Assembly: GCF_903969135.1 (NCBI RefSeq)
Contig: NZ_LR824569.1
Coordinates: 1 to 64,000, forward strand
Length of the DNA: 64,000 nucleotides
Direction: 5' to 3'
DNA from: Chryseobacterium sp. JV274
GTDB lineage: Bacteria; Bacteroidota; Bacteroidia; Flavobacteriales; Weeksellaceae
How positions within the stretch are numbered: the stretch's first letter is position 1; each line of letters begins with the position of its first letter. Positions 1 to 64,000 of the stretch are shown here, piece after piece. The position numbers were made by a program, and so were the translations under genes. Under the pieces are notes generated by a model that made no database searches, was not told the DNA's origin, and saw only the letters and a program-made list of their open reading frames with translations.

Positions 1-1
1 T

Positions 2-322
2 GAAACCGGAGGACCTAATCATAAAGGAAATTTCTGCTTTGCCCCGATTATTGCAGATACCAAAACAGGAGAGGTGTTCTATACCTATGAATACTATTAT
101 ATAGGACATGTTTCAAAATATATCAAACCAAATGCCCAGAGAATAGGAAGTTCTTCAAACAGGGCTGCGCTGACGTCTTCTGCCTTTATGAACGAAAACG
201 GACAGCTGGTAACTGTAATTATGAATGATTCAGACAATGATATTGAAACCAATCTATGGATTGAAGGAATGGCTGCCAAACTTAATGCTCCTGCACACTC
301 TATACAGACCGTAATTTTATAA
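2..322 (+). CDS. Glycoside hydrolase family 30 (glucosylceramidase-like), C-terminal fragment
   Basis: The window opens inside this gene; only the last 106 codons are present. The reading frame runs from base 2 with no start of its own to a TAA at 320-322. The text GGPNHKGNFCFAPIIADTKT followed by YYYIGHVSKYIKPNAQRIGS is the typical end of GH30 enzymes, where the (beta/alpha)8 barrel closes and the beta-sandwich side domain begins. GH30 members cleave beta-glucosidic or related linkages and are usually exported in flavobacteria. The catalytic glutamates and any signal peptide lie outside the window, so the substrate cannot be inferred. A hairpin at 418-450 ends the unit. Confidence 0.85.
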   Translation, partial: ETGGPNHKGNFCFAPIIADTKTGEVFYTYEYYYIGHVSKYIKPNAQRIGSSSNRAALTSSAFMNENGQLVTVIMNDSDNDIETNLWIEGMAAKLNAPAHSIQTVIL

Positions 323-417
323 TATCATATTAATATTATTTTTGACAGACCCGGCGGCCTCGAAAAGCCTTTTATAGTTGCTCCAAATGAATGGATGAGG
401 TTTCAGGTAGTAAAAAA

Positions 418-450
418 AGAAAACCCATGAAACAGATTCATGGGTTTTCT
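418..450. terminator. Bidirectional intrinsic terminator between GH30 gene and fabI
   Basis: A perfect 14-bp stem AGAAAACCCATGAA / TTCATGGGTTTTCT with a 5-base loop lies between two convergent genes. A T-tract follows on the plus strand and an A-run precedes it, so it can serve both genes. Confidence 0.85.
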
Positions 451-498
451 TTTATGGTAAACGAAACGTTATCAGTTCGTTATTTTTTCGATGAATTA

Positions 499-1308
499 TT
501 ATTCAGTATCATATTTACTGATTACCCTCTGAGTAACACCTGAGCTGCTGAAACCCCCATCATGGAAAAGGTTCTGCATCGTTACTTTTTTCGTAAGATC
601 AGAGAATAAAGTTACACAATAGTCTGCACATTCAAGAGCTGTAGCGTTTCCTAGTGGAGACATATCTTCTGCATATCCAAGGAATCCTCCGAAACCTTTC
701 ACACCACTACCGGCAGTAGTCATTGTAGGAGACTGAGAAACTGTATTTACACGTACTTTTCTTTCACCCCAATAGTTTCCGAAAGTTCTTGCAATGCTTT
801 CAAGATAAGCTTTGTTATCAGACATATCATTATAATCCGGGAATGTTCTCTGAGCAGCAATGTATGTAAGCGCTAAAATACTTCCCCATTCATTCATGCA
901 GTCTTTTTCCCAGGCTACACGCATTACCTTATGGAAAGAAACAGCGGAAATATCCCAGCCTTTTTCCAACCAGTCGTAGTTCATTTCTGTATAATGTTTT
1001 CCTTTTCTTACGTTGATAGACATTCCGATAGAGTGAAGGATAAAGTCGATTTTTCCAAATTTTGCAACAGCGGCATCAAAAAGTTTTTCAAGATCTTCTA
1101 TAGAAGTAGCATCTGCTGCTATTACTTCAGAACCTGTTTTTTCTGCTAATCCATTAAGTTCCCCCATCCTCAAAGCAATAGGAGCATTGGATAAGATAAA
1201 TTCAGCACCTTCCTCATGGCATCTTTCAGCAACTTTCCATGCGATAGATTGTTCATTAAGGGCTCCAAAAATAATTCCCTTTTTGCCTTTAAGTAAACCG
1301 TATGACAT
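499..1308 (-). CDS. fabI: Enoyl-[acyl-carrier-protein] reductase FabI
   Basis: This 269-residue protein has the length and order of FabI, the NADH-dependent reductase that completes each cycle of type II fatty acid elongation in the cytoplasm. The N-terminal GKKGIIFGALNEQSIAWKVA matches the FabI dinucleotide-binding loop, which differs from the TGxxxGxG of ordinary SDRs. LHSIG follows, and the catalytic Tyr-x6-Lys pair sits in DYNDMSDNKA. PTMTTAGSGVKGF matches the substrate-binding loop region. It is a single-gene unit convergent with the GH30 gene. A TACATTTG -7 element lies about 24 bases upstream of the ATG. The assignment is secure; FabI is the target of triclosan-type inhibitors in other bacteria. 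Confidence 0.96.
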   Translation of the reverse strand: MSYGLLKGKKGIIFGALNEQSIAWKVAERCHEEGAEFILSNAPIALRMGELNGLAEKTGSEVIAADATSIEDLEKLFDAAVAKFGKIDFILHSIGMSINVRKGKHYTEMNYDWLEKGWDISAVSFHKVMRVAWEKDCMNEWGSILALTYIAAQRTFPDYNDMSDNKAYLESIARTFGNYWGERKVRVNTVSQSPTMTTAGSGVKGFGGFLGYAEDMSPLGNATALECADYCVTLFSDLTKKVTMQNLFHDGGFSSSGVTQRVISKYDTE

Positions 1309-1332
1309 AATTTTTTAATGTTTATTATAATA

Positions 1333-1340
1333 CAAATGTA
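1333..1340 (-). promoter_or_regulatory. -7 element of the fabI promoter
   Basis: Read on the minus strand this is TACATTTG, an exact match to the Bacteroidota -7 consensus TAnnTTTG, 24 bases before the fabI ATG. No clear -33 TTTG is present at the usual spacing. Confidence 0.5.
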
Positions 1341-1367
1341 GCAATAATTGTGGTTATGGCATAATAA

Positions 1368-1401
1368 AAAATGGAGCCTTATCAATTTAAGACTCCATTT
1401 T
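1368..1401 (-). terminator. Terminator after the small helical protein gene
   Basis: A 9-bp stem AAAATGGAG / CTCCATTTT, with CTTA/TAAG pairing inside, lies just downstream (minus-strand sense) of the gene ending at 1429. A short AT-rich tail follows. Confidence 0.6.
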
Positions 1402-1428
1402 ATTGAAAATATTTATATGACTGAAATA

Positions 1429-1728
1429 CTAATTGGTTTTCTTATTCCATTCTGCCTTTACATCCTCTGCTGCATCTTTGGTTTTTTCCCATGCCTCATC
1501 TGCTTTATCCTTGATATCCTCCCAGGCATCAGATACATTAGCTTTTACCCTGTCAAGCCAGTCTTCCTGGCTGGCCTCCTGATCATTGTTTCTCTTCTCA
1601 TTGATATAATCTTTGGCCTTGTCTGCCAATTCATTGATTTTCCATTTGGTTTTATCCGTTGCATTCTGTAAAGAGTTTTCTACATTATTTACTGCATTTT
1701 CCGCTTTGTTGTACTCTGAATTGTTCAT
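1429..1728 (-). CDS. Small charged amphipathic helical protein
   Basis: This 99-residue protein has no signal peptide or membrane segment and is almost entirely Lys, Glu, Asp, Ala and Asn with regularly spaced hydrophobic residues. Segments such as DAWEDIKDKADEAWEKTKDA suggest a continuous amphipathic helix resembling LEA or apolipoprotein-like stress proteins. I do not recognise a named family. It is transcribed alone, opposite to tag, and has its own terminator. A general-stress or desiccation role is only an analogy based on composition. Confidence 0.7.
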   Translation of the reverse strand: MNNSEYNKAENAVNNVENSLQNATDKTKWKINELADKAKDYINEKRNNDQEASQEDWLDRVKANVSDAWEDIKDKADEAWEKTKDAAEDVKAEWNKKTN

Positions 1729-1866
1729 AATATTATAAATTTGGTTAGGTATCAGTAATTAAACAATAACCATTCCTAAAACAGGACACCTCTGTTAAAC
1801 TTTTCATAATCTTTTGTTATATTTTTCTAAATCAGCAGTATCTTTAGTTGATAAAATTTGATAATT

Positions 1867-2427
1867 ATGGAAACAGTACGATGCGGATGGTGCGAAAAAG
1901 ATGACCTCTACAGAAAGTATCACGATGAAGAGTGGGGAAAACCCGTGTATGATGATGAAACAATATTTGAATTCCTGATTCTTGAAAGCTTTCAGGCCGG
2001 CCTGAGCTGGTACACTATCTTATCTAAAAGAGAAAACTTCAGAAACGCTTTTGATCATTTTGATTATAAAAAAGTAGCCGCCTATTCAGAGAAGAAGATC
2101 GAAGAATTAATGAACAACTCCGGAATTATCAGAAACAGACTTAAAATTCTGGCAGCAGTTACTAATGCTCAGCGATTTATGGAAATTCAGAAAGAATTCG
2201 GGAGTTTTTCCAGCTATATCTGGAGCTTTACAGGCGGAAACCCCATAGATAACCGTCCTGAAAAATTGTCTGATGTTCCTGCTACAACGGAAATTTCCGA
2301 TCTTATTTCCAAAGAACTTAAAAAAAGAGGGTTCAAATTCGTGGGTTCTACGGTAATTTATGCCCATATGCAGGCTACCGGAATGGTAAATGACCACATA
2401 AAAGACTGCTTTACGAGGAAGCAATAG
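1867..2427 (+). CDS. tag: DNA-3-methyladenine glycosylase I (Tag)
   Basis: Tag excises 3-methyladenine from alkylated DNA as the first step of base excision repair. The 186-residue protein starts METVRCGWCEKDD, with the Cys used in the Tag zinc site, continues with YHDEEWGKPVYDD and FEFLILESFQAGLSW, and carries His and Cys ligands near the end (HIKDCF). These are diagnostic for the family. I chose the ATG at 1867 because the frame upstream offers only a TTG at 1858 and the family begins directly with the Cys motif. It stands alone between two minus-strand genes; no SD sequence is visible, as usual here. Confidence 0.95.
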   Translation: METVRCGWCEKDDLYRKYHDEEWGKPVYDDETIFEFLILESFQAGLSWYTILSKRENFRNAFDHFDYKKVAAYSEKKIEELMNNSGIIRNRLKILAAVTNAQRFMEIQKEFGSFSSYIWSFTGGNPIDNRPEKLSDVPATTEISDLISKELKKRGFKFVGSTVIYAHMQATGMVNDHIKDCFTRKQ

Positions 2428-2511
2428 TTGGGTTTTATTTGAAATTTGGTGATTTTTTATTTATCCCGGACATTTTTATGTGATGATCAACGAGTTTTTA
2501 AATAATAGATT

Positions 2512-2778
2512 TTAATTGACCTTTCGGGACCGAATTTCCTTTCGGACATTTTGCCAGCTATTTCTTATAATCAGGTACAAGGGAAAAAAAGCTAAAGGGA
2601 GTGGAGTTATTCCATTGAAACCTTTCTTTATGGTAACATAGATACAGGCTGCTATTAATATTCCCATAATAATACAAAAGGTAGTATGAGCCGCAGAACG
2701 TTTTTTTTCTTCTTTTGTAAGTTGCTCAATAGAAAGTTCGGAAAGCTTACTGACGTCAGACTGTTTGGTGTTTTTCAT
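2512..2778 (-). CDS. Small two-helix membrane protein
   Basis: This 88-residue protein has a charged N-terminus (KNTKQSDVSKLSELSIEQLT), then two hydrophobic segments around FCIIMGILIAACIYVTI and LPLAFFPLYLIIRN, and a basic C-terminal tail. Similar small flavobacterial proteins carry the database label redox-active disulfide protein 2, but no CxxC is present here and the label should not be taken as function. The start is the ATG at 2778; a longer frame would need a TTG at 2784. It lies divergent from the ohrR-type gene, with no shared operon. Confidence 0.65.
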   Translation of the reverse strand: MKNTKQSDVSKLSELSIEQLTKEEKKRSAAHTTFCIIMGILIAACIYVTIKKGFNGITPLPLAFFPLYLIIRNSWQNVRKEIRSRKVN

Positions 2779-2912
2779 GTTCAATGGTTAGTTTTTACTT
2801 TCGCTAAAGTAATAAAATAATCATAGCCTGGAACAAAAATATATTCTGGGTTCTATTAAATGATTCTAGTTTCTCATGTCACTTACAAGAATAAATATTT
2901 TAAGCAAAAATA

Positions 2913-2941
2913 TTGTGCACAAAATAAATAAACTATCTTTG
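2913..2941 (+). promoter_or_regulatory. Promoter and putative autoregulatory operator of the OhrR-type gene
   Basis: TTG at 2913-2915 and TATCTTTG at 2934-2941 are separated by 18 bases, close to the Bacteroidota -33/-7 layout. The -33 TTG is itself the start of the perfect palindrome TTGTGCACAA (2913-2922), embedded in TATTGTGCACAAAATA. A repressor bound there would block the -33 site, which fits MarR/OhrR autorepression. Confidence 0.6.
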
Positions 2942-2955
2942 TTTATAAAAAAACG

Positions 2956-3384
2956 ATGATCCCTTTATCAGAACATTTATGTTTTAAAACCTATGCCGTT
3001 TCCCGGTATATTACAGGCTTATATAAGCCTTATCTGGATGAAATTTCATTAACCTATCCTCAATATCTTGTAATGATTGTTTTGTGGGAACATGGTGAAA
3101 TGAATATCGGAAAGATTGGCGAACACCTTCATCTGGATAATGGAACATTGACTCCACTCCTGAAACGAATGGAAAAAAATGGACTGATCATCCGAACCCG
3201 AAGTTCAGAAGATGAAAGAGTAGTACTGATCAACCTTACAGAGAATGGAACAAAGCTCAAAGAAAAAGCAAAACATATTCCTGAAGCTGTTCAGAGCTGT
3301 ATACATCTGAGTGATGAAGTGAAAACTCAGCTGATGGGTTCTTTAGATGAAATATTATCAATTCAATCTGTATCCGAAATATGA
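2956..3384 (+). CDS. ohrR: OhrR-type MarR family redox-sensing regulator
   Basis: The 142-residue protein is a MarR-fold winged helix repressor. Its N-terminus SEHLCFKTYAVSRYITGLYK and the following LTYPQYLVMIVLWEHGE closely resemble OhrR, in which the Cys of the LCF motif (here Cys9) is the peroxidatic sensor of organic hydroperoxides. The winged-helix part contains LDNGTLTPLLKRMEKNGLI and RTRSSEDERVVLI. The nearby palindrome over the promoter supports autorepression. Unlike the classical arrangement, no ohr peroxidase gene is adjacent; the downstream gene, overlapping by ATGA, is an epimerase-like protein. The regulator class is firm, and hydroperoxide sensing is inferred from Cys9. Confidence 0.85.
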   Translation: MIPLSEHLCFKTYAVSRYITGLYKPYLDEISLTYPQYLVMIVLWEHGEMNIGKIGEHLHLDNGTLTPLLKRMEKNGLIIRTRSSEDERVVLINLTENGTKLKEKAKHIPEAVQSCIHLSDEVKTQLMGSLDEILSIQSVSEI

Positions 3385-4142
3385 AGAAAATAGGAATTAT
3401 TGGCTATGGCTGGCTGGGAGAGAGAATAGCGTCTTCCTTATCCGGAAAATATACCATATCTGCAACGACAACAACTGAAAATAAAGCAGAAGATCTGAAT
3501 AACAAAGGAATGAATGCTGTCGTGGCATCTTTTCCGGACTATCAGTTGACAGAACCTGTTCCTCAATGGGAGGAAGTTAAAAATATAGATATTTTGATTA
3601 TTACTATTCCGGTTTCTGAAAAAAGTTGCTGTGTAAGTTCTTTATATAATAGAATCCAAAATTTATCAGCATTTATCGGTGATTTTACAGGGCAGATGTT
3701 TCTGATGAGCTCCACAGGAGTTTACCCGGATCTTCCCAAAGAGTTTACAGAAGAGGATGTTCCTTTTGAGAATGTATCAGGAGAAAGAATGTTGAGAAAC
3801 AAATATCCTCAGCTTAGTATTCTGAGATTAGGAGGTCTGATGGGAGATAACAGACTTCTGAAAAACTATAACGTGGGTAATCTTGATCATGCAGTGAATC
3901 ATATTCATTATGCTGATATCAGTGCTATTATCACACAAATGATTGAAAATAAAGTAGAAGCTAAACTTTATAATGTTACGGCCCCGGTTCATCCGGCAAA
4001 AAGTCAGGTGATTAATGTACAGAAAAATATACTTGATGAGGAAGTTTTTGAAATAAAAGGTAAGAAGGTTTTATCTTCAAAACTGATTTCAGAACTGGAT
4101 TATGTTTTTCAGTATTCTGATCCAAGGACTTTCCATTTGTAA
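3381..4142 (+). CDS. NAD(P)-binding epimerase-like protein (YeeZ type)
   Basis: This 253-residue protein begins MKKIGIIGYGWLGERIASSL, a Rossmann-fold GxGxLG nucleotide-binding motif. It continues with a truncated extended-SDR body: MSSTGVYPD corresponds to the Ser/Tyr region of nucleotide-sugar epimerases, and LRLGGLMG and VNHIHYADIS are further family blocks. The usual YxxxK is not obvious, so catalytic activity is uncertain. E. coli YeeZ is the closest familiar relative by architecture. The start codon overlaps the OhrR-type stop (ATGA), so the two are translationally coupled and probably co-regulated. The substrate is unknown. Confidence 0.75.
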   Translation: MKKIGIIGYGWLGERIASSLSGKYTISATTTTENKAEDLNNKGMNAVVASFPDYQLTEPVPQWEEVKNIDILIITIPVSEKSCCVSSLYNRIQNLSAFIGDFTGQMFLMSSTGVYPDLPKEFTEEDVPFENVSGERMLRNKYPQLSILRLGGLMGDNRLLKNYNVGNLDHAVNHIHYADISAIITQMIENKVEAKLYNVTAPVHPAKSQVINVQKNILDEEVFEIKGKKVLSSKLISELDYVFQYSDPRTFHL

Positions 4143-4196
4143 TCATTGTATCGATTCCTATCCGTTTTTACCTACGAAACTTCTTTTGACCTCTTT

Positions 4197-4259
4197 GTCA
4201 TTCCGTAGGAATCTCGACTTTATTTTTAAAGCTTTGTATTTAGATTCCTGCGGAATGAC
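4197..4259. repeat. Intergenic palindromic repeat (GTCATTCC type)
   Basis: GTCATTCCGTAGGAATCT at 4197-4214 and AGATTCCTGCGGAATGAC at 4242-4259 are 18-base inverted arms matching at 17 positions around a 27-base loop. This looks like a dispersed flavobacterial intergenic element, not a gene. Confidence 0.7.
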
Positions 4260-4323
4260 AAGGTTAGTGGTGAGTTTTATTCATCATGAAAGGAACAAAA
4301 ATCAACATTACAAATTCAATAGG

Positions 4324-4375
4324 AACGGGCTTTAGCCCGTTTTTAAAATAAACAAATACCATTGGCTTTAGCCAA
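4324..4375. repeat. Pair of GGCTTTAGCC-type hairpins
   Basis: Two adjacent short palindromes, AACGGGCtttaGCCCGTT (4324-4341) and TTGGCtttaGCCAA (4362-4375), share the core GGCTTTAGCC. They look like two copies of one mobile or spreading hairpin unit. Confidence 0.6.
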
Positions 4376-4382
4376 AACCTAT

Positions 4383-4417
4383 AAAAAAACTCCGTAAATA
4401 GTTTCCGGAGTTTTTTT
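4383..4417. terminator. Terminator between the epimerase-like gene and the nucleoside phosphorylase gene
   Basis: Stem CTCCG / CGGAG is extended by A7 and T7 on either side, giving A7-CTCCG...CGGAG-T7. It is symmetrical enough to act for both convergent genes. Confidence 0.8.
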
Positions 4418-4434
4418 ATGTAAAATAAAAGTAA

Positions 4435-5289
4435 TTACTTAATAATTCTTTCCAATACCCAATCAATAAGGTTTTTCTCTGAAGCATGGTGGTCTGCAGA
4501 GAACTCCCCGCGTCTTCTGTTGGCAATAACGTTATTTACGGTAATGGCTTTGTGTCCTAATAGTTTTGAAAGCGCATAGATTGCAGACGTTTCCATCTCG
4601 AAATTGGTAATTCCAAGATCGTTCAATGTTTCTAGGAATTGATCATCTACTGCTTTCAGACGAAGCTGTCTTCCCTGTGGCGCATAGAATCCTGGGAAGG
4701 TTGCCGTATTTCCGTGGTATTTGGCATCTTTGTAGTAGTCACCCATTTCTTCAGCCCAGTCTGAGAAGTAAAGCATCGGCTTAATTTTTTCGTAAGGGAA
4801 TTTTTCTAAGAAGTTTTTGGAAAACTCATTTTCAAAGCTATAATCCTGATAGAAATGCATCAGTCCGTCTAATCCTACTACATTTTGGGTAACCAGCATA
4901 TTGTCAACCTGTACATCAGGGTTTACACTTCCACAAGTTCCCATACGGAATAGTTCAAGAGCTTTATGCTCAGTCTTAAATTCTTTATTTTTAAGATCGA
5001 TATTCACCAAAGCATCCAGTTCGTTCATTACGATATCGATGTTTTCAGTTCCGATACCGGTAGACATTACAGTAATTCTTTCTCCACGAAGCGTTCCTGT
5101 ATGCGTATAGAATTCTCTTTTATTTTTTTTGATCTCTACAGTATCAAAATATTTTGAAACTTTTGCCACTCTGTCAGGGTCACCCACAAGGATGATTTTG
5201 TCAGCAATATCTTCAGGTAAAAGATTCAGGTGGTATACACTTCCGTCTTCATTCAGAACAAGTTCTGAGGCAGCAAGTTTGTTTAGCAT
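4435..5289 (-). CDS. Nucleoside phosphorylase (uridine phosphorylase-like)
   Basis: The 284-residue protein belongs to the PNP/UDP phosphorylase superfamily, which cleaves nucleosides with phosphate to a free base and (deoxy)ribose-1-phosphate for salvage. IILVGDPDRVAKV carries the phosphate-binding loop, STGIGTENIDIVMNEL the second conserved block, RMGTCGSVNPDVQV the base-site block, and NFEMETSAIYALSKLLGH the Met-Glu pair that contacts ribose. The length is slightly above the roughly 250 residues of E. coli Udp. Base specificity cannot be read reliably. The next gene on the same strand lies upstream with a short gap of about 20 bases, so co-transcription is likely. Confidence 0.9.
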   Translation of the reverse strand: MLNKLAASELVLNEDGSVYHLNLLPEDIADKIILVGDPDRVAKVSKYFDTVEIKKNKREFYTHTGTLRGERITVMSTGIGTENIDIVMNELDALVNIDLKNKEFKTEHKALELFRMGTCGSVNPDVQVDNMLVTQNVVGLDGLMHFYQDYSFENEFSKNFLEKFPYEKIKPMLYFSDWAEEMGDYYKDAKYHGNTATFPGFYAPQGRQLRLKAVDDQFLETLNDLGITNFEMETSAIYALSKLLGHKAITVNNVIANRRRGEFSADHHASEKNLIDWVLERIIK

Positions 5290-5310
5290 AATATGTATAA
5301 TTTTGTTTTT

Positions 5311-5796
5311 TTAATTAATGATAATCGCATCTTTATAAGGAGATGCCATCACTTCATAGATGTCATTATATTCTTCTACAATTCTTTTCTGGCCGTTCAT
5401 CACTTCGTATACCGTAACAACAGTTTTTTCAATGTTTTTGGGATCTTTTCGCTGTGATGTGATTTCGTAGAAATGATTATCTTTTGTAAGAATGGAAATC
5501 AGTTCTTCCTTTGTAGAATTGTTGGAAGTCATCATTCCCGGGAATTCTGTTACGATATCTTTAAGATCAGAATAATTTTTGTAAGGCTTGGTAACACCGT
5601 TGGAATACACATACACATTGGGAATGTTTTTATCCTTTTCAAGGCGGACCAGATAATAATCAGAACCTCTTTTCTCTGCGTAGACAGCCATTTCCTGCGG
5701 CTTTCCGGACTGTTTTTCAGGCTGCTTTTTTTTCTGTGAAAATGCAGTCAGAGAAAGGAAACTTGCTGCAACAGCAAACCATAGTTTTGTTTTCAT
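5311..5796 (-). CDS. Exported protein of unknown function
   Basis: This 161-residue protein has a clear signal peptide (MKTKLWFAVAASFLSLTAFS then QKKKQ). The mature part is Lys/Glu rich and contains repeated short strands such as SDYYLVRLEKD, NVYVYSNGV and HFYEITSQRKDP, suggesting a beta-rich periplasmic or outer-surface protein. I do not recognise a family. It is followed after 21 bases by the nucleoside phosphorylase gene, which may be co-transcribed, although a functional link is not apparent. Confidence 0.7.
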   Translation of the reverse strand: MKTKLWFAVAASFLSLTAFSQKKKQPEKQSGKPQEMAVYAEKRGSDYYLVRLEKDKNIPNVYVYSNGVTKPYKNYSDLKDIVTEFPGMMTSNNSTKEELISILTKDNHFYEITSQRKDPKNIEKTVVTVYEVMNGQKRIVEEYNDIYEVMASPYKDAIIIN

Positions 5797-5969
5797 AATA
5801 CTATTTTAGTTTTTTTGATGTGTTGAATTCAATTAAAAAAATCCTCGCCCAATAATCTCCCGCCATTATTTTTACCGGTATTTCGAATAACCGTTTTCTT
5901 TAGAATAATGAATTTGATTTCGGGGTTTAAAATTAGTGAAAAATATGATATCAGAAATATAAACATTAT

Positions 5970-6014
5970 TTAATCTGTTATTAAAACTGAGATAACATCA
6001 GAGTAATACTTTTG
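5970..6014 (+). promoter_or_regulatory. Promoter of the di-haem peroxidase gene with 11-bp-phased TTAA repeats
   Basis: TACTTTTG at 6007-6014 fits the -7 consensus. TTAATC (5970), TTAAAA (5981) and ATAACA (5992) follow one another at exact 11-base steps, the helical phasing expected of a PhoB-type activator site. The phoX promoter has TTAA blocks at the same distances from its -7 element. Confidence 0.5.
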
Positions 6015-6027
6015 CCGCTAAAAATTC

Positions 6028-7857
6028 ATGAGATCTTATCCACTGCTTGTAATCGTCCTTTTGATAGGATTTGCAGTAATGTCTTTTAATCCTGTTTATA
6101 AAGGAAAAGAAAGCGAAAATACATTTGTCAATAAAGGGTTGTCCGACTTCAAAACCAAGCTTGAACAGCTGAAATCAGATGTTGATAAATTCTCAGAAGA
6201 CCGTATTTCCCTTGAAGAACTGCAGAAATCACTGAGCAGTACCAGAAATTCATTCAAAGAAATAGAATTTTATGTGGCTTATCATTATCCTGAATTTACC
6301 AAAACCCATCTGAATGCGGCCCCTTTGTTTCATATTGAAGCTGCAGGAACATCCGCATATACACTTCCTCCGGAAGGATTACAGGTGTTGGATGAATTGA
6401 TATTTTCAGAGGAAGCAGGAAATGAAAAAGAAAAGATCAAAACAATTACTACCTTTTTATACAACAGCTATTCCGGATTTTATCTAAGTGCTTTAAAAAA
6501 TGGTTTAAGCAAAGGCAATAACAAGACATTGCCCTTACGAATTGAGCTGATTAGAATCTATTCTCTCGGAGTGACAGGTTTTGATACTCCGGGTTCTTTA
6601 AATATTTCCGGGGAAGCAAGCCATGCTTTTTCAGGAATGCAGAAATACATTAATGATAATCCTTATTTTAAAAATTATAATACTCAGAAAGCTAATCAGA
6701 TTTTAACGGAAGCCATCAGCTACCTTTCAAAAAATACTGATTTTGAAAATTTTGACAGGATTGAATTTTATAAAAAATACATACAGCCTTTATATGAAGA
6801 GCTTGGAAAATGGGACGGAAGACCTGATGATCTTAAAGAATTTTCCGGCTGGAATGTAGGAAACAAGAACTTTTTCAGCAGTGATTTTTTAGATCCGTAT
6901 TTTTATACCTTATTGAAATCCTCAGAAGATAATCCTGAACTCCGCAATCTTGGAAAATCAATTTTCTATGATCAGAATTTAAGTGGCAGCGAGAAAATGA
7001 GCTGTGCCACATGCCATCTTCAGGAAAATGCTTTTACAGACCTTAAAGCAAAATCACAAAGCAATGTGAAAGGAAAAACAGTACTGAGAAATTCCCCGTC
7101 TTTATATAATGCTGTTTTTGCCAAGAGGTTTTTCTATGACCTTCGTGCTTTTTATCTGGAACAGCAGGCGGAACACGTAATTTATAATGACCAGGAATTC
7201 AATACAAGTTATGAAAGCATTATTCAGAAATTAAAAACAAAACCTGAATATAAAAAGGCTTTCCGTGCAGCTTTCAAAGATGGAAAGATCAGTAAAGAGA
7301 ACTTTTCGAAGGCATTAAGCTCTTATGTAGCTTCATTGTACTCATTTGACAGCGATTTTGATCGTTTTATGAGAAATGAAAAGAATGTTTCTGATGATGT
7401 GAAAAAAGGATTCAACCTCTTTATGGGAAAAGCCAATTGTGCGACATGCCATTTTGCCCCTCATTTTTCAGGATTGGTACCGCCGTTTTTTAATGAAAAT
7501 GAATCTGAGGTTCTGGGAATTACTACGAAGCCCATTAAACAGCTTCCTGTAGAGCTTGATCAGGATTTAGGAAGAGGAAACAGCCCTGTGAAAAAGGAAA
7601 AATCATGGATTTATGATTATTCATTCAAAACAGTCACGGTCAGAAATATTGCCCTTACCAAACCTTATTTCCATAACGGAGCTTTCAATACGCTAGAAGA
7701 AGTTCTTGACTTTTATAATGAAGGAGGCGGAGAAGGATTAGGATTAAAAATGAAAAACCAAACTCTTGCACCAGATAAATTAAACCTTACTGAAACAGAA
7801 ATAAAGCAGATCATAGCCTTTCTGAATGCCCTTACAGATGTGAGTAAAGCGAAATAG
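6028..7857 (+). CDS. MauG/di-haem cytochrome c peroxidase family protein with N-terminal extension
   Basis: The 609-residue protein has a hydrophobic export signal (LLVIVLLIGFAVMSF). A helical region of about 280 residues of unknown function follows, then a bacterial di-haem peroxidase domain. Two covalent haem c motifs, CATCH, lie at residues 326-330 and 471-475, and the C-terminal FHNGAFNTLEEVLDFYNEGG is typical of the family. Such periplasmic proteins either reduce hydrogen peroxide or, like MauG, oxidise protein side chains. The N-terminal extension is characteristic of long Bacteroidota members. The promoter resembles that of the downstream phoX gene, so a phosphate-starvation role is possible but unproven. 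Confidence 0.88.
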   Translation: MRSYPLLVIVLLIGFAVMSFNPVYKGKESENTFVNKGLSDFKTKLEQLKSDVDKFSEDRISLEELQKSLSSTRNSFKEIEFYVAYHYPEFTKTHLNAAPLFHIEAAGTSAYTLPPEGLQVLDELIFSEEAGNEKEKIKTITTFLYNSYSGFYLSALKNGLSKGNNKTLPLRIELIRIYSLGVTGFDTPGSLNISGEASHAFSGMQKYINDNPYFKNYNTQKANQILTEAISYLSKNTDFENFDRIEFYKKYIQPLYEELGKWDGRPDDLKEFSGWNVGNKNFFSSDFLDPYFYTLLKSSEDNPELRNLGKSIFYDQNLSGSEKMSCATCHLQENAFTDLKAKSQSNVKGKTVLRNSPSLYNAVFAKRFFYDLRAFYLEQQAEHVIYNDQEFNTSYESIIQKLKTKPEYKKAFRAAFKDGKISKENFSKALSSYVASLYSFDSDFDRFMRNEKNVSDDVKKGFNLFMGKANCATCHFAPHFSGLVPPFFNENESEVLGITTKPIKQLPVELDQDLGRGNSPVKKEKSWIYDYSFKTVTVRNIALTKPYFHNGAFNTLEEVLDFYNEGGGEGLGLKMKNQTLAPDKLNLTETEIKQIIAFLNALTDVSKAK

Positions 7858-7859
7858 GT

Positions 7860-7965
7860 GAGGTGAGGGATTCGAGTTTGTGAGATTTCGGGATGCAGGT
7901 GCGAATACATACATCATAACTCGAATCACGTACCTCGAATCTCAAAACCCCGCATCTCGTAACCC
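7860..7965. repeat. Intergenic repeat with CGAATCTCG-type arms
   Basis: The segment between the peroxidase and phoX genes is built of related words (GATTCGAG, GAGATTTCGGG, CGAATCACG, CGAATCTC, GCATCTCG) in both orientations. It has the look of a dispersed hairpin-forming repeat and no credible ORF. Confidence 0.5.
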
Positions 7966-8035
7966 GTACTATTTAACAAAAAATTAATCCCATTAACATT
8001 AGGTTTTTGATAAGTTAATATTTGTCGATTTATAT

Positions 8036-8080
8036 TTAAAATCCTATTAACAGAAGGAAAGCTCTAAAAAAATAGTTTTG
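8036..8080 (+). promoter_or_regulatory. phoX promoter with phased TTAA repeats
   Basis: TAGTTTTG (8073-8080) is the -7 element. TTAAAA at 8036 and TTAACA at 8047 are 11 bases apart and 37 and 26 bases upstream of the -7 start, the same positions as TTAATC and TTAAAA in the peroxidase promoter. This is a candidate PhoB site, inferred from spacing. Confidence 0.5.
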
Positions 8081-8105
8081 CAGTGTCTAATAAATCAAAT
8101 AAAAA

Positions 8106-10259
8106 ATGAAGAAAAAACTACTAACAATGGGAGCGTTGGCTATACTGGCAAGTTCAGGTATTCAGGCGCAGACTCTGATATTCAATAAGAATGCGTCTTG
8201 GAGCTACAAAGATAACAACCAGGCACAGCCTGCCGGATGGAATGCCCAGGCCTTCGATATTTCAACATGGGCGGTAGGAAACGGTCCGTTAGGATATGGA
8301 GATCCGGTAACCACAACAATCAATTCAGGGCTTACTACAGCTTATTTTGCTAAAGATTTCACAGTAGATCTTTCAACGCTTTCCGATACTATGGAGTTGG
8401 GAGTAATGAGAGATGACGGTATTATAGTATACCTTAACGGAGAGGAAGTCGTAAGAGACAATATGCCTGCAGGTGCTGTTACATTCAATACTTTTTCCAG
8501 TACAACTATTGATGGAGCGGCAGAAAGTGTTTATAATATTTTCTCTATTCCAAAATCAAAATTTGTAAACGGTGTCAACAGATTTTCTATAGAATTGCAC
8601 AACAGAAGCACAACCAGTTCAGATTTAAGAATTGATGCTTACCTGAAAACAACAGCCAATACAACGATCCCTGTAACTTGCAACGGAACACACATCAGCT
8701 GCTTTACTTCAATTGTGCCTACAGCACAGACTGATAAATTAATTATCCCTGCTGAACACAAATACCAGCTTATTTTAAAAGAAGGAGACAGTTATACAGA
8801 AGGAGGAGGATTAGTTGGAGGTCAGAATGACTTTACAGCTTATGTTCCAAAAACAGGAAGCAGTACCAATGGATATCTTTCTGTAAACCATGAAACGAAT
8901 CCTGGAGGAGTTACCATGGCAGAAATCAATTATAATGCGACTTCAAAGCTTTGGCAGTTAACAAAATCAAGAGCGGTAAGTTTCTCAGACCCAAGTTTGG
9001 TACAAACCATCAGAAACTGTTCAGGAGGAATTACACCTTGGGGAACAGTGGTGACCGCTGAAGAATCTGTGACTTCCAATGATGTGAACAATGATGGATA
9101 TAAAGATTATGGTTGGTTGGTAGAGATTGATCCTGCAACAGCTCAGGTAATTTCTAAAAATACCGACGGATCCAAAGGGAAACTTTGGCAGATGGGAATC
9201 ATGAACCACGAAAATGTAGTGGTGAATAACGCAGGAACAACTGCTTATTATGGGGAAGACGGTGGAACACACATGGTATATAAATATGTAATGGATACTC
9301 CAAACAACCTTTCTTCAGGAAACCTGTATGTTTTAAAATTAGATCAGGGATTATCAACTGCGGGAGATCCGGTAGGAACTACAGCAACATGGATTCAGGT
9401 TCCTAATAAAACCAAAGCAGACCAGAATAATACAGCAACACTTGCACAATCATTGGGCGGAACAAAGTTTAATGGAGTAGAAGATGTTGACATCAGCCCA
9501 CTGGATGGAAGAATCTATTTTACAGCAAAAGGATTAGACAGAGTATACCGTTTACAGGATAACGGAACAACAGCTTCACAAGTAGAAACATTTGTAGGAG
9601 GAGGTTCTTCAGTATATTCTTTCAATACCGCTCAGGGAATGAAATCTGAAGCTTGGGGAGACGGAAATGACAACCTTACTTTTGATGAGCTTGGAAACCT
9701 TTGGGTACTTCAGGATGGAGGTAAAAACTATATCTGGGTAATTGCTCCGGATCATACACAGGCCAACCCTAAAGTAAAACTATTTGCTTCTATGCCAGCT
9801 GGGTCAGAACCTACAGGATTGACATTTACGCCTGATCATAAATTTGGTTTCTTCTCTATTCAGCACCCGGATTCAACAATCTCTACAGATGTGGATGCTA
9901 CAGGGAATACAATCAATTATAAAGGAAAATCAGCTACCATCGTCATTGCACTTAAAAACAACTTGGGAACTGAAGGAACTTTAGGGACTATCGACAGCAA
10001 AACTGCAGAAAATACAGTAACAGTAGCACCAAACCCAACTTCCGGAATCGTAAAAATCAATTCAGTAAAAGGATTGAAAGATATTTCAGTGACAGCTTAC
10101 AGCATGGACGGAAAAATCGTTTATACGAAGAAGTTCAACGGTACAAACAAAGTATTGGACCTGGATTTCACACAACAGTTGGAAGGATCCCGTATTTTAG
10201 TTTTAAATATTGAAGCTGAAGGAGGTTTCCAGAAAACAGTTAAACTTTTAAAGAAATAA
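8106..10259 (+). CDS. phoX: PhoX-family (DUF839) alkaline phosphatase with T9SS sorting domain
   Basis: The 717-residue protein starts with a signal peptide (MKKKLLTMGALAILASSGIQ then AQ). Residues up to about 195 look like a beta-sandwich module (RDDGIIVYLNGEEVV, NRFSIELHNRS). The PhoX/DUF839 beta-propeller follows, with GYLSVNHETNPGG, CSGGITPWGTVVTAEESV, NHENVVV, KFNGVEDVDISPLDGRIYFT and FFSIQHPDST. The last 75 residues form a type A T9SS sorting domain (TVAPNPTSGIVKINS to KTVKLLKK), so the protein is secreted to or beyond the cell surface. PhoX enzymes are iron-calcium phosphatases induced by phosphate starvation. The promoter carries phased repeats consistent with this. Assignment to PhoX is firm; activity is inferred. 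Confidence 0.9.
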   Translation: MKKKLLTMGALAILASSGIQAQTLIFNKNASWSYKDNNQAQPAGWNAQAFDISTWAVGNGPLGYGDPVTTTINSGLTTAYFAKDFTVDLSTLSDTMELGVMRDDGIIVYLNGEEVVRDNMPAGAVTFNTFSSTTIDGAAESVYNIFSIPKSKFVNGVNRFSIELHNRSTTSSDLRIDAYLKTTANTTIPVTCNGTHISCFTSIVPTAQTDKLIIPAEHKYQLILKEGDSYTEGGGLVGGQNDFTAYVPKTGSSTNGYLSVNHETNPGGVTMAEINYNATSKLWQLTKSRAVSFSDPSLVQTIRNCSGGITPWGTVVTAEESVTSNDVNNDGYKDYGWLVEIDPATAQVISKNTDGSKGKLWQMGIMNHENVVVNNAGTTAYYGEDGGTHMVYKYVMDTPNNLSSGNLYVLKLDQGLSTAGDPVGTTATWIQVPNKTKADQNNTATLAQSLGGTKFNGVEDVDISPLDGRIYFTAKGLDRVYRLQDNGTTASQVETFVGGGSSVYSFNTAQGMKSEAWGDGNDNLTFDELGNLWVLQDGGKNYIWVIAPDHTQANPKVKLFASMPAGSEPTGLTFTPDHKFGFFSIQHPDSTISTDVDATGNTINYKGKSATIVIALKNNLGTEGTLGTIDSKTAENTVTVAPNPTSGIVKINSVKGLKDISVTAYSMDGKIVYTKKFNGTNKVLDLDFTQQLEGSRILVLNIEAEGGFQKTVKLLKK

Positions 10260-10275
10260 ATTATTTATAATTCTT

Positions 10276-10311
10276 GTCTGTCAGTGACTTCTGTTGCTGG
10301 CAGACTTTTTT
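10276..10311 (+). terminator. phoX terminator
   Basis: Stem GTCTGTCAG / CTGGCAGAC (one G-T pair) with a 12-base loop is followed by TTTTTT. The T-run directly abuts the ATG codons of the next gene. Confidence 0.8.
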
Positions 10312-10317
10312 ATGTTT

Positions 10318-11217
10318 ATGAAAAAGCTTTTCTTACTTATTTCCATACTATCACTTTCTCAGATCAAAGCACAGATTGATCCGGTGAAATATCCTACTTT
10401 TACCAATATTGAAGATGCTTTAAGCAGTAAAAAAGCAGTATACAGTATGAGTTTCAGAGAAAAGGGATTGTTTAATCTTCCCCCTCAGATCGTGAAACTG
10501 GATTCATTATTTTTTCTGAATATCATGGCTAATAAGCTTGAAAAAATGGATCAGGAACTCTTTGAATTGAAAGAACTGGAAATTTTAAATGTGAATGAAA
10601 ACAGCATTAAATATATTCCGGATGAGGTAAGTAAGCTTAAGAAACTGACCACTTTTTCAATGAATCTGAATAGTCTGACAAGCATTAATCCCAATATTGC
10701 AAAGCTTCAGAACTTAAAAGTAGTACATTTTGATGCCAACAACCTGAATACCTTCCCCGAAGCACTTATGGAAATTGCAGCGTTGGAAGAAATTAACCTT
10801 CAGGGAAACCAGATCAGTTTTATTGCAGACAGACTGGATCAGATCAGAAACCTGAAATTTCTGAACCTTTCTGATAATCAGATCAATGACCTTGGAAATT
10901 TGTCTTTTCCTAAAAACTTAAAATATCTTGAACTGCAGCAGAATGCCATCAACAAGCTTCCGGAAAACCTTTTCAAAGCTCGGCATCTTGAATTTCTGAA
11001 TGTAAGTGGAAACAATATTTCGGAAATCTCACCCAAAATAAAAGGATTGAAAAGTGTAGTCAGCATGAATCTGGCCAACAATAATCTGAAAGATATTCCT
11101 GTAGAAATCCAACAGCTGAAAAATCTGAAAACTTTGATTCTTACAGGAAATCCTATAGAAAAATCTACAATTGAAAATTTAAAAACCTTACTGCCGGATA
11201 CGCAGATCTATTTCTAG
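10318..11217 (+). CDS. Exported leucine-rich-repeat protein
   Basis: The 299-residue protein begins with a signal peptide (MKKLFLLISILSLSQIKA) and then consists almost entirely of LRR units of about 23 residues: LFFLNIMANKLEKMDQELFE, LEILNVNENSIKYIPDEVSK, LKVVHFDANNLNTFPEALME, LKFLNLSDNQINDL and LKTLILTGNPIEK. The pattern LxxLxLxxNxIxxIPxxI is that of bacterial LRRs with nine or ten repeats. No T9SS domain or lipobox is evident. I chose ATG 10318 because it gives an ideal signal peptide; ATG 10312 is two codons upstream and a TTG frame begins at 10294. The start lies immediately behind the phoX terminator, so expression probably depends on read-through or a promoter inside phoX. A binding role is likely, but the ligand is unknown. 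Confidence 0.85.
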   Translation: MKKLFLLISILSLSQIKAQIDPVKYPTFTNIEDALSSKKAVYSMSFREKGLFNLPPQIVKLDSLFFLNIMANKLEKMDQELFELKELEILNVNENSIKYIPDEVSKLKKLTTFSMNLNSLTSINPNIAKLQNLKVVHFDANNLNTFPEALMEIAALEEINLQGNQISFIADRLDQIRNLKFLNLSDNQINDLGNLSFPKNLKYLELQQNAINKLPENLFKARHLEFLNVSGNNISEISPKIKGLKSVVSMNLANNNLKDIPVEIQQLKNLKTLILTGNPIEKSTIENLKTLLPDTQIYF

Positions 11218-11219
11218 AT

Positions 11220-11543
11220 CTATCCGCCAACACGTTTGGTTTTATATCCCATTTCTTTAAGGATATTCATGATTTTATCACGGTTGTCCCCTTGAATGAT
11301 AATCGTTCCATCCTTCTCAGAACCGCCTATACCTAAGGTGGTTTTTATTTTCTTTGAAATTTTTTTCAGGTCTTCCTCACTGCCTTCCCAGCCTTCAACA
11401 ACGGTGACAGGCTTACCATTTCTTCCTTTTTTCTCAAATTTGCATACCAAAGGCTCTTTCTGCTTGAATTGTTCTTCAGGCATCTCAAAATCCTGCTCTT
11501 CATGCTCAGGAAAAAGATTCTTCAATTGATCTCGTAAATCCAT
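11220..11543 (-). CDS. SUI1/eIF1-like translation factor (YciH family)
   Basis: This 107-residue protein has a charged N-terminus and a C-terminal SUI1 domain: KGRNGKPVTVVEGWEG, LKKISKKIKTTLGIGGSEKD and GTIIIQGDNRDKIMNILKEM match the conserved GGS-KDG and IQGD motifs of the YciH/eIF1 family. In bacteria these proteins influence the fidelity of start-codon selection, possibly in stress; the precise role is unsettled. It is convergent with the LRR gene, with 2 bases between the stop codons, and appears monocistronic. Confidence 0.9.
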   Translation of the reverse strand: MDLRDQLKNLFPEHEEQDFEMPEEQFKQKEPLVCKFEKKGRNGKPVTVVEGWEGSEEDLKKISKKIKTTLGIGGSEKDGTIIIQGDNRDKIMNILKEMGYKTKRVGG

Positions 11544-11610
11544 ACCGCAAAATTAAAAAGATTTACTGATTAATGAACTGAAATAATCAATGAAATTTCA
11601 ATTTTTCAAT

Positions 11611-11637
11611 CGTGTCAAGGTTTTAAACCTTGACACG
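11611..11637. repeat. Perfect intergenic palindrome
   Basis: Two 13-base arms, CGTGTCAAGGTTT and AAACCTTGACACG, are perfectly complementary around one T. It lies between the divergent SUI1 and gpmI genes. No T-run follows, so a dispersed repeat is more likely than a terminator. Confidence 0.65.
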
Positions 11638-11753
11638 GTTGAGTGTTTACAAATTAACCCGGTTTTTACCTTATAACTTTAAATGGAACTGGTTGATGAT
11701 CAGTAATCAATAAAATTCAAGACCTCAAATTCTTCTATTCATAGGAAATTAGG

Positions 11754-11761
11754 TAAATTTG
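11754..11761 (+). promoter_or_regulatory. gpmI -7 promoter element
   Basis: TAAATTTG matches TAnnTTTG and lies 20 bases before the gpmI ATG. Confidence 0.5.
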
Positions 11762-11781
11762 TCTAACAAAAGTTTTACAAA

Positions 11782-13323
11782 ATGTCAAAAAAAGCAATAC
11801 TGGCAATTCTTGACGGATGGGGATTGGGAACAAACCCTGACGTTTCTGCAATAGATAAAGCAAATACACCATTCATAGACAGCTGTTACCAAAGATTTCC
11901 ACATACTACGCTTGAAGCGAGTGGGCTGGCTGTAGGGCTACCTGCCGGGCAGATGGGAAATTCTGAAGTTGGGCACATGAACCTTGGGGCAGGTAGAGTG
12001 GTTTACCAGAATCTGGTGAAACTGAACATGGCGGTTGAAAACGGAACATTGGGTCAGGAAAAAGTGATTCAGGATGCATTTGAATACGCAAAAAAAGAAA
12101 ATAAAAAAGTACACTTTATCGGTTTGGTTTCCAATGGAGGAGTACATTCACATATCAATCACTTAAAAGGATTACTGACTGCTGCCAAAGAATTCGGTTT
12201 GAATGAAAACGTTTTTGTTCATGCATTTACCGATGGCAGAGACTGTGATCCACATTCCGGATTCGGATTTATTGATGAACTTCAGAAGCATATGGAAGCC
12301 ACTACCGGAAAACTGGCAACAGTGACAGGAAGATACTATGCGATGGACAGAGATAAGAGATGGGAGCGTGTAAAATTAGCTTATGATGCCCTTGTTGAAG
12401 GAGTAGGCGAACCAACAACTGATGCTTTGGCAGCAATTAAGACTTCCTATGATAATAATGTTACAGATGAATTTCTGAAACCAATCATTTTAATGAATAC
12501 TACCGCTACAGGAAATGTGGTGCCGGTAGCAAAAATTATTGATAATGATGTTGTGATCTGCTTCAACTTCCGTACAGACAGAGGGAGAGAAATTACAGAA
12601 GTTCTTTCTCAGAAGGATTTTCCGGAATATTCTATGAAGAAACTGAACCTTTACTATATCACGTTAACAAACTATGATAAAACATTCCAGAATGTACAGG
12701 TTGTTTTTGATGAAAATGTATTAACGGAAACAATGGGGGAAGTTCTTGAAAGAAATGGAAGATCTCAGATCAGAATCGCAGAAACAGAGAAATATCCTCA
12801 CGTTACTTTCTTCTTTTCAGGAGGAAGAGAAAAAGAATTTGAAGGCGAAAGAAGACTGCTTTGTCCAAGCCCGAAAGATGTTCCTACGTATGACCTGAAG
12901 CCGGAAATGTCAGCTTATGATATTACCAATGCTATTGTACCGGAACTGGAACAGGGAACTGCTGACTTTGTCTGTTTAAATTTTGCCAATACAGATATGG
13001 TAGGACATACAGGCGTTTTTGAAGCTGCTGTAAAAGCTGCTGAAGTAGTAGATCAGTGCATCGAAAAAGTAGCAACCGCTGCTTATGAAAACGGATATGC
13101 TGTTTTTATCCTTGCCGATCACGGAAACTCAGACGTAATGATGAATCCGGACGGAACTCCTAATACACAGCACTCAACCAATCTTGTACCTTTCATCGTA
13201 ATGGATAAAGATCATACCTGGAATTTAAAACCAGGAAAATTGGGAGATGTGGCCCCTACAATCCTTAACGTAATGGGCGTTGAAATACCGGCTGCAATGA
13301 CCGGAGATATTTTAGTTGATTAA
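11782..13323 (+). CDS. gpmI: 2,3-bisphosphoglycerate-independent phosphoglycerate mutase
   Basis: GpmI interconverts 3- and 2-phosphoglycerate in glycolysis and gluconeogenesis using two Mn ions, without a bisphosphoglycerate cofactor. The 513-residue length is typical. Visible motifs are ILDGWG with metal ligand Asp11, the phosphorylated serine Ser61 in GQMGNSEVGHMNLGAGR, HAFTDGRDCDPHSG, GRYYAMDRDKRWER, FFFSGGRE, ANTDMVGHTG and LADHGNSD, which supply substrate-binding and the remaining metal-binding residues. It is monocistronic, with a TAAATTTG promoter element upstream and a strong terminator downstream. Confidence 0.98.
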   Translation: MSKKAILAILDGWGLGTNPDVSAIDKANTPFIDSCYQRFPHTTLEASGLAVGLPAGQMGNSEVGHMNLGAGRVVYQNLVKLNMAVENGTLGQEKVIQDAFEYAKKENKKVHFIGLVSNGGVHSHINHLKGLLTAAKEFGLNENVFVHAFTDGRDCDPHSGFGFIDELQKHMEATTGKLATVTGRYYAMDRDKRWERVKLAYDALVEGVGEPTTDALAAIKTSYDNNVTDEFLKPIILMNTTATGNVVPVAKIIDNDVVICFNFRTDRGREITEVLSQKDFPEYSMKKLNLYYITLTNYDKTFQNVQVVFDENVLTETMGEVLERNGRSQIRIAETEKYPHVTFFFSGGREKEFEGERRLLCPSPKDVPTYDLKPEMSAYDITNAIVPELEQGTADFVCLNFANTDMVGHTGVFEAAVKAAEVVDQCIEKVATAAYENGYAVFILADHGNSDVMMNPDGTPNTQHSTNLVPFIVMDKDHTWNLKPGKLGDVAPTILNVMGVEIPAAMTGDILVD

Positions 13324-13341
13324 AATTCAATAATATTGTCA

Positions 13342-13379
13342 AAAGAATGCCGTTATACTTTGTATGACGGCATTCTTTT
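13342..13379 (+). terminator. gpmI terminator
   Basis: A 12-bp stem AAAGAATGCCGT / ACGGCATTCTTT is followed by T-rich sequence. Confidence 0.85.
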
Positions 13380-13443
13380 ATGATTTATGTCAGATAAGGT
13401 ATGACTTGCATACTTTATTATGCGTTAAATAATAAATAAATCA

Positions 13444-13451
13444 TATCTTTG
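13444..13451 (+). promoter_or_regulatory. Desaturase gene -7 promoter element
   Basis: TATCTTTG fits TAnnTTTG, 22 bases before the ATG. Upstream, GCATA and TATGC around 13408-13422 form a short inverted repeat that could be an operator, but this is weak. Confidence 0.5.
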
Positions 13452-13473
13452 TAAATTAAAACTGAATAGTAAA

Positions 13474-14451
13474 ATGTATCAAAAGCTTGTTAGGAAAGAA
13501 GTAATGGGATTATTGGAAAAGGAAGTAGGTTCTTTTCTTGATAAATTTTTAACGCCAATTGAAAAAATATGGCAGCCTTCCGATTATTTACCAGATCCTT
13601 CAAGCGAAGAATTTAAACACGACTTAGAAGAAATTCAGACTTTTGCCCGCGAAATGCCTTATGATCTTTTCGTAACATTGATCGGGGACTGTATCACAGA
13701 AGAAGCTCTTCCTTCCTATGAGTCTTGGTTAATGGGAGTTGACGGAATCAATCAGGAAGAAAGATTAGGCTGGTCCAATTGGGTAAGAGCATGGACTGCT
13801 GAAGAAAACAGACACGGAGATTTATTAAACAAATATCTTTATCTGTGTGGAAGAGTAAACATGAGAGAGGTTGAAATTACTACTCAATACCTGATTAATG
13901 ATGGTTTCGATTTGGGAACAAGTATGGACCCATACAGAAACTTCATTTATACAAGTTTCCAGGAGACAGCTACCAATATCTCTCACAGAAGAGTAGGTAC
14001 ATTGGCTAAACAGTCCGGAAACGGGAAATTGGCAAAAATGTGTGGTGTAATTGCTGCAGATGAAGCAAGACACGCTAAAGCATACAAACATTTCGTAGCG
14101 AAAATTCTGGAAGTAGACCCTTCAGAAATGATTCTTGCATTTGAAGATATGATGCGTAAAAAGATCGTAATGCCTGCTCACCTGATGAGACAATCCGGAC
14201 AAAAAGCCGGAGAACTTTGGGGACATTTCTCGGATGCTGCACAAAGATGTATGGTATACACTGGTCAGGATTATATCAATATTATGAAAGACCTTTTAGA
14301 TGAATGGAAAATTGAGCACGTAAAAGGACTTACAGAAAAAGCAGAAAAAGCTCAGGAATACCTGATGAAGCTTCCTGCAAGGCTTCAGAAGATCACAGAC
14401 AGAGTTTCTACTCCGGATCTTCAGTTCCAGTTTAGCTGGGTAAAAAGCTAA
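13474..14451 (+). CDS. Acyl-[acyl-carrier-protein] desaturase
   Basis: The 325-residue soluble protein is a ferritin-like di-iron desaturase of the plant stearoyl-ACP desaturase type (FA_desaturase_2), which introduces a double bond into ACP-bound fatty acids. The two iron-binding motifs are intact: EENRH at residues 110-114 and DEARH at 196-200. WSNWVRAWTA and YTSFQETATNISHRR are further family blocks. It is monocistronic with its own promoter and a terminator downstream. Its activity would adjust membrane fluidity. Positional specificity cannot be inferred. Confidence 0.93.
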   Translation: MYQKLVRKEVMGLLEKEVGSFLDKFLTPIEKIWQPSDYLPDPSSEEFKHDLEEIQTFAREMPYDLFVTLIGDCITEEALPSYESWLMGVDGINQEERLGWSNWVRAWTAEENRHGDLLNKYLYLCGRVNMREVEITTQYLINDGFDLGTSMDPYRNFIYTSFQETATNISHRRVGTLAKQSGNGKLAKMCGVIAADEARHAKAYKHFVAKILEVDPSEMILAFEDMMRKKIVMPAHLMRQSGQKAGELWGHFSDAAQRCMVYTGQDYINIMKDLLDEWKIEHVKGLTEKAEKAQEYLMKLPARLQKITDRVSTPDLQFQFSWVKS

Positions 14452-14488
14452 TAGGATTTACATTATTATTTAAAATATAAAAGTAATT

Positions 14489-14516
14489 GAGTGCCTTTCT
14501 TTTGGGCACTCTTTTT
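14489..14516 (+). terminator. Desaturase gene terminator
   Basis: Stem GAGTGCC / GGCACTC is followed by TTTTTATTT, immediately upstream of the next promoter. Confidence 0.8.
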
Positions 14517-14522
14517 ATTTCT

Positions 14523-14530
14523 TATCTTTG
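14523..14530 (+). promoter_or_regulatory. -7 promoter element of the HAD gene
   Basis: TATCTTTG lies 22 bases before ATG 14553 and directly after the preceding terminator, which sets the true start of this transcription unit. Confidence 0.55.
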
Positions 14531-14552
14531 CAAAGCTAAAAAAAACAACGAA

Positions 14553-14984
14553 ATGTTAAATAATAAAAAGATTGCTGTTGACTTTGACGGGACTATTGTT
14601 GATGACGCTTACCCGGCCATTGGAAAACCGAAAACTTTTGCATTCGAAACTTTAAAAAGACTTCAGGCTGAAGGATACAGACTTATACTTTGGACTTACA
14701 GACACGGAAAAACATTAGATGAAGCCGTAGAATTCTGTCAAAAAAACGGAATAGAATTTTACGCTGTGAATTCAAGTTTTGAAGGAGAAGTTTTTGATCA
14801 TGAAACTCAATCCAGAAAATTAGATGCAGATTGGTTTATTGATGACAGAAACTTAGGAGGATTTCCGGGATGGGGTGAGATCTACAATATTATTCAGGAA
14901 AGAATAGAATTCCGTGTAGAAGGGAAGGAAGTTCTTGCCTATTCAAAACTTAAAAAAGAAAAGAAAAAAGGACTTTTCTGGTAG
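14553..14984 (+). CDS. Small HAD-like hydrolase (BT0820 type)
   Basis: The 143-residue protein is a minimal HAD fold without a cap: KIAVDFDGTIVDD is motif I with nucleophile and acid/base Asp, LILWTYRHGKTLDEAVEFC holds motif II (Thr), and DADWFIDDRNLGG is the motif IV acidic pair. Short Bacteroidota members of this type include BT0820. The phosphatase substrate is unknown. I start at ATG 14553; the frame is open upstream to 14487, but that part overlaps a terminator and promoter. The C-terminus is a Lys-rich tail (KLKKEKKKGLFW). Confidence 0.8.
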   Translation: MLNNKKIAVDFDGTIVDDAYPAIGKPKTFAFETLKRLQAEGYRLILWTYRHGKTLDEAVEFCQKNGIEFYAVNSSFEGEVFDHETQSRKLDADWFIDDRNLGGFPGWGEIYNIIQERIEFRVEGKEVLAYSKLKKEKKKGLFW

Positions 14985-14993
14985 GATAGAAAC

Positions 14994-15131
14994 GAGAAGC
15001 CAGATATTAGAAATTAATTTTTGATATCACATTAAAGCTTCTATTTTTTATCAGAAAGAGTCTTAGATTGTTATAATATAGAAATACACATCATGCTGTA
15101 ATCTAGCTTCTAACATCTAATATCTAACATC
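14994..15131. repeat. Intergenic repeat of AGAAGC/GATATTAGA type
   Basis: The gap between the HAD and map genes contains GAGAAGCCAGATATTAGA and, about 90 bases on, related words in the opposite orientation (TCTAGCTTCT, TCTAATATCT, TCTAACATCT). It resembles a decayed dispersed repeat. Confidence 0.45.
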
Positions 15132-15139
15132 TATATACA

Positions 15140-15949
15140 ATGATTCAATTAAAAACGATAGACGAATTGCGTCTGATGAAGGAGAGTGCCCGACTGGTTT
15201 CAAAAACATTGGGAATGTTGGCAAAAGAAATTAAACCAGGGATTACAACCTTATATTTAGATAAACTGGCTCATGATTTTATTAAAGATCATGGTGCTGA
15301 GCCTGCATTTTTAGGATATGGAGGATTCCCGAACTCTCTTTGTATCTCTCCGAATGATCAGGTGGTTCATGGGTTTCCAAACAATGATGTAGTAAAAGAA
15401 GGAGATGTTCTTTCCGTAGACTGTGGAGTTATTCTTAACGGTTTCGTAGGAGATCATGCTTATACTTTTGAAATCGGAGAAGTGAAACCTGAGGTTAAAA
15501 AATTACTACAGGTTACCAAAGAATCTTTATACAAAGGAATTGAGCAGGTTGTCAGAGGAAAGAGAATAGGAGATATCTCTCATGCAATCCAGGCACATTG
15601 TGAAAAAGAAGGATATGGAGTAGTAAGAGAACTTGTAGGACACGGTTTAGGAAGAAAAATGCACGAAGATCCACAGGTTCCAAACTATGGAAGACAAGGA
15701 AGCGGAAAGGTAATAAAAGACGGTTTGGCAATTGCTATTGAGCCAATGGTTAATATGGGAACTGAGAAAGTGAAGTTCCATAATGACGGTTGGACGGTAA
15801 CGACTTTAGATAATATGCCATCTGCTCACTTTGAGCATGATGTGGCAGTAATCAATGGTAAACCGGTATTGCTTTCAACATTTGATTATGTGTATGAAGC
15901 TTTAGGGATTGTAAGTGATGAAGAAAAGCAGTTCCAACTGGATTTTTAA
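15140..15949 (+). CDS. map: Type I methionine aminopeptidase
   Basis: Map removes the initiator Met from nascent proteins in the cytoplasm. The 269-residue length fits type I enzymes. The five metal ligands are recognisable: two Asp in LSVDCGVILNGFVGDHAYTF, His in ELVGHGLGRKMHEDPQVPNY, Glu in IAIEPMVNMG, and Glu in SAHFEHDVAV. VVHGFPN carries the substrate-contacting His. The downstream methyltransferase start overlaps the stop by one base (TAATG), implying coupled translation. Confidence 0.97.
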   Translation: MIQLKTIDELRLMKESARLVSKTLGMLAKEIKPGITTLYLDKLAHDFIKDHGAEPAFLGYGGFPNSLCISPNDQVVHGFPNNDVVKEGDVLSVDCGVILNGFVGDHAYTFEIGEVKPEVKKLLQVTKESLYKGIEQVVRGKRIGDISHAIQAHCEKEGYGVVRELVGHGLGRKMHEDPQVPNYGRQGSGKVIKDGLAIAIEPMVNMGTEKVKFHNDGWTVTTLDNMPSAHFEHDVAVINGKPVLLSTFDYVYEALGIVSDEEKQFQLDF

Positions 15950-16716
15950 TGAAAAAGGTAACAAAACTTTTACTGAATAAAATTCCACGCCCTATGCTTA
16001 TTAAAATGAGTATTTGGGCCAGACCGCTTATTTATCAGTTTTTCAAAGGAGATCAGTTCTATGACCCTATTGATGGAAGATCTTACAGAAAATTCCTTCC
16101 GTATGGATATGGAAAACAAAGAGAAAATGCTCTTTCTCCCGGGACTTTAAGCCTGGAGAGACACCGTCAGATGTGGCTTTATCTTCAGAATGAGACTGAT
16201 TTTTTTATTAAAAATTATAAAGTTCTGCATATTGCTCCCGAACAGGAATTTTTAAGGAAATTCAAAAGAATGAGTAACCTGAATTATATTTCAGCAGATC
16301 TTTATTCTCCGATTGTAGATGTGAAAGCAGATATTCTGGATTTACCTTTTGAAGACGAAAGTTTTGATATTATTTTCTGTAACCACGTTCTGGAACATAT
16401 CGAAGACGATGCCAAAGCAATAAGTGAGCTGTATAGGGTTATGAAGCCCGGCGGATGGGGAATTCTTCAGGTTCCGATGAAAAATTCATTGGAGAAAACG
16501 TATGAAGATTTTACCATTAAAGATCCGAAAGAACGACAGAAGCATTTCGGACAATATGATCACGTCCGCTGGTACGGAATGGATTATTTCGACCGCTTAA
16601 AAAAAGCAGGCTTTGAAACAGAACCGAACTTCTATTCACAGAAATTCTCAGAAGAAGAAATTAAAAAATACGGGTTAAGACACAATGAAATCTTGCCTAT
16701 AGTTTATAAAAAATAA
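15949..16716 (+). CDS. Class I SAM-dependent methyltransferase
   Basis: The 255-residue protein has a basic N-terminus and a class I methyltransferase core: KVLHIAPEQEFLRKF corresponds to motif I in a divergent form, ISADLYSPIVDVKADILDLP to motifs II and III, and FDIIFCNHVLEHIEDDAKAI with LYRVMKPGGWGILQVP to motifs IV to VI of the Methyltransf_11 type. YRKFLPYGYG near residue 50 is a conserved flavobacterial insertion. It is fused translationally to map by a one-base overlap, but a functional link is not obvious. The substrate is unknown; lipid or surface-polymer methylation is possible. Confidence 0.85.
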   Translation: MKKVTKLLLNKIPRPMLIKMSIWARPLIYQFFKGDQFYDPIDGRSYRKFLPYGYGKQRENALSPGTLSLERHRQMWLYLQNETDFFIKNYKVLHIAPEQEFLRKFKRMSNLNYISADLYSPIVDVKADILDLPFEDESFDIIFCNHVLEHIEDDAKAISELYRVMKPGGWGILQVPMKNSLEKTYEDFTIKDPKERQKHFGQYDHVRWYGMDYFDRLKKAGFETEPNFYSQKFSEEEIKKYGLRHNEILPIVYKK

Positions 16717-16748
16717 AAAAAGCCTGTCATTTTTTGGCAGGCTTTTTT
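16715..16748 (+). terminator. Terminator of the map-methyltransferase operon
   Basis: Stem AGCCTGTCA / TGGCAGGCT (one G-T pair) is flanked by an A-run and T6. Confidence 0.85.
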
Positions 16749-16781
16749 CGTGTAATCAGGATGAGAATTTTTTTACATAAC

Positions 16782-16811
16782 TAAAAAACCGCCTTCAATA
16801 CGAAGACGGTT
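16782..16811 (-). terminator. Terminator of the SMR exporter gene
   Basis: Stem AACCGCCTTC / GAAGACGGTT with a 5-base loop is followed, in minus-strand sense, by TTTTTT. Confidence 0.7.
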
Positions 16812-16844
16812 GCCATTTTTAAATATAGAGAAGGTTATGCTTTT

Positions 16845-17177
16845 TTAATGTGATGAAGACACTGCCTTCAAGCCTACCACAGAGCCAATAAGCGTTACAA
16901 TAAAGAACACTCTCCAAAAACTTACAGGATCTTTAAAGAAAATAATTCCCATTAAAGCCGTTCCTACAGCGCCTATTCCTGTCCATACCGCATAAGCTGT
17001 TCCGATAGGTAAGGTCTGAGTAGCTTTGATCAGCAGAAGCATGCTGATAGTCATTGTGATCAGGAAGCCTGTATACCACAGGTACATCTCAGTTCCTGAT
17101 GTTTCTTTTGCCTTTCCCAGACATGATGCAAAGGCAACTTCAAATAATCCCGCGATAACTAATATTAACCAATTCAT
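16845..17177 (-). CDS. SMR family exporter, SugE/Gdx-like subtype
   Basis: The 110-residue protein has four membrane helices and the essential Glu13 in WLILVIAGLFEVAFA, which binds the exchanged proton and substrate in SMR proteins. GTAYAVWTGIGAVGTALMGI is the signature of the SugE/Gdx subtype, whose characterised members export guanidinium ions, in contrast to EmrE-type polyaromatic cation pumps. No guanidine riboswitch is visible upstream. A Crp/Fnr-like gene follows on the same strand upstream after about 230 bases of repeat, so they are not clearly in one operon. Confidence 0.87.
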   Translation of the reverse strand: MNWLILVIAGLFEVAFASCLGKAKETSGTEMYLWYTGFLITMTISMLLLIKATQTLPIGTAYAVWTGIGAVGTALMGIIFFKDPVSFWRVFFIVTLIGSVVGLKAVSSSH

Positions 17178-17269
17178 TTTTTTAAATTTTTCTACGGCAA
17201 AGTTCAGAATTTGAAAGGAGAAAAAATTTTACAATTGTTAAAAAATGAAAATGTAGAGAGAGTAAGAAA

Positions 17270-17393
17270 GGAAGATGGAGGCTGGAAGAAAGAAGTTATG
17301 ATAGCCTATTAAGAAATCTTGCTCAATTTTATTAATTAATGGGAATGCTTAGTAGTTATCATATGAGAAAATAACTTCCATCCTCCAGCTTCC
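17270..17393. repeat. Large intergenic inverted repeat
   Basis: GGAAGATGGAGGCTGGAAG (17270-17288) and CTTCCATCCTCCAGCTTCC (17375-17393) are inverted arms with two mismatches. Inside them GAAGTTAT/ATAACTTC and TATGATA/TATCATA extend the pairing. Such elements recur in flavobacterial intergenic regions. Confidence 0.65.
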
Positions 17394-17409
17394 ATTCTCA
17401 AAATCGGAA

Positions 17410-17973
17410 TTACTTTATTTCCGCCCGTATCCTGCTCAAACTCACCTGGGTAATGCCCAGATACGAAGCAATATACCCCAATTGAACTCTTTTAAGCAAA
17501 TCAGGTTGATAGGCTATAATATCCTTATAACGCTCCAAAGATGTTTTGAACTGTCTGGAAATAATCAGTTCTTCAGATTTTATCATCTCGGCTTCCGCTA
17601 GTTTTCGGCCCCAGTTGGCAATATGGATGTCTTCATTAAACAGTTTTCTGAGGCTTTCTGTTTCCATTCTGTACAGATCGCAGTCTTCCAGTAGTTCGAT
17701 GCTTTCATAACCGGGTTTGTCCTCCACATAGCTTTTCATAGAAAGAATGCACTGCCCTTCACTTCCAAACCAGAAGGTAATATCATTATCAGCCGTTGAA
17801 GAATAGGCACGCGCGATCCCTTTGCGGATAAAGTAGAGATAAGGAATCACCTTATCAGCTTCCATCAGGCAAAAACCTTTAGGATGAGAAATTTCAGTGA
17901 TGTGCTCTTTTAAACTGTTTTTTGATGTTTCAGGCAGGATGTAAATCTGATCGAGAATCTGGTCTATATTCAT
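17410..17973 (-). CDS. Crp/Fnr family transcriptional regulator
   Basis: The 187-residue protein has an N-terminal cyclic-nucleotide-binding-like beta barrel (GFCLMEADKVIPYLYFIRKG, ITFWFGSEGQCI) and a C-terminal winged helix ending RVQLGYIASYLGITQVSLSRIRAEI. The arrangement is typical of Bacteroidota Crp/Fnr-like regulators, most of which have no known ligand. No iron-sulphur Cys cluster is present. A 20-base inverted repeat covers its -7 element, which suggests autoregulation. It is divergent from era; the SMR exporter gene downstream may be a target. Confidence 0.88.
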   Translation of the reverse strand: MNIDQILDQIYILPETSKNSLKEHITEISHPKGFCLMEADKVIPYLYFIRKGIARAYSSTADNDITFWFGSEGQCILSMKSYVEDKPGYESIELLEDCDLYRMETESLRKLFNEDIHIANWGRKLAEAEMIKSEELIISRQFKTSLERYKDIIAYQPDLLKRVQLGYIASYLGITQVSLSRIRAEIK

Positions 17974-17984
17974 AAAGATGAATT

Positions 17985-18004
17985 CTAATATTCAAAAATA
18001 TTAG
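17985..18004 (-). promoter_or_regulatory. Promoter inside an inverted repeat, Crp/Fnr gene
   Basis: CTAATATT and AATATTAG are perfect 8-base arms around CAAA. On the minus strand the repeat contains TATTTTTG, a -7 element 20 bases from the ATG. A protein bound to the repeat would occlude the promoter. Confidence 0.5.
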
Positions 18005-18221
18005 TTTTAAGTAATGCAATACAAAATTATTTTATGGTTTTTGCAGAAAACAGAACTGGCAGGCTGGCTATGAAGTTAAAGCATTGATTGAAAAGGCCTG
18101 AGTTTGTGATTAAACCTAATATATATTCCTTAAATCCTTTTTTAAAACGAATGTAAAATCCAATAACTCTCTTTTTTCTTTTAAAAATTGAGATTAACCG
18201 TAAAGACCAATTTTGTTTTAG

Positions 18222-18229
18222 TAACTTTG
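18222..18229 (+). promoter_or_regulatory. era -7 promoter element
   Basis: TAACTTTG matches TAnnTTTG, 20 bases before the era ATG. The roughly 200 bases between this and the Crp/Fnr promoter hold no recognisable gene. Confidence 0.5.
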
Positions 18230-18249
18230 CAGTTCGTAATATTATTTTT

Positions 18250-19125
18250 ATGCACAAAGCTGGATTTGTAAATATAGTTGGAAAGCCCAATGCGGGAAAA
18301 TCGACCTTGCTCAACCAATTAATGGGTGAGAAATTGGCGATTGTAACGCAGAAAGCTCAGACAACCCGCCACAGAATTTTTGGTATTTATAATGAAGATG
18401 ACCTTCAGATCGTATTTTCTGATACTCCGGGAGTATTGGATCCAAAATACGGATTGCAGGAAAAAATGATGGATTTTGTAAAAGACTCTTTACAGGATGC
18501 CGATGTTTTCCTGTTTATTGTAGACGTTACCGACAAAGCGGAACCGTCAGAATTTTTAATTGATAAGCTGAATAAAATCCCTGTACCTGTACTTCTTTTA
18601 TTAAATAAAGTAGATCAGACTGATCAGGCAGGCCTTGAAAAATTAGTAGAAGACTGGCATAACAGAATTCCGAAAGCTGAAATTCTGCCTATTTCTGCTT
18701 TGAATGCTTTCAATACAGAGGTTATTTTACCTAAAATAAAATCTTTACTTCCTGAAAATCCTCCTTACTACGATAAAGATCAGTACACGGATAAGCCTGA
18801 AAGATTCTTTGTAAACGAAGCAATACGTGAGAAAATCCTTTTGAATTATGATAAGGAAATTCCATATTCGGTAGAAGTAGTGACTGAGCAGTTCAAAGAG
18901 AAAGAAGGAATTATCTTCATAGATTCTATTATTTATGTGGAAAGAGATACTCAGAAAGGAATTATTATCGGGCACAAAGGAGAAGCAATCAAGAAAGTGG
19001 GAACTGAAGCAAGATTAGATCTGGAAAAGTTTTTCACCAAAAAAATTCATTTAAACTTATTTGTAAAAGTGAAAAAAGACTGGAGAAAGAACGACAGAGA
19101 TCTTAAAAATTTCGGTTACCGATAA
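18250..19125 (+). CDS. era: GTPase Era
   Basis: Era is a conserved GTPase that binds the 3' end of 16S rRNA and helps 30S subunit maturation. The 291-residue protein has the full layout: G1 GKPNAGKST at residues 11-19, the T of QTTRHR, G3 DTPG, G4 NKVD and G5-like ISALN in the N-terminal G domain, then a C-terminal type II KH domain with IIIGHKGEAIKKVGTEAR. Length and motif order are standard. It is followed by the DoxX gene after 66 bases, possibly in the same transcript. Confidence 0.97.
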   Translation: MHKAGFVNIVGKPNAGKSTLLNQLMGEKLAIVTQKAQTTRHRIFGIYNEDDLQIVFSDTPGVLDPKYGLQEKMMDFVKDSLQDADVFLFIVDVTDKAEPSEFLIDKLNKIPVPVLLLLNKVDQTDQAGLEKLVEDWHNRIPKAEILPISALNAFNTEVILPKIKSLLPENPPYYDKDQYTDKPERFFVNEAIREKILLNYDKEIPYSVEVVTEQFKEKEGIIFIDSIIYVERDTQKGIIIGHKGEAIKKVGTEARLDLEKFFTKKIHLNLFVKVKKDWRKNDRDLKNFGYR

Positions 19126-19191
19126 ACTAAAACGGCTGTAACCCCGTTGTATTAAAAGATTTTTATTACCTTAGTATAAATTTTTTAGTAA

Positions 19192-19620
19192 ATGAACTAT
19201 AATAATTCAAATTGGAGCTCAATACCTAAAGATATTATTTTATTAGCAGTGAGAGTATTTGTTGGTTTTGCAATGCTGTCTCATGGCTTTCCAAAACTTC
19301 AGATGCTGTTGGCGGGCGGTAAAATTGAATTTTTCGATTTTATGGGACTCGGGCCTCAGATATCTTTGATTCTTACGGTTTTTGCTGAATTTGTTTGTTC
19401 AATACTCCTTATATTAGGGCTTTTTACAAGAGTTGCTTTAGGTTTTCTGATTTTTACCATGATCATTGCTGCTTTTGCAGTACATGGCGCAGATCCTTTT
19501 GAGAAAAGAGAAATGGCGCTAATCTATCTTTCCGTTTATCTTTTGCTCATGGTAATAGGAGCTGGAAAAGTTTCGGTGGATCATATGATAGAAAGAAGAA
19601 AAAGAGCTTCAGACTGGTAA
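19192..19620 (+). CDS. DoxX family membrane protein
   Basis: The 142-residue protein has four predicted membrane helices and the DoxX pattern: ILLAVRVFVGFAMLSHGFPK in the first helix, GLGPQISLILTVFAEFVCSI in the second, ILGLFTRVALGFLIFTMIIA in the third and YLSVYLLLMVIGAGKVSVDH in the fourth. DoxX-like proteins sit in the inner membrane; most have no known reaction, though some are linked to quinone or thiol redox stress. A terminator follows. Confidence 0.88.
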   Translation: MNYNNSNWSSIPKDIILLAVRVFVGFAMLSHGFPKLQMLLAGGKIEFFDFMGLGPQISLILTVFAEFVCSILLILGLFTRVALGFLIFTMIIAAFAVHGADPFEKREMALIYLSVYLLLMVIGAGKVSVDHMIERRKRASDW

Positions 19621-19652
19621 TCTTACAATAAAAACAATACACAATAAAAAGA

Positions 19653-19684
19653 AAGGCACTTCAGAAAATGAGGTGCCTTTTCTG
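19653..19684. terminator. Terminator between doxX and the double-glycine peptide gene
   Basis: Stem AAAGGCACTTCA / TGAGGTGCCTTT has one mismatch and is flanked by an A-run and a T-run. It can serve both converging genes. Confidence 0.75.
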
Positions 19685-19687
19685 TTC

Positions 19688-19840
19688 TTAATAATTGCAG
19701 TTAGGTAAGCATTCCCAGATAGGAGCACCGCTTGGAGTTTTTCCTACTCTGCAAGCCATGTATCCTGGATCACATAATGGTGCATTTCCTCCTTTAATTG
19801 TTTTCAAATTGCTCTTTGATAATTTTCTTAAATTTTTCAT
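19688..19840 (-). CDS. Double-glycine leader peptide (bacteriocin-like protein)
   Basis: A 50-codon ORF on the minus strand encodes MKNLRKLSKSNLKTIKGG followed by a 32-residue, Cys- and Pro-rich mature part with Cys23, Cys30, Cys44 and Cys48. The leader, with regularly spaced Leu and a GG at residues 17-18, is the type cleaved by C39-peptidase ABC transporters. Very similar short proteins are common in Chryseobacterium and are annotated as bacteriocin-like. No transporter, immunity or modification gene is nearby. The ORF has a convergent terminator and a near-consensus -7 element (TACTTTTA on the minus strand, 19863-19870). Function, whether antimicrobial, signalling or otherwise, is unknown. 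Confidence 0.8.
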   Translation of the reverse strand: MKNLRKLSKSNLKTIKGGNAPLCDPGYMACRVGKTPSGAPIWECLPNCNY

Positions 19841-19958
19841 ACTATTTTAATTTGTAAGATAAAAGTAATGAAAAAATAAATATGACACCAAAAAGAGTCT
19901 TATTTTTTAGTGTTAGAAATTTGTTAAAATTTACTACATTCGTAGAAAATGAATTTAT

Positions 19959-22361
19959 ATGAAGATAAAACTGACTATTTGCCTTTTGGCATTTCTCAAT
20001 TTTTATGATGCTCAGGAAAATATTACTTACCAGAAACCTTCTGCTGAGATTTTAAAATTGGCAGATTATCAAAGACCTCCAAGTGTTCTGATGAACAGCA
20101 AAAAAGACTGGGTAGTTTTTACTTATCGTCCAACATATAAAACACTGGAAGATCTCAGCCAGAGTGAAATGAAGCTTGGTGGGCTTAGAATCAATCCGGT
20201 TACCAATATCTCAAGCAGTATGACCTACTCAAATAATCTGAAAATCAGAAAGATCAATGATAAAAATGAGATTCAGGTAAAAAACCTGCCTTCCAATCCG
20301 AAAATTGCCTATGTTTCGTTTTCGCCGGATGAAAAGAAACTGGCTTTTACCAATACAACAAATAAAGGAGTAGAGCTTTGGATGGTAGATATGGAAACAG
20401 CTTCTGCAAAAAAAATTACAGCTGATAATCTGAATGCCAACTTGGGAATGCCTTACGTATGGTATAATGACTCTCAAAGTTTCCTGATCAGAACACTTCC
20501 ACAAAACAGACCCGCTCTTATAGATGCAGCCAAAGACCTTCCAACAGGCCCGATTGTTTCAACGGCGGATGGTAAAGTTTCTCAGAACAGAACTTATCAG
20601 GATCTTTTGAAAAACCCTCAGGACGAAAAAAACTTTGAAACACTTACTGCCTCTGAAATTTATAATGTAGATCTTACAGGAAATCTTAAGAAATTAAAAG
20701 ATCAGGATATGTATGCCGGCTTGAGTTTTTCTCCAGACGGAAATTATCTGATGGCTACAACCATTAAAAAGCCGTTTTCCTATATCGTTCCGCTCAACAG
20801 GTTTCCATCAACAACGGTTATATATGATATGAAAGGAAATGCTGTAAAAACAGTGAATGAAGTTCCTTTGAATGAAATCATGCCGAAAGGGTTCTCCTCT
20901 GTAAGAACCGGAAAAAGAGATATGGCATGGAGAAGTGATGCTCCTGCTACTCTTACCTTTGCTGAAGCTTTGGATGGAGGAGATCAGTCTAAAACAGCGG
21001 ACTACAGAGACGAAATATTTACCTGGGAAGCCCCATTTGCAGCAGCTCCAAAATCTTTCTTCAAAACAAAGCAGAGATATGATGATGTAGTTTGGACTAA
21101 TGATCATTATGCTATTGTTTCTGAAGGCTGGTATGACACAAGAAATACAAAATCTTACCTTATAGATACTAATAACGGGGAATCTAAAGTTTTTGATGAC
21201 AGAAATTATCAGGATGTTTACAGTGATCCTGGAAATTTTAACACAACGAAAAACCAATATGGAAGATATGTAATAGATATGAAAGGAGGAAAAGCTTACC
21301 TGATCGGAGATGGATTTACTAAAGACGGACAGCATCCTTTTATTGATGAAATGGATGTGAAATCACTGAAAAAGAAAAGACTTTATACCTCTAATGTAAA
21401 AAACGGTAAAGAAGAGATTATTGATATTCTTAATGCTTCAAAGGGTGAAATTCTTACTACTCAACAGTCACCAAGTCTTTATCCTAATTATTTCAAAAAG
21501 AATATTAAATCTAATAAGGCAGAAGCTGTAACTAACTTCGCAAACCCCTTTGAAAGTATCAAAGACGTTTACAAAGAAGTGATTACTTACAAAAGAAATG
21601 ATGGGGTGACTTTAACGGGAACTCTTTATCTTCCTGCCAATTACGACAGAAAAGCGAAAAAAGAGAAGCTTCCGTTGCTGATTTGGGCATATCCTACCGA
21701 ATATAAAGATAAAAATACAGCAGGACAGAATACCCAAAATCCTAACGACTTTACATTCCCGTATTACGGATCTTTTGTATACTGGACCACTAAAGGATAT
21801 GCTGTTCTGGATGATGCTGCTTTCCCGATTATTGGGGAAGGAAAAACAGAGCCTAATGATACTTTCATCCCTCAGTTGGTAGCAAATGCTGCTGCGGCAA
21901 TTGATGCAGTGGATCATCTGGGATATATTGACAGGAAGAAAGTAGCTGTAGGAGGACATTCTTACGGTGCTTTTATGACTGCAAACCTTTTGACACATTC
22001 AAACCTTTTTGCATGTGGTATTGCAAGAAGTGGAGCTTACAACAGAACTTTGACGCCATTCGGATTCCAGAGTGAGCAGAGAAATTACTGGGATGTTCCG
22101 GAGATTTACAACACAATGTCTCCGTTTATGAATGCTGATAAAATGAAAACACCGCTTCTTCTGATTCACGGTGATGCAGATAACAACCCCGGAACTTTCA
22201 CCTTACAGACTGAAAGATACTTCCAGGCATTGAAAAATCTGGGTGCTCCGGTAAAAATGGTTCTTCTTCCAAAAGAAGCCCACGGATATCAGGCTAAAGA
22301 AAATATCTTACACCTTTTATGGGAACAGGATCAGTTTCTTGAAAAGTGTTTGAAGAAATAA
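19959..22361 (+). CDS. Exported S9 family peptidase, glutamyl endopeptidase (S9D)-like
   Basis: The 800-residue protein has a signal peptide (MKIKLTICLLAFLNFYDA), a beta-propeller-like region with repeats such as YVSFSPDEKKLAFTN and LSFSPDGNYLMATT, and a C-terminal alpha/beta hydrolase. The catalytic triad is visible: Ser in VGGHSYGAFMTANLL, Asp in LIHGDADNNPGTF and His in PKEAHGY. CGIARSGAYNRTLTPFGFQS is nearly diagnostic of the S9D subfamily, whose plant member is the chloroplast glutamyl endopeptidase. It is likely periplasmic or secreted and degrades peptides, with a preference for Glu if the analogy holds. It is monocistronic and followed by a strong terminator. Confidence 0.92.
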   Translation: MKIKLTICLLAFLNFYDAQENITYQKPSAEILKLADYQRPPSVLMNSKKDWVVFTYRPTYKTLEDLSQSEMKLGGLRINPVTNISSSMTYSNNLKIRKINDKNEIQVKNLPSNPKIAYVSFSPDEKKLAFTNTTNKGVELWMVDMETASAKKITADNLNANLGMPYVWYNDSQSFLIRTLPQNRPALIDAAKDLPTGPIVSTADGKVSQNRTYQDLLKNPQDEKNFETLTASEIYNVDLTGNLKKLKDQDMYAGLSFSPDGNYLMATTIKKPFSYIVPLNRFPSTTVIYDMKGNAVKTVNEVPLNEIMPKGFSSVRTGKRDMAWRSDAPATLTFAEALDGGDQSKTADYRDEIFTWEAPFAAAPKSFFKTKQRYDDVVWTNDHYAIVSEGWYDTRNTKSYLIDTNNGESKVFDDRNYQDVYSDPGNFNTTKNQYGRYVIDMKGGKAYLIGDGFTKDGQHPFIDEMDVKSLKKKRLYTSNVKNGKEEIIDILNASKGEILTTQQSPSLYPNYFKKNIKSNKAEAVTNFANPFESIKDVYKEVITYKRNDGVTLTGTLYLPANYDRKAKKEKLPLLIWAYPTEYKDKNTAGQNTQNPNDFTFPYYGSFVYWTTKGYAVLDDAAFPIIGEGKTEPNDTFIPQLVANAAAAIDAVDHLGYIDRKKVAVGGHSYGAFMTANLLTHSNLFACGIARSGAYNRTLTPFGFQSEQRNYWDVPEIYNTMSPFMNADKMKTPLLLIHGDADNNPGTFTLQTERYFQALKNLGAPVKMVLLPKEAHGYQAKENILHLLWEQDQFLEKCLKK

Positions 22362-22366
22362 ATTAC

Positions 22367-22402
22367 AAAAGAGACTGTTTATCACAAACAGTCTCTTTTT
22401 TT
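22367..22402 (+). terminator. S9D peptidase gene terminator
   Basis: A perfect 14-bp stem AAAAGAGACTGTTT / AAACAGTCTCTTTT with a 5-base loop is followed by a T-run. Confidence 0.88.
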
Positions 22403-22532
22403 GATTAAAAAATATAATAAGGAAGTTAAAGGTATTAATTAAAACTTTATAGAACATCGCACTAAGCTTTTACTTAAAGCGCGACTCATCTTAATAATCT
22501 TACTTTCTTAATAGACCTTAATGGTTGAAATA

Positions 22533-23222
22533 TTAAAGATGTTTCAGGATTTCATCAACACTCTTAAGCTCCATAAAATTCGGATGCTCCAGATTGACAT
22601 CATGCTGTTCATGACTCCATGTGACATGATAAGGAATATGAGCTGCAAAACCTCCGATTTCCAATACCGGCAGAACGTCTGATTTTATAGAATTTCCGAG
22701 CATCAGGAAGTTTTCGGGTTTGCAGTCCAGATGTTTCAGAAGTTTTTTATAATCATTTTCTTTTTTATCACTCATGATCTCGATATGATGGAAATAGTCC
22801 TGTAATCCTGAATTTTTCAATTTACGCTCCTGATCCAGAAGATCTCCTTTTGTAGCCACAACCAGTCTGTATTTTCCCTTTAACCTTTCAAGAGTCTCTG
22901 TAACTCCATCTAATAGTTCAATAGGTTTTTGAAGAAGTTTCTGACCCAGCTGGATAGTTTTGTTTACCAGCTCCAACGAAGCAGTGTTATTGGATACCCT
23001 GCCAATGGTTTCAATCATACAAAGCATAAATCCTTTTACTCCATAACCGTACAGATGGAGATTCTGCATTTCTGTTTTAAATAATTCCTGTGATACCGAA
23101 TGTTGTGGAAGATAATCCTCAAGCAGCATACAGAACTCTTTTTCTGCCTCCTGAAAATAAGGTTCATTAATCCAAAGAGTATCATCTGCATCAAAGGCAA
23201 TCGTAGTAATATGATTATTCAT
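22533..23222 (-). CDS. HAD family hydrolase
   Basis: The 229-residue protein has HAD motif I in ITTIAFDADDTLWINEPYF, a helical C1 cap, motif II in RLVVATKGD, and motifs III and IV in KKLLKHLDCKPENFLMLGNS plus DVLPVLEIGGFAAHIP. It resembles phosphoglycolate-phosphatase-like or haloacid dehalogenase-like proteins of about 230 residues. The substrate is unknown. The start is ATG 23222; the longer frame would need a TTG at 23249. It is divergent from a Crp/Fnr regulator gene, with 76 bases between the two starts. Confidence 0.85.
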   Translation of the reverse strand: MNNHITTIAFDADDTLWINEPYFQEAEKEFCMLLEDYLPQHSVSQELFKTEMQNLHLYGYGVKGFMLCMIETIGRVSNNTASLELVNKTIQLGQKLLQKPIELLDGVTETLERLKGKYRLVVATKGDLLDQERKLKNSGLQDYFHHIEIMSDKKENDYKKLLKHLDCKPENFLMLGNSIKSDVLPVLEIGGFAAHIPYHVTWSHEQHDVNLEHPNFMELKSVDEILKHL

Positions 23223-23277
23223 TTTTGTTTTGTAATTTTCTGTTCGCAAAATTCAGTATAAAAATTCAATAAGCAAA

Positions 23278-23289
23278 GGACATTTGTCC
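23278..23289 (+). promoter_or_regulatory. GGACA-TT-TGTCC palindrome before a Crp/Fnr gene
   Basis: A perfect 5-base inverted repeat with a 2-base centre lies 9 bases before the ATG at 23299. Its central CATTTG also resembles the end of a -7 element. This is a plausible autoregulatory operator, inferred only from symmetry and position. Confidence 0.4.
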
Positions 23290-23298
23290 CGGGTAAAT

Positions 23299-23862
23299 AT
23301 GTTAAGGACAAATCAGACATTTTTAAACTATCTTGACGAGCTGTATGAAAAACAGAAGGGTAGTGATGATATTACATTAAAATCTTTTTCTGCAGGGAAT
23401 AAAATATTAATACAGGATCATCAGCCTTCCCATGTAATGTTGATTAAAAAAGGGATTGTCAAATGTTATTTCGTTGAAGAGAACGGGAAAGAATATATTG
23501 TAGAATTTCTCGGAAGTGGGGAAGTGATAGGAGAAGTGGAGCTTATTAAGAATATAAACTGTCTGTGTACTATTGAAACGCTCACAGAAGCTACGGTGTA
23601 TGCCGTAAAGATTCCTGCTTTCAGGTCTTTGATTAAAAACGATCTTGTCCTAAACAATCTTCTTTTAGAGTCTTTCGCGGAACGGATTATCAATACTTCC
23701 AGCAGGGCTTCTTATCAGCAGTTATATACAGTAGAACATACTTTAAAACAGCTGTTGCAAATGCAGTCTAAGCAGGATATTCAGATATCAAAAGAAGATA
23801 TGGCGGCCTATCTCGGAATCACAGTAAGGAGCTTGAATAGAATCTTGAAGGATTTGAAATAG
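23299..23862 (+). CDS. Crp/Fnr family transcriptional regulator
   Basis: The 187-residue protein has the cyclic-nucleotide-binding barrel (SFSAGNKILIQDHQPSHVML, KKGIVKCYFVEENGKEYIVE, FLGSGEVIGEVELI) and a C-terminal winged helix (QISKEDMAAYLGITVRSLNR). The RSLNRIL recognition helix resembles Crp, and GEVIGEVELI resembles the cAMP pocket GELIGELSL, but the critical Arg-Ser pair is not present, so cAMP binding is doubtful. I use ATG 23299; the longer frame needs a TTG inside the palindrome. It is divergent from the HAD gene. Confidence 0.88.
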   Translation: MLRTNQTFLNYLDELYEKQKGSDDITLKSFSAGNKILIQDHQPSHVMLIKKGIVKCYFVEENGKEYIVEFLGSGEVIGEVELIKNINCLCTIETLTEATVYAVKIPAFRSLIKNDLVLNNLLLESFAERIINTSSRASYQQLYTVEHTLKQLLQMQSKQDIQISKEDMAAYLGITVRSLNRILKDLK

Positions 23863-24209
23863 TTTTGTTTGGAAAATTGCAAAGACTCAAAGTTTTTTTT
23901 AATTCCTATTTTTAATTTTAATACACAGGAAAATCAAATATTTTCAGCAAGTTGAAGAAATTGTGCCCTTCTTTTTAATTATAATCTGCTTAATTAGTAA
24001 GTGATTAAAAAATAAACACTGTTCAATTTTATCAGAGATAAAATCTTTGCGCCTTAAAAATATTAGATCTTTCAATTCCATTGCGCCTTTGCGTATTCTA
24101 ATAGGATTTTTTTTAAAGATTAATAATATTTTCAAGGGGTTGTTTGTTGTAAATATTAAAATTTGATAATTTGCGTATGATTTAAATGGGGTGTGTTTTA
24201 AAAATTTAT
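23863..24209. repeat. AT-rich intergenic region with TTGCGCCTT repeats
   Basis: No credible gene is present. CTTTGCGCCTTAAA near 24045-24058 and TTGCGCCTTTGCG at 24081-24093 are copies of one word about 35 bases apart, which looks like the remains of a dispersed intergenic repeat. The rest is poly-A/T rich. Confidence 0.45.
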
Positions 24210-24217
24210 TATTTTTG
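24210..24217 (+). promoter_or_regulatory. -7 promoter element of the GNAT gene
   Basis: TATTTTTG fits TAnnTTTG, 26 bases before the ATG. Confidence 0.45.
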
Positions 24218-24243
24218 TATAAAATTAGGTTGAATATTCATCA

Positions 24244-24747
24244 ATGGAAAAATTAAAGTTCAGAAATGCTGAGTTGGCAGATTTAAATAAAATCGTAGCC
24301 ATATATAATTCAACAATTGCTTCAAGAATGGTTACTGCAGATATGGAAGAAGTCTCTGTAGAAAGCAAACTAAAGTGGTTTGAAGAACATAATCCTCAGA
24401 CAAGACCACTTTGGGTGGTTGAAGATGAACAAAGTGACATTATCGGATGGGTAAGCTTCAGTTCATTCCATGAGAGAGCAGCATACAACGGAACGGTGGA
24501 AGTAAGCATTTATCTGGATGAAACCTGCAGAGGAAAAGGATATGGTAAAACAATTCTTCAGTACTGTATTGATAATGCAGGGAAATTCGGAGTGAAAAAT
24601 CTTGTAGCTCTCATTTTCCTTCATAATGAGCCAAGTTTGAAACTGTTCAGGCATTTCGGATTTGAAGATTGGGGAAGCCTTCCTAATGTAGCCATTCTGG
24701 ATGGCGTTGAGAGAAGTCTGAAGATTTTAGGAAAGAGAATAGATTGA
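24244..24747 (+). CDS. GNAT N-acetyltransferase (phosphinothricin acetyltransferase-like)
   Basis: The 167-residue protein has the GNAT core: KFRNAELADLNKIVAIYNST at the N-terminus, WVVEDEQSDIIGWVSFSSF, VEVSIYLDETCRGKGYGKTI with the acetyl-CoA-binding R/QxxGxG/A motif A, and FLHNEPSLKLFRHFGFEDWG as motif B. The order and the early IYNST resemble the Pat/Bar-type family that acetylates phosphinothricin or methionine derivatives. The actual substrate is unknown. It is monocistronic with its own promoter element and terminator. Confidence 0.87.
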   Translation: MEKLKFRNAELADLNKIVAIYNSTIASRMVTADMEEVSVESKLKWFEEHNPQTRPLWVVEDEQSDIIGWVSFSSFHERAAYNGTVEVSIYLDETCRGKGYGKTILQYCIDNAGKFGVKNLVALIFLHNEPSLKLFRHFGFEDWGSLPNVAILDGVERSLKILGKRID

Positions 24748-24833
24748 TGCACTTATATGGTAAAAAAATCTGCGTAATCAATAAGATCTGCGAGAGAATA
24801 TAGATCAATGCTTTATTACAAATTAACGAATAT

Positions 24834-24870
24834 AAAAAAAGCTGTTTCAAATACTGAAACAGCTTTTTTA
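24834..24870. terminator. Terminator between GNAT and MATE genes
   Basis: Stem AGCTGTTTCA / TGAAACAGCT lies between an A7 and a T6 run. It is usable in both directions. Confidence 0.88.
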
Positions 24871-24873
24871 TTT

Positions 24874-26235
24874 TTATGAGTTCTGCTTAATTCGTTTCGC
24901 AGACATATTCAGAAATCGTTTTACCAGGAAAACGGCCGATACTGTCAGTCCTAATCCGAGTGCAATCCACATTCCGAATGCGCCCATTTCCAAAGTAACA
25001 CAGAAGAAATACCCCAAAGGAATAGTAATTACCCAATAAGAGATAAAAGTATAAATAGATGGGATTTTTACATCCTGCAACCCTCTCAGCATTCCTAAAG
25101 CCGTTACCTGGATTCCGTCAGAAAGCTGGAACAGTGCGGCAATAATCATAAGTTTTGATGCCAGCATAATAACTTCCACTTCTTCTTTTTTCGTGAAGAA
25201 AGTCGGAAGTATGTTTCTTCCTAGAATAAATACCAATCCACAGATACACATGAAAATAAAGGCAATCTTCAAGTTGTTGATTCCAACCTTTCTGAGTTCC
25301 ACAAAATTCTGTTCACCCACTTTTCTACCGATCATTACCGTGGAAGCAACACTAAACCCTACACATAAGTTAAAAGTGAAAGAGGCCATACTTAAAGCGA
25401 TCTGGTGAGAAGCAATATCATGAGCAGAGATCAATCCGCAGATAAATGCAGCTCCGGCAAAAGCGGTTACTTCAAAGAACATCTGTAAAGCTGTAGGCAG
25501 CCCCAGTTTCACCATTTTATCAAACATTTGCTTCGAGAAATCCTTAATTTTTAAAGAGAAATCTTTGATATAACGTCTTGTTTTTTCTTCTTTTACCAAA
25601 ACAAAATAAAGGAAAACAACCATGAAAATTCTGGAAATCAAGGTAGCAAGAGCAGATCCCTGTACACCCATTGCAGGTATTCCCCAAAGTCCTTTGATGA
25701 AAACATAGTTTAACGCAATATTGATGATATTCGCAATAATGGTTGCCTTGGTAACTCCAATGGTATAAGATAAACCTTCAGAAACTTCACGAAGCGTCTG
25801 AAATGCCATAAATGGGATCATGCTGACTACCATGATACTTAAGAATCCTACCGTATCAGGAATAATCTTGGCCGGCTGCCCCGAGTGATAGAGTAGAGGC
25901 ATTCCCAAAAGTAAAATGACCATCAGAATCACCCCAACAGACATGTTGATGATAAATCCATGACTGAAAACGGAATTAATCGTTGCATGATCCTCTTTTG
26001 AATGTGCCTCCGATACCAATGGTGGAATCGCAAATGAAAAGCCCAGAGCTAATACAAATATGGAGAAAAACACAGCATTCCCCAATGAAACGGATGCCAA
26101 CGCATCAGCACCCAAAAGTTTTCCGACAATAATATTATCGAATAAGTTGACCGAAACCTGCCCCACCTGAGTAAGCATCACAGGCAGAGCCAAAGTCAGG
26201 CATTCTTTCGTATAGTTTTTGTTTAAAAATTTCAT
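24874..26235 (-). CDS. MATE family efflux transporter
   Basis: The 453-residue inner-membrane protein has about twelve hydrophobic helices in two similar halves. LALPVMLTQVGQVSVNLFDN at the start and GADALASVSLGNAVFF are the classic first-half MATE signature, mirrored by GLPTALQMFFEVTAFAGAA and SHQIALSMASF in the second half. MATE pumps exchange drugs or organic cations for Na+ or H+. The NorM-like layout suggests multidrug export, but the substrate is unknown. It lies downstream of the NtrC-like regulator on the same strand, separated by a terminator, so it is probably independent. Confidence 0.93.
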   Translation of the reverse strand: MKFLNKNYTKECLTLALPVMLTQVGQVSVNLFDNIIVGKLLGADALASVSLGNAVFFSIFVLALGFSFAIPPLVSEAHSKEDHATINSVFSHGFIINMSVGVILMVILLLGMPLLYHSGQPAKIIPDTVGFLSIMVVSMIPFMAFQTLREVSEGLSYTIGVTKATIIANIINIALNYVFIKGLWGIPAMGVQGSALATLISRIFMVVFLYFVLVKEEKTRRYIKDFSLKIKDFSKQMFDKMVKLGLPTALQMFFEVTAFAGAAFICGLISAHDIASHQIALSMASFTFNLCVGFSVASTVMIGRKVGEQNFVELRKVGINNLKIAFIFMCICGLVFILGRNILPTFFTKKEEVEVIMLASKLMIIAALFQLSDGIQVTALGMLRGLQDVKIPSIYTFISYWVITIPLGYFFCVTLEMGAFGMWIALGLGLTVSAVFLVKRFLNMSAKRIKQNS

Positions 26236-26280
26236 AATATTTTAAGATTCATATAGTTTATAATTCAAATAAGGCAAAAA

Positions 26281-26312
26281 AAAAATTTGCAGTGATAACA
26301 CTGCAAATTTTT
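26281..26312 (-). terminator. Terminator after the NtrC-like regulator gene
   Basis: A perfect 14-bp stem AAAAATTTGCAGTG / CACTGCAAATTTTT with loop ATAA is followed on the minus strand by further T residues. Confidence 0.85.
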
Positions 26313-26336
26313 ATAATATCGTAAATAATAGCTTTA

Positions 26337-27521
26337 TTATTTCCTTACAAAACTTGCAACGTCACCTTCAGAAACAGTGTTTCCACCAAGAATAATCAAT
26401 CTTTCCACAACATTCCTTAGCTCCCTGATATTTCCAGTCCATGAAAGAGATTTTAAAGCATCAACAGCTTTATCATCAAACTTTTTCACAGCAGTACCAT
26501 GCTCATCAGCAATCATACCTGAGAAATGGTCAACCAGCAATTTGATGTCCTCTTTTCTGTCATCCAATGGTGGAACATAGATTTCAATAACAGATAGTCT
26601 GTGGTAAAGGTCTTCTCTGAATTTCCCTTCCTCAATTTCTTTCTGCATATTCTTATTGGTTGCCGCAATAACTCTTACGTCAACTTTTATTTCTTTATCG
26701 CTTCCTACAGGAGAAACTTTGCTTTCCTGAAGAGCTCTCAATACCTTAGCCTGAGCAATAAGACTCATGTCACCAATCTCATCAAGGAAGATGGTACCAC
26801 CATTAGCCTGCTCAAATTTTCCCTGCTTATCCTTAATAGCTCCTGTAAAAGATCCTTTTACGTGTCCGAAAAGTTCAGATTCAATAAGTTCAGACGGAAT
26901 TGCGGCACAGTTTACCTCTATCATAGGACCTCTTGCACGTTCACTTTGATTGTGGATGGCATGGGCTACCAATTCTTTTCCGGCACCGTTAGGTCCTGTA
27001 ATCAGAACTCTGGCATCAGAAGCGGCTACTTTTTCGATCATATCCTGAATCTTTTGAAGAGCAGGAGAATCACCGATCATCTGGTATTTTTTATTTACTT
27101 TTCTCTTTAAGGTTTTGTTTTCAGTCTGAAGATTTTTGTTTTCTTTCTTCAGGGTTTCCTTCACCAAAGCGTTTTTTACACTCGTAATCAATCTGTTGAT
27201 GTCAATTGGCTTGGAGATAAAATCGTATGCACCCTCTTTTAAACAGGAAACAGCAGAATCAATATCTGCGTGGCCTGAGATCATGATAAAAGTAGTTTCT
27301 GGTTTTAATGCGAGACTTTGCTTCAAAAGTTCAGTTCCTGAAAGTTTAGGCATTTTAATATCGGAAATCACCAATGCGAAATCTTCTTTTTCTACCTGTT
27401 TGTAACCTTCAAGGCCATCTTCAGCGATAACAAATTCATAATCGGTTAGTTCATCCGAAAGAATACTGTGAAGTACTCCCGAGATTGCTTTTTCGTCTTC
27501 TACTATAAGGATTTTTTGCAT
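26337..27521 (-). CDS. NtrC-type sigma-54 response regulator lacking a Fis domain
   Basis: The 394-residue protein has a receiver domain with phospho-acceptor Asp54 (ISDIKMP) and Lys104, a coiled linker at about 115-145, and a sigma-54 AAA+ domain. Walker A is GPNGAGKE (176-183), the sigma-54 loop is GSFTGA (223-228) instead of GAFTGA, Walker B is FLDEIGD, and sensor II is in WTGNIRELRN. The chain stops at SEGDVASFVRK with no C-terminal Fis-type helix-turn-helix, so it cannot bind an enhancer in the usual way. FlgR of Helicobacter is a known precedent. No histidine kinase is adjacent. The promoter sits so close that the mRNA may be leaderless. Confidence 0.92.
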   Translation of the reverse strand: MQKILIVEDEKAISGVLHSILSDELTDYEFVIAEDGLEGYKQVEKEDFALVISDIKMPKLSGTELLKQSLALKPETTFIMISGHADIDSAVSCLKEGAYDFISKPIDINRLITSVKNALVKETLKKENKNLQTENKTLKRKVNKKYQMIGDSPALQKIQDMIEKVAASDARVLITGPNGAGKELVAHAIHNQSERARGPMIEVNCAAIPSELIESELFGHVKGSFTGAIKDKQGKFEQANGGTIFLDEIGDMSLIAQAKVLRALQESKVSPVGSDKEIKVDVRVIAATNKNMQKEIEEGKFREDLYHRLSVIEIYVPPLDDRKEDIKLLVDHFSGMIADEHGTAVKKFDDKAVDALKSLSWTGNIRELRNVVERLIILGGNTVSEGDVASFVRK

Positions 27522-27526
27522 AGTTG

Positions 27527-27534
27527 CAAATTTA
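27527..27534 (-). promoter_or_regulatory. -7 element immediately before the NtrC-like gene
   Basis: On the minus strand TAAATTTG ends 5 bases before the ATG, placing the expected transcription start at or next to the start codon. Confidence 0.45.
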
Positions 27535-27577
27535 AATTTTTTGTTTCAATTATTAGCAAAAACTATACCTAAATATT

Positions 27578-28237
27578 CTATTTTGAATAGTCTCTTCTTC
27601 CAAAAATTGCAGATCCAACTCTCACAGAGTTAGCACCACACTCAATAGCTGTCGGGAAATCATCACTCATTCCCATTGATAATGTATTTAGCGTTTTTAA
27701 TTGATCTAATTCATCAAAAAGTCTCTTCAGGATTAAAAATTCATTTCTTACCTGTTGCTCATCATCCGTGAATGTTGCCATTCCCATTAAACCGGTAATT
27801 TCAACATTGGGAAATTGATCTTCAACATACTGTTGAAACAGATCTTTCGCTTCAGAAATTTCAAGCCCGAATTTACTTTCCTCAGCCGCAATTTTTACCT
27901 GCAGGAGAACCTTAATAACCCTATTGTTTTTTCCTGACTCTTTGTTGATTTCTGCTAATAATTTTTCAGAATCCACACTTTGTATCGTGTCTATGAAAGA
28001 AGCAATGTATTTTACTTTATTGGTCTGTAAATGCCCGATAAGGTGCCATTGGATATCCTGAGGAAGGAGAGGGTATTTCTCCATCAGTTCCTGTACCTTA
28101 TTTTCTCCAAAAACTCTCTGTCCCAGATCGTATACTTCCTGCACTGCGGAAGTGGGGTGTGTTTTCGAAACAGCAACCAGCTGAACATTGGATGGCAGCT
28201 GATCTTTTATGGATTTATAATTTTCTTTAATACTCAT
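27578..28237 (-). CDS. YggS/PLPBP family pyridoxal phosphate-binding protein
   Basis: The 219-residue protein is a single-domain PLP-binding TIM-barrel protein without known catalysis that helps pyridoxal phosphate and amino-acid homeostasis. PLP-binding Lys25 lies in LVAVSKTHP. FGENKVQE, WHLIGHLQTNKVKYI, SVDSEKLL, KFGLEISE, GLMGMATF and SMGMSDDFPTAIECGANSVR are the family blocks. I chose ATG 28237, since the longer frame adds 24 residues unlike the family. It is followed upstream on the same strand, after 75 bases, by the deacetylase gene. Confidence 0.95.
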   Translation of the reverse strand: MSIKENYKSIKDQLPSNVQLVAVSKTHPTSAVQEVYDLGQRVFGENKVQELMEKYPLLPQDIQWHLIGHLQTNKVKYIASFIDTIQSVDSEKLLAEINKESGKNNRVIKVLLQVKIAAEESKFGLEISEAKDLFQQYVEDQFPNVEITGLMGMATFTDDEQQVRNEFLILKRLFDELDQLKTLNTLSMGMSDDFPTAIECGANSVRVGSAIFGRRDYSK

Positions 28238-28312
28238 AGATGCAAATTTCCGAAAATTCCCTGACAGTTGCCAGCGATGAATACATTTTACATGGCCCTT
28301 TTTATACAAAAA

Positions 28313-29179
28313 TTAATTCAAAACTTCATTGATCTTAGGATATTGAGAAATCTTTCTGAAAACAAATTTGTTGCTTTTCTGCAGTTTTTCAATAAAAAGA
28401 TCCAGCTCATTGATAGAGTCTGTATCTCTGAGATATTGATCATGAGTAAGGAAAACAAGGTGTCTTGAAGTTTTTTCAAGATCGTTAAAGAAAATACTGT
28501 CAACTTTCTTGATCATTGCTTCATGGCTTCCTTTTAAAGTCATTTTCTGGGAAGGTCTCCATTCAAGATCCCAGCCGATTACTTTGTAACCTGCCTTTTT
28601 AAGACCATCTGCAGCTGCAGTAGAACCTTTGATATCGGTTACATTAATATTGTTAAGCCTCCAGATATTTCTTCCGGGAGTTCTTGCTATTTTATCAGAA
28701 AGCTTCAGGCTGTCTTTGGCGATATCAAAATCATGTACTACAGATTCAGCATTTTTATAAAAATCGGTGTATTTGTTATGGGCATGACTAAAGCTGTGGT
28801 TGGCCAGTTCTACGAGAGGATTTTGCTTCAGAAGCAGCAGATCGTCTTTTTGTTTTTTGCTTCCATAAGCATGTTTTCCCACCAGAAAGGCGGTTGCACA
28901 AACATTTCTTTTATCCAGGATTTTTAAAAGATTTTCGGTTCCCTGATTAGGACCGTCATCAAAAGTAAGGTAGATCACTCTTTTATCCGGGTCTACGCTT
29001 TCATCATCCATTTTGGGGGCTATTTCTGCGGAAGGATGCTCCTGTGAATTGACGACGGGGTCATTATTCACTTCATTTTTAAAATTACAGCTATACAATA
29101 AAGCCGAAGTTGCACTCATCAATGCAAACATCCCGAGAAAAGTCTTATTTGTTGACTTTCCCGCAAAAATTTTTCTCAT
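28313..29179 (-). CDS. Polysaccharide deacetylase family lipoprotein
   Basis: The 288-residue protein has a lipoprotein signal (LMSATSALLYSC with the lipobox Cys), an Asp/Glu/Pro-rich linker and a NodB-homology domain. Motif 1 is VIYLTFDDGPNQGTE (catalytic Asp and metal Asp), motif 2 is NHSFSHAH (H-x3-H metal site), and RTPGRNIWRL corresponds to motif 3. The fold removes N- or O-acetyl groups from glycans such as peptidoglycan, chitin oligomers or exopolysaccharide. The start is ATG 29179, which gives a proper signal. It is anchored at the outer or inner membrane facing the periplasm or surface. The substrate is unknown. Confidence 0.88.
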   Translation of the reverse strand: MRKIFAGKSTNKTFLGMFALMSATSALLYSCNFKNEVNNDPVVNSQEHPSAEIAPKMDDESVDPDKRVIYLTFDDGPNQGTENLLKILDKRNVCATAFLVGKHAYGSKKQKDDLLLLKQNPLVELANHSFSHAHNKYTDFYKNAESVVHDFDIAKDSLKLSDKIARTPGRNIWRLNNINVTDIKGSTAAADGLKKAGYKVIGWDLEWRPSQKMTLKGSHEAMIKKVDSIFFNDLEKTSRHLVFLTHDQYLRDTDSINELDLFIEKLQKSNKFVFRKISQYPKINEVLN

Positions 29180-29473
29180 AAAGATAATGGAATTTAAATT
29201 GTTAAAAATCGTTAAAAATAACAATTGAAAGTTAACAAATTACATGCCATGCTGTACATGTTTTTTCTTTTTAAGTTTATTTTAAGAACTTTATTTTAAA
29301 GGGTATTTCCATTACCTGAGGAATTGTAGAGTTATGATTTGGTTTTCTTTAGATTTTAACATTTATAAATATGAAACTAATAGTTTTTCTCTATATTTAT
29401 TGGTGTTTCAATATTCTTCATGTAGTGGGGAATTATTTTAGGTGTAGAATCAGATTGTTACAATAAAAGGTAA

Positions 29474-30204
29474 TTATTTTTCTAAAATGCTTTTTAAGTA
29501 CAGGGAATTTTTAATGGCCGCAGTTCCCCAGGTATTATTAAAGAATATAAAAGCGGTTTGCTGGGAGTTTTTAATTTTTCCGGCAAGTTCATCCAAAAAG
29601 GTTTCACTGTATTCAGATTTGTAAAGGACAGGCTTACCGTGAAGTCTGTAGTAGAGTATGGCTGGATGGTTAACAATCATATCTTCAGGGAGCTCAGCCG
29701 GAAAACTTACACCGGAAAAAACAATACCAAGATCTTCCAGCAGATCAAAGATTTCTTTTTGCCACCATGAGTTGTGCCGGAATTCAATGACGTTCAGAAA
29801 CGTATGATCAATAGAACTGATGATATGTTCTATATTTTCCGGAGTATTTTTAAAGAAGGAGGAAGCTGGTATAGAAATCCGGAGAGTTTGTCCTTCAGAT
29901 GGCTTTGAATATGACTGCAGAATGCAGCAATCTCTTCTTTTGAATTTTCAAGACGGTTTTGATGGGTAATGGATTTTGGAATCTTAATGAAAAACCTAAA
30001 AGAATGGGGAGTTTCATCATACCATTTCAAAAGTGTTTTTGAGGTGGGTTTTCTATAAAAGGTAGAATTTATTTCTACGGTGTTGAATGTTTTTGAATAT
30101 AAAGAAAGAAAATCTTTACTCGGGGCATTTTCAGGATATAAAGACCCTTTCCAGTCGTTATTATAAAATCCTGAACACCCTATGTAAAGATTTTCTTTTG
30201 TCAT
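29474..30204 (-). pseudogene. DUF72 (YecE-like) gene interrupted by a -1 frame change
   Basis: Two overlapping frames together give a complete DUF72 protein of about 243 residues. The first 119 codons (from ATG 30204: YIGCSGFYNNDWKGSLYPEN, FNTVEINSTFYRKP, GFLYQLPPSLK) run into a TAG at 29830-29832. The rest (NTPENIEHIISSIDHTFLNV, EFRHNSWW, AILYYRLHGKP, AFIFFNNTWGTAAIKNS) continues in the -1 frame to 29474. The switch falls at T TTA AAA (29854-29848). This is the canonical -1 slippery heptamer, but it is also what a single lost T would create. It is probably a recent frameshift or sequence error; programmed frameshifting is less likely. It begins 4 bases after copA. Confidence 0.8.
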
Positions 30205-30208
30205 GATG

Positions 30209-33070
30209 CTATTTTTTATCCAGATCCACGGAGTTTAATCTCAATGAATTCAGAATCACAGAGAGGGAACTGATGCTCATTGCAGCAGCTGCAATCATAG
30301 GTGATAACAGAATTCCAAAGAATGGATACAATAATCCTGCCGCTACCGGAACTCCCAATACATTATAGATAAATGCAAAGAATAAGTTTTCTTTAATGTT
30401 TTTGAGAAGCTTTTCACTTAATAATTTCGCTTTTGCAACACCCAGAATATCTCCTTTTAACAAAGTAATTTCAGCGCTTTCAATGGCTACATCAGTTCCT
30501 GTTCCCATGGCGATTCCTACATTAGATTGGGCAAGGGCAGGAGAGTCATTGATTCCGTCTCCGGTCATAGCAACGATCTTACCTTGTTGCTGCAGTCTTT
30601 TTACCTCATTCAGCTTATCTTCCGGAAGACAGTTGGCTTTGAAATGTTTGATTCCTAATTCATCGGCAACGGCTTTGGCAGTGTGCTCATTATCTCCGGT
30701 CATCATAATTACATCAATTCCTTCGCTCATCAGCTGTTTAACTGCTTTTTTGGAGCTTTCTTTAATTTTATCCGTAAAACTTATGAAGCCAAGTACCTGC
30801 TGATCCTGTGCGATATAAGAGATTGTATGTGCCTTTGACTGTACTTGCACGGCTTTTTGTTTTAAACTTTCCGGAATGGCGATATGATGTGAGGTCAACA
30901 GATTTTCATTTCCTAAATAGGCTGTTTTACCATTAATATTTCCTTTTACTCCTTTTCCTGAAATGTTTTCAAACTGATCTACTTTTTCAGAAGTTATACT
31001 TTCTTCTTTTGCTCTTTTTATGACCGCATTGGAAAGTGGATGTTCTGAGTTTTGATTCAGAGAAAAAGCAAGTTTTAAAATCTGATGCTGATCTCCGGTT
31101 ACTGTTTCAATATATTCTACAGATGGTTTTCCTTCCGTTAAAGTACCTGTTTTATCGGTGATCAGAACATTTACTTTATTCATTTGTTCAAGAGCTTCAG
31201 CATTTTTGATCAGGATTCCGTTTTTGGCACCTTTCCCGATTCCTACCATTAAGGACATAGGAGTTGCCAGTCCCAGGGCACACGGACATGCTACAATTAA
31301 AACAGCAACAGCGTTCACAAATGCAAATAAGGTTCTTTTTCCTTCCGGGCCAAAAAACTGCCACAGGATAAAGGTAAGTACCGCGATAAGAATGACCACG
31401 GGAACAAACACCTTCGAAACTTTATCAGTAAGTTTCTGGATTGGAGCTTTGCTTCTGCTGGCTTCATTGACCATTTTAATGATCTGTGAAAGCAGTGTTT
31501 CATCACCTACTTTCTCAGCTTTCATTATGAATACCTGATTACCATTTATCGTTCCCGAAGACACCTTATCATCTATATTTTTTTCAACAGGAACAGGTTC
31601 ACCCGTGATCATACTTTCGTCTACGATAGAATTTCCTTCAGTAATTTTTCCGTCCACAGGAATTTTTTCACCTGGTTTTACTTTTAATAAATCTCCGATT
31701 TTCACCTGAGAAAGTAGTACTTTCTTTTCTTCACCATTTACAATAAGGTTGGCTTCATCTGGTGAAAGATTCATCAGCTCCTTGATGGCATTACCTGTTT
31801 TCTTATGAGCGGCAGCTTCCATTAACTGGCCTAAAATAACAAGGGTTAAAATCACACAGACTGCTTCAAAATATAATGGGATTTCATGATTGTGGCCACG
31901 AATTTCATGCGGAATAATATCCGGAAATACTAAAGCAACAATACTGAAAATAAATGCGGCAGCTACACCCAGCGCAATAAGGCTGAACATATTGAGATTC
32001 CATGTTTTAAAAGAAACCCAGCCTCTTTTCAGAAGAAACCATCCGGAATAAAACATCACCGGAAGAGTTAAAGCAAGTTCAATAAATCCCTGAATCTGAT
32101 GAGAAAAAGGAAAATTGATAAACATTCCACCCATTGATAGAATGAAAACAGGAATGGTAAATGCCAATGAAGTAATAAACTTTCTCTTTAATATATTATA
32201 GGTTTCATCCTCTTCATCATCGCCGCTGTCCGGCATTCTTACGAGATCCATTCCACAGATCGGACAGTCTCCCGGTTCGTCACGAACGATTTCCGGGTGC
32301 ATAGGGCATGTGTATTTTGCGGTTTTCTTTTCCGGATACTTTACCAGATCCATACCGCAGACGGGACATCCTACGTTGGAATCATAGGTTTTATCACCTT
32401 CACAATACATAGGACAGTAATATCTGCCAGCCATTTCATCAGTTACTTTGGGAGCATCATGGTTATGACTGTGGTGATCATGATGATGAGCGTGGGAGTG
32501 AGAATGATGCTGGTGTGAACCTCCTTTTTGAATAAGCTCTTCTGTGATCGGTTCTAAATGCATATGGCAGACAGGACAGTCTCCTTTTTCATCGTACACT
32601 TTATCACCTTCACAAAACATAGGACAATAGTATTTTCCGATACTGTCTTTGAAGTTTCCGGGAAGGTTGGTTGCGGAAAAAGTTGGCTTATGATTGGGAT
32701 CTTTGGCTAGTTTTTCTTCAATAGGTACCAGGTACATTTTGCAGACAGGGCATCTTTCGCCTTGTTTGAAATATACTTTATCTCCTTCGCACTCCATTGG
32801 ACAATAGTATACAGAAGACGGTGATACCCGGTCCTGAGGTTTTATAAAGGCTTTCTCTGGATTATTCGGATCTTCAAGTCTGTATTTTCCTATTTCTGCC
32901 AAAGCATCGTTTAAAACTGAAAGTTTTACTTCATGATCAGAGATAATTGTTGCGGTATTGTTTTCCAGATTGACATCGGCTTGAACACCTTTAACACTGT
33001 TCAGTTGATTTGAAATCTTTTTCTGGCAGCCGGAACAGGTCATTCCGAGTATTTTATACTGTTGTTCCAT
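30209..33070 (-). CDS. copA: Copper-translocating P1B-type ATPase with extended metal-binding N-terminus
   Basis: The 953-residue protein exports Cu(I), or a similar soft metal, across the inner membrane. Residues 1-70 are an HMA domain (MTCSGC, Cys12 and Cys15). Four short Cys-rich metal-binding domains follow, each with YxCPM and CPxC: about 88-118, 147-176, 217-246 and 252-279. A His-rich stretch at 185-204 lies between the second and third. The ATPase core has the membrane CPC motif ([12 protein letters not shown]), DKTGTLTEG with the phosphorylated Asp, [15 protein letters not shown] and [10 protein letters not shown]. The start is ATG 33070. It is preceded by an HMA-AraC regulator gene on the same strand. 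Confidence 0.94.
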
Positions 33071-33094
33071 GATTCTTAAATTTATACTACAAAT

Positions 33095-33107
33095 TTCCAA
33101 AATGGAA
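33095..33107 (-). promoter_or_regulatory. TTCCA-AAA-TGGAA inverted repeat upstream of copA
   Basis: A perfect 5-base inverted repeat lies 25 bases before the copA ATG, between copA and the regulator gene. It is a candidate operator for metal control, inferred from position only. Confidence 0.3.
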
Positions 33108-33244
33108 TGCTAAGGTTGTTATAAATTTAAGGATAATAGTTATAAAATTAGGTTGGAGGAATAGGAGTGTTGCAAGGGGAGAGCATTTGTAAATGAAATA
33201 GTAATATATAACTCCTTCACCCAAATACTCTCAAATGTTCTTAC

Positions 33245-33805
33245 TTATAGATTATCAAGTGCTTTGCGGTTGTGCTCTTTAAGTTTTTTGAATTCAGTGG
33301 GGGTGAATCCGGTTATATTTCGGAATTGGGATGAAAGGTGCTGAACGCTTTTATAGCCAAGCTTTCCGGCAATTTCAGTAAGGTTGAATTCATTATAGAG
33401 AAGAAGCTCTTTTACCTTTTCAATTTTCTGAAGAATAAAGAATTGTTCTAAGGTGATATTTTCGTTTTGTGAAAATGTTTTTGAAAGTGCACTGTAGTCC
33501 TTATGAAGTTTTGAACTTAAAAATTCTGAAAGCAGAAAGTCTTCAGCAATATCAAGGTCGCTGATCTTTATAATGATCAGGTTTTTGATTTTTTCAATAA
33601 TCTGATGTGAAGAATCCATAATTCTTTCAAAACCAGTATTAAGCAGTTCTTTTTCTATGGCCTGCATTTTTTCAGGAGAAACTTCAGTTTCTGTTTCTGC
33701 TTCACCTAATAAGACGACGCTTGTTTTTACATCTGCATTACGGAAGATGGTTTCTACTGCCGCAATGCACCTGTTACAGACCATATTTTTTATGAAAATT
33801 TTCAT
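33245..33805 (-). CDS. AraC-type regulator with N-terminal HMA-like metal-binding domain
   Basis: The 186-residue protein begins MKIFIKNMVCNRCIAAVETI, a heavy-metal-associated-like domain with CxxC at Cys10 and Cys13. After about 95 residues it ends in an AraC/XylS double helix-turn-helix (NLTEIAGKLGYKSVQHLSSQ, FRNITGFTPTEFKKL). This joins metal binding and DNA binding in one chain, and its place directly upstream of copA argues that it controls copper or related metal export. Its start overlaps the thioesterase stop by ATGA, so the two are translationally coupled. Metal-responsive control is inferred, not shown. Confidence 0.88.
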   Translation of the reverse strand: MKIFIKNMVCNRCIAAVETIFRNADVKTSVVLLGEAETETEVSPEKMQAIEKELLNTGFERIMDSSHQIIEKIKNLIIIKISDLDIAEDFLLSEFLSSKLHKDYSALSKTFSQNENITLEQFFILQKIEKVKELLLYNEFNLTEIAGKLGYKSVQHLSSQFRNITGFTPTEFKKLKEHNRKALDNL

Positions 33806-34197
33806 AGACTGCTGTTTAACCTGTCTTTTACGAATTCAATCTGGGTTTTGCCATGAGCAGAAGGATTGCCTTCCGCATCCAGGTTTACCATTACGATTTT
33901 TTCTACAGTAATAATGGTTTGGTGAGTCATCTTATTTCGTACATCACATCTTAAAGTAACAGAGGAGGAACCGAAATGAGTTGCCTCAATTCCTATTTCT
34001 ATAATGTCACCCTGCTTAGCAGAACTTACGAAATTAATTTCTGAGATAAATTTGGTTACCACTTTTGTGTTTTCCAACTGGATAATGGCATATAATGCTG
34101 CCTCTTCATCGATCCATTGAAGGAGTCTTCCTCCGAAAAGAGAGTGATTAGGATTTAAGTCTTCAGGTTTTACCCATTTTCTGGTATGGTAGTTCAT
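33802..34197 (-). CDS. Acyl-CoA thioesterase (hotdog fold)
   Basis: The 131-residue protein has the YciA/BFIT-type hotdog pattern: NHSLFGGRLLQWIDEEAALY with the catalytic Asp and the long hotdog helix, VVTKFISEINFVSSAKQGDI and SSVTLRCDVRN. Such enzymes hydrolyse acyl-CoA to free acid and CoA in the cytoplasm. Chain-length preference is unknown. I use ATG 34197 (MNYHTRKWV), as the frame upstream adds eight atypical residues. It heads the run thioesterase, HMA-AraC, copA, DUF72 on the minus strand. Confidence 0.87.
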   Translation of the reverse strand: MNYHTRKWVKPEDLNPNHSLFGGRLLQWIDEEAALYAIIQLENTKVVTKFISEINFVSSAKQGDIIEIGIEATHFGSSSVTLRCDVRNKMTHQTIITVEKIVMVNLDAEGNPSAHGKTQIEFVKDRLNSSL

Positions 34198-34294
34198 ATC
34201 TTTTAATAATTTGTAGCACAAATTTAGTGTTAAAAGCTGATGTTTTCAAAAGAATAGCATTTATTGATCTGAAAATAATGATTCATTTTCTCAA

Positions 34295-34533
34295 TCATTT
34301 TCTTTTGGAGCGCATGGCTTTTGTTTTTGTGGCAGAAGTGTCATTCAGGAAATCCTGATATTCTTTACTTTCTATAGGGAACAGGGCAACTTTCTTATCT
34401 TTATTATGATGGATTCCGAATCCATATCTTTTAACTAAAGGAGAAGATCAAAGGCAGGCCTGGCCTGGGAAACAGGGCAGGCTTCGGCTGTTTCAATAAA
34501 GGTGTTCATATAATTAGTAGTGTATTGTTTCAT
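34295..34533 (-). pseudogene. Decayed remnant of a DUF6157-like small protein gene
   Basis: The minus strand reads MKQYTTNYMNTFIETAEACP and then meets a stop after about 33 codons. In another frame the sequence resumes with VKRYGFGIHHNKDKKVALFP and ends EYQDFLNDTSA...KAMRSKRK. This matches, from memory, the two ends of DUF6157 proteins of about 130 residues, whose middle (the YTSDDVLF region) is absent. It is best read as an internally deleted and frameshifted relic. Function of the intact family is unknown. Confidence 0.65.
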
Positions 34534-34539
34534 TTTCTG

Positions 34540-34898
34540 ACATTTAATTGATGTTTTTATTGAATCCAGCTAGTAAGAGATCTTATGAATATAATTCTAT
34601 CTTGTGGATTATCAAAGTTATAGATGTCTAATATTTTTTTATTTAAAAAAAATTAACTAATTTTATAATAATGAATTTACAAATATAATCACTTGTAAAT
34701 CAACATGTTTTATTATTGTTTGGTTGTTTTTAACTTTTGAGATTCAACATAATGTGAGAAATATGTAAAAAAAGCTTTGATTTGAAATTTTTAATTGTAT
34801 CTTGCATACGTTTATATTTGGAATCAATATTTGTTCATTAATTTATGTTGTTTTTCTTTTATATACCAAATTTTTATTAATTTTTTAATTTATTTAAA
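34540..34898 (+). promoter_or_regulatory. Long AT-rich leader/promoter region of the RRM gene
   Basis: About 360 bases hold no ORF. TATATTTG at 34813-34820 matches the -7 consensus and would give an untranslated leader of roughly 70 bases. Long, AT-rich leaders are usual for cold-shock-regulated RNA-binding protein genes, but no specific cold-shock motif is identifiable by eye. Confidence 0.4.
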
Positions 34899-35264
34899 AT
34901 GAACATTTTTGTTTCAAACATCAATTACGCAACTAAAGAGTATGAGTTGCACGATCTATTCGCAGAATTTGGTGATGTATCATCAGCTAAAATCGTTACA
35001 GACAGAGAAACTGGTCGTTCTAGAGGTTTCGGTTTCGTAGAGATGGGTGATGAAGAAGGACAGCAGGCTATTGAAGCTCTTAATCAAAAAGAATTCAACG
35101 GAAAAGCTCTAAACGTATCTGAGGCTAAGCCTAGAGAAGAAAAACCAAGAAGAAGCTTCGACAACAACCGTGGCGGAGGTTATGGTGGTGGTAACAACAA
35201 CCGTGGCGGAGGCTATGGTGGTGGTAACAACAACCGTGGCGGAGGCGGCGGAAATCGTTGGTAA
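34899..35264 (+). CDS. RRM RNA-binding protein with Gly/Asn/Arg-rich tail
   Basis: The 121-residue protein consists of one RNA recognition motif (RNP2 NIFVSNI near residues 2-8, RNP1 RGFGFVEM at 42-49) and a low-complexity tail built from a unit GGGYGGGNNNR present twice with a third partial copy. This is the layout of bacterial glycine-rich RRM proteins of the Rbp type, often cold-induced RNA chaperones. The repeat unit is also repeated at DNA level (about 33 bases), so tail length may vary between strains. It has its own terminator. Confidence 0.92.
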   Translation: MNIFVSNINYATKEYELHDLFAEFGDVSSAKIVTDRETGRSRGFGFVEMGDEEGQQAIEALNQKEFNGKALNVSEAKPREEKPRRSFDNNRGGGYGGGNNNRGGGYGGGNNNRGGGGGNRW

Positions 35265-35272
35265 AAAATATG

Positions 35273-35297
35273 AAGCGGCTTAAAGCCGCTTTTTTTA
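35273..35297 (+). terminator. RRM gene terminator
   Basis: AAGCGGCTT and AAGCCGCTT form a compact hairpin followed by T7. Confidence 0.85.
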
Positions 35298-35402
35298 TAT
35301 AATTTAATTTCCAGTAAATCATTTGATTAGAGTTTGTATTGAAATATTGAGGTGTTTTGGCATAATTTTAGAAAATTATCAATCAATCAAAAAGTAATTA
35401 TA

Positions 35403-36155
35403 ATGAAAAAACATTTATTAGCATTAATGATGGTGTTTGGTGGATTATTAATCAATGCACAAAACATTTATACGGGTCAGAGCCTAGAGCAAAACAGAAA
35501 GTATTGGGCAAGTAACAACCGATATTATCTGATTTTTCAGAATGATGGCAACCTTGTTTTATACAATAGAGCTGGTGCCTCAATGTGGGATGCCAAAACA
35601 AATAATAAGGGAGTAAGAGCAGTTTTTCAGGAGGATGGAAACTTAGTAGTTTATACTCCGGGAAACGGAGTGGCTTTCAGTTCTAATACCAATGGCAGAA
35701 GAGCAGAAAGGTTAACTGTTCAGGATGACGGTAATCTTGTGATTTATAATGGTTCAAATCCTTTATGGGCGTCAAAAAGCGATTTAAAAAATGGCGGAAG
35801 AAATAATGGCTTCGGTCGCGGAAATGGTAATGTAAATACAGGACACAGATTCCGCAAAGGTGAAAAAGTATTTTCTCCTAATGGCAACTATTATTTAGGT
35901 TTCCAAAATGATGGAAATCTGGTTTTATCCTATGATAGCGGTGATGTAATCTGGGCAGCCGGAACAGATAACAAAGGAAGCAGAGCTGAATTTCAAGCTG
36001 ATGGAAACCTTGTTGTATATGATTCTTATAATAAACCTGTCTGGAGTTCAAATACTTCCCGCAGAGGAGCGAATAAGCTTTCCGTACAAAATGACGGAAA
36101 TCTGGTAATCTACGGAGATTATACTCCACTATGGAGTTCCGGAACCAATAGATAA
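35403..36155 (+). CDS. Exported tandem bulb-type mannose-binding (B-lectin) protein
   Basis: The 250-residue protein has a signal peptide (MKKHLLALMMVFGGLLINA then Q) and two B-lectin domains of about 110 residues joined by a Gly/Asn-rich linker (GGRNNGFGRGNGN). Each domain has three motifs of the QxDxNxVxY mannose-binding type: QNDGNLVLY, QEDGNLVVY and QDDGNLVIY, then QNDGNLVLS, QADGNLVVY and QNDGNLVIY. Only the fourth lacks the terminal Tyr. No catalytic domain, T9SS domain or lipobox is seen. Related tandem lectins include LlpA-type bacteriocins and plant lectins. Glycan binding outside the cell is likely, but its purpose is unknown. ATG 35403 is chosen for the signal peptide. Confidence 0.85.
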   Translation: MKKHLLALMMVFGGLLINAQNIYTGQSLEQNRKYWASNNRYYLIFQNDGNLVLYNRAGASMWDAKTNNKGVRAVFQEDGNLVVYTPGNGVAFSSNTNGRRAERLTVQDDGNLVIYNGSNPLWASKSDLKNGGRNNGFGRGNGNVNTGHRFRKGEKVFSPNGNYYLGFQNDGNLVLSYDSGDVIWAAGTDNKGSRAEFQADGNLVVYDSYNKPVWSSNTSRRGANKLSVQNDGNLVIYGDYTPLWSSGTNR

Positions 36156-36174
36156 AACATTTTCTATATACAAT

Positions 36175-36205
36175 AAAAAAGACTGTCCCTGTGGCAGTCT
36201 TTTTT
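36175..36205. terminator. Terminator between lectin and DUF4153 genes
   Basis: Stem AAAAAAGACTG / CAGTCTTTTTT is symmetrical and can serve both convergent genes. Confidence 0.85.
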
Positions 36206-36213
36206 ATGATTTA

Positions 36214-37998
36214 TTATTTTAATCTTATCAGAATATAAACATTCTCATAATAAATGCTGGCCAGCTCATTATCGGAATATTTTTCTTTTGTAATTTCACT
36301 GAAAATAAGCTTGACATGGTACTTGCCCAAATCAGATTCCATTGCTATATCAGGAACTTTTACGGTGCCGTTTTTGTTTTTGTTTTCTTCAAATAAATGA
36401 ATGATTTTCGGCCCAAAATCTACCTCTTCTTTAGAATTTAATCTCAGTCTCAATGAGGATTTATCAGTCAGCTGATCTATAAGTTCAAACTGGTCTTCAT
36501 TCAGTTTCTGCGGGTCGCTGCTGTAACGATGGAAAGAAAGTAAATACTGATAGTTTTCGATTCCTATAATTTGTTTTTCAGGAACAAGAACGATTCTGTT
36601 CAGTTCGTAAGGTCTATTTTTAACGGTGATATTTACATCCGAAAATTTATTTTGAATAGTATAATTGATGCTGTAAAATGTACCCTTTTCAATATTATCA
36701 GATAACTCATTCTGATCTTTTTTATTCAGGAGACTTGATAAAAATTCACCTTGTTTTCTCTCTGCCAGAAATTCAAATTTATCAGCAATTTCATTACGGA
36801 TTGTATCTGTAACTTTTTTATTAAAATTAATTTTACCGGCACTGATTAACTGATTTTGATTTAAAATATTCATCAGTTCTGTCTTCTGACTTCTCTTGGC
36901 AACACTGAAAGCATTAAAGTAAGGGAAGATTAAAGCAAAAGCTCCAAATAAAAATAAGCTGACTGGAATAAACTTTATTGTTGCCTTTCTATTGAAAATA
37001 AAGTAAATAACAATGCTGAGCAGCCAAAGTGCAAGAAGGAAAACAAAGTATCTCGGTTCTGTATAGCCATACTCCAGAATTCTTGTGAAAATAGCCGTGA
37101 AAAGCAAGATGATCAAAGGAACAATAGTATAGTAAAATGCCTTTGAAAATATCTTAACCCATGATTTTGCATTTTCCTCTTTTAATGGATGTACCAGAAG
37201 CAATGCCAGAATCCCAACAATGCTGTAGGCTAAAACAAGATAAGAAACCCAGCCTCTTGGAAGCTGCCAGTTGATCAGGATTTTAAAAGAATAAAAATAA
37301 AGAATTGCTACATAAATAAGCAGCAGCGGGATTAAGATAAACTGAGTGAAAAACTTTAAAACAACAGGATATGTTCCGTCTTTTTCAAGATTATTTAGCC
37401 CTTTATCACTGAATAAAAGAAAAATGAAACTACTCCCGAAAATAGCCAGAACAAAAAATGTATCTGTATAAATTCTGTGATGAAAATGAAAATCAAAAAG
37501 TTTATCAACAGCTAAAATGGCCAATTCAACTCCGCCGGTCAAAACGCCTGTGAATACAACAGTAAGGAAGAAATTGACAAAAAGATTTTTGTTATACTGC
37601 CAGAATCTGAGCTCTCTGTCTTTTTGAAGAAACGGAATAAAAGAAACCAATAAGTGGGAGAGAAGAGCCGTAATTGCAATGATATAAGCATAAACTTCGG
37701 TGAAATTATTCTTTTTATCAGGCAGGATACAGTAGAACCCAATAAGAAAAGCAACGCCACATAAGTGTAATAGTAACTCTTTCCCGATTCTCTGTGATAC
37801 CATTTTCAGGGCAAACATGAGCGAAATACCGAGACAGGCACAAATAGTGAACTTTATATATGTTGTAACTTGTTCAAGCTCTGTTTCAACAATGCAGATG
37901 GCACCAACTGCAGCTAATAAAGCCACTGCCAGAACCATTGGATAACGGAAAATGACCTCATTAGCCCGGCTTAATGTTTCTTGGAATTTTGTTTTCAT
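36214..37998 (-). CDS. DUF4153 polytopic membrane protein
   Basis: The 594-residue protein has about a dozen hydrophobic helices in the first 390 residues (for example MVLAVALLAAVGAICIV, SHLLVSFIPFL, FFLTVVFTGVLTGGVELAIL), followed by a soluble C-terminal region of about 200 residues. NWQLPRGWVSYLVLAYSIVG is the conserved block of the DUF4153 family. Function is unknown. It is the last gene of a minus-strand operon with a BlaI-like regulator (24-base gap) and a PAP2 phosphatase, suggesting an envelope process. Confidence 0.85.
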   Translation of the reverse strand: MKTKFQETLSRANEVIFRYPMVLAVALLAAVGAICIVETELEQVTTYIKFTICACLGISLMFALKMVSQRIGKELLLHLCGVAFLIGFYCILPDKKNNFTEVYAYIIAITALLSHLLVSFIPFLQKDRELRFWQYNKNLFVNFFLTVVFTGVLTGGVELAILAVDKLFDFHFHHRIYTDTFFVLAIFGSSFIFLLFSDKGLNNLEKDGTYPVVLKFFTQFILIPLLLIYVAILYFYSFKILINWQLPRGWVSYLVLAYSIVGILALLLVHPLKEENAKSWVKIFSKAFYYTIVPLIILLFTAIFTRILEYGYTEPRYFVFLLALWLLSIVIYFIFNRKATIKFIPVSLFLFGAFALIFPYFNAFSVAKRSQKTELMNILNQNQLISAGKINFNKKVTDTIRNEIADKFEFLAERKQGEFLSSLLNKKDQNELSDNIEKGTFYSINYTIQNKFSDVNITVKNRPYELNRIVLVPEKQIIGIENYQYLLSFHRYSSDPQKLNEDQFELIDQLTDKSSLRLRLNSKEEVDFGPKIIHLFEENKNKNGTVKVPDIAMESDLGKYHVKLIFSEITKEKYSDNELASIYYENVYILIRLK

Positions 37999-38022
37999 AA
38001 TTTGGTGTTTTTGAGAGTAAGA

Positions 38023-38520
38023 TTAATCTTTTTTCTTCTTTTTCTTTTTGTCCTTGTCCTTGTCCTTGTCTTTCTCTTTTCCTTTGGTTCTCTTTTCTTT
38101 TTTAGGACTTAAGATTTCTTCAGCAATTTCAAACTTCGGTTCTTCAACCTTTGCTGGTTTTATTTCGATTTTTAGATCAAAATATCCTTTCATATCTTCC
38201 TGGGAGATTAATTTTTGGCTTAATAAAAGCTCCAGGATTTCCTTCCCTGAATTATTAAAGAAGGTATGTGAAAGTTCTTTCAATAGAAATTTTTTATATC
38301 CTTCCAAAGGAACAAGCACTGTATATTTGAAAATTCTTCCTTCTTTTACGGTGGATAGATAGCCTTTCTCAACCAATATTTTCAAATAAGTTGAAACCGT
38401 ATTCTGGTGTGGTTTAGGTTCCGGATGCTGTTCCATAACTTCCTTCAGATAGAAAGATTCCATTTTCCAAAACAGCTTCATAAAGTTTTCTTCTGCGGCA
38501 GTAAGATGATTTATTTTCAT
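38023..38520 (-). CDS. BlaI/MecI/CopY-like regulator with Lys/Asp repeat tail
   Basis: The 165-residue protein has an N-terminal winged helix of the BlaI type: HLTAAEENFMKLFWKMESFY, PKPHQNTVSTYLKILVEKGY with the recognition helix, and GRIFKYTVLV. A dimerisation segment follows. The last about 30 residues are a Lys-rich tail with KD dipeptides encoded by a hexanucleotide repeat. BlaI proteins usually work with a BlaR1-type sensor protease, but none is adjacent. The start is ATG 38520; the open frame upstream overlaps the PAP2 gene. It lies 8 bases after the PAP2 gene and 24 before DUF4153. Confidence 0.85.
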   Translation of the reverse strand: MKINHLTAAEENFMKLFWKMESFYLKEVMEQHPEPKPHQNTVSTYLKILVEKGYLSTVKEGRIFKYTVLVPLEGYKKFLLKELSHTFFNNSGKEILELLLSQKLISQEDMKGYFDLKIEIKPAKVEEPKFEIAEEILSPKKEKRTKGKEKDKDKDKDKKKKKKKD

Positions 38521-38528
38521 AGAGAATT

Positions 38529-39131
38529 CTAATGTTGAAATTGAATATTGCAATAAAGATAGATAAAAGATACCATAAAAGCTATTCCAGCTCCCATAAA
38601 TACTTCTTTTACGGTATGTCTTTTTAAAATAACGCGGGTAATCCCGACCAAAGCGGCAATTCCCAGCCATAACAGACCCATTTTCCAGTTGAGGCTAAAA
38701 AATAATGCTGCTACAAATATATTGAATGCGGTATGCATCGAGCTTTTGATGAAAAGATTGCTGATCTGTAACGCAAAAAGAAGAATTAAAATAAACAGCA
38801 TGACAAGATCAACAGATCCGTTTCTGATGTAATGGAAAAGAAGATAAGCAACCACACAGACTGCTATAAATATATACAGTGTTTTTCTTTGAACCCGGTT
38901 GGATACATCCATATTGGTATATCTTCCTGTTTTCACATTCCATACCAGCCAAATGACAACCGGGATAATAATCATTGCTAATATGGGAATGAAGTACATC
39001 ATAGAATCTTTAAGAGTGTATTCCCTGATACTCATATATATGAAAAAAATGATCAGAGAGACCAGAGGATTGAAAAAATCGGAGATGACTTTTGAAATTT
39101 TGTGTAATAATGAAGACTGCTTTTCTTCCAT
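38529..39131 (-). CDS. PAP2 superfamily membrane phosphatase
   Basis: The 200-residue protein has about six hydrophobic helices. SSMHTAFNIFVAALFF and TRVILKRHTVKEVFMGAGIA carry the Ser-x-His and Arg-x5-His motifs of PAP2/type 2 phosphatidic acid phosphatases; the first motif (Kx6RP) is not clear, so the catalytic site may be divergent. Such enzymes act on lipid phosphates, for example undecaprenyl pyrophosphate or lipid A, at the membrane. The start is ATG 39131, where the hydrophilic N-terminus begins. It is the first gene of the PAP2, BlaI-like, DUF4153 operon. Confidence 0.82.
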   Translation of the reverse strand: MEEKQSSLLHKISKVISDFFNPLVSLIIFFIYMSIREYTLKDSMMYFIPILAMIIIPVVIWLVWNVKTGRYTNMDVSNRVQRKTLYIFIAVCVVAYLLFHYIRNGSVDLVMLFILILLFALQISNLFIKSSMHTAFNIFVAALFFSLNWKMGLLWLGIAALVGITRVILKRHTVKEVFMGAGIAFMVSFIYLYCNIQFQH

Positions 39132-39331
39132 AATCAAATTTAAAAACCAAATATACCAATATAACCTCAAAAACCAAACGAAAAAGCAGAGGGGTGAAAG
39201 GTGCTGGATTATCTGAAAATGACTCAATGTCAGTTGCTTTTGATAAATAAAATTTTTTTCAGCTTTTTTAAACTAATATTAAATTTTGCCGAAAATGTAT
39301 ACCTTTAGCTAACCAGTTTTAATCTTATATC

Positions 39332-39763
39332 ATGAAACATTTATTCACATTCTTCCTGATAATTGCAGGTTGTTTTACTTTTGGACAAAAGCTTTCTCAG
39401 GAAAATACTTCTGCACTGCCAGCTCCTGTGCATCAGTTAAGAATTTATGAAGTTCCCAAAGAGAATAAGCAGGTTTTTCTGGACCGCTTCAGGGATCATG
39501 CACTCAGGATAATGAAGAAATATGGTTTTACTATTGTATCGATCTGGGAATCGGAATTCAGGGAAAAAACAGAATTTGTTTACCTGCTTGAGTGGAAAGA
39601 TGAATATACAATGAAAACAGCGTGGGAAGGATTTATGGCAGATAAAGAATGGAAGGAGATTAAAGCGAGAACAGCAAAACAATATGGTAATTTCGTTAAT
39701 GAAATTGAAGACAGAACCCTGAAACTTACAGATTTTTCCCCGGAAAAGAAGCTCTTGAAATAA
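39332..39763 (+). CDS. Exported NIPSNAP family protein
   Basis: The 143-residue protein has a signal peptide (MKHLFTFFLIIAGCFTFG then Q) and one NIPSNAP domain of the dimeric alpha-beta barrel fold: HQLRIYEVPKENKQVFLDRF, FTIVSIWESEFREKTEFVYL and WEGFMADKEWKEIKARTAKQ. Function of exported NIPSNAP proteins is unknown. It has a divergent arrangement with the PAP2 gene and is followed by about 300 bases without a gene. Confidence 0.85.
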   Translation: MKHLFTFFLIIAGCFTFGQKLSQENTSALPAPVHQLRIYEVPKENKQVFLDRFRDHALRIMKKYGFTIVSIWESEFREKTEFVYLLEWKDEYTMKTAWEGFMADKEWKEIKARTAKQYGNFVNEIEDRTLKLTDFSPEKKLLK

Positions 39764-40035
39764 CCAAAAGATATATTAACAATAATTAAAGAGGAAAGAA
39801 ACAGGGGCGCAAAAAGTAACAAATCCTGATGTCTCCGAATTATGTATTGTTTCAGAAAAACCATATGGATAGGCTGATTCCTTATATATCATGGTAAGAA
39901 TGTAATGGATAAAGCGCCACCTCATCAGTCTTTCAAGGGGTCGAAAATTAAGAATAATCCATTCGGCCTGCAAATAGATTTTACAGAAAAAACGAAAAGT
40001 TATCTATGTATAGAATAAAAACAAAGTTTTTTTCA
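39764..40035. other. Non-coding interval before pdhA
   Basis: About 270 bases without a credible gene. A 65-codon open frame on the minus strand (39776-39973) has no recognisable sequence and no promoter. No strong hairpin was found, so the NIPSNAP gene has no obvious terminator. Confidence 0.4.
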
Positions 40036-40043
40036 TAATTTTG
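40036..40043 (+). promoter_or_regulatory. pdhA -7 promoter element
   Basis: TAATTTTG fits TAnnTTTG, 37 bases before the pdhA ATG. Confidence 0.45.
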
Positions 40044-40080
40044 CTCAACTATTTCATCATAAAAAAGCAAGAGCTAACAC

Positions 40081-41082
40081 ATGAAAGAATTTTCTAAAGA
40101 GGTATACCTGAAGTGGTATGAAGATATGACAATGTGGAGAAGGTTTGAAGACAAATGCCGTTCTCTTTACCTAAAACAAAAGATCAGAGGATTTTTACAT
40201 TTGTATAACGGTCAGGAGGCTATTCCTGCAGGATTCACGCATGCCATGGATCTGACAAAGGATAGTATGATTACTGCTTACAGATGTCACATCCATCCAA
40301 TGGCGATGGGAGTAGATCCCAAAAGAATCATGGCTGAACTTTGCGGTAAAGCTACAGGTACATCCGGAGGTATGGGTGGATCTATGCACATTTTCAGTAA
40401 AGAACACCGTTTTTACGGAGGACACGGTATCGTTGGAGGACAAATTCCTTTGGGGGCAGGGATTGCTTTTGCAGATAAATATTTCGACAGAAAAGCAGTG
40501 AATATCTGTTTCTTCGGAGATGGAGCTGCAAGACAAGGTTCTTTACATGAGACATTCAATATGGCGATGAACTGGAAACTTCCTGTAGTATTTGTGGTAG
40601 AAAACAACCAATATGCAATGGGAACTTCTGTAAAAAGAACAGCCAACCACGAAGATATCTATAAACTAGGATTAGGATACGAAATGCCTTGTCTTGCTGT
40701 AGATGCAATGGATCCTGAAAAAGTAGCTGAAGCTGCTTATGAGGCTATTGAAAGAGCAAGAAGAGGAGATGGACCTACATTCATTGAAGCAAGAACATAC
40801 CGTTACAGAGGACACTCTATGTCTGATGCTGAGCCATACAGATCTAAAGAAGAAGTGGCTATTCATAAAAACGATGACCCAATTGAGCTTGTAAAACATA
40901 GAATTTTAGAAAACGGATGGGCTACGGAAGCAGACTTGGAAGCGATGGATAATAAATCAAGAGACTTCGTTGAGGAGTGTATTGAATTTATGGAAAATTC
41001 TCCATATCCAGAGGCAGAAAAGATCTATGAGTATGTATATGCTCAGGAAAACTATCCATTCCTAGACAAATTAGAAAATTAA
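40081..41082 (+). CDS. pdhA: Pyruvate dehydrogenase E1 component, alpha subunit
   Basis: E1-alpha binds thiamine pyrophosphate and decarboxylates pyruvate together with E1-beta. The 333-residue protein has MWRRFEDKCRSLYLKQKIRG, GGMGGSMHIF, GHGIVGGQIPLGAGIAFA, and the TPP motif GDGAARQGSLHETFNMAMNW with the distal Asn in VVENNQYAMG. YRYRGHSMSDAEPYRSKEE is the regulatory-loop region. The E2 gene follows after 86 bases, but the gene for E1-beta is not in the window, as is common in flavobacteria. Confidence 0.96.
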   Translation: MKEFSKEVYLKWYEDMTMWRRFEDKCRSLYLKQKIRGFLHLYNGQEAIPAGFTHAMDLTKDSMITAYRCHIHPMAMGVDPKRIMAELCGKATGTSGGMGGSMHIFSKEHRFYGGHGIVGGQIPLGAGIAFADKYFDRKAVNICFFGDGAARQGSLHETFNMAMNWKLPVVFVVENNQYAMGTSVKRTANHEDIYKLGLGYEMPCLAVDAMDPEKVAEAAYEAIERARRGDGPTFIEARTYRYRGHSMSDAEPYRSKEEVAIHKNDDPIELVKHRILENGWATEADLEAMDNKSRDFVEECIEFMENSPYPEAEKIYEYVYAQENYPFLDKLEN

Positions 41083-41168
41083 TAATTAGATAATTTGAGA
41101 ATTTGAAAATGAATTAGATTTTTTAATTCTCTCATCATCACATTAACAAATTATCATATTAGAAAATT

Positions 41169-42764
41169 ATGGCAGAAGTAATTACGATGCCCCGCCTATC
41201 CGACACTATGACGGAAGGTAAAGTGGCAAAATGGCATAAAAAAGTAGGAGATAAAGTAAAAGAAGGAGATATTTTAGCGGAAATTGAAACCGATAAAGCT
41301 GTTCAGGATTTTGAATCTGAAATAGAAGGTACCCTTTTATACGTAGGCGTAGAAGAAGGAGGCGCTGCTGCTGTAGACTCTGTTTTGGCTATTATCGGGA
41401 ATGAAGGAGAAGATATTTCAGGATTGACAGGTGGAGCTGCTGCTCCCGCTGCAGGAACTGAAGAAAAAAAATCAGAAGAACAGCCTAAAGCAGAAACTGC
41501 TGCCCCTGTTGCTGCGGAAGTTCCGGCTGGAGTAGAAGTTATTACAATGCCAAGACTTTCTGATACAATGACAGAAGGTAAAGTAGCTAAATGGCACAAA
41601 AATGTAGGAGATACAGTAAAAGAAGGTGATCTTCTTGCTGAGATCGAAACAGATAAAGCAGTACAGGATTTCGAATCTGAATTCAATGGCGTATTATTGA
41701 AGCAGGGTGTAGAAGAAGGAGGTGCTGCTCCGGTTGATTCTGTATTAGCAATCATTGGTCCTGCAGGAACAGATGTTTCTGCTGTAGGAGCTCCAAAAGC
41801 TGAAGCTGCATCAACTGAAAAACCGGCTGAACAGAAAGCAGAAGTTAAAACAGAAGAAAAAGCGGCTCCTGCTGCAGACTCTTCATCTTCTGACAGAGTA
41901 GCAATCTCTCCACTGGCTAAGAAAATGGCTCAGGATAAAGGGGTTGATATCCACAGTGTTCAGGGATCTGGTGAAAACGGAAGAATCGTTAAAAAAGATA
42001 TCGAAAACTATCAGCCAGCTGCAAAACCAGCTGCTTCAGCTCCAACAGCAAATGCTGCTCCGGTTGCAGTAAGCTTTGTACAGGGTGAAGATACAGAGAC
42101 TCCAAACTCTCAGGTAAGAAATATTATTGCAAAACGTCTTTCTGAAAGTAAATTCTCTGCTCCTCATTACTATCTGATGGTTGAGATCAACATGGATAAA
42201 GCTATTGAAGCAAGAAAAGAAATCAATTCTTTACCTGATACTAAAATCTCTTTCAATGATATGATCATTAAAGCAACTGCAATTGCTTTAAGAAAACACC
42301 CTCAGGTAAATTCAAGCTGGGCAGGTGATAAGATCATCCATAGAGGAAATATCAATATTGGTGTAGCAGTAGCTATTCCTGACGGATTGGTAGTGCCTGT
42401 ATTGAAAAATACAGATCAGATGACATATACACAGATTTCTGCATCCGTAAAAGATATGGCTTCAAGAGCTAAGAGCAAAGGTCTTAAGGCTAACGAAATG
42501 GAAGGATCTACATTCTCTATTTCCAACTTAGGAATGTTCGGAATCGAAACCTTTACAAGTATCATCAATCAGCCAAACTCTGCCATCCTTTCAGTAGGAG
42601 CAATTATCGAGAAACCAATCGTAAAAGATGGTCAGATCGTAGTTGGAAACACAATGAAACTTTCATTGGCATGTGACCACAGAGTTGTAGATGGTGCTAC
42701 AGGTGCTCAATTCTTACAGACATTAAGAACATATTTAGAAAGTCCATTAACATTGTTACTGTAA
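41169..42764 (+). CDS. pdhC: Pyruvate dehydrogenase E2 component (dihydrolipoyl acetyltransferase)
   Basis: E2 is the core of the pyruvate dehydrogenase complex and transfers acetyl groups from lipoyl-lysine to CoA. The 531-residue protein has two nearly identical lipoyl domains with ETDKAVQDFES (lipoyl-Lys43 and Lys163), Ala/Pro/Glu-rich linkers, a peripheral-subunit-binding domain (ISPLAKKMAQDKGVDIHSVQ then GSGENGRIVKKDIENY) and a catalytic domain ending DHRVVDGATGAQFLQTLRTY with the active-site His. The linker composition explains the low-complexity Ala runs. It is co-transcribed with pdhA and ends at a strong terminator. Confidence 0.96.
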   Translation: MAEVITMPRLSDTMTEGKVAKWHKKVGDKVKEGDILAEIETDKAVQDFESEIEGTLLYVGVEEGGAAAVDSVLAIIGNEGEDISGLTGGAAAPAAGTEEKKSEEQPKAETAAPVAAEVPAGVEVITMPRLSDTMTEGKVAKWHKNVGDTVKEGDLLAEIETDKAVQDFESEFNGVLLKQGVEEGGAAPVDSVLAIIGPAGTDVSAVGAPKAEAASTEKPAEQKAEVKTEEKAAPAADSSSSDRVAISPLAKKMAQDKGVDIHSVQGSGENGRIVKKDIENYQPAAKPAASAPTANAAPVAVSFVQGEDTETPNSQVRNIIAKRLSESKFSAPHYYLMVEINMDKAIEARKEINSLPDTKISFNDMIIKATAIALRKHPQVNSSWAGDKIIHRGNINIGVAVAIPDGLVVPVLKNTDQMTYTQISASVKDMASRAKSKGLKANEMEGSTFSISNLGMFGIETFTSIINQPNSAILSVGAIIEKPIVKDGQIVVGNTMKLSLACDHRVVDGATGAQFLQTLRTYLESPLTLLL

Positions 42765-42785
42765 TTTTCTAAAATGAAAATATTG

Positions 42786-42812
42786 AAACCTCCCAGCTTG
42801 GGAGGTTTTTTT
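42786..42812 (+). terminator. Terminator of the pdhA-E2 operon
   Basis: Stem AAACCTCCCA / TGGGAGGTTT with a 3-base loop is followed by a T-run. Confidence 0.88.
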
Positions 42813-42914
42813 GTTTTGGCTACATTAAAATGCAGATTCTTAATAAACTTATAGGAGGGAAATAAACTCTGAAAAAGAGAAAATACTTTTTTACATGCGT
42901 TTTATAGCTAAAAC

Positions 42915-42977
42915 ATGAAGAAAATAATTAAAAAAATTAATAGAAAAGACCTATATAAATGGATGAAGAAAATCTAA
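42915..42977 (+). CDS. Possible 20-residue basic peptide
   Basis: Between two strong terminators (42786-42812 and 43003-43027) lies about 190 bases whose only notable frame is a 20-codon ORF from ATG 42915 to TAA 42977. It encodes a Lys/Ile-rich peptide, MKKIIKKINRKDLYKWMKKI, of amphipathic helical character. A terminator 25 bases downstream with no other gene in between suggests that something is transcribed here, either a mini-protein or a small RNA. No recognisable promoter consensus was found. Low confidence; AT-rich DNA makes Lys-rich chance ORFs easily. Confidence 0.3.
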   Translation: MKKIIKKINRKDLYKWMKKI

Positions 42978-43002
42978 TCGTAATAAAAGTAAAATAAAAT
43001 AC

Positions 43003-43027
43003 AAACCGCTTCAAAAAGCGGTTTTTT
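43003..43027 (+). terminator. Intrinsic terminator after the 42.9-kb mini-ORF
   Basis: A perfect 9-bp stem AAACCGCTT / AAGCGGTTT with loop CAAA is followed by T-rich sequence. It lies upstream of, not after, the next annotated gene. Confidence 0.8.
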
Positions 43028-43044
43028 ATTTGAAGGCAATTCAC

Positions 43045-43052
43045 TATTTTTG
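43045..43052 (+). promoter_or_regulatory. -7 element directly before the ABC ATPase gene
   Basis: TATTTTTG ends 4 bases before ATG 43057, so transcription would begin at or near the start codon. Confidence 0.45.
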
Positions 43053-43056
43053 AATC

Positions 43057-43725
43057 ATGATTAAAGCAAGAAATATCCATAAATCTTATGGGAATTTAGA
43101 AGTACTGAAAGGAGTTGATATCCATATCAAAATGGGCGAGGTAGTTTCTATTGTTGGAGAATCAGGAGCAGGTAAATCTACGTTACTGCAGATTTTAGGA
43201 ACGCTGGATCATCCGAGTCAATCCAACAAATATGATACTGAAATTGAAATAGCAGGAGAATCATTTATTAATATGAATGATAAACAGCTTTCAAAGTTCA
43301 GAAACCAGAATATCGGTTTTGTATTTCAGTTTCATCAGCTTCTTCCTGAGTTTACAGCGCTGGAAAATGTATTGCTTCCGACAAAAATTGCCGGAGCCAA
43401 TGAAAAAGAAGCACTTGAAAAAGCTTATGCTTTATTTGAAGATTTAAAAATAGAACAGAGACTACAGCATAAACCCAATCAGCTTTCAGGTGGAGAGGCG
43501 CAAAGGGTAGCTGTAGCAAGAGCTTTAATCAACTCACCGAAAATCATTTTTGCAGATGAACCTACAGGTAACCTGGATTCTAAAAATGCGGATGATCTTC
43601 ACAGATTGTTTTTTGATCTTAGAGACAAATACAATCAAACTTTTGTAATTGTAACCCATAACCCGAATCTTGCAGAAATTACAGACCGCAAGCTCGTTAT
43701 GAAAGACGGAATGATCATAGAATAG
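43057..43725 (+). CDS. ABC transporter ATP-binding protein, LolD/MacB type
   Basis: The 222-residue ATPase has Walker A ([11 protein letters not shown]), the Q-loop in [12 protein letters not shown], the ABC signature [15 protein letters not shown], Walker B ([13 protein letters not shown]) and the H-loop His (VIVTHNPNL). [16 protein letters not shown] is typical of the LolD/FtsE/MacB group, which drives lipoprotein release or mechanotransmission and does not import solutes. No cognate permease is adjacent. It starts an apparent operon with a transpeptidase-like lipoprotein, radC and a GNAT-fold protein. A role in lipoprotein export is likely but not proven. Confidence 0.92.
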
Positions 43726-43741
43726 AAGTATACAATAGCAG

Positions 43742-44320
43742 ATGATGAAACACCTTATTTTTCTTTTTATAATTTTAATTTCCTGTTCAAAAGCTGAATC
43801 CCAGCAGTTGAATTCACTGGATGTGCCTCAGGCAAGGATTTCGGAAATTAAAAACTATATTAAAGGAAAAGAGTATAATCAGGAATTGGCTGTTTTTATC
43901 AACTTTAAGATACCTTCCGGGAAATACCGTTATTTCATTTATAATCTGAAAAATAATACAATTGTACAACAAGCCGTTGTATCCCATGGTTCAGGTTCAG
44001 TCATTCCACGGTCTGATGCTTTAAAATTCAGTAATATTGAAGGTTCCTATCAGTCGTCTTTGGGAAAATATGTCATTGGAGAAAGCTATGTAGGAAAGTT
44101 TGGTAAAGCTTACCGGTTAAAAGGGCTTGATTCTACGAACAGCAATGCAATGCAGAGGGCAATTGTCCTTCATTCCTACGGATGCATTCCGGATGTGGAA
44201 TCTCAGACTCCGGCATGTTTAAGCTTAGGATGTCCGATGCTTTCGGTGAATGCTCTGAAAGAAACAGCAATATATATTGATCAGTCGACTAAACCGATGA
44301 TCCTGTATGCATTTTATTAA
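43742..44320 (+). CDS. Murein L,D-transpeptidase catalytic domain lipoprotein
   Basis: The 192-residue protein has a short lipoprotein signal (HLIFLFIILISC, lipobox Cys15) and a YkuD_2-type catalytic domain: VVSHGSGSVIPRSDALKFSN, GSYQSSLGKYVIGESYVGKF, and the active site with His144 (VLHSYG) and Cys164 (SLGCPML). These enzymes form or exchange 3-3 cross-links or attach proteins to peptidoglycan in the periplasm. It lies 16 bases after the ABC ATPase gene and 17 before radC. Confidence 0.88.
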   Translation: MMKHLIFLFIILISCSKAESQQLNSLDVPQARISEIKNYIKGKEYNQELAVFINFKIPSGKYRYFIYNLKNNTIVQQAVVSHGSGSVIPRSDALKFSNIEGSYQSSLGKYVIGESYVGKFGKAYRLKGLDSTNSNAMQRAIVLHSYGCIPDVESQTPACLSLGCPMLSVNALKETAIYIDQSTKPMILYAFY

Positions 44321-44337
44321 TTCATAATCTTTTTTTC

Positions 44338-45015
44338 ATGGCTATAAAATTTCTTGCAGAAGATGACAGACCCAGAGAAAAGTTTTTGCAGAAAGGCAAA
44401 AGCTCACTTTCTGATTCTGAGCTGCTGGCTATTATTATGGGAAGTGGAAATAGAGAAGAAGATGCTCTGGAACTATCACGGAAAATTTTAGCCTCTGTTA
44501 ATAACAGCTGGCATCAGTTGAGCTTACTTTCTGCTAAAGATCTGATGAAATTCAAAGGGATTGGAGTCACAAAAGCGATTTCAATTATTTCAGCTTTAGA
44601 AATCGGAAAAAGAAGAACGGTACAGGAAATTCCTGAAAAAGCAGTAATTGGTAACAGTAATGATGCTTATCTTATTCTTCAAAACCAGCTTTCTGACTTA
44701 AGAACAGAAGAGTTCTGGGCTATTTTCCTTAACAACAGTAACAAAGTGATTCATGTTTCCCAACTGACTCAGGGAGGAATAAGCCAATCTATTGTAGATG
44801 TAAGAATTCTGTACAAAACAGCACTGGATCATTTTTCAACGGGTATTATCATTGCCCACAACCATCCTTCCGGAAGTTTAAAACCAAGCCGGGAAGATAT
44901 CAGTATTACACAAAAAATAAAAGAAGCAGGAAATACTTTAAGTATCCAGCTTTTAGACCATATTATTGTCACGCAGGATTCCTATTTTAGTTTCTCGGAC
45001 TCAGGATTATTATGA
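44338..45015 (+). CDS. radC: RadC family JAB-domain protein
   Basis: The 225-residue protein has a helix-hairpin-helix-like N-terminal part (LSDSELLAIIMGSG, LMKFKGIGVTKAISIISALE) and a C-terminal JAB1/MPN metalloprotease-like domain with the JAMM motif HNHPSGSLKPSREDI. The name RadC is historical; a role in DNA repair is doubtful, and mobile-element or general housekeeping roles are discussed. Its start codon is 17 bases after the transpeptidase gene, and its end overlaps the next gene by ATGA. Confidence 0.93.
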   Translation: MAIKFLAEDDRPREKFLQKGKSSLSDSELLAIIMGSGNREEDALELSRKILASVNNSWHQLSLLSAKDLMKFKGIGVTKAISIISALEIGKRRTVQEIPEKAVIGNSNDAYLILQNQLSDLRTEEFWAIFLNNSNKVIHVSQLTQGGISQSIVDVRILYKTALDHFSTGIIIAHNHPSGSLKPSREDISITQKIKEAGNTLSIQLLDHIIVTQDSYFSFSDSGLL

Positions 45016-45926
45016 TTAGAAGATTGAAATACCATGAAATTAATTTTGTAAAATATGCTCAATGTTTAGAAAATTCCGAACAAAGAAAATATTCTGCTAC
45101 AAAAGATTTTTTAGATATAACTTCTACAATGCCATGGGAAATTCTCGTTTATAAGGATTATGAGGCTGTGATGCCTGTCCCTTTTGTAAGAAAATATGGG
45201 ATGAAAATTGTTCATAATCCGAAACTTTGCCAGCAGCTTGGTGTTTTTTCTGTTAAAGATAATCTTGAACTTAATGAGGCTTTTTTAGAATATCTAGAAA
45301 AAAATTACATGATCAGGGCCTATCCGTTCAATGATGTAAACCAGTTTCGAACGAAGATCAGAATCAAGAAGAACTTTTTATTATATCCCAATATTTATGA
45401 GAAAGTACGTGCCAATTATTCTCCCAAAAGAAAAAGAAAACTTCGTTTAGATGAAGAAGTTTTAAAAGAATCAGAAGTTAAAACCATTTCTTTTAACAAA
45501 GCAAAGACTTTTATAGAAGCCCACACGATAGGGTTGAGTAAAGACAATGATTTGTGTGAATTCATGAGGATTTTTGAGAGTTTTCATAAGTTGGATTACC
45601 TGAAGTTCACAGCTTTTTATTATCAAAACAAGATTATCAACGTAATAGCTACTTACAGAGACTGTAACATGGTGGCACTTTTGGGTAATTTTAATGATAA
45701 AGATTACGTCAAATTATCTGGAGCTTCAGTATTGATTGATACTCTTATTAAAGATAATATCGAAACTCATATTTTTGACTTTGAAGGGGGAGAGCTACCC
45801 AATATTGAAGAATTTTTCAGAGGTTTTCGCCCGGAATTAAGACCTTACGGAATTATCGAAAATTCAAAAAAGAACCTCTTTAAAAAATTAGGGTATCTTA
45901 TCATGAGAGGGAAGTCATTTTTATGA
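45012..45926 (+). CDS. GNAT/FemAB-fold protein of unknown function
   Basis: The 304-residue protein contains MPWEILVYKDYEAVMPVPFV near the start, a Lys/Arg-rich middle (NYSPKRKRKLRLDEE) and, near the end, VKLSGASVLIDTLIKDNIET and HIFDFEGGELPNIEEFFRGF. This is the pattern of Acetyltransf_6/FemAB-like double-GNAT proteins that often modify cell-wall precursors or lipids. The donor and acceptor are unknown. Start ATG overlaps the radC stop, so it is translationally coupled. Confidence 0.7.
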   Translation: MIRRLKYHEINFVKYAQCLENSEQRKYSATKDFLDITSTMPWEILVYKDYEAVMPVPFVRKYGMKIVHNPKLCQQLGVFSVKDNLELNEAFLEYLEKNYMIRAYPFNDVNQFRTKIRIKKNFLLYPNIYEKVRANYSPKRKRKLRLDEEVLKESEVKTISFNKAKTFIEAHTIGLSKDNDLCEFMRIFESFHKLDYLKFTAFYYQNKIINVIATYRDCNMVALLGNFNDKDYVKLSGASVLIDTLIKDNIETHIFDFEGGELPNIEEFFRGFRPELRPYGIIENSKKNLFKKLGYLIMRGKSFL

Positions 45927-45999
45927 TGAAAAGCATTGTTTAGATTGGTTCTAATTAAGTAATATTCCGTAACTTTATAAAATCCTTAGTAAAACACTT

Positions 46000-46932
46000 A
46001 TGTTACAACAGATTCGTCAGTACAAATTATCATATATGCTTTATAACTTGTTTAAAAAGAATAAATTAAAGCATAATATTCCATTGTATAAAAAATACGG
46101 AATCAATAAGAATTATTTTTCAAGTATTTCGAGTAAAGATTTTGCTCATCTTCCTGCAAGCGATAGAAAGGTAAATTATGCAAAACTTATAGAAACTCCC
46201 TTTTTTAAGAAGTTATCGGAAGAAAATAAAGAAAGTGTTCTTCAGTATGATGATAATGGCTATCTGATTTTGAGAAATTTCCTGACTCCGGAAACGGCAG
46301 ATCAAATCAATACAGAAATTGATAAGCTGATGGAAGATGGTACACTGAAGTTTATTTACGGGGGAAAACTGATGTTTGCCATTCATCATTCAGAAATTAT
46401 TAAAAACATTGGAAGTGATAAGGAATTATTAGACTTTTTATCTGTTTTACTGGACGGAAAATCTAAACTTTTCCAAAGTATCAATTTCATCAACGGAAGC
46501 CAGCAAAAAACACATTCAGATAGTATTCACATGACGACTTACCCTTTGGGAGGATTACTTGGAGTCTGGATTGCATTGGAAGATGTGGATGAAACGAATG
46601 GTGCTCTTCATTACATTCCTAAGAGCCATAAATTACCTTATTTCCTGAATTCTGATTATGATAATGAGGGTACAGCCCTGAAAATCGGTAAGAAAAGTTA
46701 CAGAGCTTATGAAACATTTCTTGAAGATAAAGTAAAAGAGCTGGGATTGAAAAAAGAAGTCTTTAAAGCAAAAAAAGGGGATCTATTGATCTGGCATGCC
46801 AATATTCTCCATGGCGGTGAGTCTCATACGGATAAAAACAGAACTAGAAAAAGCCTTGTATATCACTTCTTTGATGAAAATAGCGTTTGTTATCATGAAG
46901 TGACTCAAAGGCCGGCATTGTTTGAATTGTAA
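46000..46932 (+). CDS. Phytanoyl-CoA dioxygenase (PhyH) family protein
   Basis: The 310-residue protein is a cupin-fold, Fe(II)/2-oxoglutarate-dependent oxygenase. GYLILRNFLTPETADQINTE is the N-terminal family block, THSDSIHM supplies the His-x-Asp of the metal triad, GVWIALEDVDETNGALHYIP is the conserved core, and GDLLIWHANILHGGESH contains the distal His. RKSLVYHFF carries the oxoglutarate-binding Arg. Members hydroxylate lipids, amino acids or natural products; the substrate here is unknown. It may be the start of a new unit after the radC operon. Confidence 0.9.
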   Translation: MLQQIRQYKLSYMLYNLFKKNKLKHNIPLYKKYGINKNYFSSISSKDFAHLPASDRKVNYAKLIETPFFKKLSEENKESVLQYDDNGYLILRNFLTPETADQINTEIDKLMEDGTLKFIYGGKLMFAIHHSEIIKNIGSDKELLDFLSVLLDGKSKLFQSINFINGSQQKTHSDSIHMTTYPLGGLLGVWIALEDVDETNGALHYIPKSHKLPYFLNSDYDNEGTALKIGKKSYRAYETFLEDKVKELGLKKEVFKAKKGDLLIWHANILHGGESHTDKNRTRKSLVYHFFDENSVCYHEVTQRPALFEL

Positions 46933-47008
46933 TCCTTTATTATAAAAGCTTTTTATAAGAATAGAAGTTGATAGTTTTTTTACATTTGTATACTTATAAT
47001 ATCAACGT

Positions 47009-48184
47009 ATGAAAAAAAGGGAGAATATTCTTGTTTTTATATTTTCAATCTATGTATGCATCATGTCATACTACCTATATGCCAACCATTATTACAATAC
47101 TGATATGGAAGCTTATATGGGATTGATTTATAAAACGGAATATCCCGAAATGAAAATTGAAGAGATTCATCAGAAAGTATATGATGAATTGCGGGAAAAG
47201 AATCCTGATTTTGCGGGATTAGGACCTGTAGATCCAATGGTGAAAGAAGTAGCGAAAGGTGAAAGTAGCTATTACAAAATATTGTCACAAAATCCTAAAG
47301 CCTATGAAGAAGAATTGCAGCTTTTTGTAGTGAAACCTTTTTATAATTTCATCAATTGGGCATTCTTTAAATTAGGTTTTAGTGCATCTGCTTCCAATTC
47401 TTTAATTTCAGCTATTTCTTACGCCCTGATTCTTATTTTGATTTTCGGTTTTTTGATAAAAATTCTGAAAAATTATAGTCTTGCTTTTATCATCACGATT
47501 TTAATTTCCCTGTTCAAACCTCTTCAGGAATCAGGCAGGCATGTCTCTGCAGATTCTTTATCATGTCTGTTGCTTCTCTTGAGCTTCTATGTATTTTTAG
47601 TAAGAAAAAATTTTTTTCTTGCGGGAATCTTTGCTATGCTGTGTATTCTTACAAGACCGGAATATTTTATTTTTTATTCTTTTCTGTATGGCATTATTTA
47701 TCTTTATAGAAACAGGCTGCAGGTGAAAACAGGTCCATTATTGATATCATATGGATATCTGTTTCTTTCCTTCTTTTTAATACAGACTTTTAATCAGGTT
47801 TCATGGTCTACACTCTTTATGAATCAGTTTACTAAAGTTCAGATTTACCCTGTTTCACAACCCGATCCGTTTTCTTTTTCAGATTATATTCATTTTATTA
47901 AAAGTAAAATAATGCTGGAGTTCAACGCTTCGTATTTTCCGGTTCTTTTGATTTTTATAATCATTATTCTGGCTAATAATTTTTCACTTTATAATAAAAA
48001 AAGACAGGCTCAGGTCTTATTTTTTGTAATTATTTATGGAACTGTCATCATGAGATTCCTGGTTTTTCCGTCCTTGGTAAACAGGATGATGTTGGGCTTT
48101 TACCTTATAATTATATTAGCATTAGTTTATATACAAAATTCTAAAGTGGATATCTTTAAAAACTCTTTAGAAGACGGAAAATAA
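47009..48184 (+). CDS. Polytopic membrane protein, possibly GT-C-type glycosyltransferase
   Basis: The 391-residue protein has one N-terminal helix (ILVFIFSIYVCIMSYYL), a soluble loop of about 85 residues beginning NHYYNTDMEAYMG, and eight or nine further helices. An acidic residue just after the first helix (Asp32, Glu34) and the helical layout resemble GT-C lipid-linked sugar transferases or O-antigen-type proteins, but no diagnostic motif is seen. I do not recognise it with confidence. Neighbours give no clear pathway. Confidence 0.65.
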   Translation: MKKRENILVFIFSIYVCIMSYYLYANHYYNTDMEAYMGLIYKTEYPEMKIEEIHQKVYDELREKNPDFAGLGPVDPMVKEVAKGESSYYKILSQNPKAYEEELQLFVVKPFYNFINWAFFKLGFSASASNSLISAISYALILILIFGFLIKILKNYSLAFIITILISLFKPLQESGRHVSADSLSCLLLLLSFYVFLVRKNFFLAGIFAMLCILTRPEYFIFYSFLYGIIYLYRNRLQVKTGPLLISYGYLFLSFFLIQTFNQVSWSTLFMNQFTKVQIYPVSQPDPFSFSDYIHFIKSKIMLEFNASYFPVLLIFIIIILANNFSLYNKKRQAQVLFFVIIYGTVIMRFLVFPSLVNRMMLGFYLIIILALVYIQNSKVDIFKNSLEDGK

Positions 48185-48188
48185 TTAG

Positions 48189-48196
48189 TAATTTTG
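48189..48196 (+). promoter_or_regulatory. -7 element of the 48.2-kb gene
   Basis: TAATTTTG lies 12 bases before ATG 48209. The expected start of transcription leaves a leader of only a few bases. It also argues against the TTG start at 48194, which lies inside the element. Confidence 0.5.
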
Positions 48197-48208
48197 CAGT
48201 CTAAAATT

Positions 48209-48721
48209 ATGACGAGTCTTTCAGGATATCTACCGTATGCATTTGCATTGATTATTGCAATTCCTTTTTTGGTTTTGCTTAGACAATTTGTACATTCGTA
48301 CATTACTCTTAAAAACCAGGAAATCAAACTACTCACCGTGAAATCTAATTCAGAGAACAAAGCACATTCTTACGAAAGAATGACCTTGTTTCTGGACAGA
48401 ATGAAGCCGTCAAACCTTATCCATAGATTTGATAGAGAATTAGCGGTTCATGAATTTATTTTCCTTACCGAAAAAACAATCAATGAAGAATTTGAATATA
48501 ACTCCTCACAGCAGTTATACATCACAAAAAATTCATGGAAGAATATTGTAGACTCTAAAAATGCGATCATAGAATTGCTTCACAAAACCTATGACGGATT
48601 GAAAGGGGAGGTTCAACTGGATGAATTCAAAACGATTTTCATCATGAACTACATGGAAGGCAACGATTATATTGTGGAAACAATAGAAGACTTAAGAAAA
48701 GAAATCTTAATAATAACTTAA
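48209..48721 (+). CDS. Conserved single-pass membrane protein of unknown function
   Basis: The 170-residue protein starts with one membrane helix (YLPYAFALIIAIPFLVLLR) and continues with a soluble domain rich in charged helices: SYERMTLFLDRMKPSNLIHR, ELAVHEFIFLTEKTINEEFE, QQLYITKNSWKNIVDSKNAI. It ends EDLRKEILIIT. I think this family is conserved in Bacteroidota, but no function is known to me. The soluble pyrophosphatase gene follows after 17 bases, so the two probably form an operon. Confidence 0.75.
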   Translation: MTSLSGYLPYAFALIIAIPFLVLLRQFVHSYITLKNQEIKLLTVKSNSENKAHSYERMTLFLDRMKPSNLIHRFDRELAVHEFIFLTEKTINEEFEYNSSQQLYITKNSWKNIVDSKNAIIELLHKTYDGLKGEVQLDEFKTIFIMNYMEGNDYIVETIEDLRKEILIIT

Positions 48722-48738
48722 AAAATAACAGATAAATA

Positions 48739-49350
48739 ATGATTCCAAATTTTAAAGCACATCCATGGCACGGAATTTCTGCAGGAGAAGATGCGCCAAA
48801 TGTTGTAAACGTATTTGTGGAAATTGTTCCTTCAGATACTATTAAATATGAAGTAGATAAAGAAACAGGATACTTAAAAGTAGACAGACCACAGAAATTT
48901 TCTAACATCATCCCTGCTTTATATGGTTTTGTTCCAAGAACATACTGTGATAAGGAAGTAATGAGACTTGCTGTAGAAGCAGGAGCTACGGATGTTACAA
49001 TGGGAGATCATGACCCTCTTGATATTTGTGTTTTAAGTTCTCACAACATCCATGCTGGAGGTTTATTGATGGAAGCTATTCCAATCGGAGGTTTTAAAAT
49101 GATCGACGGAGGAGAAGCTGATGATAAAATCGTTGCAGTAATGATCAATGACCATGCTTTCGGACACTTCAGAGATATTTCTGAATTACCAGAAGCAGAG
49201 GTAAAAAGATTAATGCACTACTTCCTAACGTATAAAAACCTGCCGGATGAGCCTGCTAAATGTAGAATTCAGGAGGTTTATGGAGCTGAGCATGCTAGAA
49301 AAGTGATTAAAGCTTCTCAAACAGACTACGCAGATAAATTCGGAGGATAA
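48739..49350 (+). CDS. ppa: Family I soluble inorganic pyrophosphatase
   Basis: The 203-residue enzyme hydrolyses pyrophosphate to drive biosynthesis. Family I features are present: IKYEVDKETGYLKVDRPQKF with substrate-binding Lys and Glu/Arg residues, YGFVPRTYC, MGDHDPLDICVLS with metal-binding Asp residues, GGFKMIDGGEADDKIVAV, and KNLPDEPAKCRIQEVYGAEH near the C-terminus. It is longer than bacterial hexameric forms of about 175 residues. The gene lies about 320 bases before the membrane pyrophosphatase gene, so soluble and energy-conserving PPi hydrolysis are encoded side by side. Confidence 0.95.
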   Translation: MIPNFKAHPWHGISAGEDAPNVVNVFVEIVPSDTIKYEVDKETGYLKVDRPQKFSNIIPALYGFVPRTYCDKEVMRLAVEAGATDVTMGDHDPLDICVLSSHNIHAGGLLMEAIPIGGFKMIDGGEADDKIVAVMINDHAFGHFRDISELPEAEVKRLMHYFLTYKNLPDEPAKCRIQEVYGAEHARKVIKASQTDYADKFGG

Positions 49351-49371
49351 GATTCTCTTTATTCATAAAAT

Positions 49372-49407
49372 AAAAAAGGGTAGACAGGTTTCTGTTTACT
49401 CTTTTTT
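49372..49407 (+). terminator. ppa terminator
   Basis: Stem AAAAAAGGGTAGACAG / CTGTTTACTCTTTTTT with G-T pairs and a 4-base loop is followed by T residues. Confidence 0.75.
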
Positions 49408-49419
49408 GTTGAGTAAAAG

Positions 49420-49488
49420 TCATTGCGAACAGACTGTGAAGCAATCTCAAACTCTGAAAAACCTTTGAATAATTTAAAGGTTTTTTTT
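49420..49488. repeat. Intergenic repeat fragment and second terminator-like hairpin
   Basis: TCATTGCGAAC...GAAGCAATCTC (49421-49448) is the core of a widespread Bacteroidota intergenic repeat. It is followed by AAAAACCTTT / AAAGGTTTTT and T8 (to 49488). The remaining bases to 49670 show no gene. Confidence 0.5.
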
Positions 49489-49670
49489 ATGCATGAAATG
49501 TGTCTGAAAGCCTTATTCAGTACTGTTTCTTCATCAATTTCTACCACGATAGGTTCGGTGTCATATTTTTATCCTTTTTGATGGTAAGCATCATACTGTT
49601 AAAGTTTTTAGTGCTTTGATGGTAATTATTTATTATATTTAATTTTCTATTACCAAAAAAATATTAAACT

Positions 49671-52403
49671 ATGGATCTATTTGTGTTAGTGCCAATTTTT
49701 GGTGTCGTCGCTTTACTTTATACATTTCTTCAGAGCAACTGGGTAAATAAACAGAATGCAGGAAATGAAAAAATGAAAATAATCAGCGGCCATATTGCAG
49801 ACGGTGCAATGGCTTTTCTAAAGGCTGAATATAAAATCTTAATGTACTTCGTGGTGGTAGTCGCCATTTTACTCGCCGTAATGGGATCAAGTAATGCCAA
49901 CTCGCATTGGAGTATCGGTATTGCCTTTGCAGTAGGAGCTGTATTGTCCGCATTAGCAGGTTTTATCGGGATGAAAATTGCTACCAAAGCCAATGTCAGG
50001 ACAGCTGAAGCGGCAAGAACTTCACTGTCGAAAGCGCTTAAAGTATCTTTTACAGGAGGTTCTGTTATGGGAATGGGGGTTGCCGGACTTGCTGTTTTAG
50101 GCTTAGGAGCATTATTCCTGATCATCAAACAGATTTTTGCACCCGATGCCACAGTAGATTCTCATGAAATGGAAAAGACCATTGAAATTCTCACAGGGTT
50201 TTCTCTAGGTGCAGAATCCATAGCACTTTTTGCAAGAGTAGGAGGCGGTATTTATACAAAAGCGGCAGACGTAGGTGCTGACCTTGTAGGAAAAGTAGAA
50301 GCCGGAATCCCTGAAGATGATCCCCGAAACCCTGCAACGATTGCAGATAACGTAGGAGATAACGTAGGTGATGTAGCAGGAATGGGAGCCGACCTTTTCG
50401 GGTCTTATGTTGCAACAGTTCTGGCAACCATGGTGTTAGGTAGAGAAACTATTTCCGATGATGCCTTCGGTGGTTTTGCTCCAATCCTTTTACCGATGCT
50501 GATTGCAGGAACAGGAATTATATTTTCTATGATCGGAACTTTATTTGTGAAAATTAATGATAATGAAGGCTCATCCACTTCCAGTGTACAGAATGCTTTA
50601 AACCTTGGAAACTGGGGAAGTATTGTTATTACAGCTATATCATCTTACTTTCTGGTAACTTATATCCTACCTGAAAAAATGGTTCTAAGAGGCCATGAGT
50701 TTACTAAAATGGGGGTATTTGGTGCCATCATGGTAGGATTGGTTGTAGGAACTTTAATGAGCATCATAACAGAATACTATACCGCAATGGGTAAAAGACC
50801 GGTTTCCAGTATTGTGAGACAGTCTTCTACAGGACACGCAACTAACATTATCGGAGGTTTATCCGTGGGTATGGAATCTACTTTACTTCCGATTATCGTG
50901 TTGGCAGGCGGAATCTATGGATCTTATCTGTGTGCCGGGCTTTATGGTGTTGCCATTGCAGCAGCAGGAATGATGGCTACTACAGCTATGCAGCTGGCAA
51001 TTGATGCCTTTGGACCTATTGCTGATAATGCCGGTGGTATTGCCGAAATGAGTGAACTTCCCAAAGAGGTACGTGAAAAAACAGATATCCTGGATGCGGT
51101 AGGAAATACAACTGCAGCTACCGGAAAAGGATTTGCTATTGCTTCAGCAGCTTTGACAGCATTAGCATTATTTGCAGCTTTTGTTGGAATTGCAGGAATT
51201 GACGGAATTGATATTTACAGAGCAGATGTTTTGGCTGGTTTATTTATTGGTGGAATGATTCCGTTTATCTTTTCATCATTGGCAATCACTGCAGTTGGGC
51301 AGGCTGCCATGGCGATGGTGGAAGAAGTAAGAAGACAGTTTCGTGAAATTCCGGGAATTTTAGAAGGAAAGGCACAACCTGAATATGAAAAATGTGTTGC
51401 TATCTCTACAGATGCCTCCATCAGAAAAATGATGCTGCCTGGTGCTATAGCAATCATTTCCCCACTCTTAATGGGATTTATTTTCGGTCCTGAAGTATTG
51501 GGAGGATTTTTGGCTGGTGCCACGGTATGTGGTGTTTTGATGGGAATGTTCCAGAATAACGCAGGAGGTGCCTGGGATAATGCTAAAAAATCATTTGAAA
51601 AAGGGGTGGATATCAATGGACAGACCTATTACAAAGGTTCAGAGCCACATAAAGCATCTGTAACAGGAGATACGGTTGGAGATCCTTTTAAAGATACTTC
51701 CGGCCCATCCATGAATATTCTGATCAAGTTAATGTCAATTGTTTCTTTGGTTATTGCACCTACTTTAGCTGTTTTGCATAAAGATAAAATTGAAGCCAAC
51801 AGAAAAGCAAAAATTGAAAGCCTTACCGGAATATCTGCCGCTACAACGGCTGGTCATGCAGATCTTACAACAGTTCCGGTTTCCCCTGGTGGAGTTCAGG
51901 GACATCTTAATGAAAGTGGCGACTTTGTGTATGAAACAGGAAATGTTCAGAAAATAAAATTGGATGGAGGAAAAACGATTGCCATAGGAGATGGAAGCCA
52001 GCTTTATCAGCTTTATAATGTGGTGAAACAGAAAGATAAATCTGCTTTAGACCCTAATAAATGGTACACCATTGAAAACCTTTATTTTGAAACAGGTTCC
52101 AGTGACCTGAAGGCAGGCTATGAACTCCAGCTGAATACTTTAGCGGAAATCTTAAATGCATATCCTGATCTGAAAATAAAATTAGGCGGATATACAGATA
52201 ACAGTGGTAATGAAGATAGTAATCTTAAATTATCAAATCTGAGGGCACAAACAGCAAAACTTAAATTACTCGAGCTGGGTGTTTCTGCAGACAGAGTAGA
52301 AGCTGAAGGATATGGTTCACAGCATCCGGTATGTGAAGCCAATGACACTGATGAGTGTAAAGCAAAAAACAGAAGAATTGATGTAAGAGTTCTGGCTCTT
52401 TAA
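49671..52403 (+). CDS. hppA: Membrane proton-pumping pyrophosphatase fused to an OmpA-like domain
   Basis: The 910-residue protein couples PPi hydrolysis to ion pumping. Residues 1 to about 700 are a complete H+/Na+-PPase core: [20 protein letters not shown], the PPi/Mg loop [20 protein letters not shown], and [19 protein letters not shown] with Ala482 predicts K+ dependence. Glu182 in LGAESIALF, with Gly in DLFGSY, suggests the Flavobacterium-type H+ pump (from recalled family rules). Residues about 702-797 are a linker and 798-908 an OmpA C-terminal domain: [34 protein letters not shown], with the Asp and Arg that bind diaminopimelate. The fusion would tie the pump to peptidoglycan; the known periplasmic C-terminus of the pump fits this. 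Confidence 0.94.
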
Positions 52404-52426
52404 AATCATTAAAATATAATGGAAGC

Positions 52427-52453
52427 ACTGCCTTGGCGGTGCTTTTTTTATTA
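52427..52453 (+). terminator. hppA terminator
   Basis: Stem AAGCACTGCC / GGCGGTGCTT with a 2-base loop and one G-T pair is followed by T residues. Confidence 0.82.
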
Positions 52454-52537
52454 TATTTTGGGGTAGCATGAAAATTAAAATTATATGAATAGATATCCAC
52501 AATCATCTGTGAAAATCTGAGAAATCTGTGAGAAAAA

Positions 52538-53677
52538 TCAAAGATTCCTTTTTAAATGTTCCAAAGCCTGGATAATCAGTTCATCTTTTTTAGCAAAACT
52601 AAACCTGACATAATCTGAATTCTGTCTTGAGTTGTAAAAAGCCGAAAGCGGAAGACAAGAAACTTTTTTCTCGATTGTAAGCCATTTTGAAAACTCTACA
52701 TCCGTCATGGTAGTAGAAATATTCCGGAAATTAACGACCTGGAAAACACTTCCTTCCGCTTGCTGTTCAACTTGCAGGGGAGTTTCCTGAATCAGCTGAT
52801 TGAAAATATCTCTTTTATTCTGCATTATTTCTTTATTGATGGCCGGATCAAATACATCCAGATACTTTGCGATAGCATATTGCGCCGGAGCATTGGCACT
52901 GTAAGAAATATACTGTTGGTGGCACTGGAATTTTGCCGTTAAAGTTTCAGAAGCTAGCATGTAACTGACTTTCCATCCGGAAGTATGAAACATTTTGCCA
53001 AAAGAAAAAATACAGAATGTCTTTTCTCTGAGCCCCGGATGAATAAAAGAACTGTAATGCTTAACTTCATCATAGCAGTACGTGTCATATATTTCTTCAG
53101 AAATCAAATATATATCGCGATCCTTAGTCAGTTCATACAAGTGATTCCAATCTTCCTTTTTCCATACTTTCCCGGTTGGATTTTGAGGAGAATTTACAAT
53201 GACAGCTTTGGTTTTTTCAGTAATACAGTTTTTAAACAAATCCCAGTTGATCGTAAAATCACCATCAAGATCATAATAGACAGGGATTCCGCCATTCATG
53301 ACAACAGCAGGTCCATAAGTATAATATGAAGGTTGGATAATAATTACTTCATCATATTGATTTAAAATTGATTTGAGGGAAGTATATAAAGCAAAGGTTG
53401 CACACGGAACAATGGTTATTTCTCTAGCTGTAACAGGAATTTTGTGAGTCCGTTTTGCATTGAAACGAATGATACTTTCGATCAGAAGGGGATTGCCGGC
53501 AAGAGGTTCATAATGGTAAGTGTCTCTTTCGGCTGCTTCTTTTAAGAATATTTTAAGTCTTTCATCAATATCAAAATCGGGAAGTCCCAGAGAAAGATCA
53601 AAGCTTCCGTGTCTGGCTGCAAGTTCGGACATTTCTGTAAAAAAGGAATAATGAGTAAATCCGTAAATTTTATCCAC
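52538..53677 (-). CDS. Class I/II PLP-dependent aminotransferase
   Basis: The 379-residue fold-type I enzyme has SLGLPDFDIDERLKIFLKEA, YHYEPLAGNPLLIESI, ITIVPCATFALYTSLKSILN, NSPQNPTGKVWKKEDW with the substrate-binding Asn, EEIYDTYCYD with the PLP Asp/Tyr region, and SFGKMFHTSGWKVSYMLA with the PLP Lys. YVRFSFAKKDELI supplies the carboxylate Arg. The order matches the methionine/kynurenine aminotransferase group (YbdL-like). The donor is unproven. It is divergent from the M28 peptidase gene. Confidence 0.93.
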   Translation of the reverse strand: MDKIYGFTHYSFFTEMSELAARHGSFDLSLGLPDFDIDERLKIFLKEAAERDTYHYEPLAGNPLLIESIIRFNAKRTHKIPVTAREITIVPCATFALYTSLKSILNQYDEVIIIQPSYYTYGPAVVMNGGIPVYYDLDGDFTINWDLFKNCITEKTKAVIVNSPQNPTGKVWKKEDWNHLYELTKDRDIYLISEEIYDTYCYDEVKHYSSFIHPGLREKTFCIFSFGKMFHTSGWKVSYMLASETLTAKFQCHQQYISYSANAPAQYAIAKYLDVFDPAINKEIMQNKRDIFNQLIQETPLQVEQQAEGSVFQVVNFRNISTTMTDVEFSKWLTIEKKVSCLPLSAFYNSRQNSDYVRFSFAKKDELIIQALEHLKRNL

Positions 53678-53837
53678 CTATTTTGTATTTTAATCAAATA
53701 TAATAAAAAATTAATACCGTATTGAGTTTTAAATTGGAGTATCGTTAATTTTATAATGGGAAGCATATGATATTGCGATTTTGATCTGTTTTATTAGAAT
53801 TCAATAAAATTTGTTATTTTTAAGAAATTTATTCTTT

Positions 53838-54878
53838 ATGAAAAAAATACTTATTCCGTTATTTGCCATGGCTATAGTGACCAGTTGTGGGACGGCAAAA
53901 ATATCTGATGGGAATTCTTCACATCCTGTTTCAACAAAACATAACAAGGCTTTTAACAATGCATACAAGGTAATTAATGCTGAGGATTTAAAGAAAAATC
54001 TGTATGTCATTGCAGCAAATGATATGGAAGGGCGAGATACAGGAAGCAAAGGGCAGAAGAAGGCGGGAGAGTATATGATTAATTATTATAAAAATCTTGG
54101 TATTTCCGGACCTAAAGCATTAGGCTCATACTATCAGAAAGTTCCATCTGAGTTTATGAAAAAAAGAGGTGGAGGTAACCTTCCTGATTCTGAAAATATC
54201 ATGGCTTTTATTGAAGGAAGCGAAAAACCGGACGAGATTGTTGTAGTTTCTGCACATTATGATCATGTAGGAACAAAAAATGGAGTCGTGTACAACGGAG
54301 CAGACGATGACGGAAGCGGCACTGTAGCAGTAATGGAAATCGCCAAGGCATTCCAGCAGGCAAAAAAAGCAGGAAAAGGACCTAAAAGATCGATCCTGTT
54401 TCTGCACGTTACAGGAGAAGAACACGGATTGTTTGGTTCAGAATATTATTCCGAAAATCCTGTTTTCCCATTAGCCAATACCGTTGTTGATCTTAATATT
54501 GACATGATTGGACGTGATGATCCTGCCAACAGAGGGAAACAATATGTATATGTCATTGGTTCTGAAATGTTAAGCTCTCAGCTTAAAGTAATTAACGAAG
54601 CTGCAAATAAGAGAACGAATAACCTGGAACTTAATTACAAATATGATGATTTGAATGATCCGGAACAATTATATTACCGTTCAGATCACTATAATTTTGC
54701 CAAACATAATATTCCTGTCGCATTCTTTTTTGATGGGATTCATGAAGATTATCATAAGCCAACAGATGATCCTGAAAAGATTGATTATCAATTATTAGAG
54801 AAAAGAACCCAGCTTATTTTTACTACAGCATGGGATATTGCCAACAGAGAAGAAAGAATTGTGGTTGACAGAAAATAA
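53838..54878 (+). CDS. M28 family metallopeptidase lipoprotein
   Basis: The 346-residue protein has a lipoprotein signal (LIPLFAMAIVTSC) and an M28 aminopeptidase-type catalytic domain with two zinc ions: VVSAHYDHVGT (His), VYNGADDDGSGTVAVME (bridging Asp), HVTGEEHGLFGSEYY (catalytic Glu pair), LNIDMIGRDDP (Asp) and RSDHYNFAKHNIP (His). It probably trims peptides at the cell envelope. The start is ATG 53838; the frame upstream is an unlikely extension. A GNAT gene follows after 25 bases and may be co-transcribed. Confidence 0.93.
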   Translation: MKKILIPLFAMAIVTSCGTAKISDGNSSHPVSTKHNKAFNNAYKVINAEDLKKNLYVIAANDMEGRDTGSKGQKKAGEYMINYYKNLGISGPKALGSYYQKVPSEFMKKRGGGNLPDSENIMAFIEGSEKPDEIVVVSAHYDHVGTKNGVVYNGADDDGSGTVAVMEIAKAFQQAKKAGKGPKRSILFLHVTGEEHGLFGSEYYSENPVFPLANTVVDLNIDMIGRDDPANRGKQYVYVIGSEMLSSQLKVINEAANKRTNNLELNYKYDDLNDPEQLYYRSDHYNFAKHNIPVAFFFDGIHEDYHKPTDDPEKIDYQLLEKRTQLIFTTAWDIANREERIVVDRK

Positions 54879-54903
54879 TCAAGAATTAAGAAAAACAATC
54901 ACC

Positions 54904-55353
54904 ATGAACATAGTAATCCGAGAAGCAAGACCGGAAGACATTCCACAGATTCAGGTCGTAAGAAATTCTGTGAAAGAAAACACATTATCAGATCCAGGTT
55001 TGGTTACAGATAAAGACTGTGAGGAATTTCTTTTTCAAAGAGGAAAAGGTTGGGTAAGTGAGGCAAAAGGTCAGATTGTAGGCTTTTCCATTGCAGATCT
55101 GAAAGAAAATAATATCTGGGCTTTATTTGTACATCCTGATTTTGAAAATCAGGGAATCGGCAGAAAGCTTCATGACATCATGCTCGACTGGTATTTTAAA
55201 CAAAAGAAAGACGATCTGTGGCTTGGTACTTCACCTGGAACACGGGCTGAGAATTTCTACAGAAAATCTGGATGGAAAGAAACCGGAACCCATGGAAAAG
55301 GAGAGGTAAAATTTGAAATGACCTATGAACACTGGAAAAATAAAATAGTATGA
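54904..55353 (+). CDS. GNAT family N-acetyltransferase
   Basis: The 149-residue protein has MNIVIREARPEDIPQIQVVR at the start, FSIADLKENNIWALFVHPDF, ENQGIGRKLHDIMLDWYFKQ with the acetyl-CoA loop QGIGRK, and GTRAENFYRKSGWKETGTHG. It is a plain single-domain GNAT with unknown substrate. I start at ATG 54904, as the longer frame overlaps the peptidase. Its end overlaps the next start by ATGA, forming a small operon with the VOC and endonuclease V-like genes. Confidence 0.87.
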   Translation: MNIVIREARPEDIPQIQVVRNSVKENTLSDPGLVTDKDCEEFLFQRGKGWVSEAKGQIVGFSIADLKENNIWALFVHPDFENQGIGRKLHDIMLDWYFKQKKDDLWLGTSPGTRAENFYRKSGWKETGTHGKGEVKFEMTYEHWKNKIV

Positions 55354-55712
55354 CACCGAAACTAAAATCCATCAGACCTTTTATCGGAGCAAAGAATTTT
55401 GAGATCAGCAGAAACTTTTATAAGGATCTCGGATTTGAAGAGGTTGTTCTGGAGCCCAAGTTATCACTGTTTATACGAGAGGAAATAGGCTTTTATCTTC
55501 AGGATTATTATACAAAGGATTGGGTTGATAATACCATGATCTTTATGGAAGTGGTCAATACAGATGAATTCTGGAAGGAGCTTTTATCCTTAAAGCTTAC
55601 AGATACCTATGAGAATGTAAAACTTACTCCTGTAAGAACCATGGAATGGGGAAAAGAGTGTTTTGTACATGATCCTTCAGGGATTTTATGGCATTTTGGC
55701 GAGTTTTTTTAA
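55350..55712 (+). CDS. VOC (glyoxalase/bleomycin resistance-like) superfamily protein
   Basis: The 120-residue protein has the VOC beta-alpha-beta-beta-beta repeat: IRPFIGAKNFEISRNFYKDL followed by GFEEVVLEPKLSLFIREEIG, and in the second half VKLTPVRTMEWGKECFVHDP and SGILWHFGEFF. The metal ligands of glyoxalase I are not complete, so it may bind but not isomerise. The start overlaps the GNAT stop, indicating translational coupling. Confidence 0.85.
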   Translation: MTPKLKSIRPFIGAKNFEISRNFYKDLGFEEVVLEPKLSLFIREEIGFYLQDYYTKDWVDNTMIFMEVVNTDEFWKELLSLKLTDTYENVKLTPVRTMEWGKECFVHDPSGILWHFGEFF

Positions 55713-55723
55713 GGGAATAAAAT

Positions 55724-56224
55724 ATGATTTACGCATTTGATACCTATTATTATGAGGATTATGCCAATACGGTGTGTATTGCATTTGAGGACTGGACGTC
55801 TGAAAAAGAAGTGGAAGTTTTTATAGAACAGACTGCTGTGAGTTCAGCATATGAAAGCGGGGCGTTTTACAAAAGAGAATTACCCTGCATTTTAAGTCTG
55901 CTCACGAAAATTACATTAAAATCAGAAGATATTATCATTGTTGACGGATATGTTACTCTTGACAATGATGGAAAAATAGGGTTGGGCGGCCACCTCTACG
56001 AAGCATTGGAAGAAAAGTGTCCTATTATTGGGATCGCCAAAAACGAATTTACAACTCCGGATTCCCAAAGGAGAAGTGTATTTCGCGGAGAAAGTAAAAC
56101 ACCACTTTTTGTGACAGCCAAAGGAATGAATGTAGATGAAGTTCAATTGAAAGTAGAACAAATGCATGGCACTTACAGAATGCCCACGCTGCTTAAAAAA
56201 CTGGATCAGCTGAGCAGAACATAA
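55724..56224 (+). CDS. Short endonuclease V-like protein
   Basis: The 166-residue protein resembles endonuclease V (Nfi), which nicks DNA or RNA next to inosine, but is about 55 residues shorter. The three catalytic acids of the family can be placed: Asp6 (YAFDTYY), Glu52 (YKRELPCILSLL) and Asp74 (IIIVDGYVTLD). GLGGHLYEALEEKCPIIGIA, then KNEF, corresponds to the IGVAK block. The Tyr wedge and the N-terminal strand differ from the standard enzyme. It may be a compact relative with altered specificity. The gene is 11 bases after the VOC gene. Confidence 0.8.
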   Translation: MIYAFDTYYYEDYANTVCIAFEDWTSEKEVEVFIEQTAVSSAYESGAFYKRELPCILSLLTKITLKSEDIIIVDGYVTLDNDGKIGLGGHLYEALEEKCPIIGIAKNEFTTPDSQRRSVFRGESKTPLFVTAKGMNVDEVQLKVEQMHGTYRMPTLLKKLDQLSRT

Positions 56225-56230
56225 AAATTA

Positions 56231-56260
56231 AAGTCTTACTTATTACAGTAAGATTTTTTT
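56231..56260 (+). terminator. Terminator of the GNAT-VOC-endonuclease V-like operon
   Basis: Stem AAGTCTTACT / AGTAAGATTT with one G-T pair and a 6-base loop is followed by T5. Confidence 0.7.
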
Positions 56261-56270
56261 AATCCTTAAT

Positions 56271-56357
56271 ATACCGATTGGTATATTTTAATTATCTTTG
56301 TATTGTTCCCTGTGAAAAGGAAAGAATTTTTTTAACCAGAAATATACCGATTGGTAT
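56271..56357 (+). promoter_or_regulatory. Two TetR-type operators flanking the thiolase promoter
   Basis: The identical palindromic 14-mer ATACCGATTGGTAT occurs at 56271-56284 and 56344-56357. Between them lies TATCTTTG (56293-56300), a -7 element. The first copy covers the -33 zone and the second lies in the leader 15 bases before the ATG. The motif is the classic shape of TetR/AcrR-family operators. No tetR gene is in the window. Confidence 0.7.
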
Positions 56358-56372
56358 TAAAAATAATATCCT

Positions 56373-57548
56373 ATGAAAGAAGTATTTATATTGGCTGCAA
56401 AACGAACTCCAGTGGGTGGTTTTATGGGAAGCCTATCCGGATTTACAGCTCCTCAACTTGGAGCAGTTGTAATTAAAAATGCCTATGAAAACATCGGATT
56501 GGCTCCGGAGCATATAGACAGTGTGTATATGGGAAATGTACTCAGTGCCGGGCTGGGGCAGTCTCCTGCAAGACAGGCCGCTATTTTTGGAGGAATTCCG
56601 GTAGATAAAGATGCAACAACAATAAACAAAGTCTGTGCTTCCGGAATGAAAGCGGCTATGATCGGTGCTCAGCAGATTCAGCTTGGTCTGGAACATCTTG
56701 TCATGACTGGTGGTATGGAAAGTATGAGCAATGTTCCTCATTACGTTAAGCTTCGTCTGGGAACAAAATTAGGAGATACCAACCTTACTGATGGCGTGAT
56801 TAAAGATGGTCTATGGGATGTGTATAATGATTTCCATATGGGAAGTGCCGCTGAATTGGGCGTAAAAAAATATGGATTAACACGGCAGCAGCTTGATGAA
56901 TATGCTTTGTTTTCCTATCATCGGGCTCAGGAAGCAGCGAAAAACGGTAAGTTCAGCAATGAATTGATCCCGATCTCAATTGAAGGAAAGAAAGGGTCTA
57001 TCATCGTAGATAAAGATGAAGATATTGAGAAACTTATTCCAGAGAAAATTTCTCTTTTGAAACCGGCATTTGAATCAGAGGGTACACTGACAGCTGCTAA
57101 TTCCAGCAATCTGAATGATGGGGCTGCAGCAATTCTAGTAGGATCTTCAGAAGCTATACAGCAGCATAATTTGAAACCCTTGGCCAGGATCGCAGCATAT
57201 GCAGATGCGGCTCAGTCTCCGGAATGGTTTACTACTTCTCCGTCTATTGCCATTCAGAAATTGTTGAAACAAACAGGTCTCAGTTTATCTGATATTGATT
57301 ATTTTGAGATTAATGAAGCCTATTCCTCAGTGATTTTATCCAACCAGCAGATTTTGGGTTATGACCTCAATAAGGTAAATATTTACGGTGGAGCGGTTGC
57401 TTTGGGACACCCGATTGGTGCTTCAGGAGCCAGAATTATAACAACTTTAGTCAATGTACTGCGGCAGGAAAAAGGAAGATTGGGGATAGCTGCCATCTGC
57501 AATGGAGGAGGTGGAGCGTCTGCAGTTCTTATCGAAAATGTAAGTTGA
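56373..57548 (+). CDS. Acetyl-CoA C-acyltransferase (thiolase)
   Basis: The 391-residue enzyme has all thiolase landmarks: nucleophilic Cys in TINKVCASGMKAAMIG, EINEAYSSVI, VNIYGGAVALGHPIGASGAR with catalytic His, and CNGGGGASA with the second Cys. Thiolases either condense acetyl-CoA units or cleave 3-ketoacyl-CoA; the side cannot be decided from sequence by eye. The two TetR-type operators suggest control by acyl-CoA or a similar ligand, as for fatty-acid degradation regulators. Monocistronic. Confidence 0.95.
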   Translation: MKEVFILAAKRTPVGGFMGSLSGFTAPQLGAVVIKNAYENIGLAPEHIDSVYMGNVLSAGLGQSPARQAAIFGGIPVDKDATTINKVCASGMKAAMIGAQQIQLGLEHLVMTGGMESMSNVPHYVKLRLGTKLGDTNLTDGVIKDGLWDVYNDFHMGSAAELGVKKYGLTRQQLDEYALFSYHRAQEAAKNGKFSNELIPISIEGKKGSIIVDKDEDIEKLIPEKISLLKPAFESEGTLTAANSSNLNDGAAAILVGSSEAIQQHNLKPLARIAAYADAAQSPEWFTTSPSIAIQKLLKQTGLSLSDIDYFEINEAYSSVILSNQQILGYDLNKVNIYGGAVALGHPIGASGARIITTLVNVLRQEKGRLGIAAICNGGGGASAVLIENVS

Positions 57549-57586
57549 AGCAGATAAAATTCCTTAGATTCGATTCTTTATAACGA

Positions 57587-57627
57587 AAAGACTTTTCTTG
57601 AAATAAAATTTGAGAAAGGTCTTTTTT
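57587..57627 (+). terminator. Thiolase terminator
   Basis: Stem AAAAGACTTTTCT / AGAAAGGTCTTTT with one G-T pair and a 14-base loop is followed by T residues. Confidence 0.7.
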
Positions 57628-57787
57628 ATTTATAACAGATTGATTATCCATTAGTAAATTAAGTTTCCAGATAAATATCATTAGGCAGTCAATGGTCTAT
57701 TTTTGCTAAACTGACAAATATCATTACATTCTTATTTTTATTCATTCTAAATAAATATAAATTTGTCCCAAGAAATTCAAACAAAAA

Positions 57788-59098
57788 ATGAAAAAAATAA
57801 CTACTCTTTCTGGTATTGTACTTTGCTCTCTGGTGAATGCACAATTGCAATATTGTATGCCTGCATTTCAGTATGGAGCTGACAGTAATATGATCAGTAA
57901 TGTTACTTTCGGAAACATTAATAACTCATCACCGGTTCAGTCAGGGAATGCACAAATTTATGAGAATTTTACATCAATGTCCACAGATTTGCAATCCGGA
58001 AGTAATTATAATATATCTGTAACTGGTCCTTCCAGTACATTTCCCAGTGATGTAGCTGTTTTTATAGACTTTAATCAGAATGGTAATTTTGATGATGCCG
58101 GAGAAAGCTTCTACATTGGAAGACTTGAAGCAGCCAATCCAGCCAATGCATTTACCATCAACAATACAATAGTGATTCCTGCAAACGCGGCCAATGGGAG
58201 TACAAGAATGAGGGTTCTTAAGAATACAAATGTTCAGGCTTATTCTGATCCTAATGCTGCCAATTCTATCAGTTCAGCCTGTGATTCCGGCTTAAGAGCA
58301 GGGCAGACTGAAGATTATACCGTCAATATTATAGGAAACACAGTGAATTTCCCGGCTCCTTACTGTGGTGCCGAAAATGTAACCAGTCTTACAGTAAGCG
58401 AAATAAGCAAAGTAGAATTTGCCGGAACCGTAAGAAACAGTGCTATTGACGGTAACTCAGATGTTCTTGAAAATTTTACGGCGACTGTCTTCACTGTTAA
58501 CCGGGGAAATGCCTATCCTATAACAGTAACAGGAGGTACTCATGGACAGAATACCGTATCAGTGTATGCTTATATTGATTTTAACCATAATAATCAGTTT
58601 GATGCGGATGAGAAGTTTAACCTGGGCTATCTGGACCATTCCAATCCGGTTACTACTACAGAATCAGGGATCACATCCGGTAGTATTATAATTCCGGGAG
58701 GAGCGCAGCTTGGAGAAACCCGTTTCAGATTGGTAAAAGCATATGAATCAAATTCATGGATGGGAACTTTGGAAAACCTTCCATGCCCTTCAGGATGGTT
58801 TATAGGGCAGGCAGAAGATTATACGCTTAAAATTCAGCCGGAAAGCCTTTCCACAATAGAGGTTTCTAAAGAAGCATCAGCCAATGTTCAGATATATCCG
58901 AACCCTACAACGAATTCTGTGAATATCAAGATGAAAGAAAAGCTGGAGAAATATGAAATTTACAATATGTCAGGGCAGAAGATGCTGGAAGGCAATTCGA
59001 TGAATGTACCCATGGAGAATTTTACTTCTGGAACATATCTTATTAAAATCCTGACAAAGAATCAAAAAACAGTCACAGAAAAGATTATCAAAAAATAG
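57788..59098 (+). CDS. T9SS-exported GEVED-domain protein
   Basis: The 436-residue protein has a signal peptide (KKITTLSGIVLCSLVNA) and two GEVED domains of about 150 residues. The first has VFIDFNQNGNFDDAGESFYI and LRAGQTEDYTVNI; the second has AYIDFNHNNQFDADEKFNLG and WFIGQAEDYTLKI. The FxDFNxNGxFxxxxE text looks like a Ca2+-binding loop. The last 75 residues form a type A T9SS sorting domain (NVQIYPNPTTNSVNIKMKEK to TEKIIKK). It is surface-bound or secreted; adhesion or a structural role is a guess. TATTTTTG at about 57692 could be a promoter element with a long leader. Confidence 0.88.
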   Translation: MKKITTLSGIVLCSLVNAQLQYCMPAFQYGADSNMISNVTFGNINNSSPVQSGNAQIYENFTSMSTDLQSGSNYNISVTGPSSTFPSDVAVFIDFNQNGNFDDAGESFYIGRLEAANPANAFTINNTIVIPANAANGSTRMRVLKNTNVQAYSDPNAANSISSACDSGLRAGQTEDYTVNIIGNTVNFPAPYCGAENVTSLTVSEISKVEFAGTVRNSAIDGNSDVLENFTATVFTVNRGNAYPITVTGGTHGQNTVSVYAYIDFNHNNQFDADEKFNLGYLDHSNPVTTTESGITSGSIIIPGGAQLGETRFRLVKAYESNSWMGTLENLPCPSGWFIGQAEDYTLKIQPESLSTIEVSKEASANVQIYPNPTTNSVNIKMKEKLEKYEIYNMSGQKMLEGNSMNVPMENFTSGTYLIKILTKNQKTVTEKIIKK

Positions 59099-59143
59099 AC
59101 ACATCATATCTAAATCATATCCATATCAATTTTTGTTTTTAAT

Positions 59144-59173
59144 CGACAGGTTCTTTACCTGTCGGTTTTTTTA
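59144..59173. terminator. Terminator between the GEVED and SNF2 genes
   Basis: Stem CGACAGGT / ACCTGTCG with a 5-base loop is followed by T-rich sequence. Confidence 0.8.
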
Positions 59174-59210
59174 TTTTTAAAATGTCGTATTCAATAGATT
59201 TTTAAGTGTA

Positions 59211-62200
59211 TTATGAACCAGATTCCAGCAGGTCCATAAGGTCCTGTTTTGAAAGTCCCTGAAGCTTTTTCCCATCTGTGGTAAGCAGATTCTGAGCCAG
59301 TTGTTTTTTCTTTTTCTGAAGGGTAAGAATTTTCTCTTCCACAGTATTAGAACAGATCATCCGGACAGCAATTACATTTTTGGTTTGTCCTATGCGGTAG
59401 CTTCTGTCAATAGCCTGATTTTCAGCAGCAGGATTCCACCATGGGTCTACCAGGTAAATATAATCAGCCTGCGTTAGGTTGAGACCGACACCGCCGGCCT
59501 TTAAGCTGATCAGGAAAACCCGGATATCATCATTTTTCTGGAAATTAGCTACCTTTTCTCCTCTGTCTTTAGTCTGCCCCGTAAGATATTCAAACTGAAT
59601 ATTGTGGCGTTCCAGCTTTGTCTTTATCAGATCAAGCATCCCCACAAACTGTGAGAAAACCAGTATTTTATGATCTTTTGATTTCCCAAGGATCTGTTCC
59701 ATCAAAATCTCTATTTTAACGGCATTTTCACCGGAATATCCTTCTTTTATCAAAACAGGAGAGTTACAGATCTGTCTGAGTCTTGTAAGGCCCGTAAGGA
59801 CGTGCATGCTGTTTTTATTCAGATCATCGTCATCATTGGCTGCAATAAACTCACGAAGTTCTTTTTCATAAGCGTCATAGATTTTACGTTGCTCTGCATT
59901 CATTTCACAGTAGATCACCGTTTCTGTTTTCTCAGGCAGCTCTTTTGCGACCTGTTTCTTGGTTCTTCTGAGGATAAAGGGCTTTATTTTTTGCTGAAGT
60001 TCTAACGCCCGTTTACTGTATTCAAATTTATCAATAGGAATGGCATAAATATCTTTAAAATACTGCTTGCTTCCCAAAAGTCCCGGACAAGCGAAAGAAA
60101 GCTGGCTGTAAAGGTCAAAAGTGCTGTTTTCAACAGGAGTACCCGTTAATACAATCCTGTTTCTCGATTGAAGCAGCCGTGCTGCTTTATACCTTTCCGA
60201 ATTTGGATTTTTAATAGTCTGTGATTCGTCCAGAAAAACATAATTGAAATTAAAATTTTTCAGGAAACGGATATCTGAAAGCAACATTCCATAAGTGGTA
60301 AGGACTACTTCATAATCAGACATATGAGCGGTTGTCTTTGGTCTGTCTGCACCATAATGCAGCAGAACTTTTATAGAAGGTGCAAACTTGCTGATCTCTT
60401 CCTGCCAGTTGAAAAGAAGGGAAGTGGGAACTACAATAAGATGGGTAGTATGCCCCCGTTTTTCCCGCTGTGAAAGGATAAAAGCTATGATCTGAATGGT
60501 TTTTCCAAGTCCCATATCGTCTGCGAGACACCCTCCGAAGTTGAATCCGTCAAGAAAATTAAGCCAGTTCAGTCCATCATGCTGATAATCCCTAAGTTCA
60601 GCATTCAGCCCAGCCGGAATATTGACTTTGGGAATTTTTTTTACTTTTGAGAACTTAGTGGAATACGTGGTGAGTTCCTCCTGAACTTCCTGGCTCAGGA
60701 TTTCCTTTTCAAACAATGAAGTGACCTCCGTGAAGTTGATTTTTGGAATCTTTAAGAGCTCTTCGTCAATTTCTCCAGCATGAAAGTAAGCGGCTATTTT
60801 CTCCATCCATTCTTCAGGGAGAATTCCCATGCTTCCATCATCCAGCTGGACGAATTTACTTTTATTCCGGATCGCCCGGTGAAGTTGTTTTAAAGAAGCT
60901 TCTTTAGGACCAAACCCTACTTTTAGCTTAGCATTAAACCAATCCAATCCGCTGGTAATCTGAATATTGATTGTAGCCCGGTGGGAATTTAATTTGTTAT
61001 TCTTTAATTCGTTAAAGCCCAGTATGGTTATTCCTTCATTTCTCCAGGTTTCAAATGCTTCAAGAAACCAGTTGTTATCCAGGAATTTATCCCTGTGAAG
61101 ATAAAAATACTGATAGCCGTCCATCTGCTCTTCAAAATCAGGATGCTGCTGCATGACCAAAGAAGTAAAGCGGGCTTCCGCAGATTCAATTCTCTCTATT
61201 TTAAATGGATTTCCATTCTGATCTGTATCAAAAAGCTGCTTTCTGGAATAGACAGGAATTTCTACGTCTCCGTATTTCATTACCGGTGTGATTCCTATAT
61301 AATTTTCCTGCTGACGGAGATAAACTACTCTTTCAGTTTGATATTTTTTATCTTCAAGCTGTACTTTCGTTGCAGTTTGTATGTAGCTGTAATTTATGTG
61401 AATACGTTCTTCTATGGTAGAGAGAATATTCTTCATAAATGCCTCATATTTTGAAGAATGGATCAGTAAAATCTCATTATTAGCCTTAAAGAACCGGATG
61501 ATTCTTAGCATGTCAGGATGGTCTACAAAGCTGAAAATGTTTCGGTTATAAACAAAATATTCATTTCTGAGTACAATATTTTTGAAAGGAACAGAGATAT
61601 CATTCAATTGTAATTCTCCGGTTATTTCGTAAAACGGATCTTTCTTAAATACAGATAATTGAACCTCGGCATCTAAAGTATTTAATTCAACATGGGAAAG
61701 TGACTTTGCGGATACCGTTTCTGAGATTTCCCGGTCGTGATGATAGACATCCAGTTTCAGAGGATTCTGTACAATGAGCTTTAAAGCTTCCAGTTCTGAA
61801 GTATTGTAATCTTCATTATAATTATTCTGGAAAGAGGTTATAGCGGTGTAAAATTTAATCTCTGCGGGTTTCTCCGATTTCCATATCAGCTGCATGGCAT
61901 CTACAGGAGTCACCGGATTTTTGAGCTTCCCTGTCTGCGTTATTTCAGCTTCCATCAGAGAGAAGGTCATATGGTTGTAATAACGGTGCTTACCAATGAC
62001 CAATATCTGTTTCTTGCCTGTTTCCAGTACTGCCAATTCATCCAGTCTTGAGGGAAGCTGCGGTAGAAGATCTCTTTGAAACATAACATCATCTACAGGA
62101 AGCATTTCCTTGATCTTAGGAAGGATTTCAATTTTACCATCCCTATATTCCAGTTGAAAATATTGATCCAGATCAGGTTCATTTTCAAGGCCATATGTTT

Positions 62201-62552
62201 TGGCTTTAGGGAGAAAAGCTTTTTTACGGAGCATATCATCAAAAAACAGGCGGTAATTTTTATCCTCAATGATACAATGGATAATTTCTGCCTGATGGGA
62301 ACAAAGCTGGTCTTTCTGATTATCACATGTGCAGGAGCATAATAATGAACTGCCGACCTTGCTGATGCTGACCATTGGAAAATCCTGTAATGAAGATTGC
62401 TTTGTAAATATTCCTGTATTGTTTTCAATAGCTGCAGGGTATATTTCTCGGAAATCCCTGATTCCAATGAATGTGCTGTCTGAGGTATGTTTCAGCAGGT
62501 CATATACGGAAAGTGTACTGATATTGATGTTGTCAAGAATATATTCTGCCAT
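59211..62552 (-). CDS. SWI2/SNF2-type DEAD/DEAH helicase with SWIM zinc finger
   Basis: The 1113-residue protein begins with a SWIM finger (CSCTCDNQ...LCSHQAEII, CxC then CxH) and a long middle region of about 500 residues typical of bacterial SNF2 proteins. The C-terminal half is a SNF2 ATPase: motif I CLADDMGLGKTIQII, motif Ia LIVVPTSLLFNWQ, motif II VFLDESQ (DESQ in place of DEAH), motif III VLTGTPVEN, motif V LKAGGVGLNLTQADYIYLVD and motif VI QAIDRSYRIGQTKNV. Such proteins are DNA translocases, sometimes acting with RNA polymerase; the role is unknown. I use ATG 62552. It is divergent from the SDR gene. Confidence 0.93.
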   Translation of the reverse strand: MAEYILDNINISTLSVYDLLKHTSDSTFIGIRDFREIYPAAIENNTGIFTKQSSLQDFPMVSISKVGSSLLCSCTCDNQKDQLCSHQAEIIHCIIEDKNYRLFFDDMLRKKAFLPKAKTYGLENEPDLDQYFQLEYRDGKIEILPKIKEMLPVDDVMFQRDLLPQLPSRLDELAVLETGKKQILVIGKHRYYNHMTFSLMEAEITQTGKLKNPVTPVDAMQLIWKSEKPAEIKFYTAITSFQNNYNEDYNTSELEALKLIVQNPLKLDVYHHDREISETVSAKSLSHVELNTLDAEVQLSVFKKDPFYEITGELQLNDISVPFKNIVLRNEYFVYNRNIFSFVDHPDMLRIIRFFKANNEILLIHSSKYEAFMKNILSTIEERIHINYSYIQTATKVQLEDKKYQTERVVYLRQQENYIGITPVMKYGDVEIPVYSRKQLFDTDQNGNPFKIERIESAEARFTSLVMQQHPDFEEQMDGYQYFYLHRDKFLDNNWFLEAFETWRNEGITILGFNELKNNKLNSHRATINIQITSGLDWFNAKLKVGFGPKEASLKQLHRAIRNKSKFVQLDDGSMGILPEEWMEKIAAYFHAGEIDEELLKIPKINFTEVTSLFEKEILSQEVQEELTTYSTKFSKVKKIPKVNIPAGLNAELRDYQHDGLNWLNFLDGFNFGGCLADDMGLGKTIQIIAFILSQREKRGHTTHLIVVPTSLLFNWQEEISKFAPSIKVLLHYGADRPKTTAHMSDYEVVLTTYGMLLSDIRFLKNFNFNYVFLDESQTIKNPNSERYKAARLLQSRNRIVLTGTPVENSTFDLYSQLSFACPGLLGSKQYFKDIYAIPIDKFEYSKRALELQQKIKPFILRRTKKQVAKELPEKTETVIYCEMNAEQRKIYDAYEKELREFIAANDDDDLNKNSMHVLTGLTRLRQICNSPVLIKEGYSGENAVKIEILMEQILGKSKDHKILVFSQFVGMLDLIKTKLERHNIQFEYLTGQTKDRGEKVANFQKNDDIRVFLISLKAGGVGLNLTQADYIYLVDPWWNPAAENQAIDRSYRIGQTKNVIAVRMICSNTVEEKILTLQKKKKQLAQNLLTTDGKKLQGLSKQDLMDLLESGS

Positions 62553-62686
62553 AAGAATTGATGAAGGCAAACTTACAAAAAACAAATGTATTTAAGAATC
62601 CATTTTGGCTACAGCTTACCGCATTTTGGCAACTTCCGGGTTTATTCTAATGCTGAACTTTGTCCTATAATTTTAAACAAAGAAAA

Positions 62687-63484
62687 ATGAAAACAATTTT
62701 TATAACAGGTGCTTCTACAGGATTAGGAAAAGCAACTGCCCAATTATTTCAAAATAATGGATGGAGAGTAATCGCTACGATGAGAAACCCTGAAGCAGCT
62801 GCCGATCTTGCAGCCCTGGAGAATGTAACTGTGCTTCCATTGGATGTTACCAATCCGGAGCAGATAAAGTCAACGGCTAAACAGGCTATTGAACTGGGAG
62901 ATATTGATGTGGTTTACAATAATGCAGGATATGGGCTTATAGGCCCTTTGGAAGCGCTTTCAGATGATCAGATCGTGAAACAGCTTGACACGAATTTATT
63001 AGGGGTTATACGCGTTACACAGGCATTTATTCCTTACTTCAGGGAACAGAAAAAAGGAATGTTCATTTCTACAACGTCTATAGGAGGACTGGTTGCATTT
63101 CCGCTGGGTTCTACTTATCATGCTACCAAGTGGGCGCTGGAAGGCTGGAGCGAAAGTTTAGCTTTCGAGCTTAATACTTTTGGAATAGATGTTAAGACTG
63201 TTTCTCCAGGAGGAATCAAAACAGATTTTGTAAGCCGTTCTCTTGACTCGGCATCCAGTCCGGCGTATGAAGATATCACAAACTCTCTGTTTTCTAAAAT
63301 GGAAGGAATGATGGAAGCAGCTTCTACTCCGGAACAGATTGCAGCAGTGGTGTATGAGGCTGCTACAGACGGCAGAAAACAACTGAGGTATGTAGCCGGA
63401 GAAGATGCTAAAGCGATCTACGCACAGCGCCTTGAATTAGGTGATGAAGCATTCAGAGAGCAGTTTGGCAAACAGTTTATTTAA
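62687..63484 (+). CDS. Short-chain dehydrogenase/reductase
   Basis: The 265-residue classical SDR has the cofactor motif TGASTGLGKATAQLF, VVYNNAGYGLIGPLEALSDD, FISTTSIGGLVAFPLGSTYH and the catalytic YxxxK in STYHATKWALEGWSESLA. SPGGIKTDF follows the active site. The Arg after the first strand (MRNPEA) favours NADP(H). The substrate is unknown. I use ATG 62687 (MKTIFITG). The AraC regulator gene downstream, 78 bases away, may control it. Confidence 0.93.
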   Translation: MKTIFITGASTGLGKATAQLFQNNGWRVIATMRNPEAAADLAALENVTVLPLDVTNPEQIKSTAKQAIELGDIDVVYNNAGYGLIGPLEALSDDQIVKQLDTNLLGVIRVTQAFIPYFREQKKGMFISTTSIGGLVAFPLGSTYHATKWALEGWSESLAFELNTFGIDVKTVSPGGIKTDFVSRSLDSASSPAYEDITNSLFSKMEGMMEAASTPEQIAAVVYEAATDGRKQLRYVAGEDAKAIYAQRLELGDEAFREQFGKQFI

Positions 63485-63497
63485 TCAGTTTTTTTGG

Positions 63498-63533
63498 AAG
63501 ACAGTATAAAGTAAATCATATTTATACTGTCTT
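63498..63533 (+). terminator. Hairpin after the SDR gene
   Basis: A perfect 13-bp stem AAGACAGTATAAA / TTTATACTGTCTT lies between the SDR and AraC genes. It lacks a clear T-run, so termination is uncertain. Confidence 0.45.
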
Positions 63534-63562
63534 TACAATCAAATAATTTATAATTTTATATC

Positions 63563-64000
63563 ATGGAAAAGAAAGATAATATTCCGCTTAAAATTTCATC
63601 TATATCAGAACTGCACGACATGTTGCAGCTCCCTAAACCGCTTCATCCGTTGGTAAGTCTTGTGGATAATACGAAAATGAGCATTAAAAAGGATATGCTG
63701 AAGAGAAGCTTTATCCTGAATTTTTATAAAATTTCGTATAAATATTCTACCACAGGAAAAATGGGCTATGGGCAGGGATATTATGATTTCAACGAAGGAG
63801 GAATGATGTTCACCGCACCCGGACAGGTGCTTTCCACTGATGAGAATGCAGAATATTGCGGTTATACGTTACTGGTACACCCGGATTTTATCAGAAGCTA
63901 TCCTTTAGCAAAGAATATCAAGAACTTCGGCTTCTTTTCTTATGATACGAATGAGGCGCTGCACTTGTCTGATCAGGAAAAATCAACGATAACAGGATTG
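63563..64000 (+). CDS. AraC family transcriptional regulator, N-terminal part
   Basis: The first 146 codons of a gene that runs off the window end without a stop. MEKKDNIPLKISSISELHDM, then SFILNFYKISYKYS, NEGGMMFTAPGQVLS and YCGYTLLVHPDFIRSYPLAK are typical of the cupin-like sensor half of Bacteroidota AraC regulators; the helix-turn-helix pair is beyond the window. The frame has no stop codon in 438 bases. It follows the SDR gene, a common pairing of regulator and target. Confidence 0.85.
   Translation, partial: MEKKDNIPLKISSISELHDMLQLPKPLHPLVSLVDNTKMSIKKDMLKRSFILNFYKISYKYSTTGKMGYGQGYYDFNEGGMMFTAPGQVLSTDENAEYCGYTLLVHPDFIRSYPLAKNIKNFGFFSYDTNEALHLSDQEKSTITGL

Follow-up and report, generated by a model that had tools for sequence, protein, structure and literature searches.

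The locus examined here raises the question of why a membrane pyrophosphatase (M-PPase), an enzyme of the inner membrane, would end in a domain of the type that grips peptidoglycan. In the window, that is, the whole 64-kb stretch of Chryseobacterium sp. JV274 DNA that was analysed, a single frame on the forward strand (49671-52403) was open for 910 codons and encoded one protein of 910 aa, matching an earlier reading of an uninterrupted course from pump through linker to OmpA domain. Specifically, Pfam PF03030 (H_PPase) was matched at residues 12-695 along the complete profile (1-645 of 645; E 9.8e-272, above the curated cut-off), and PF00691 (OmpA) at residues 805-901 (E 3e-17; 63.2 bits against a cut-off of 27.2). 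The pump core, comprising residues 1-700 (49671-51770, forward strand), additionally scored 1265.9 bits against NCBIfam NF001955, for which the cut-off is 1059. This was the single pump gene in a host genome consisting of one contig of 5.23 Mb, and the best named relatives of its product, among the best 120 of 1288 matches, were Chryseobacterium proteins.

That two genes had been joined here by sequencing or assembly error is practically inconceivable. Both PF00691 and PF03030 were present in all of the best 120 of 1288 proteins that matched residues 690-910 (the window's own among the 120), with identities of 82-100% over the matched region, and all 51 fusion-length members of the host's family checked by domain search, the window included, were fused; the two-gene or artefact reading was ruled out on these grounds. 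Within the family, the pump was found in 124 of the 197 genomes examined. By row count, 110 of these 124 had frames of fusion length (906-959 aa), the 59 outside the domain search being called fused by length alone, while 11 had intact, shorter frames of 729-777 aa and three had fragments or lay at a contig end. For the window's genus, a pump was listed in 47 genomes, at fusion length in each, and three further members were listed without one. Eight of the 11 intact unfused loci were fetched (G446, G459 and G476 were left out); none of the eight pumps had an OmpA domain, and no OmpA-like frame of at least 50 aa, such as a separate OmpA gene beside the pump would give, was found in any of these eight loci. 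Relatives thus carry the architecture in one frame and, judged by these comparisons, the fusion is genuine and common in the host's family, so that the junction artefact raised by the first-pass annotation does not apply.

The pump type was read from the ion-gate positions. Alignment with the V. radiata and T. maritima chains placed Glu182 (50214-50216, forward strand) at position 5.43, Gly244 at 6.53 and Ala248 at 6.57. Ala482 and Gly485 correspond to the K+-dependent type, with Ala rather than Lys at residue 482, which we take from its motif to be position 12.46; four rows of the genome alignment had Lys/Thr and were of the K+-independent type. In the homologue alignment, Glu was present at 5.43 in 40 of 49 rows, and Ser at 5.43 together with Glu at 6.53 in 9 of 49. 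Among the fused genome rows the Ser5.43/Glu6.53 gate was seen only in a Rubricoccaceae row (L064), and the single gap in the gate columns of the genome rows came from L077, a partial copy of the window. The passages on ion gates in PMC10897367 describe Glu at 5.43 for the unusual F. johnsoniae proton pump, and those in PMC10897367 and PMC6882861 present this glutamate as semi-conserved in H+-PPases of that type. In this combination of Glu at 5.43 with Ala at 12.46, and with no Glu at 6.53 or 6.57, the window pump resembles the F. johnsoniae-type K+-dependent H+-PPases; relatives that share the glutamate at 5.43 but are unfused end in tails that are either short or unrelated. The name of NF001955 reads sodium-translocating, for which the gate residues give no support. 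Because Glu occupies 5.43 and is absent from 6.53 and 6.57, proton pumping is better supported as the predicted specificity than the sodium-translocating NCBIfam name, and E182, G244 and A248 fit the proton pump that had been claimed at the outset.

We then considered where the tail lies and how it is joined to the pump. The first-pass annotation had proposed predicting the structure of the full chain; an AlphaFold model built from a 49-row alignment of the window protein and its homologues (mean pLDDT 76.1, pTM 0.69) comprised a helical pump, a flexible linker at residues 704-753 (51780-51929, forward strand) with pLDDT below 50, a small block at residues 754-796 (51930-52058, forward strand) with strands at 759-763 and 769-773 and a helix at 777-786, and an OmpA C-terminal-like domain from about residue 797 to 908 (52059-52394, forward strand). 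In a Foldseek search, M-PPase chains took ranks 1-36 with TM (target) values of 0.86-0.90, placing the pump core in the M-PPase fold, and OmpA-type domains followed from rank 37 onward among the 50 matches listed. In the model and the alignment, the catalytic loop (approximately 655-681) was followed by a single helix and then by the tail. Because the catalytic loop of M-PPases faces the cytoplasm and one helix precedes the tail, the tail is placed outside the inner membrane, and the C-terminus is periplasmic according to both, as had been claimed.

The same geometry bears on wall-linked regulation, in which binding to, or pulling on, the OmpA domain would alter pump activity and the state of the wall would control pyrophosphate energy conservation. 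The last helix, from which the tail directly emerges, carries lysine 686 (presumably the gate lysine 16.50 in the numbering of PMC10897367), and the OmpA part is more conserved than the linker; both would suit such control. However, the roughly 50 residues of pLDDT below 50 between helix and module would transfer force poorly, the stretch between position 695 and the Asp of the OmpA domain varied from 119 to 213 residues (median 148, 54 rows), and absence of the domain is tolerated in relatives, so that we regard this regulation as very unlikely.

The OmpA domain itself aligned with 3td5, an OmpA-like domain with a bound peptidoglycan peptide, at a TM (target) of 0.82 and 32% identity (Foldseek). 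The Asp of TDNSG and the Arg of LSNLRAQ, which the first-pass annotation had singled out as diaminopimelate ligands, were located at residues 843 (52197-52199, forward strand) and 858 (52242-52244, forward strand). Throughout the 54 distinct fused genome rows (55 rows less L077), the Asp843 column was Asp and the Arg858 column Arg; among the 49 homologues, Arg was present in all and Asp in 48, the exception being P0195 with Glu. The Arg is thus invariant and the Asp nearly so. By their spacing, 15 residues in both proteins, and by the 3td3 alignment range, they are the equivalents of the A. baumannii OmpA residues Asp271 and Arg286, for which the relevant passages of PMC5974059 and PMC12108004 describe diaminopimelate binding. 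The diaminopimelate-binding C-terminal domains of A. baumannii OmpA, Pal and PA0833 have the same fold, the same Asp/Arg pair and the same spacing, but there the domain is borne by an outer-membrane barrel or a lipoprotein and here by an inner-membrane pump. Across 18 genus members, mean dN/dS was approximately 0.022 for the pump, 0.24 for the linker (residues 701-750), 0.14 for the block and 0.060 for the OmpA domain, values that are rough in that dS is near saturation and was obtained for 78-147 of 153 pairs. By this measure the OmpA domain is under purifying selection.

An OmpA fold is by itself no proof of peptidoglycan binding. OmpA-fold domains have other partners too, relatives tolerate the absence of the domain, and P0195 departs from the canonical Asp, all of which would agree with the domain being a passenger that no longer binds peptidoglycan, or a dock for a protein partner. 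The invariant Arg, the nearly invariant Asp and the low dN/dS of the domain nevertheless argue that the canonical site is in use, and we consider a passenger or docking role unlikely.

On balance, the protein is probably an ordinary proton-pumping M-PPase that is tethered to the wall in a flexible, non-covalent and likely twofold manner, with the peptidoglycan binding, like the transport specificity, being what we infer for this pump from its residues. It would belong to the F. johnsoniae type of M-PPase, K+-dependent and pumping protons, and would have acquired a linker and OmpA module at its periplasmic C-terminus. Hydrolysis of pyrophosphate in the cytoplasm would drive protons outward, like in other M-PPases, and the flexible linker, about 50 residues long, together with the small block would bring the OmpA domain to the peptidoglycan, where it would hold diaminopimelate with no covalent bond. 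M-PPases are homodimers, and each pump would therefore have two grips on the wall. Pumping probably does not need the OmpA domain, since some relatives are without it, and the benefit is most likely that the pump is restricted or positioned, rather than that its catalysis is changed. Against the tether stand the apparent dispensability of the domain, the fast evolution of the linker, and the one homologue with Glu for Asp, together with a recurrence that may amount to few events and the lack of OmpA tails on the pumps sampled in other phyla.

Regarding the source of the module, its closest relative seen was a protein of the host's own genome with a DUF937-TM-OmpA arrangement, 49% identical and without a pump. 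Additionally, in sister genera, five OmpA proteins that stand alone (216-242 aa) matched the linker block and OmpA domain together at 40-46% identity, again with no pump. These five proteins bear out the likeness to flavobacterial OmpA proteins that had been noted for the linker block, and the occurrence of the linker and OmpA unit on other proteins agrees with the proposed capture of a whole OmpA-type module.

The first-pass annotation had also suggested mapping the taxa that carry the fusion, and beyond the host's family it was present in Spirosoma, Larkinella, Fibrella and Rudanella, as well as in the Rubricoccaceae, where the Rubricoccus protein had a weak BON match ahead of the OmpA domain (26.8 bits, just below the cut-off of 27). 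On the pump tree, which was built without L077 and without L043 (at a contig end), the fused label took eight changes. The OmpA-tree origin tests comprised 79 rows, the long-branch rows L081, L125 and L136 having been dropped. In the OmpA tree the Rubricoccaceae domain grouped with L124 (support 95), an OmpA protein that has no pump, and a single OmpA clade of the window group and Rubricoccaceae was rejected (p-AU 0.026, a test weakened by the groups having been named after the tree was seen). For these reasons, the Rubricoccaceae fusion is apparently a separate capture. The groupings that were not rejected, likewise named post hoc, were A+B (0.472), B+Spirosoma (0.363), A alone (0.403) and A+B+Spirosoma (0.093). 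Most of the other Bacteroidota fusions may accordingly share one origin with losses, and because such a common origin was not rejected, the recurrence may come down to few events. Loss of the domain is likely in the unfused L057 and L058, since on the pump tree they group with their fused genus-mate L083 (support 98) and they end in a linker-like stub. In other phyla, a K+-insensitive query returned 103 named loci, and 0 of the 80 pump frames of the best 80 gave an OmpA match; some of these loci were cut by contig ends, and the pump type was checked for part of them. In the class of genome G794 (Thiospirillum locus L159), the pump was present in 206 of 369 genomes, and none was fused among all 10 listed rows of at least 745 aa and two shorter ones, all fetched; the published Burkholderiales fusions are not among these.

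A soluble inorganic pyrophosphatase gene (48739-49350; PF00719; NF001886, 310.7 bits against a cut-off of 247) lies outside the fusion, just upstream of it and in the same direction. Of the fused loci, 53 extended 1000 bases or more ahead of the pump, and such a gene was present upstream in 34 of them (34 of 40 within the window's clade), as it was in all four fetched loci of the unfused genus g179. The pump tails of g179 are cysteine-rich, the fetched members (L059, L060, L061 and L094) being without OmpA, and the linker of one fused protein (L039) holds a cysteine motif similar to these tails. Pumps of family f4 (L070:2060-4516, reverse strand; L071; L072) end in a tail of another kind, approximately 100 residues long, for which Pfam gave no match in L070. 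Because the f4 pumps bear this different tail, the M-PPase C-terminus seems to be a site at which periplasmic extensions collect. Finally, L103, L104, L105 and L106 formed a strongly divergent group of PF03030 proteins within the phylum, with frames of 810-901 residues and altered catalytic-loop motifs.

The combination had been described by the first-pass annotation as not standard, and this held in part. Our literature search on OmpA-tailed m-PPases and the Chryseobacterium pump returned one relevant paper, PMC11210485, and no paper on Bacteroidota fusions. Table 2 and the Fig. S4 legend of this 2024 review place an OmpA-related C-terminal domain on the m-PPases of Paucibacter sp. KCTC 42545 and relatives, with its role left to be elucidated; the five table rows are Paucibacter, Burkholderiaceae, Pseudomonadota and Betaproteobacteria entries, with no Bacteroidota among them. 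The Paucibacter protein, as described there, is 810 aa long and predicted to be K+-insensitive, and it shares with the window pump a C-terminal OmpA domain on an m-PPase. By that published description, the window pump differs in its Ala at 12.46, which is of the K+-dependent type, in its Glu at 5.43, in the extra block ahead of the domain, and in its family-wide distribution. The idea of an OmpA-tailed m-PPase is therefore already known, and the Bacteroidota fusions are an added variant.

OmpA-type tails are also found on other energy enzymes, which further limits the claim of novelty. A photosystem I subunit of 872 aa (PDB 7f4v, chain aB), which we take to be from Gloeobacter, has an OmpA-like tail matching the domain in the window (E 9.4e-8); like the flagellar stator MotB, this chain belongs to the energy machinery of the membrane and ends in an OmpA-like domain, but the membrane parts of both are unrelated to the pump. 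A cytochrome c oxidase subunit II with a C-terminal OmpA domain (PF00116, PF02790 and PF00691) was seen at L135:305-1834 (reverse strand), and a second protein of the same family f5 (L138; G064:C22:686394-687884) aligned over residues 1-508 of the 510 of L135. Only these two oxidase subunit II proteins aligned into the OmpA part among the matches listed (214 matching genomes, 247 examined). That wall attachment is part of enzyme control, the tail coupling proton release and activity to the state of the peptidoglycan, with the same solution reached more than once by fusing OmpA to inner-membrane energy enzymes such as the pyrophosphatase and cytochrome oxidase subunit II, is an idea we find quite improbable.

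Most work on M-PPases treats them as dimers free in the membrane. Within the phylum sampled, the tail seems to have been gained on at least two occasions, and it is also reported, in the tabulated entries of PMC11210485, from Burkholderiales. If the tether to the wall is true, a wall-binding tail that is family-wide and under selection would mean that the position of a primary ion pump relative to the wall matters.
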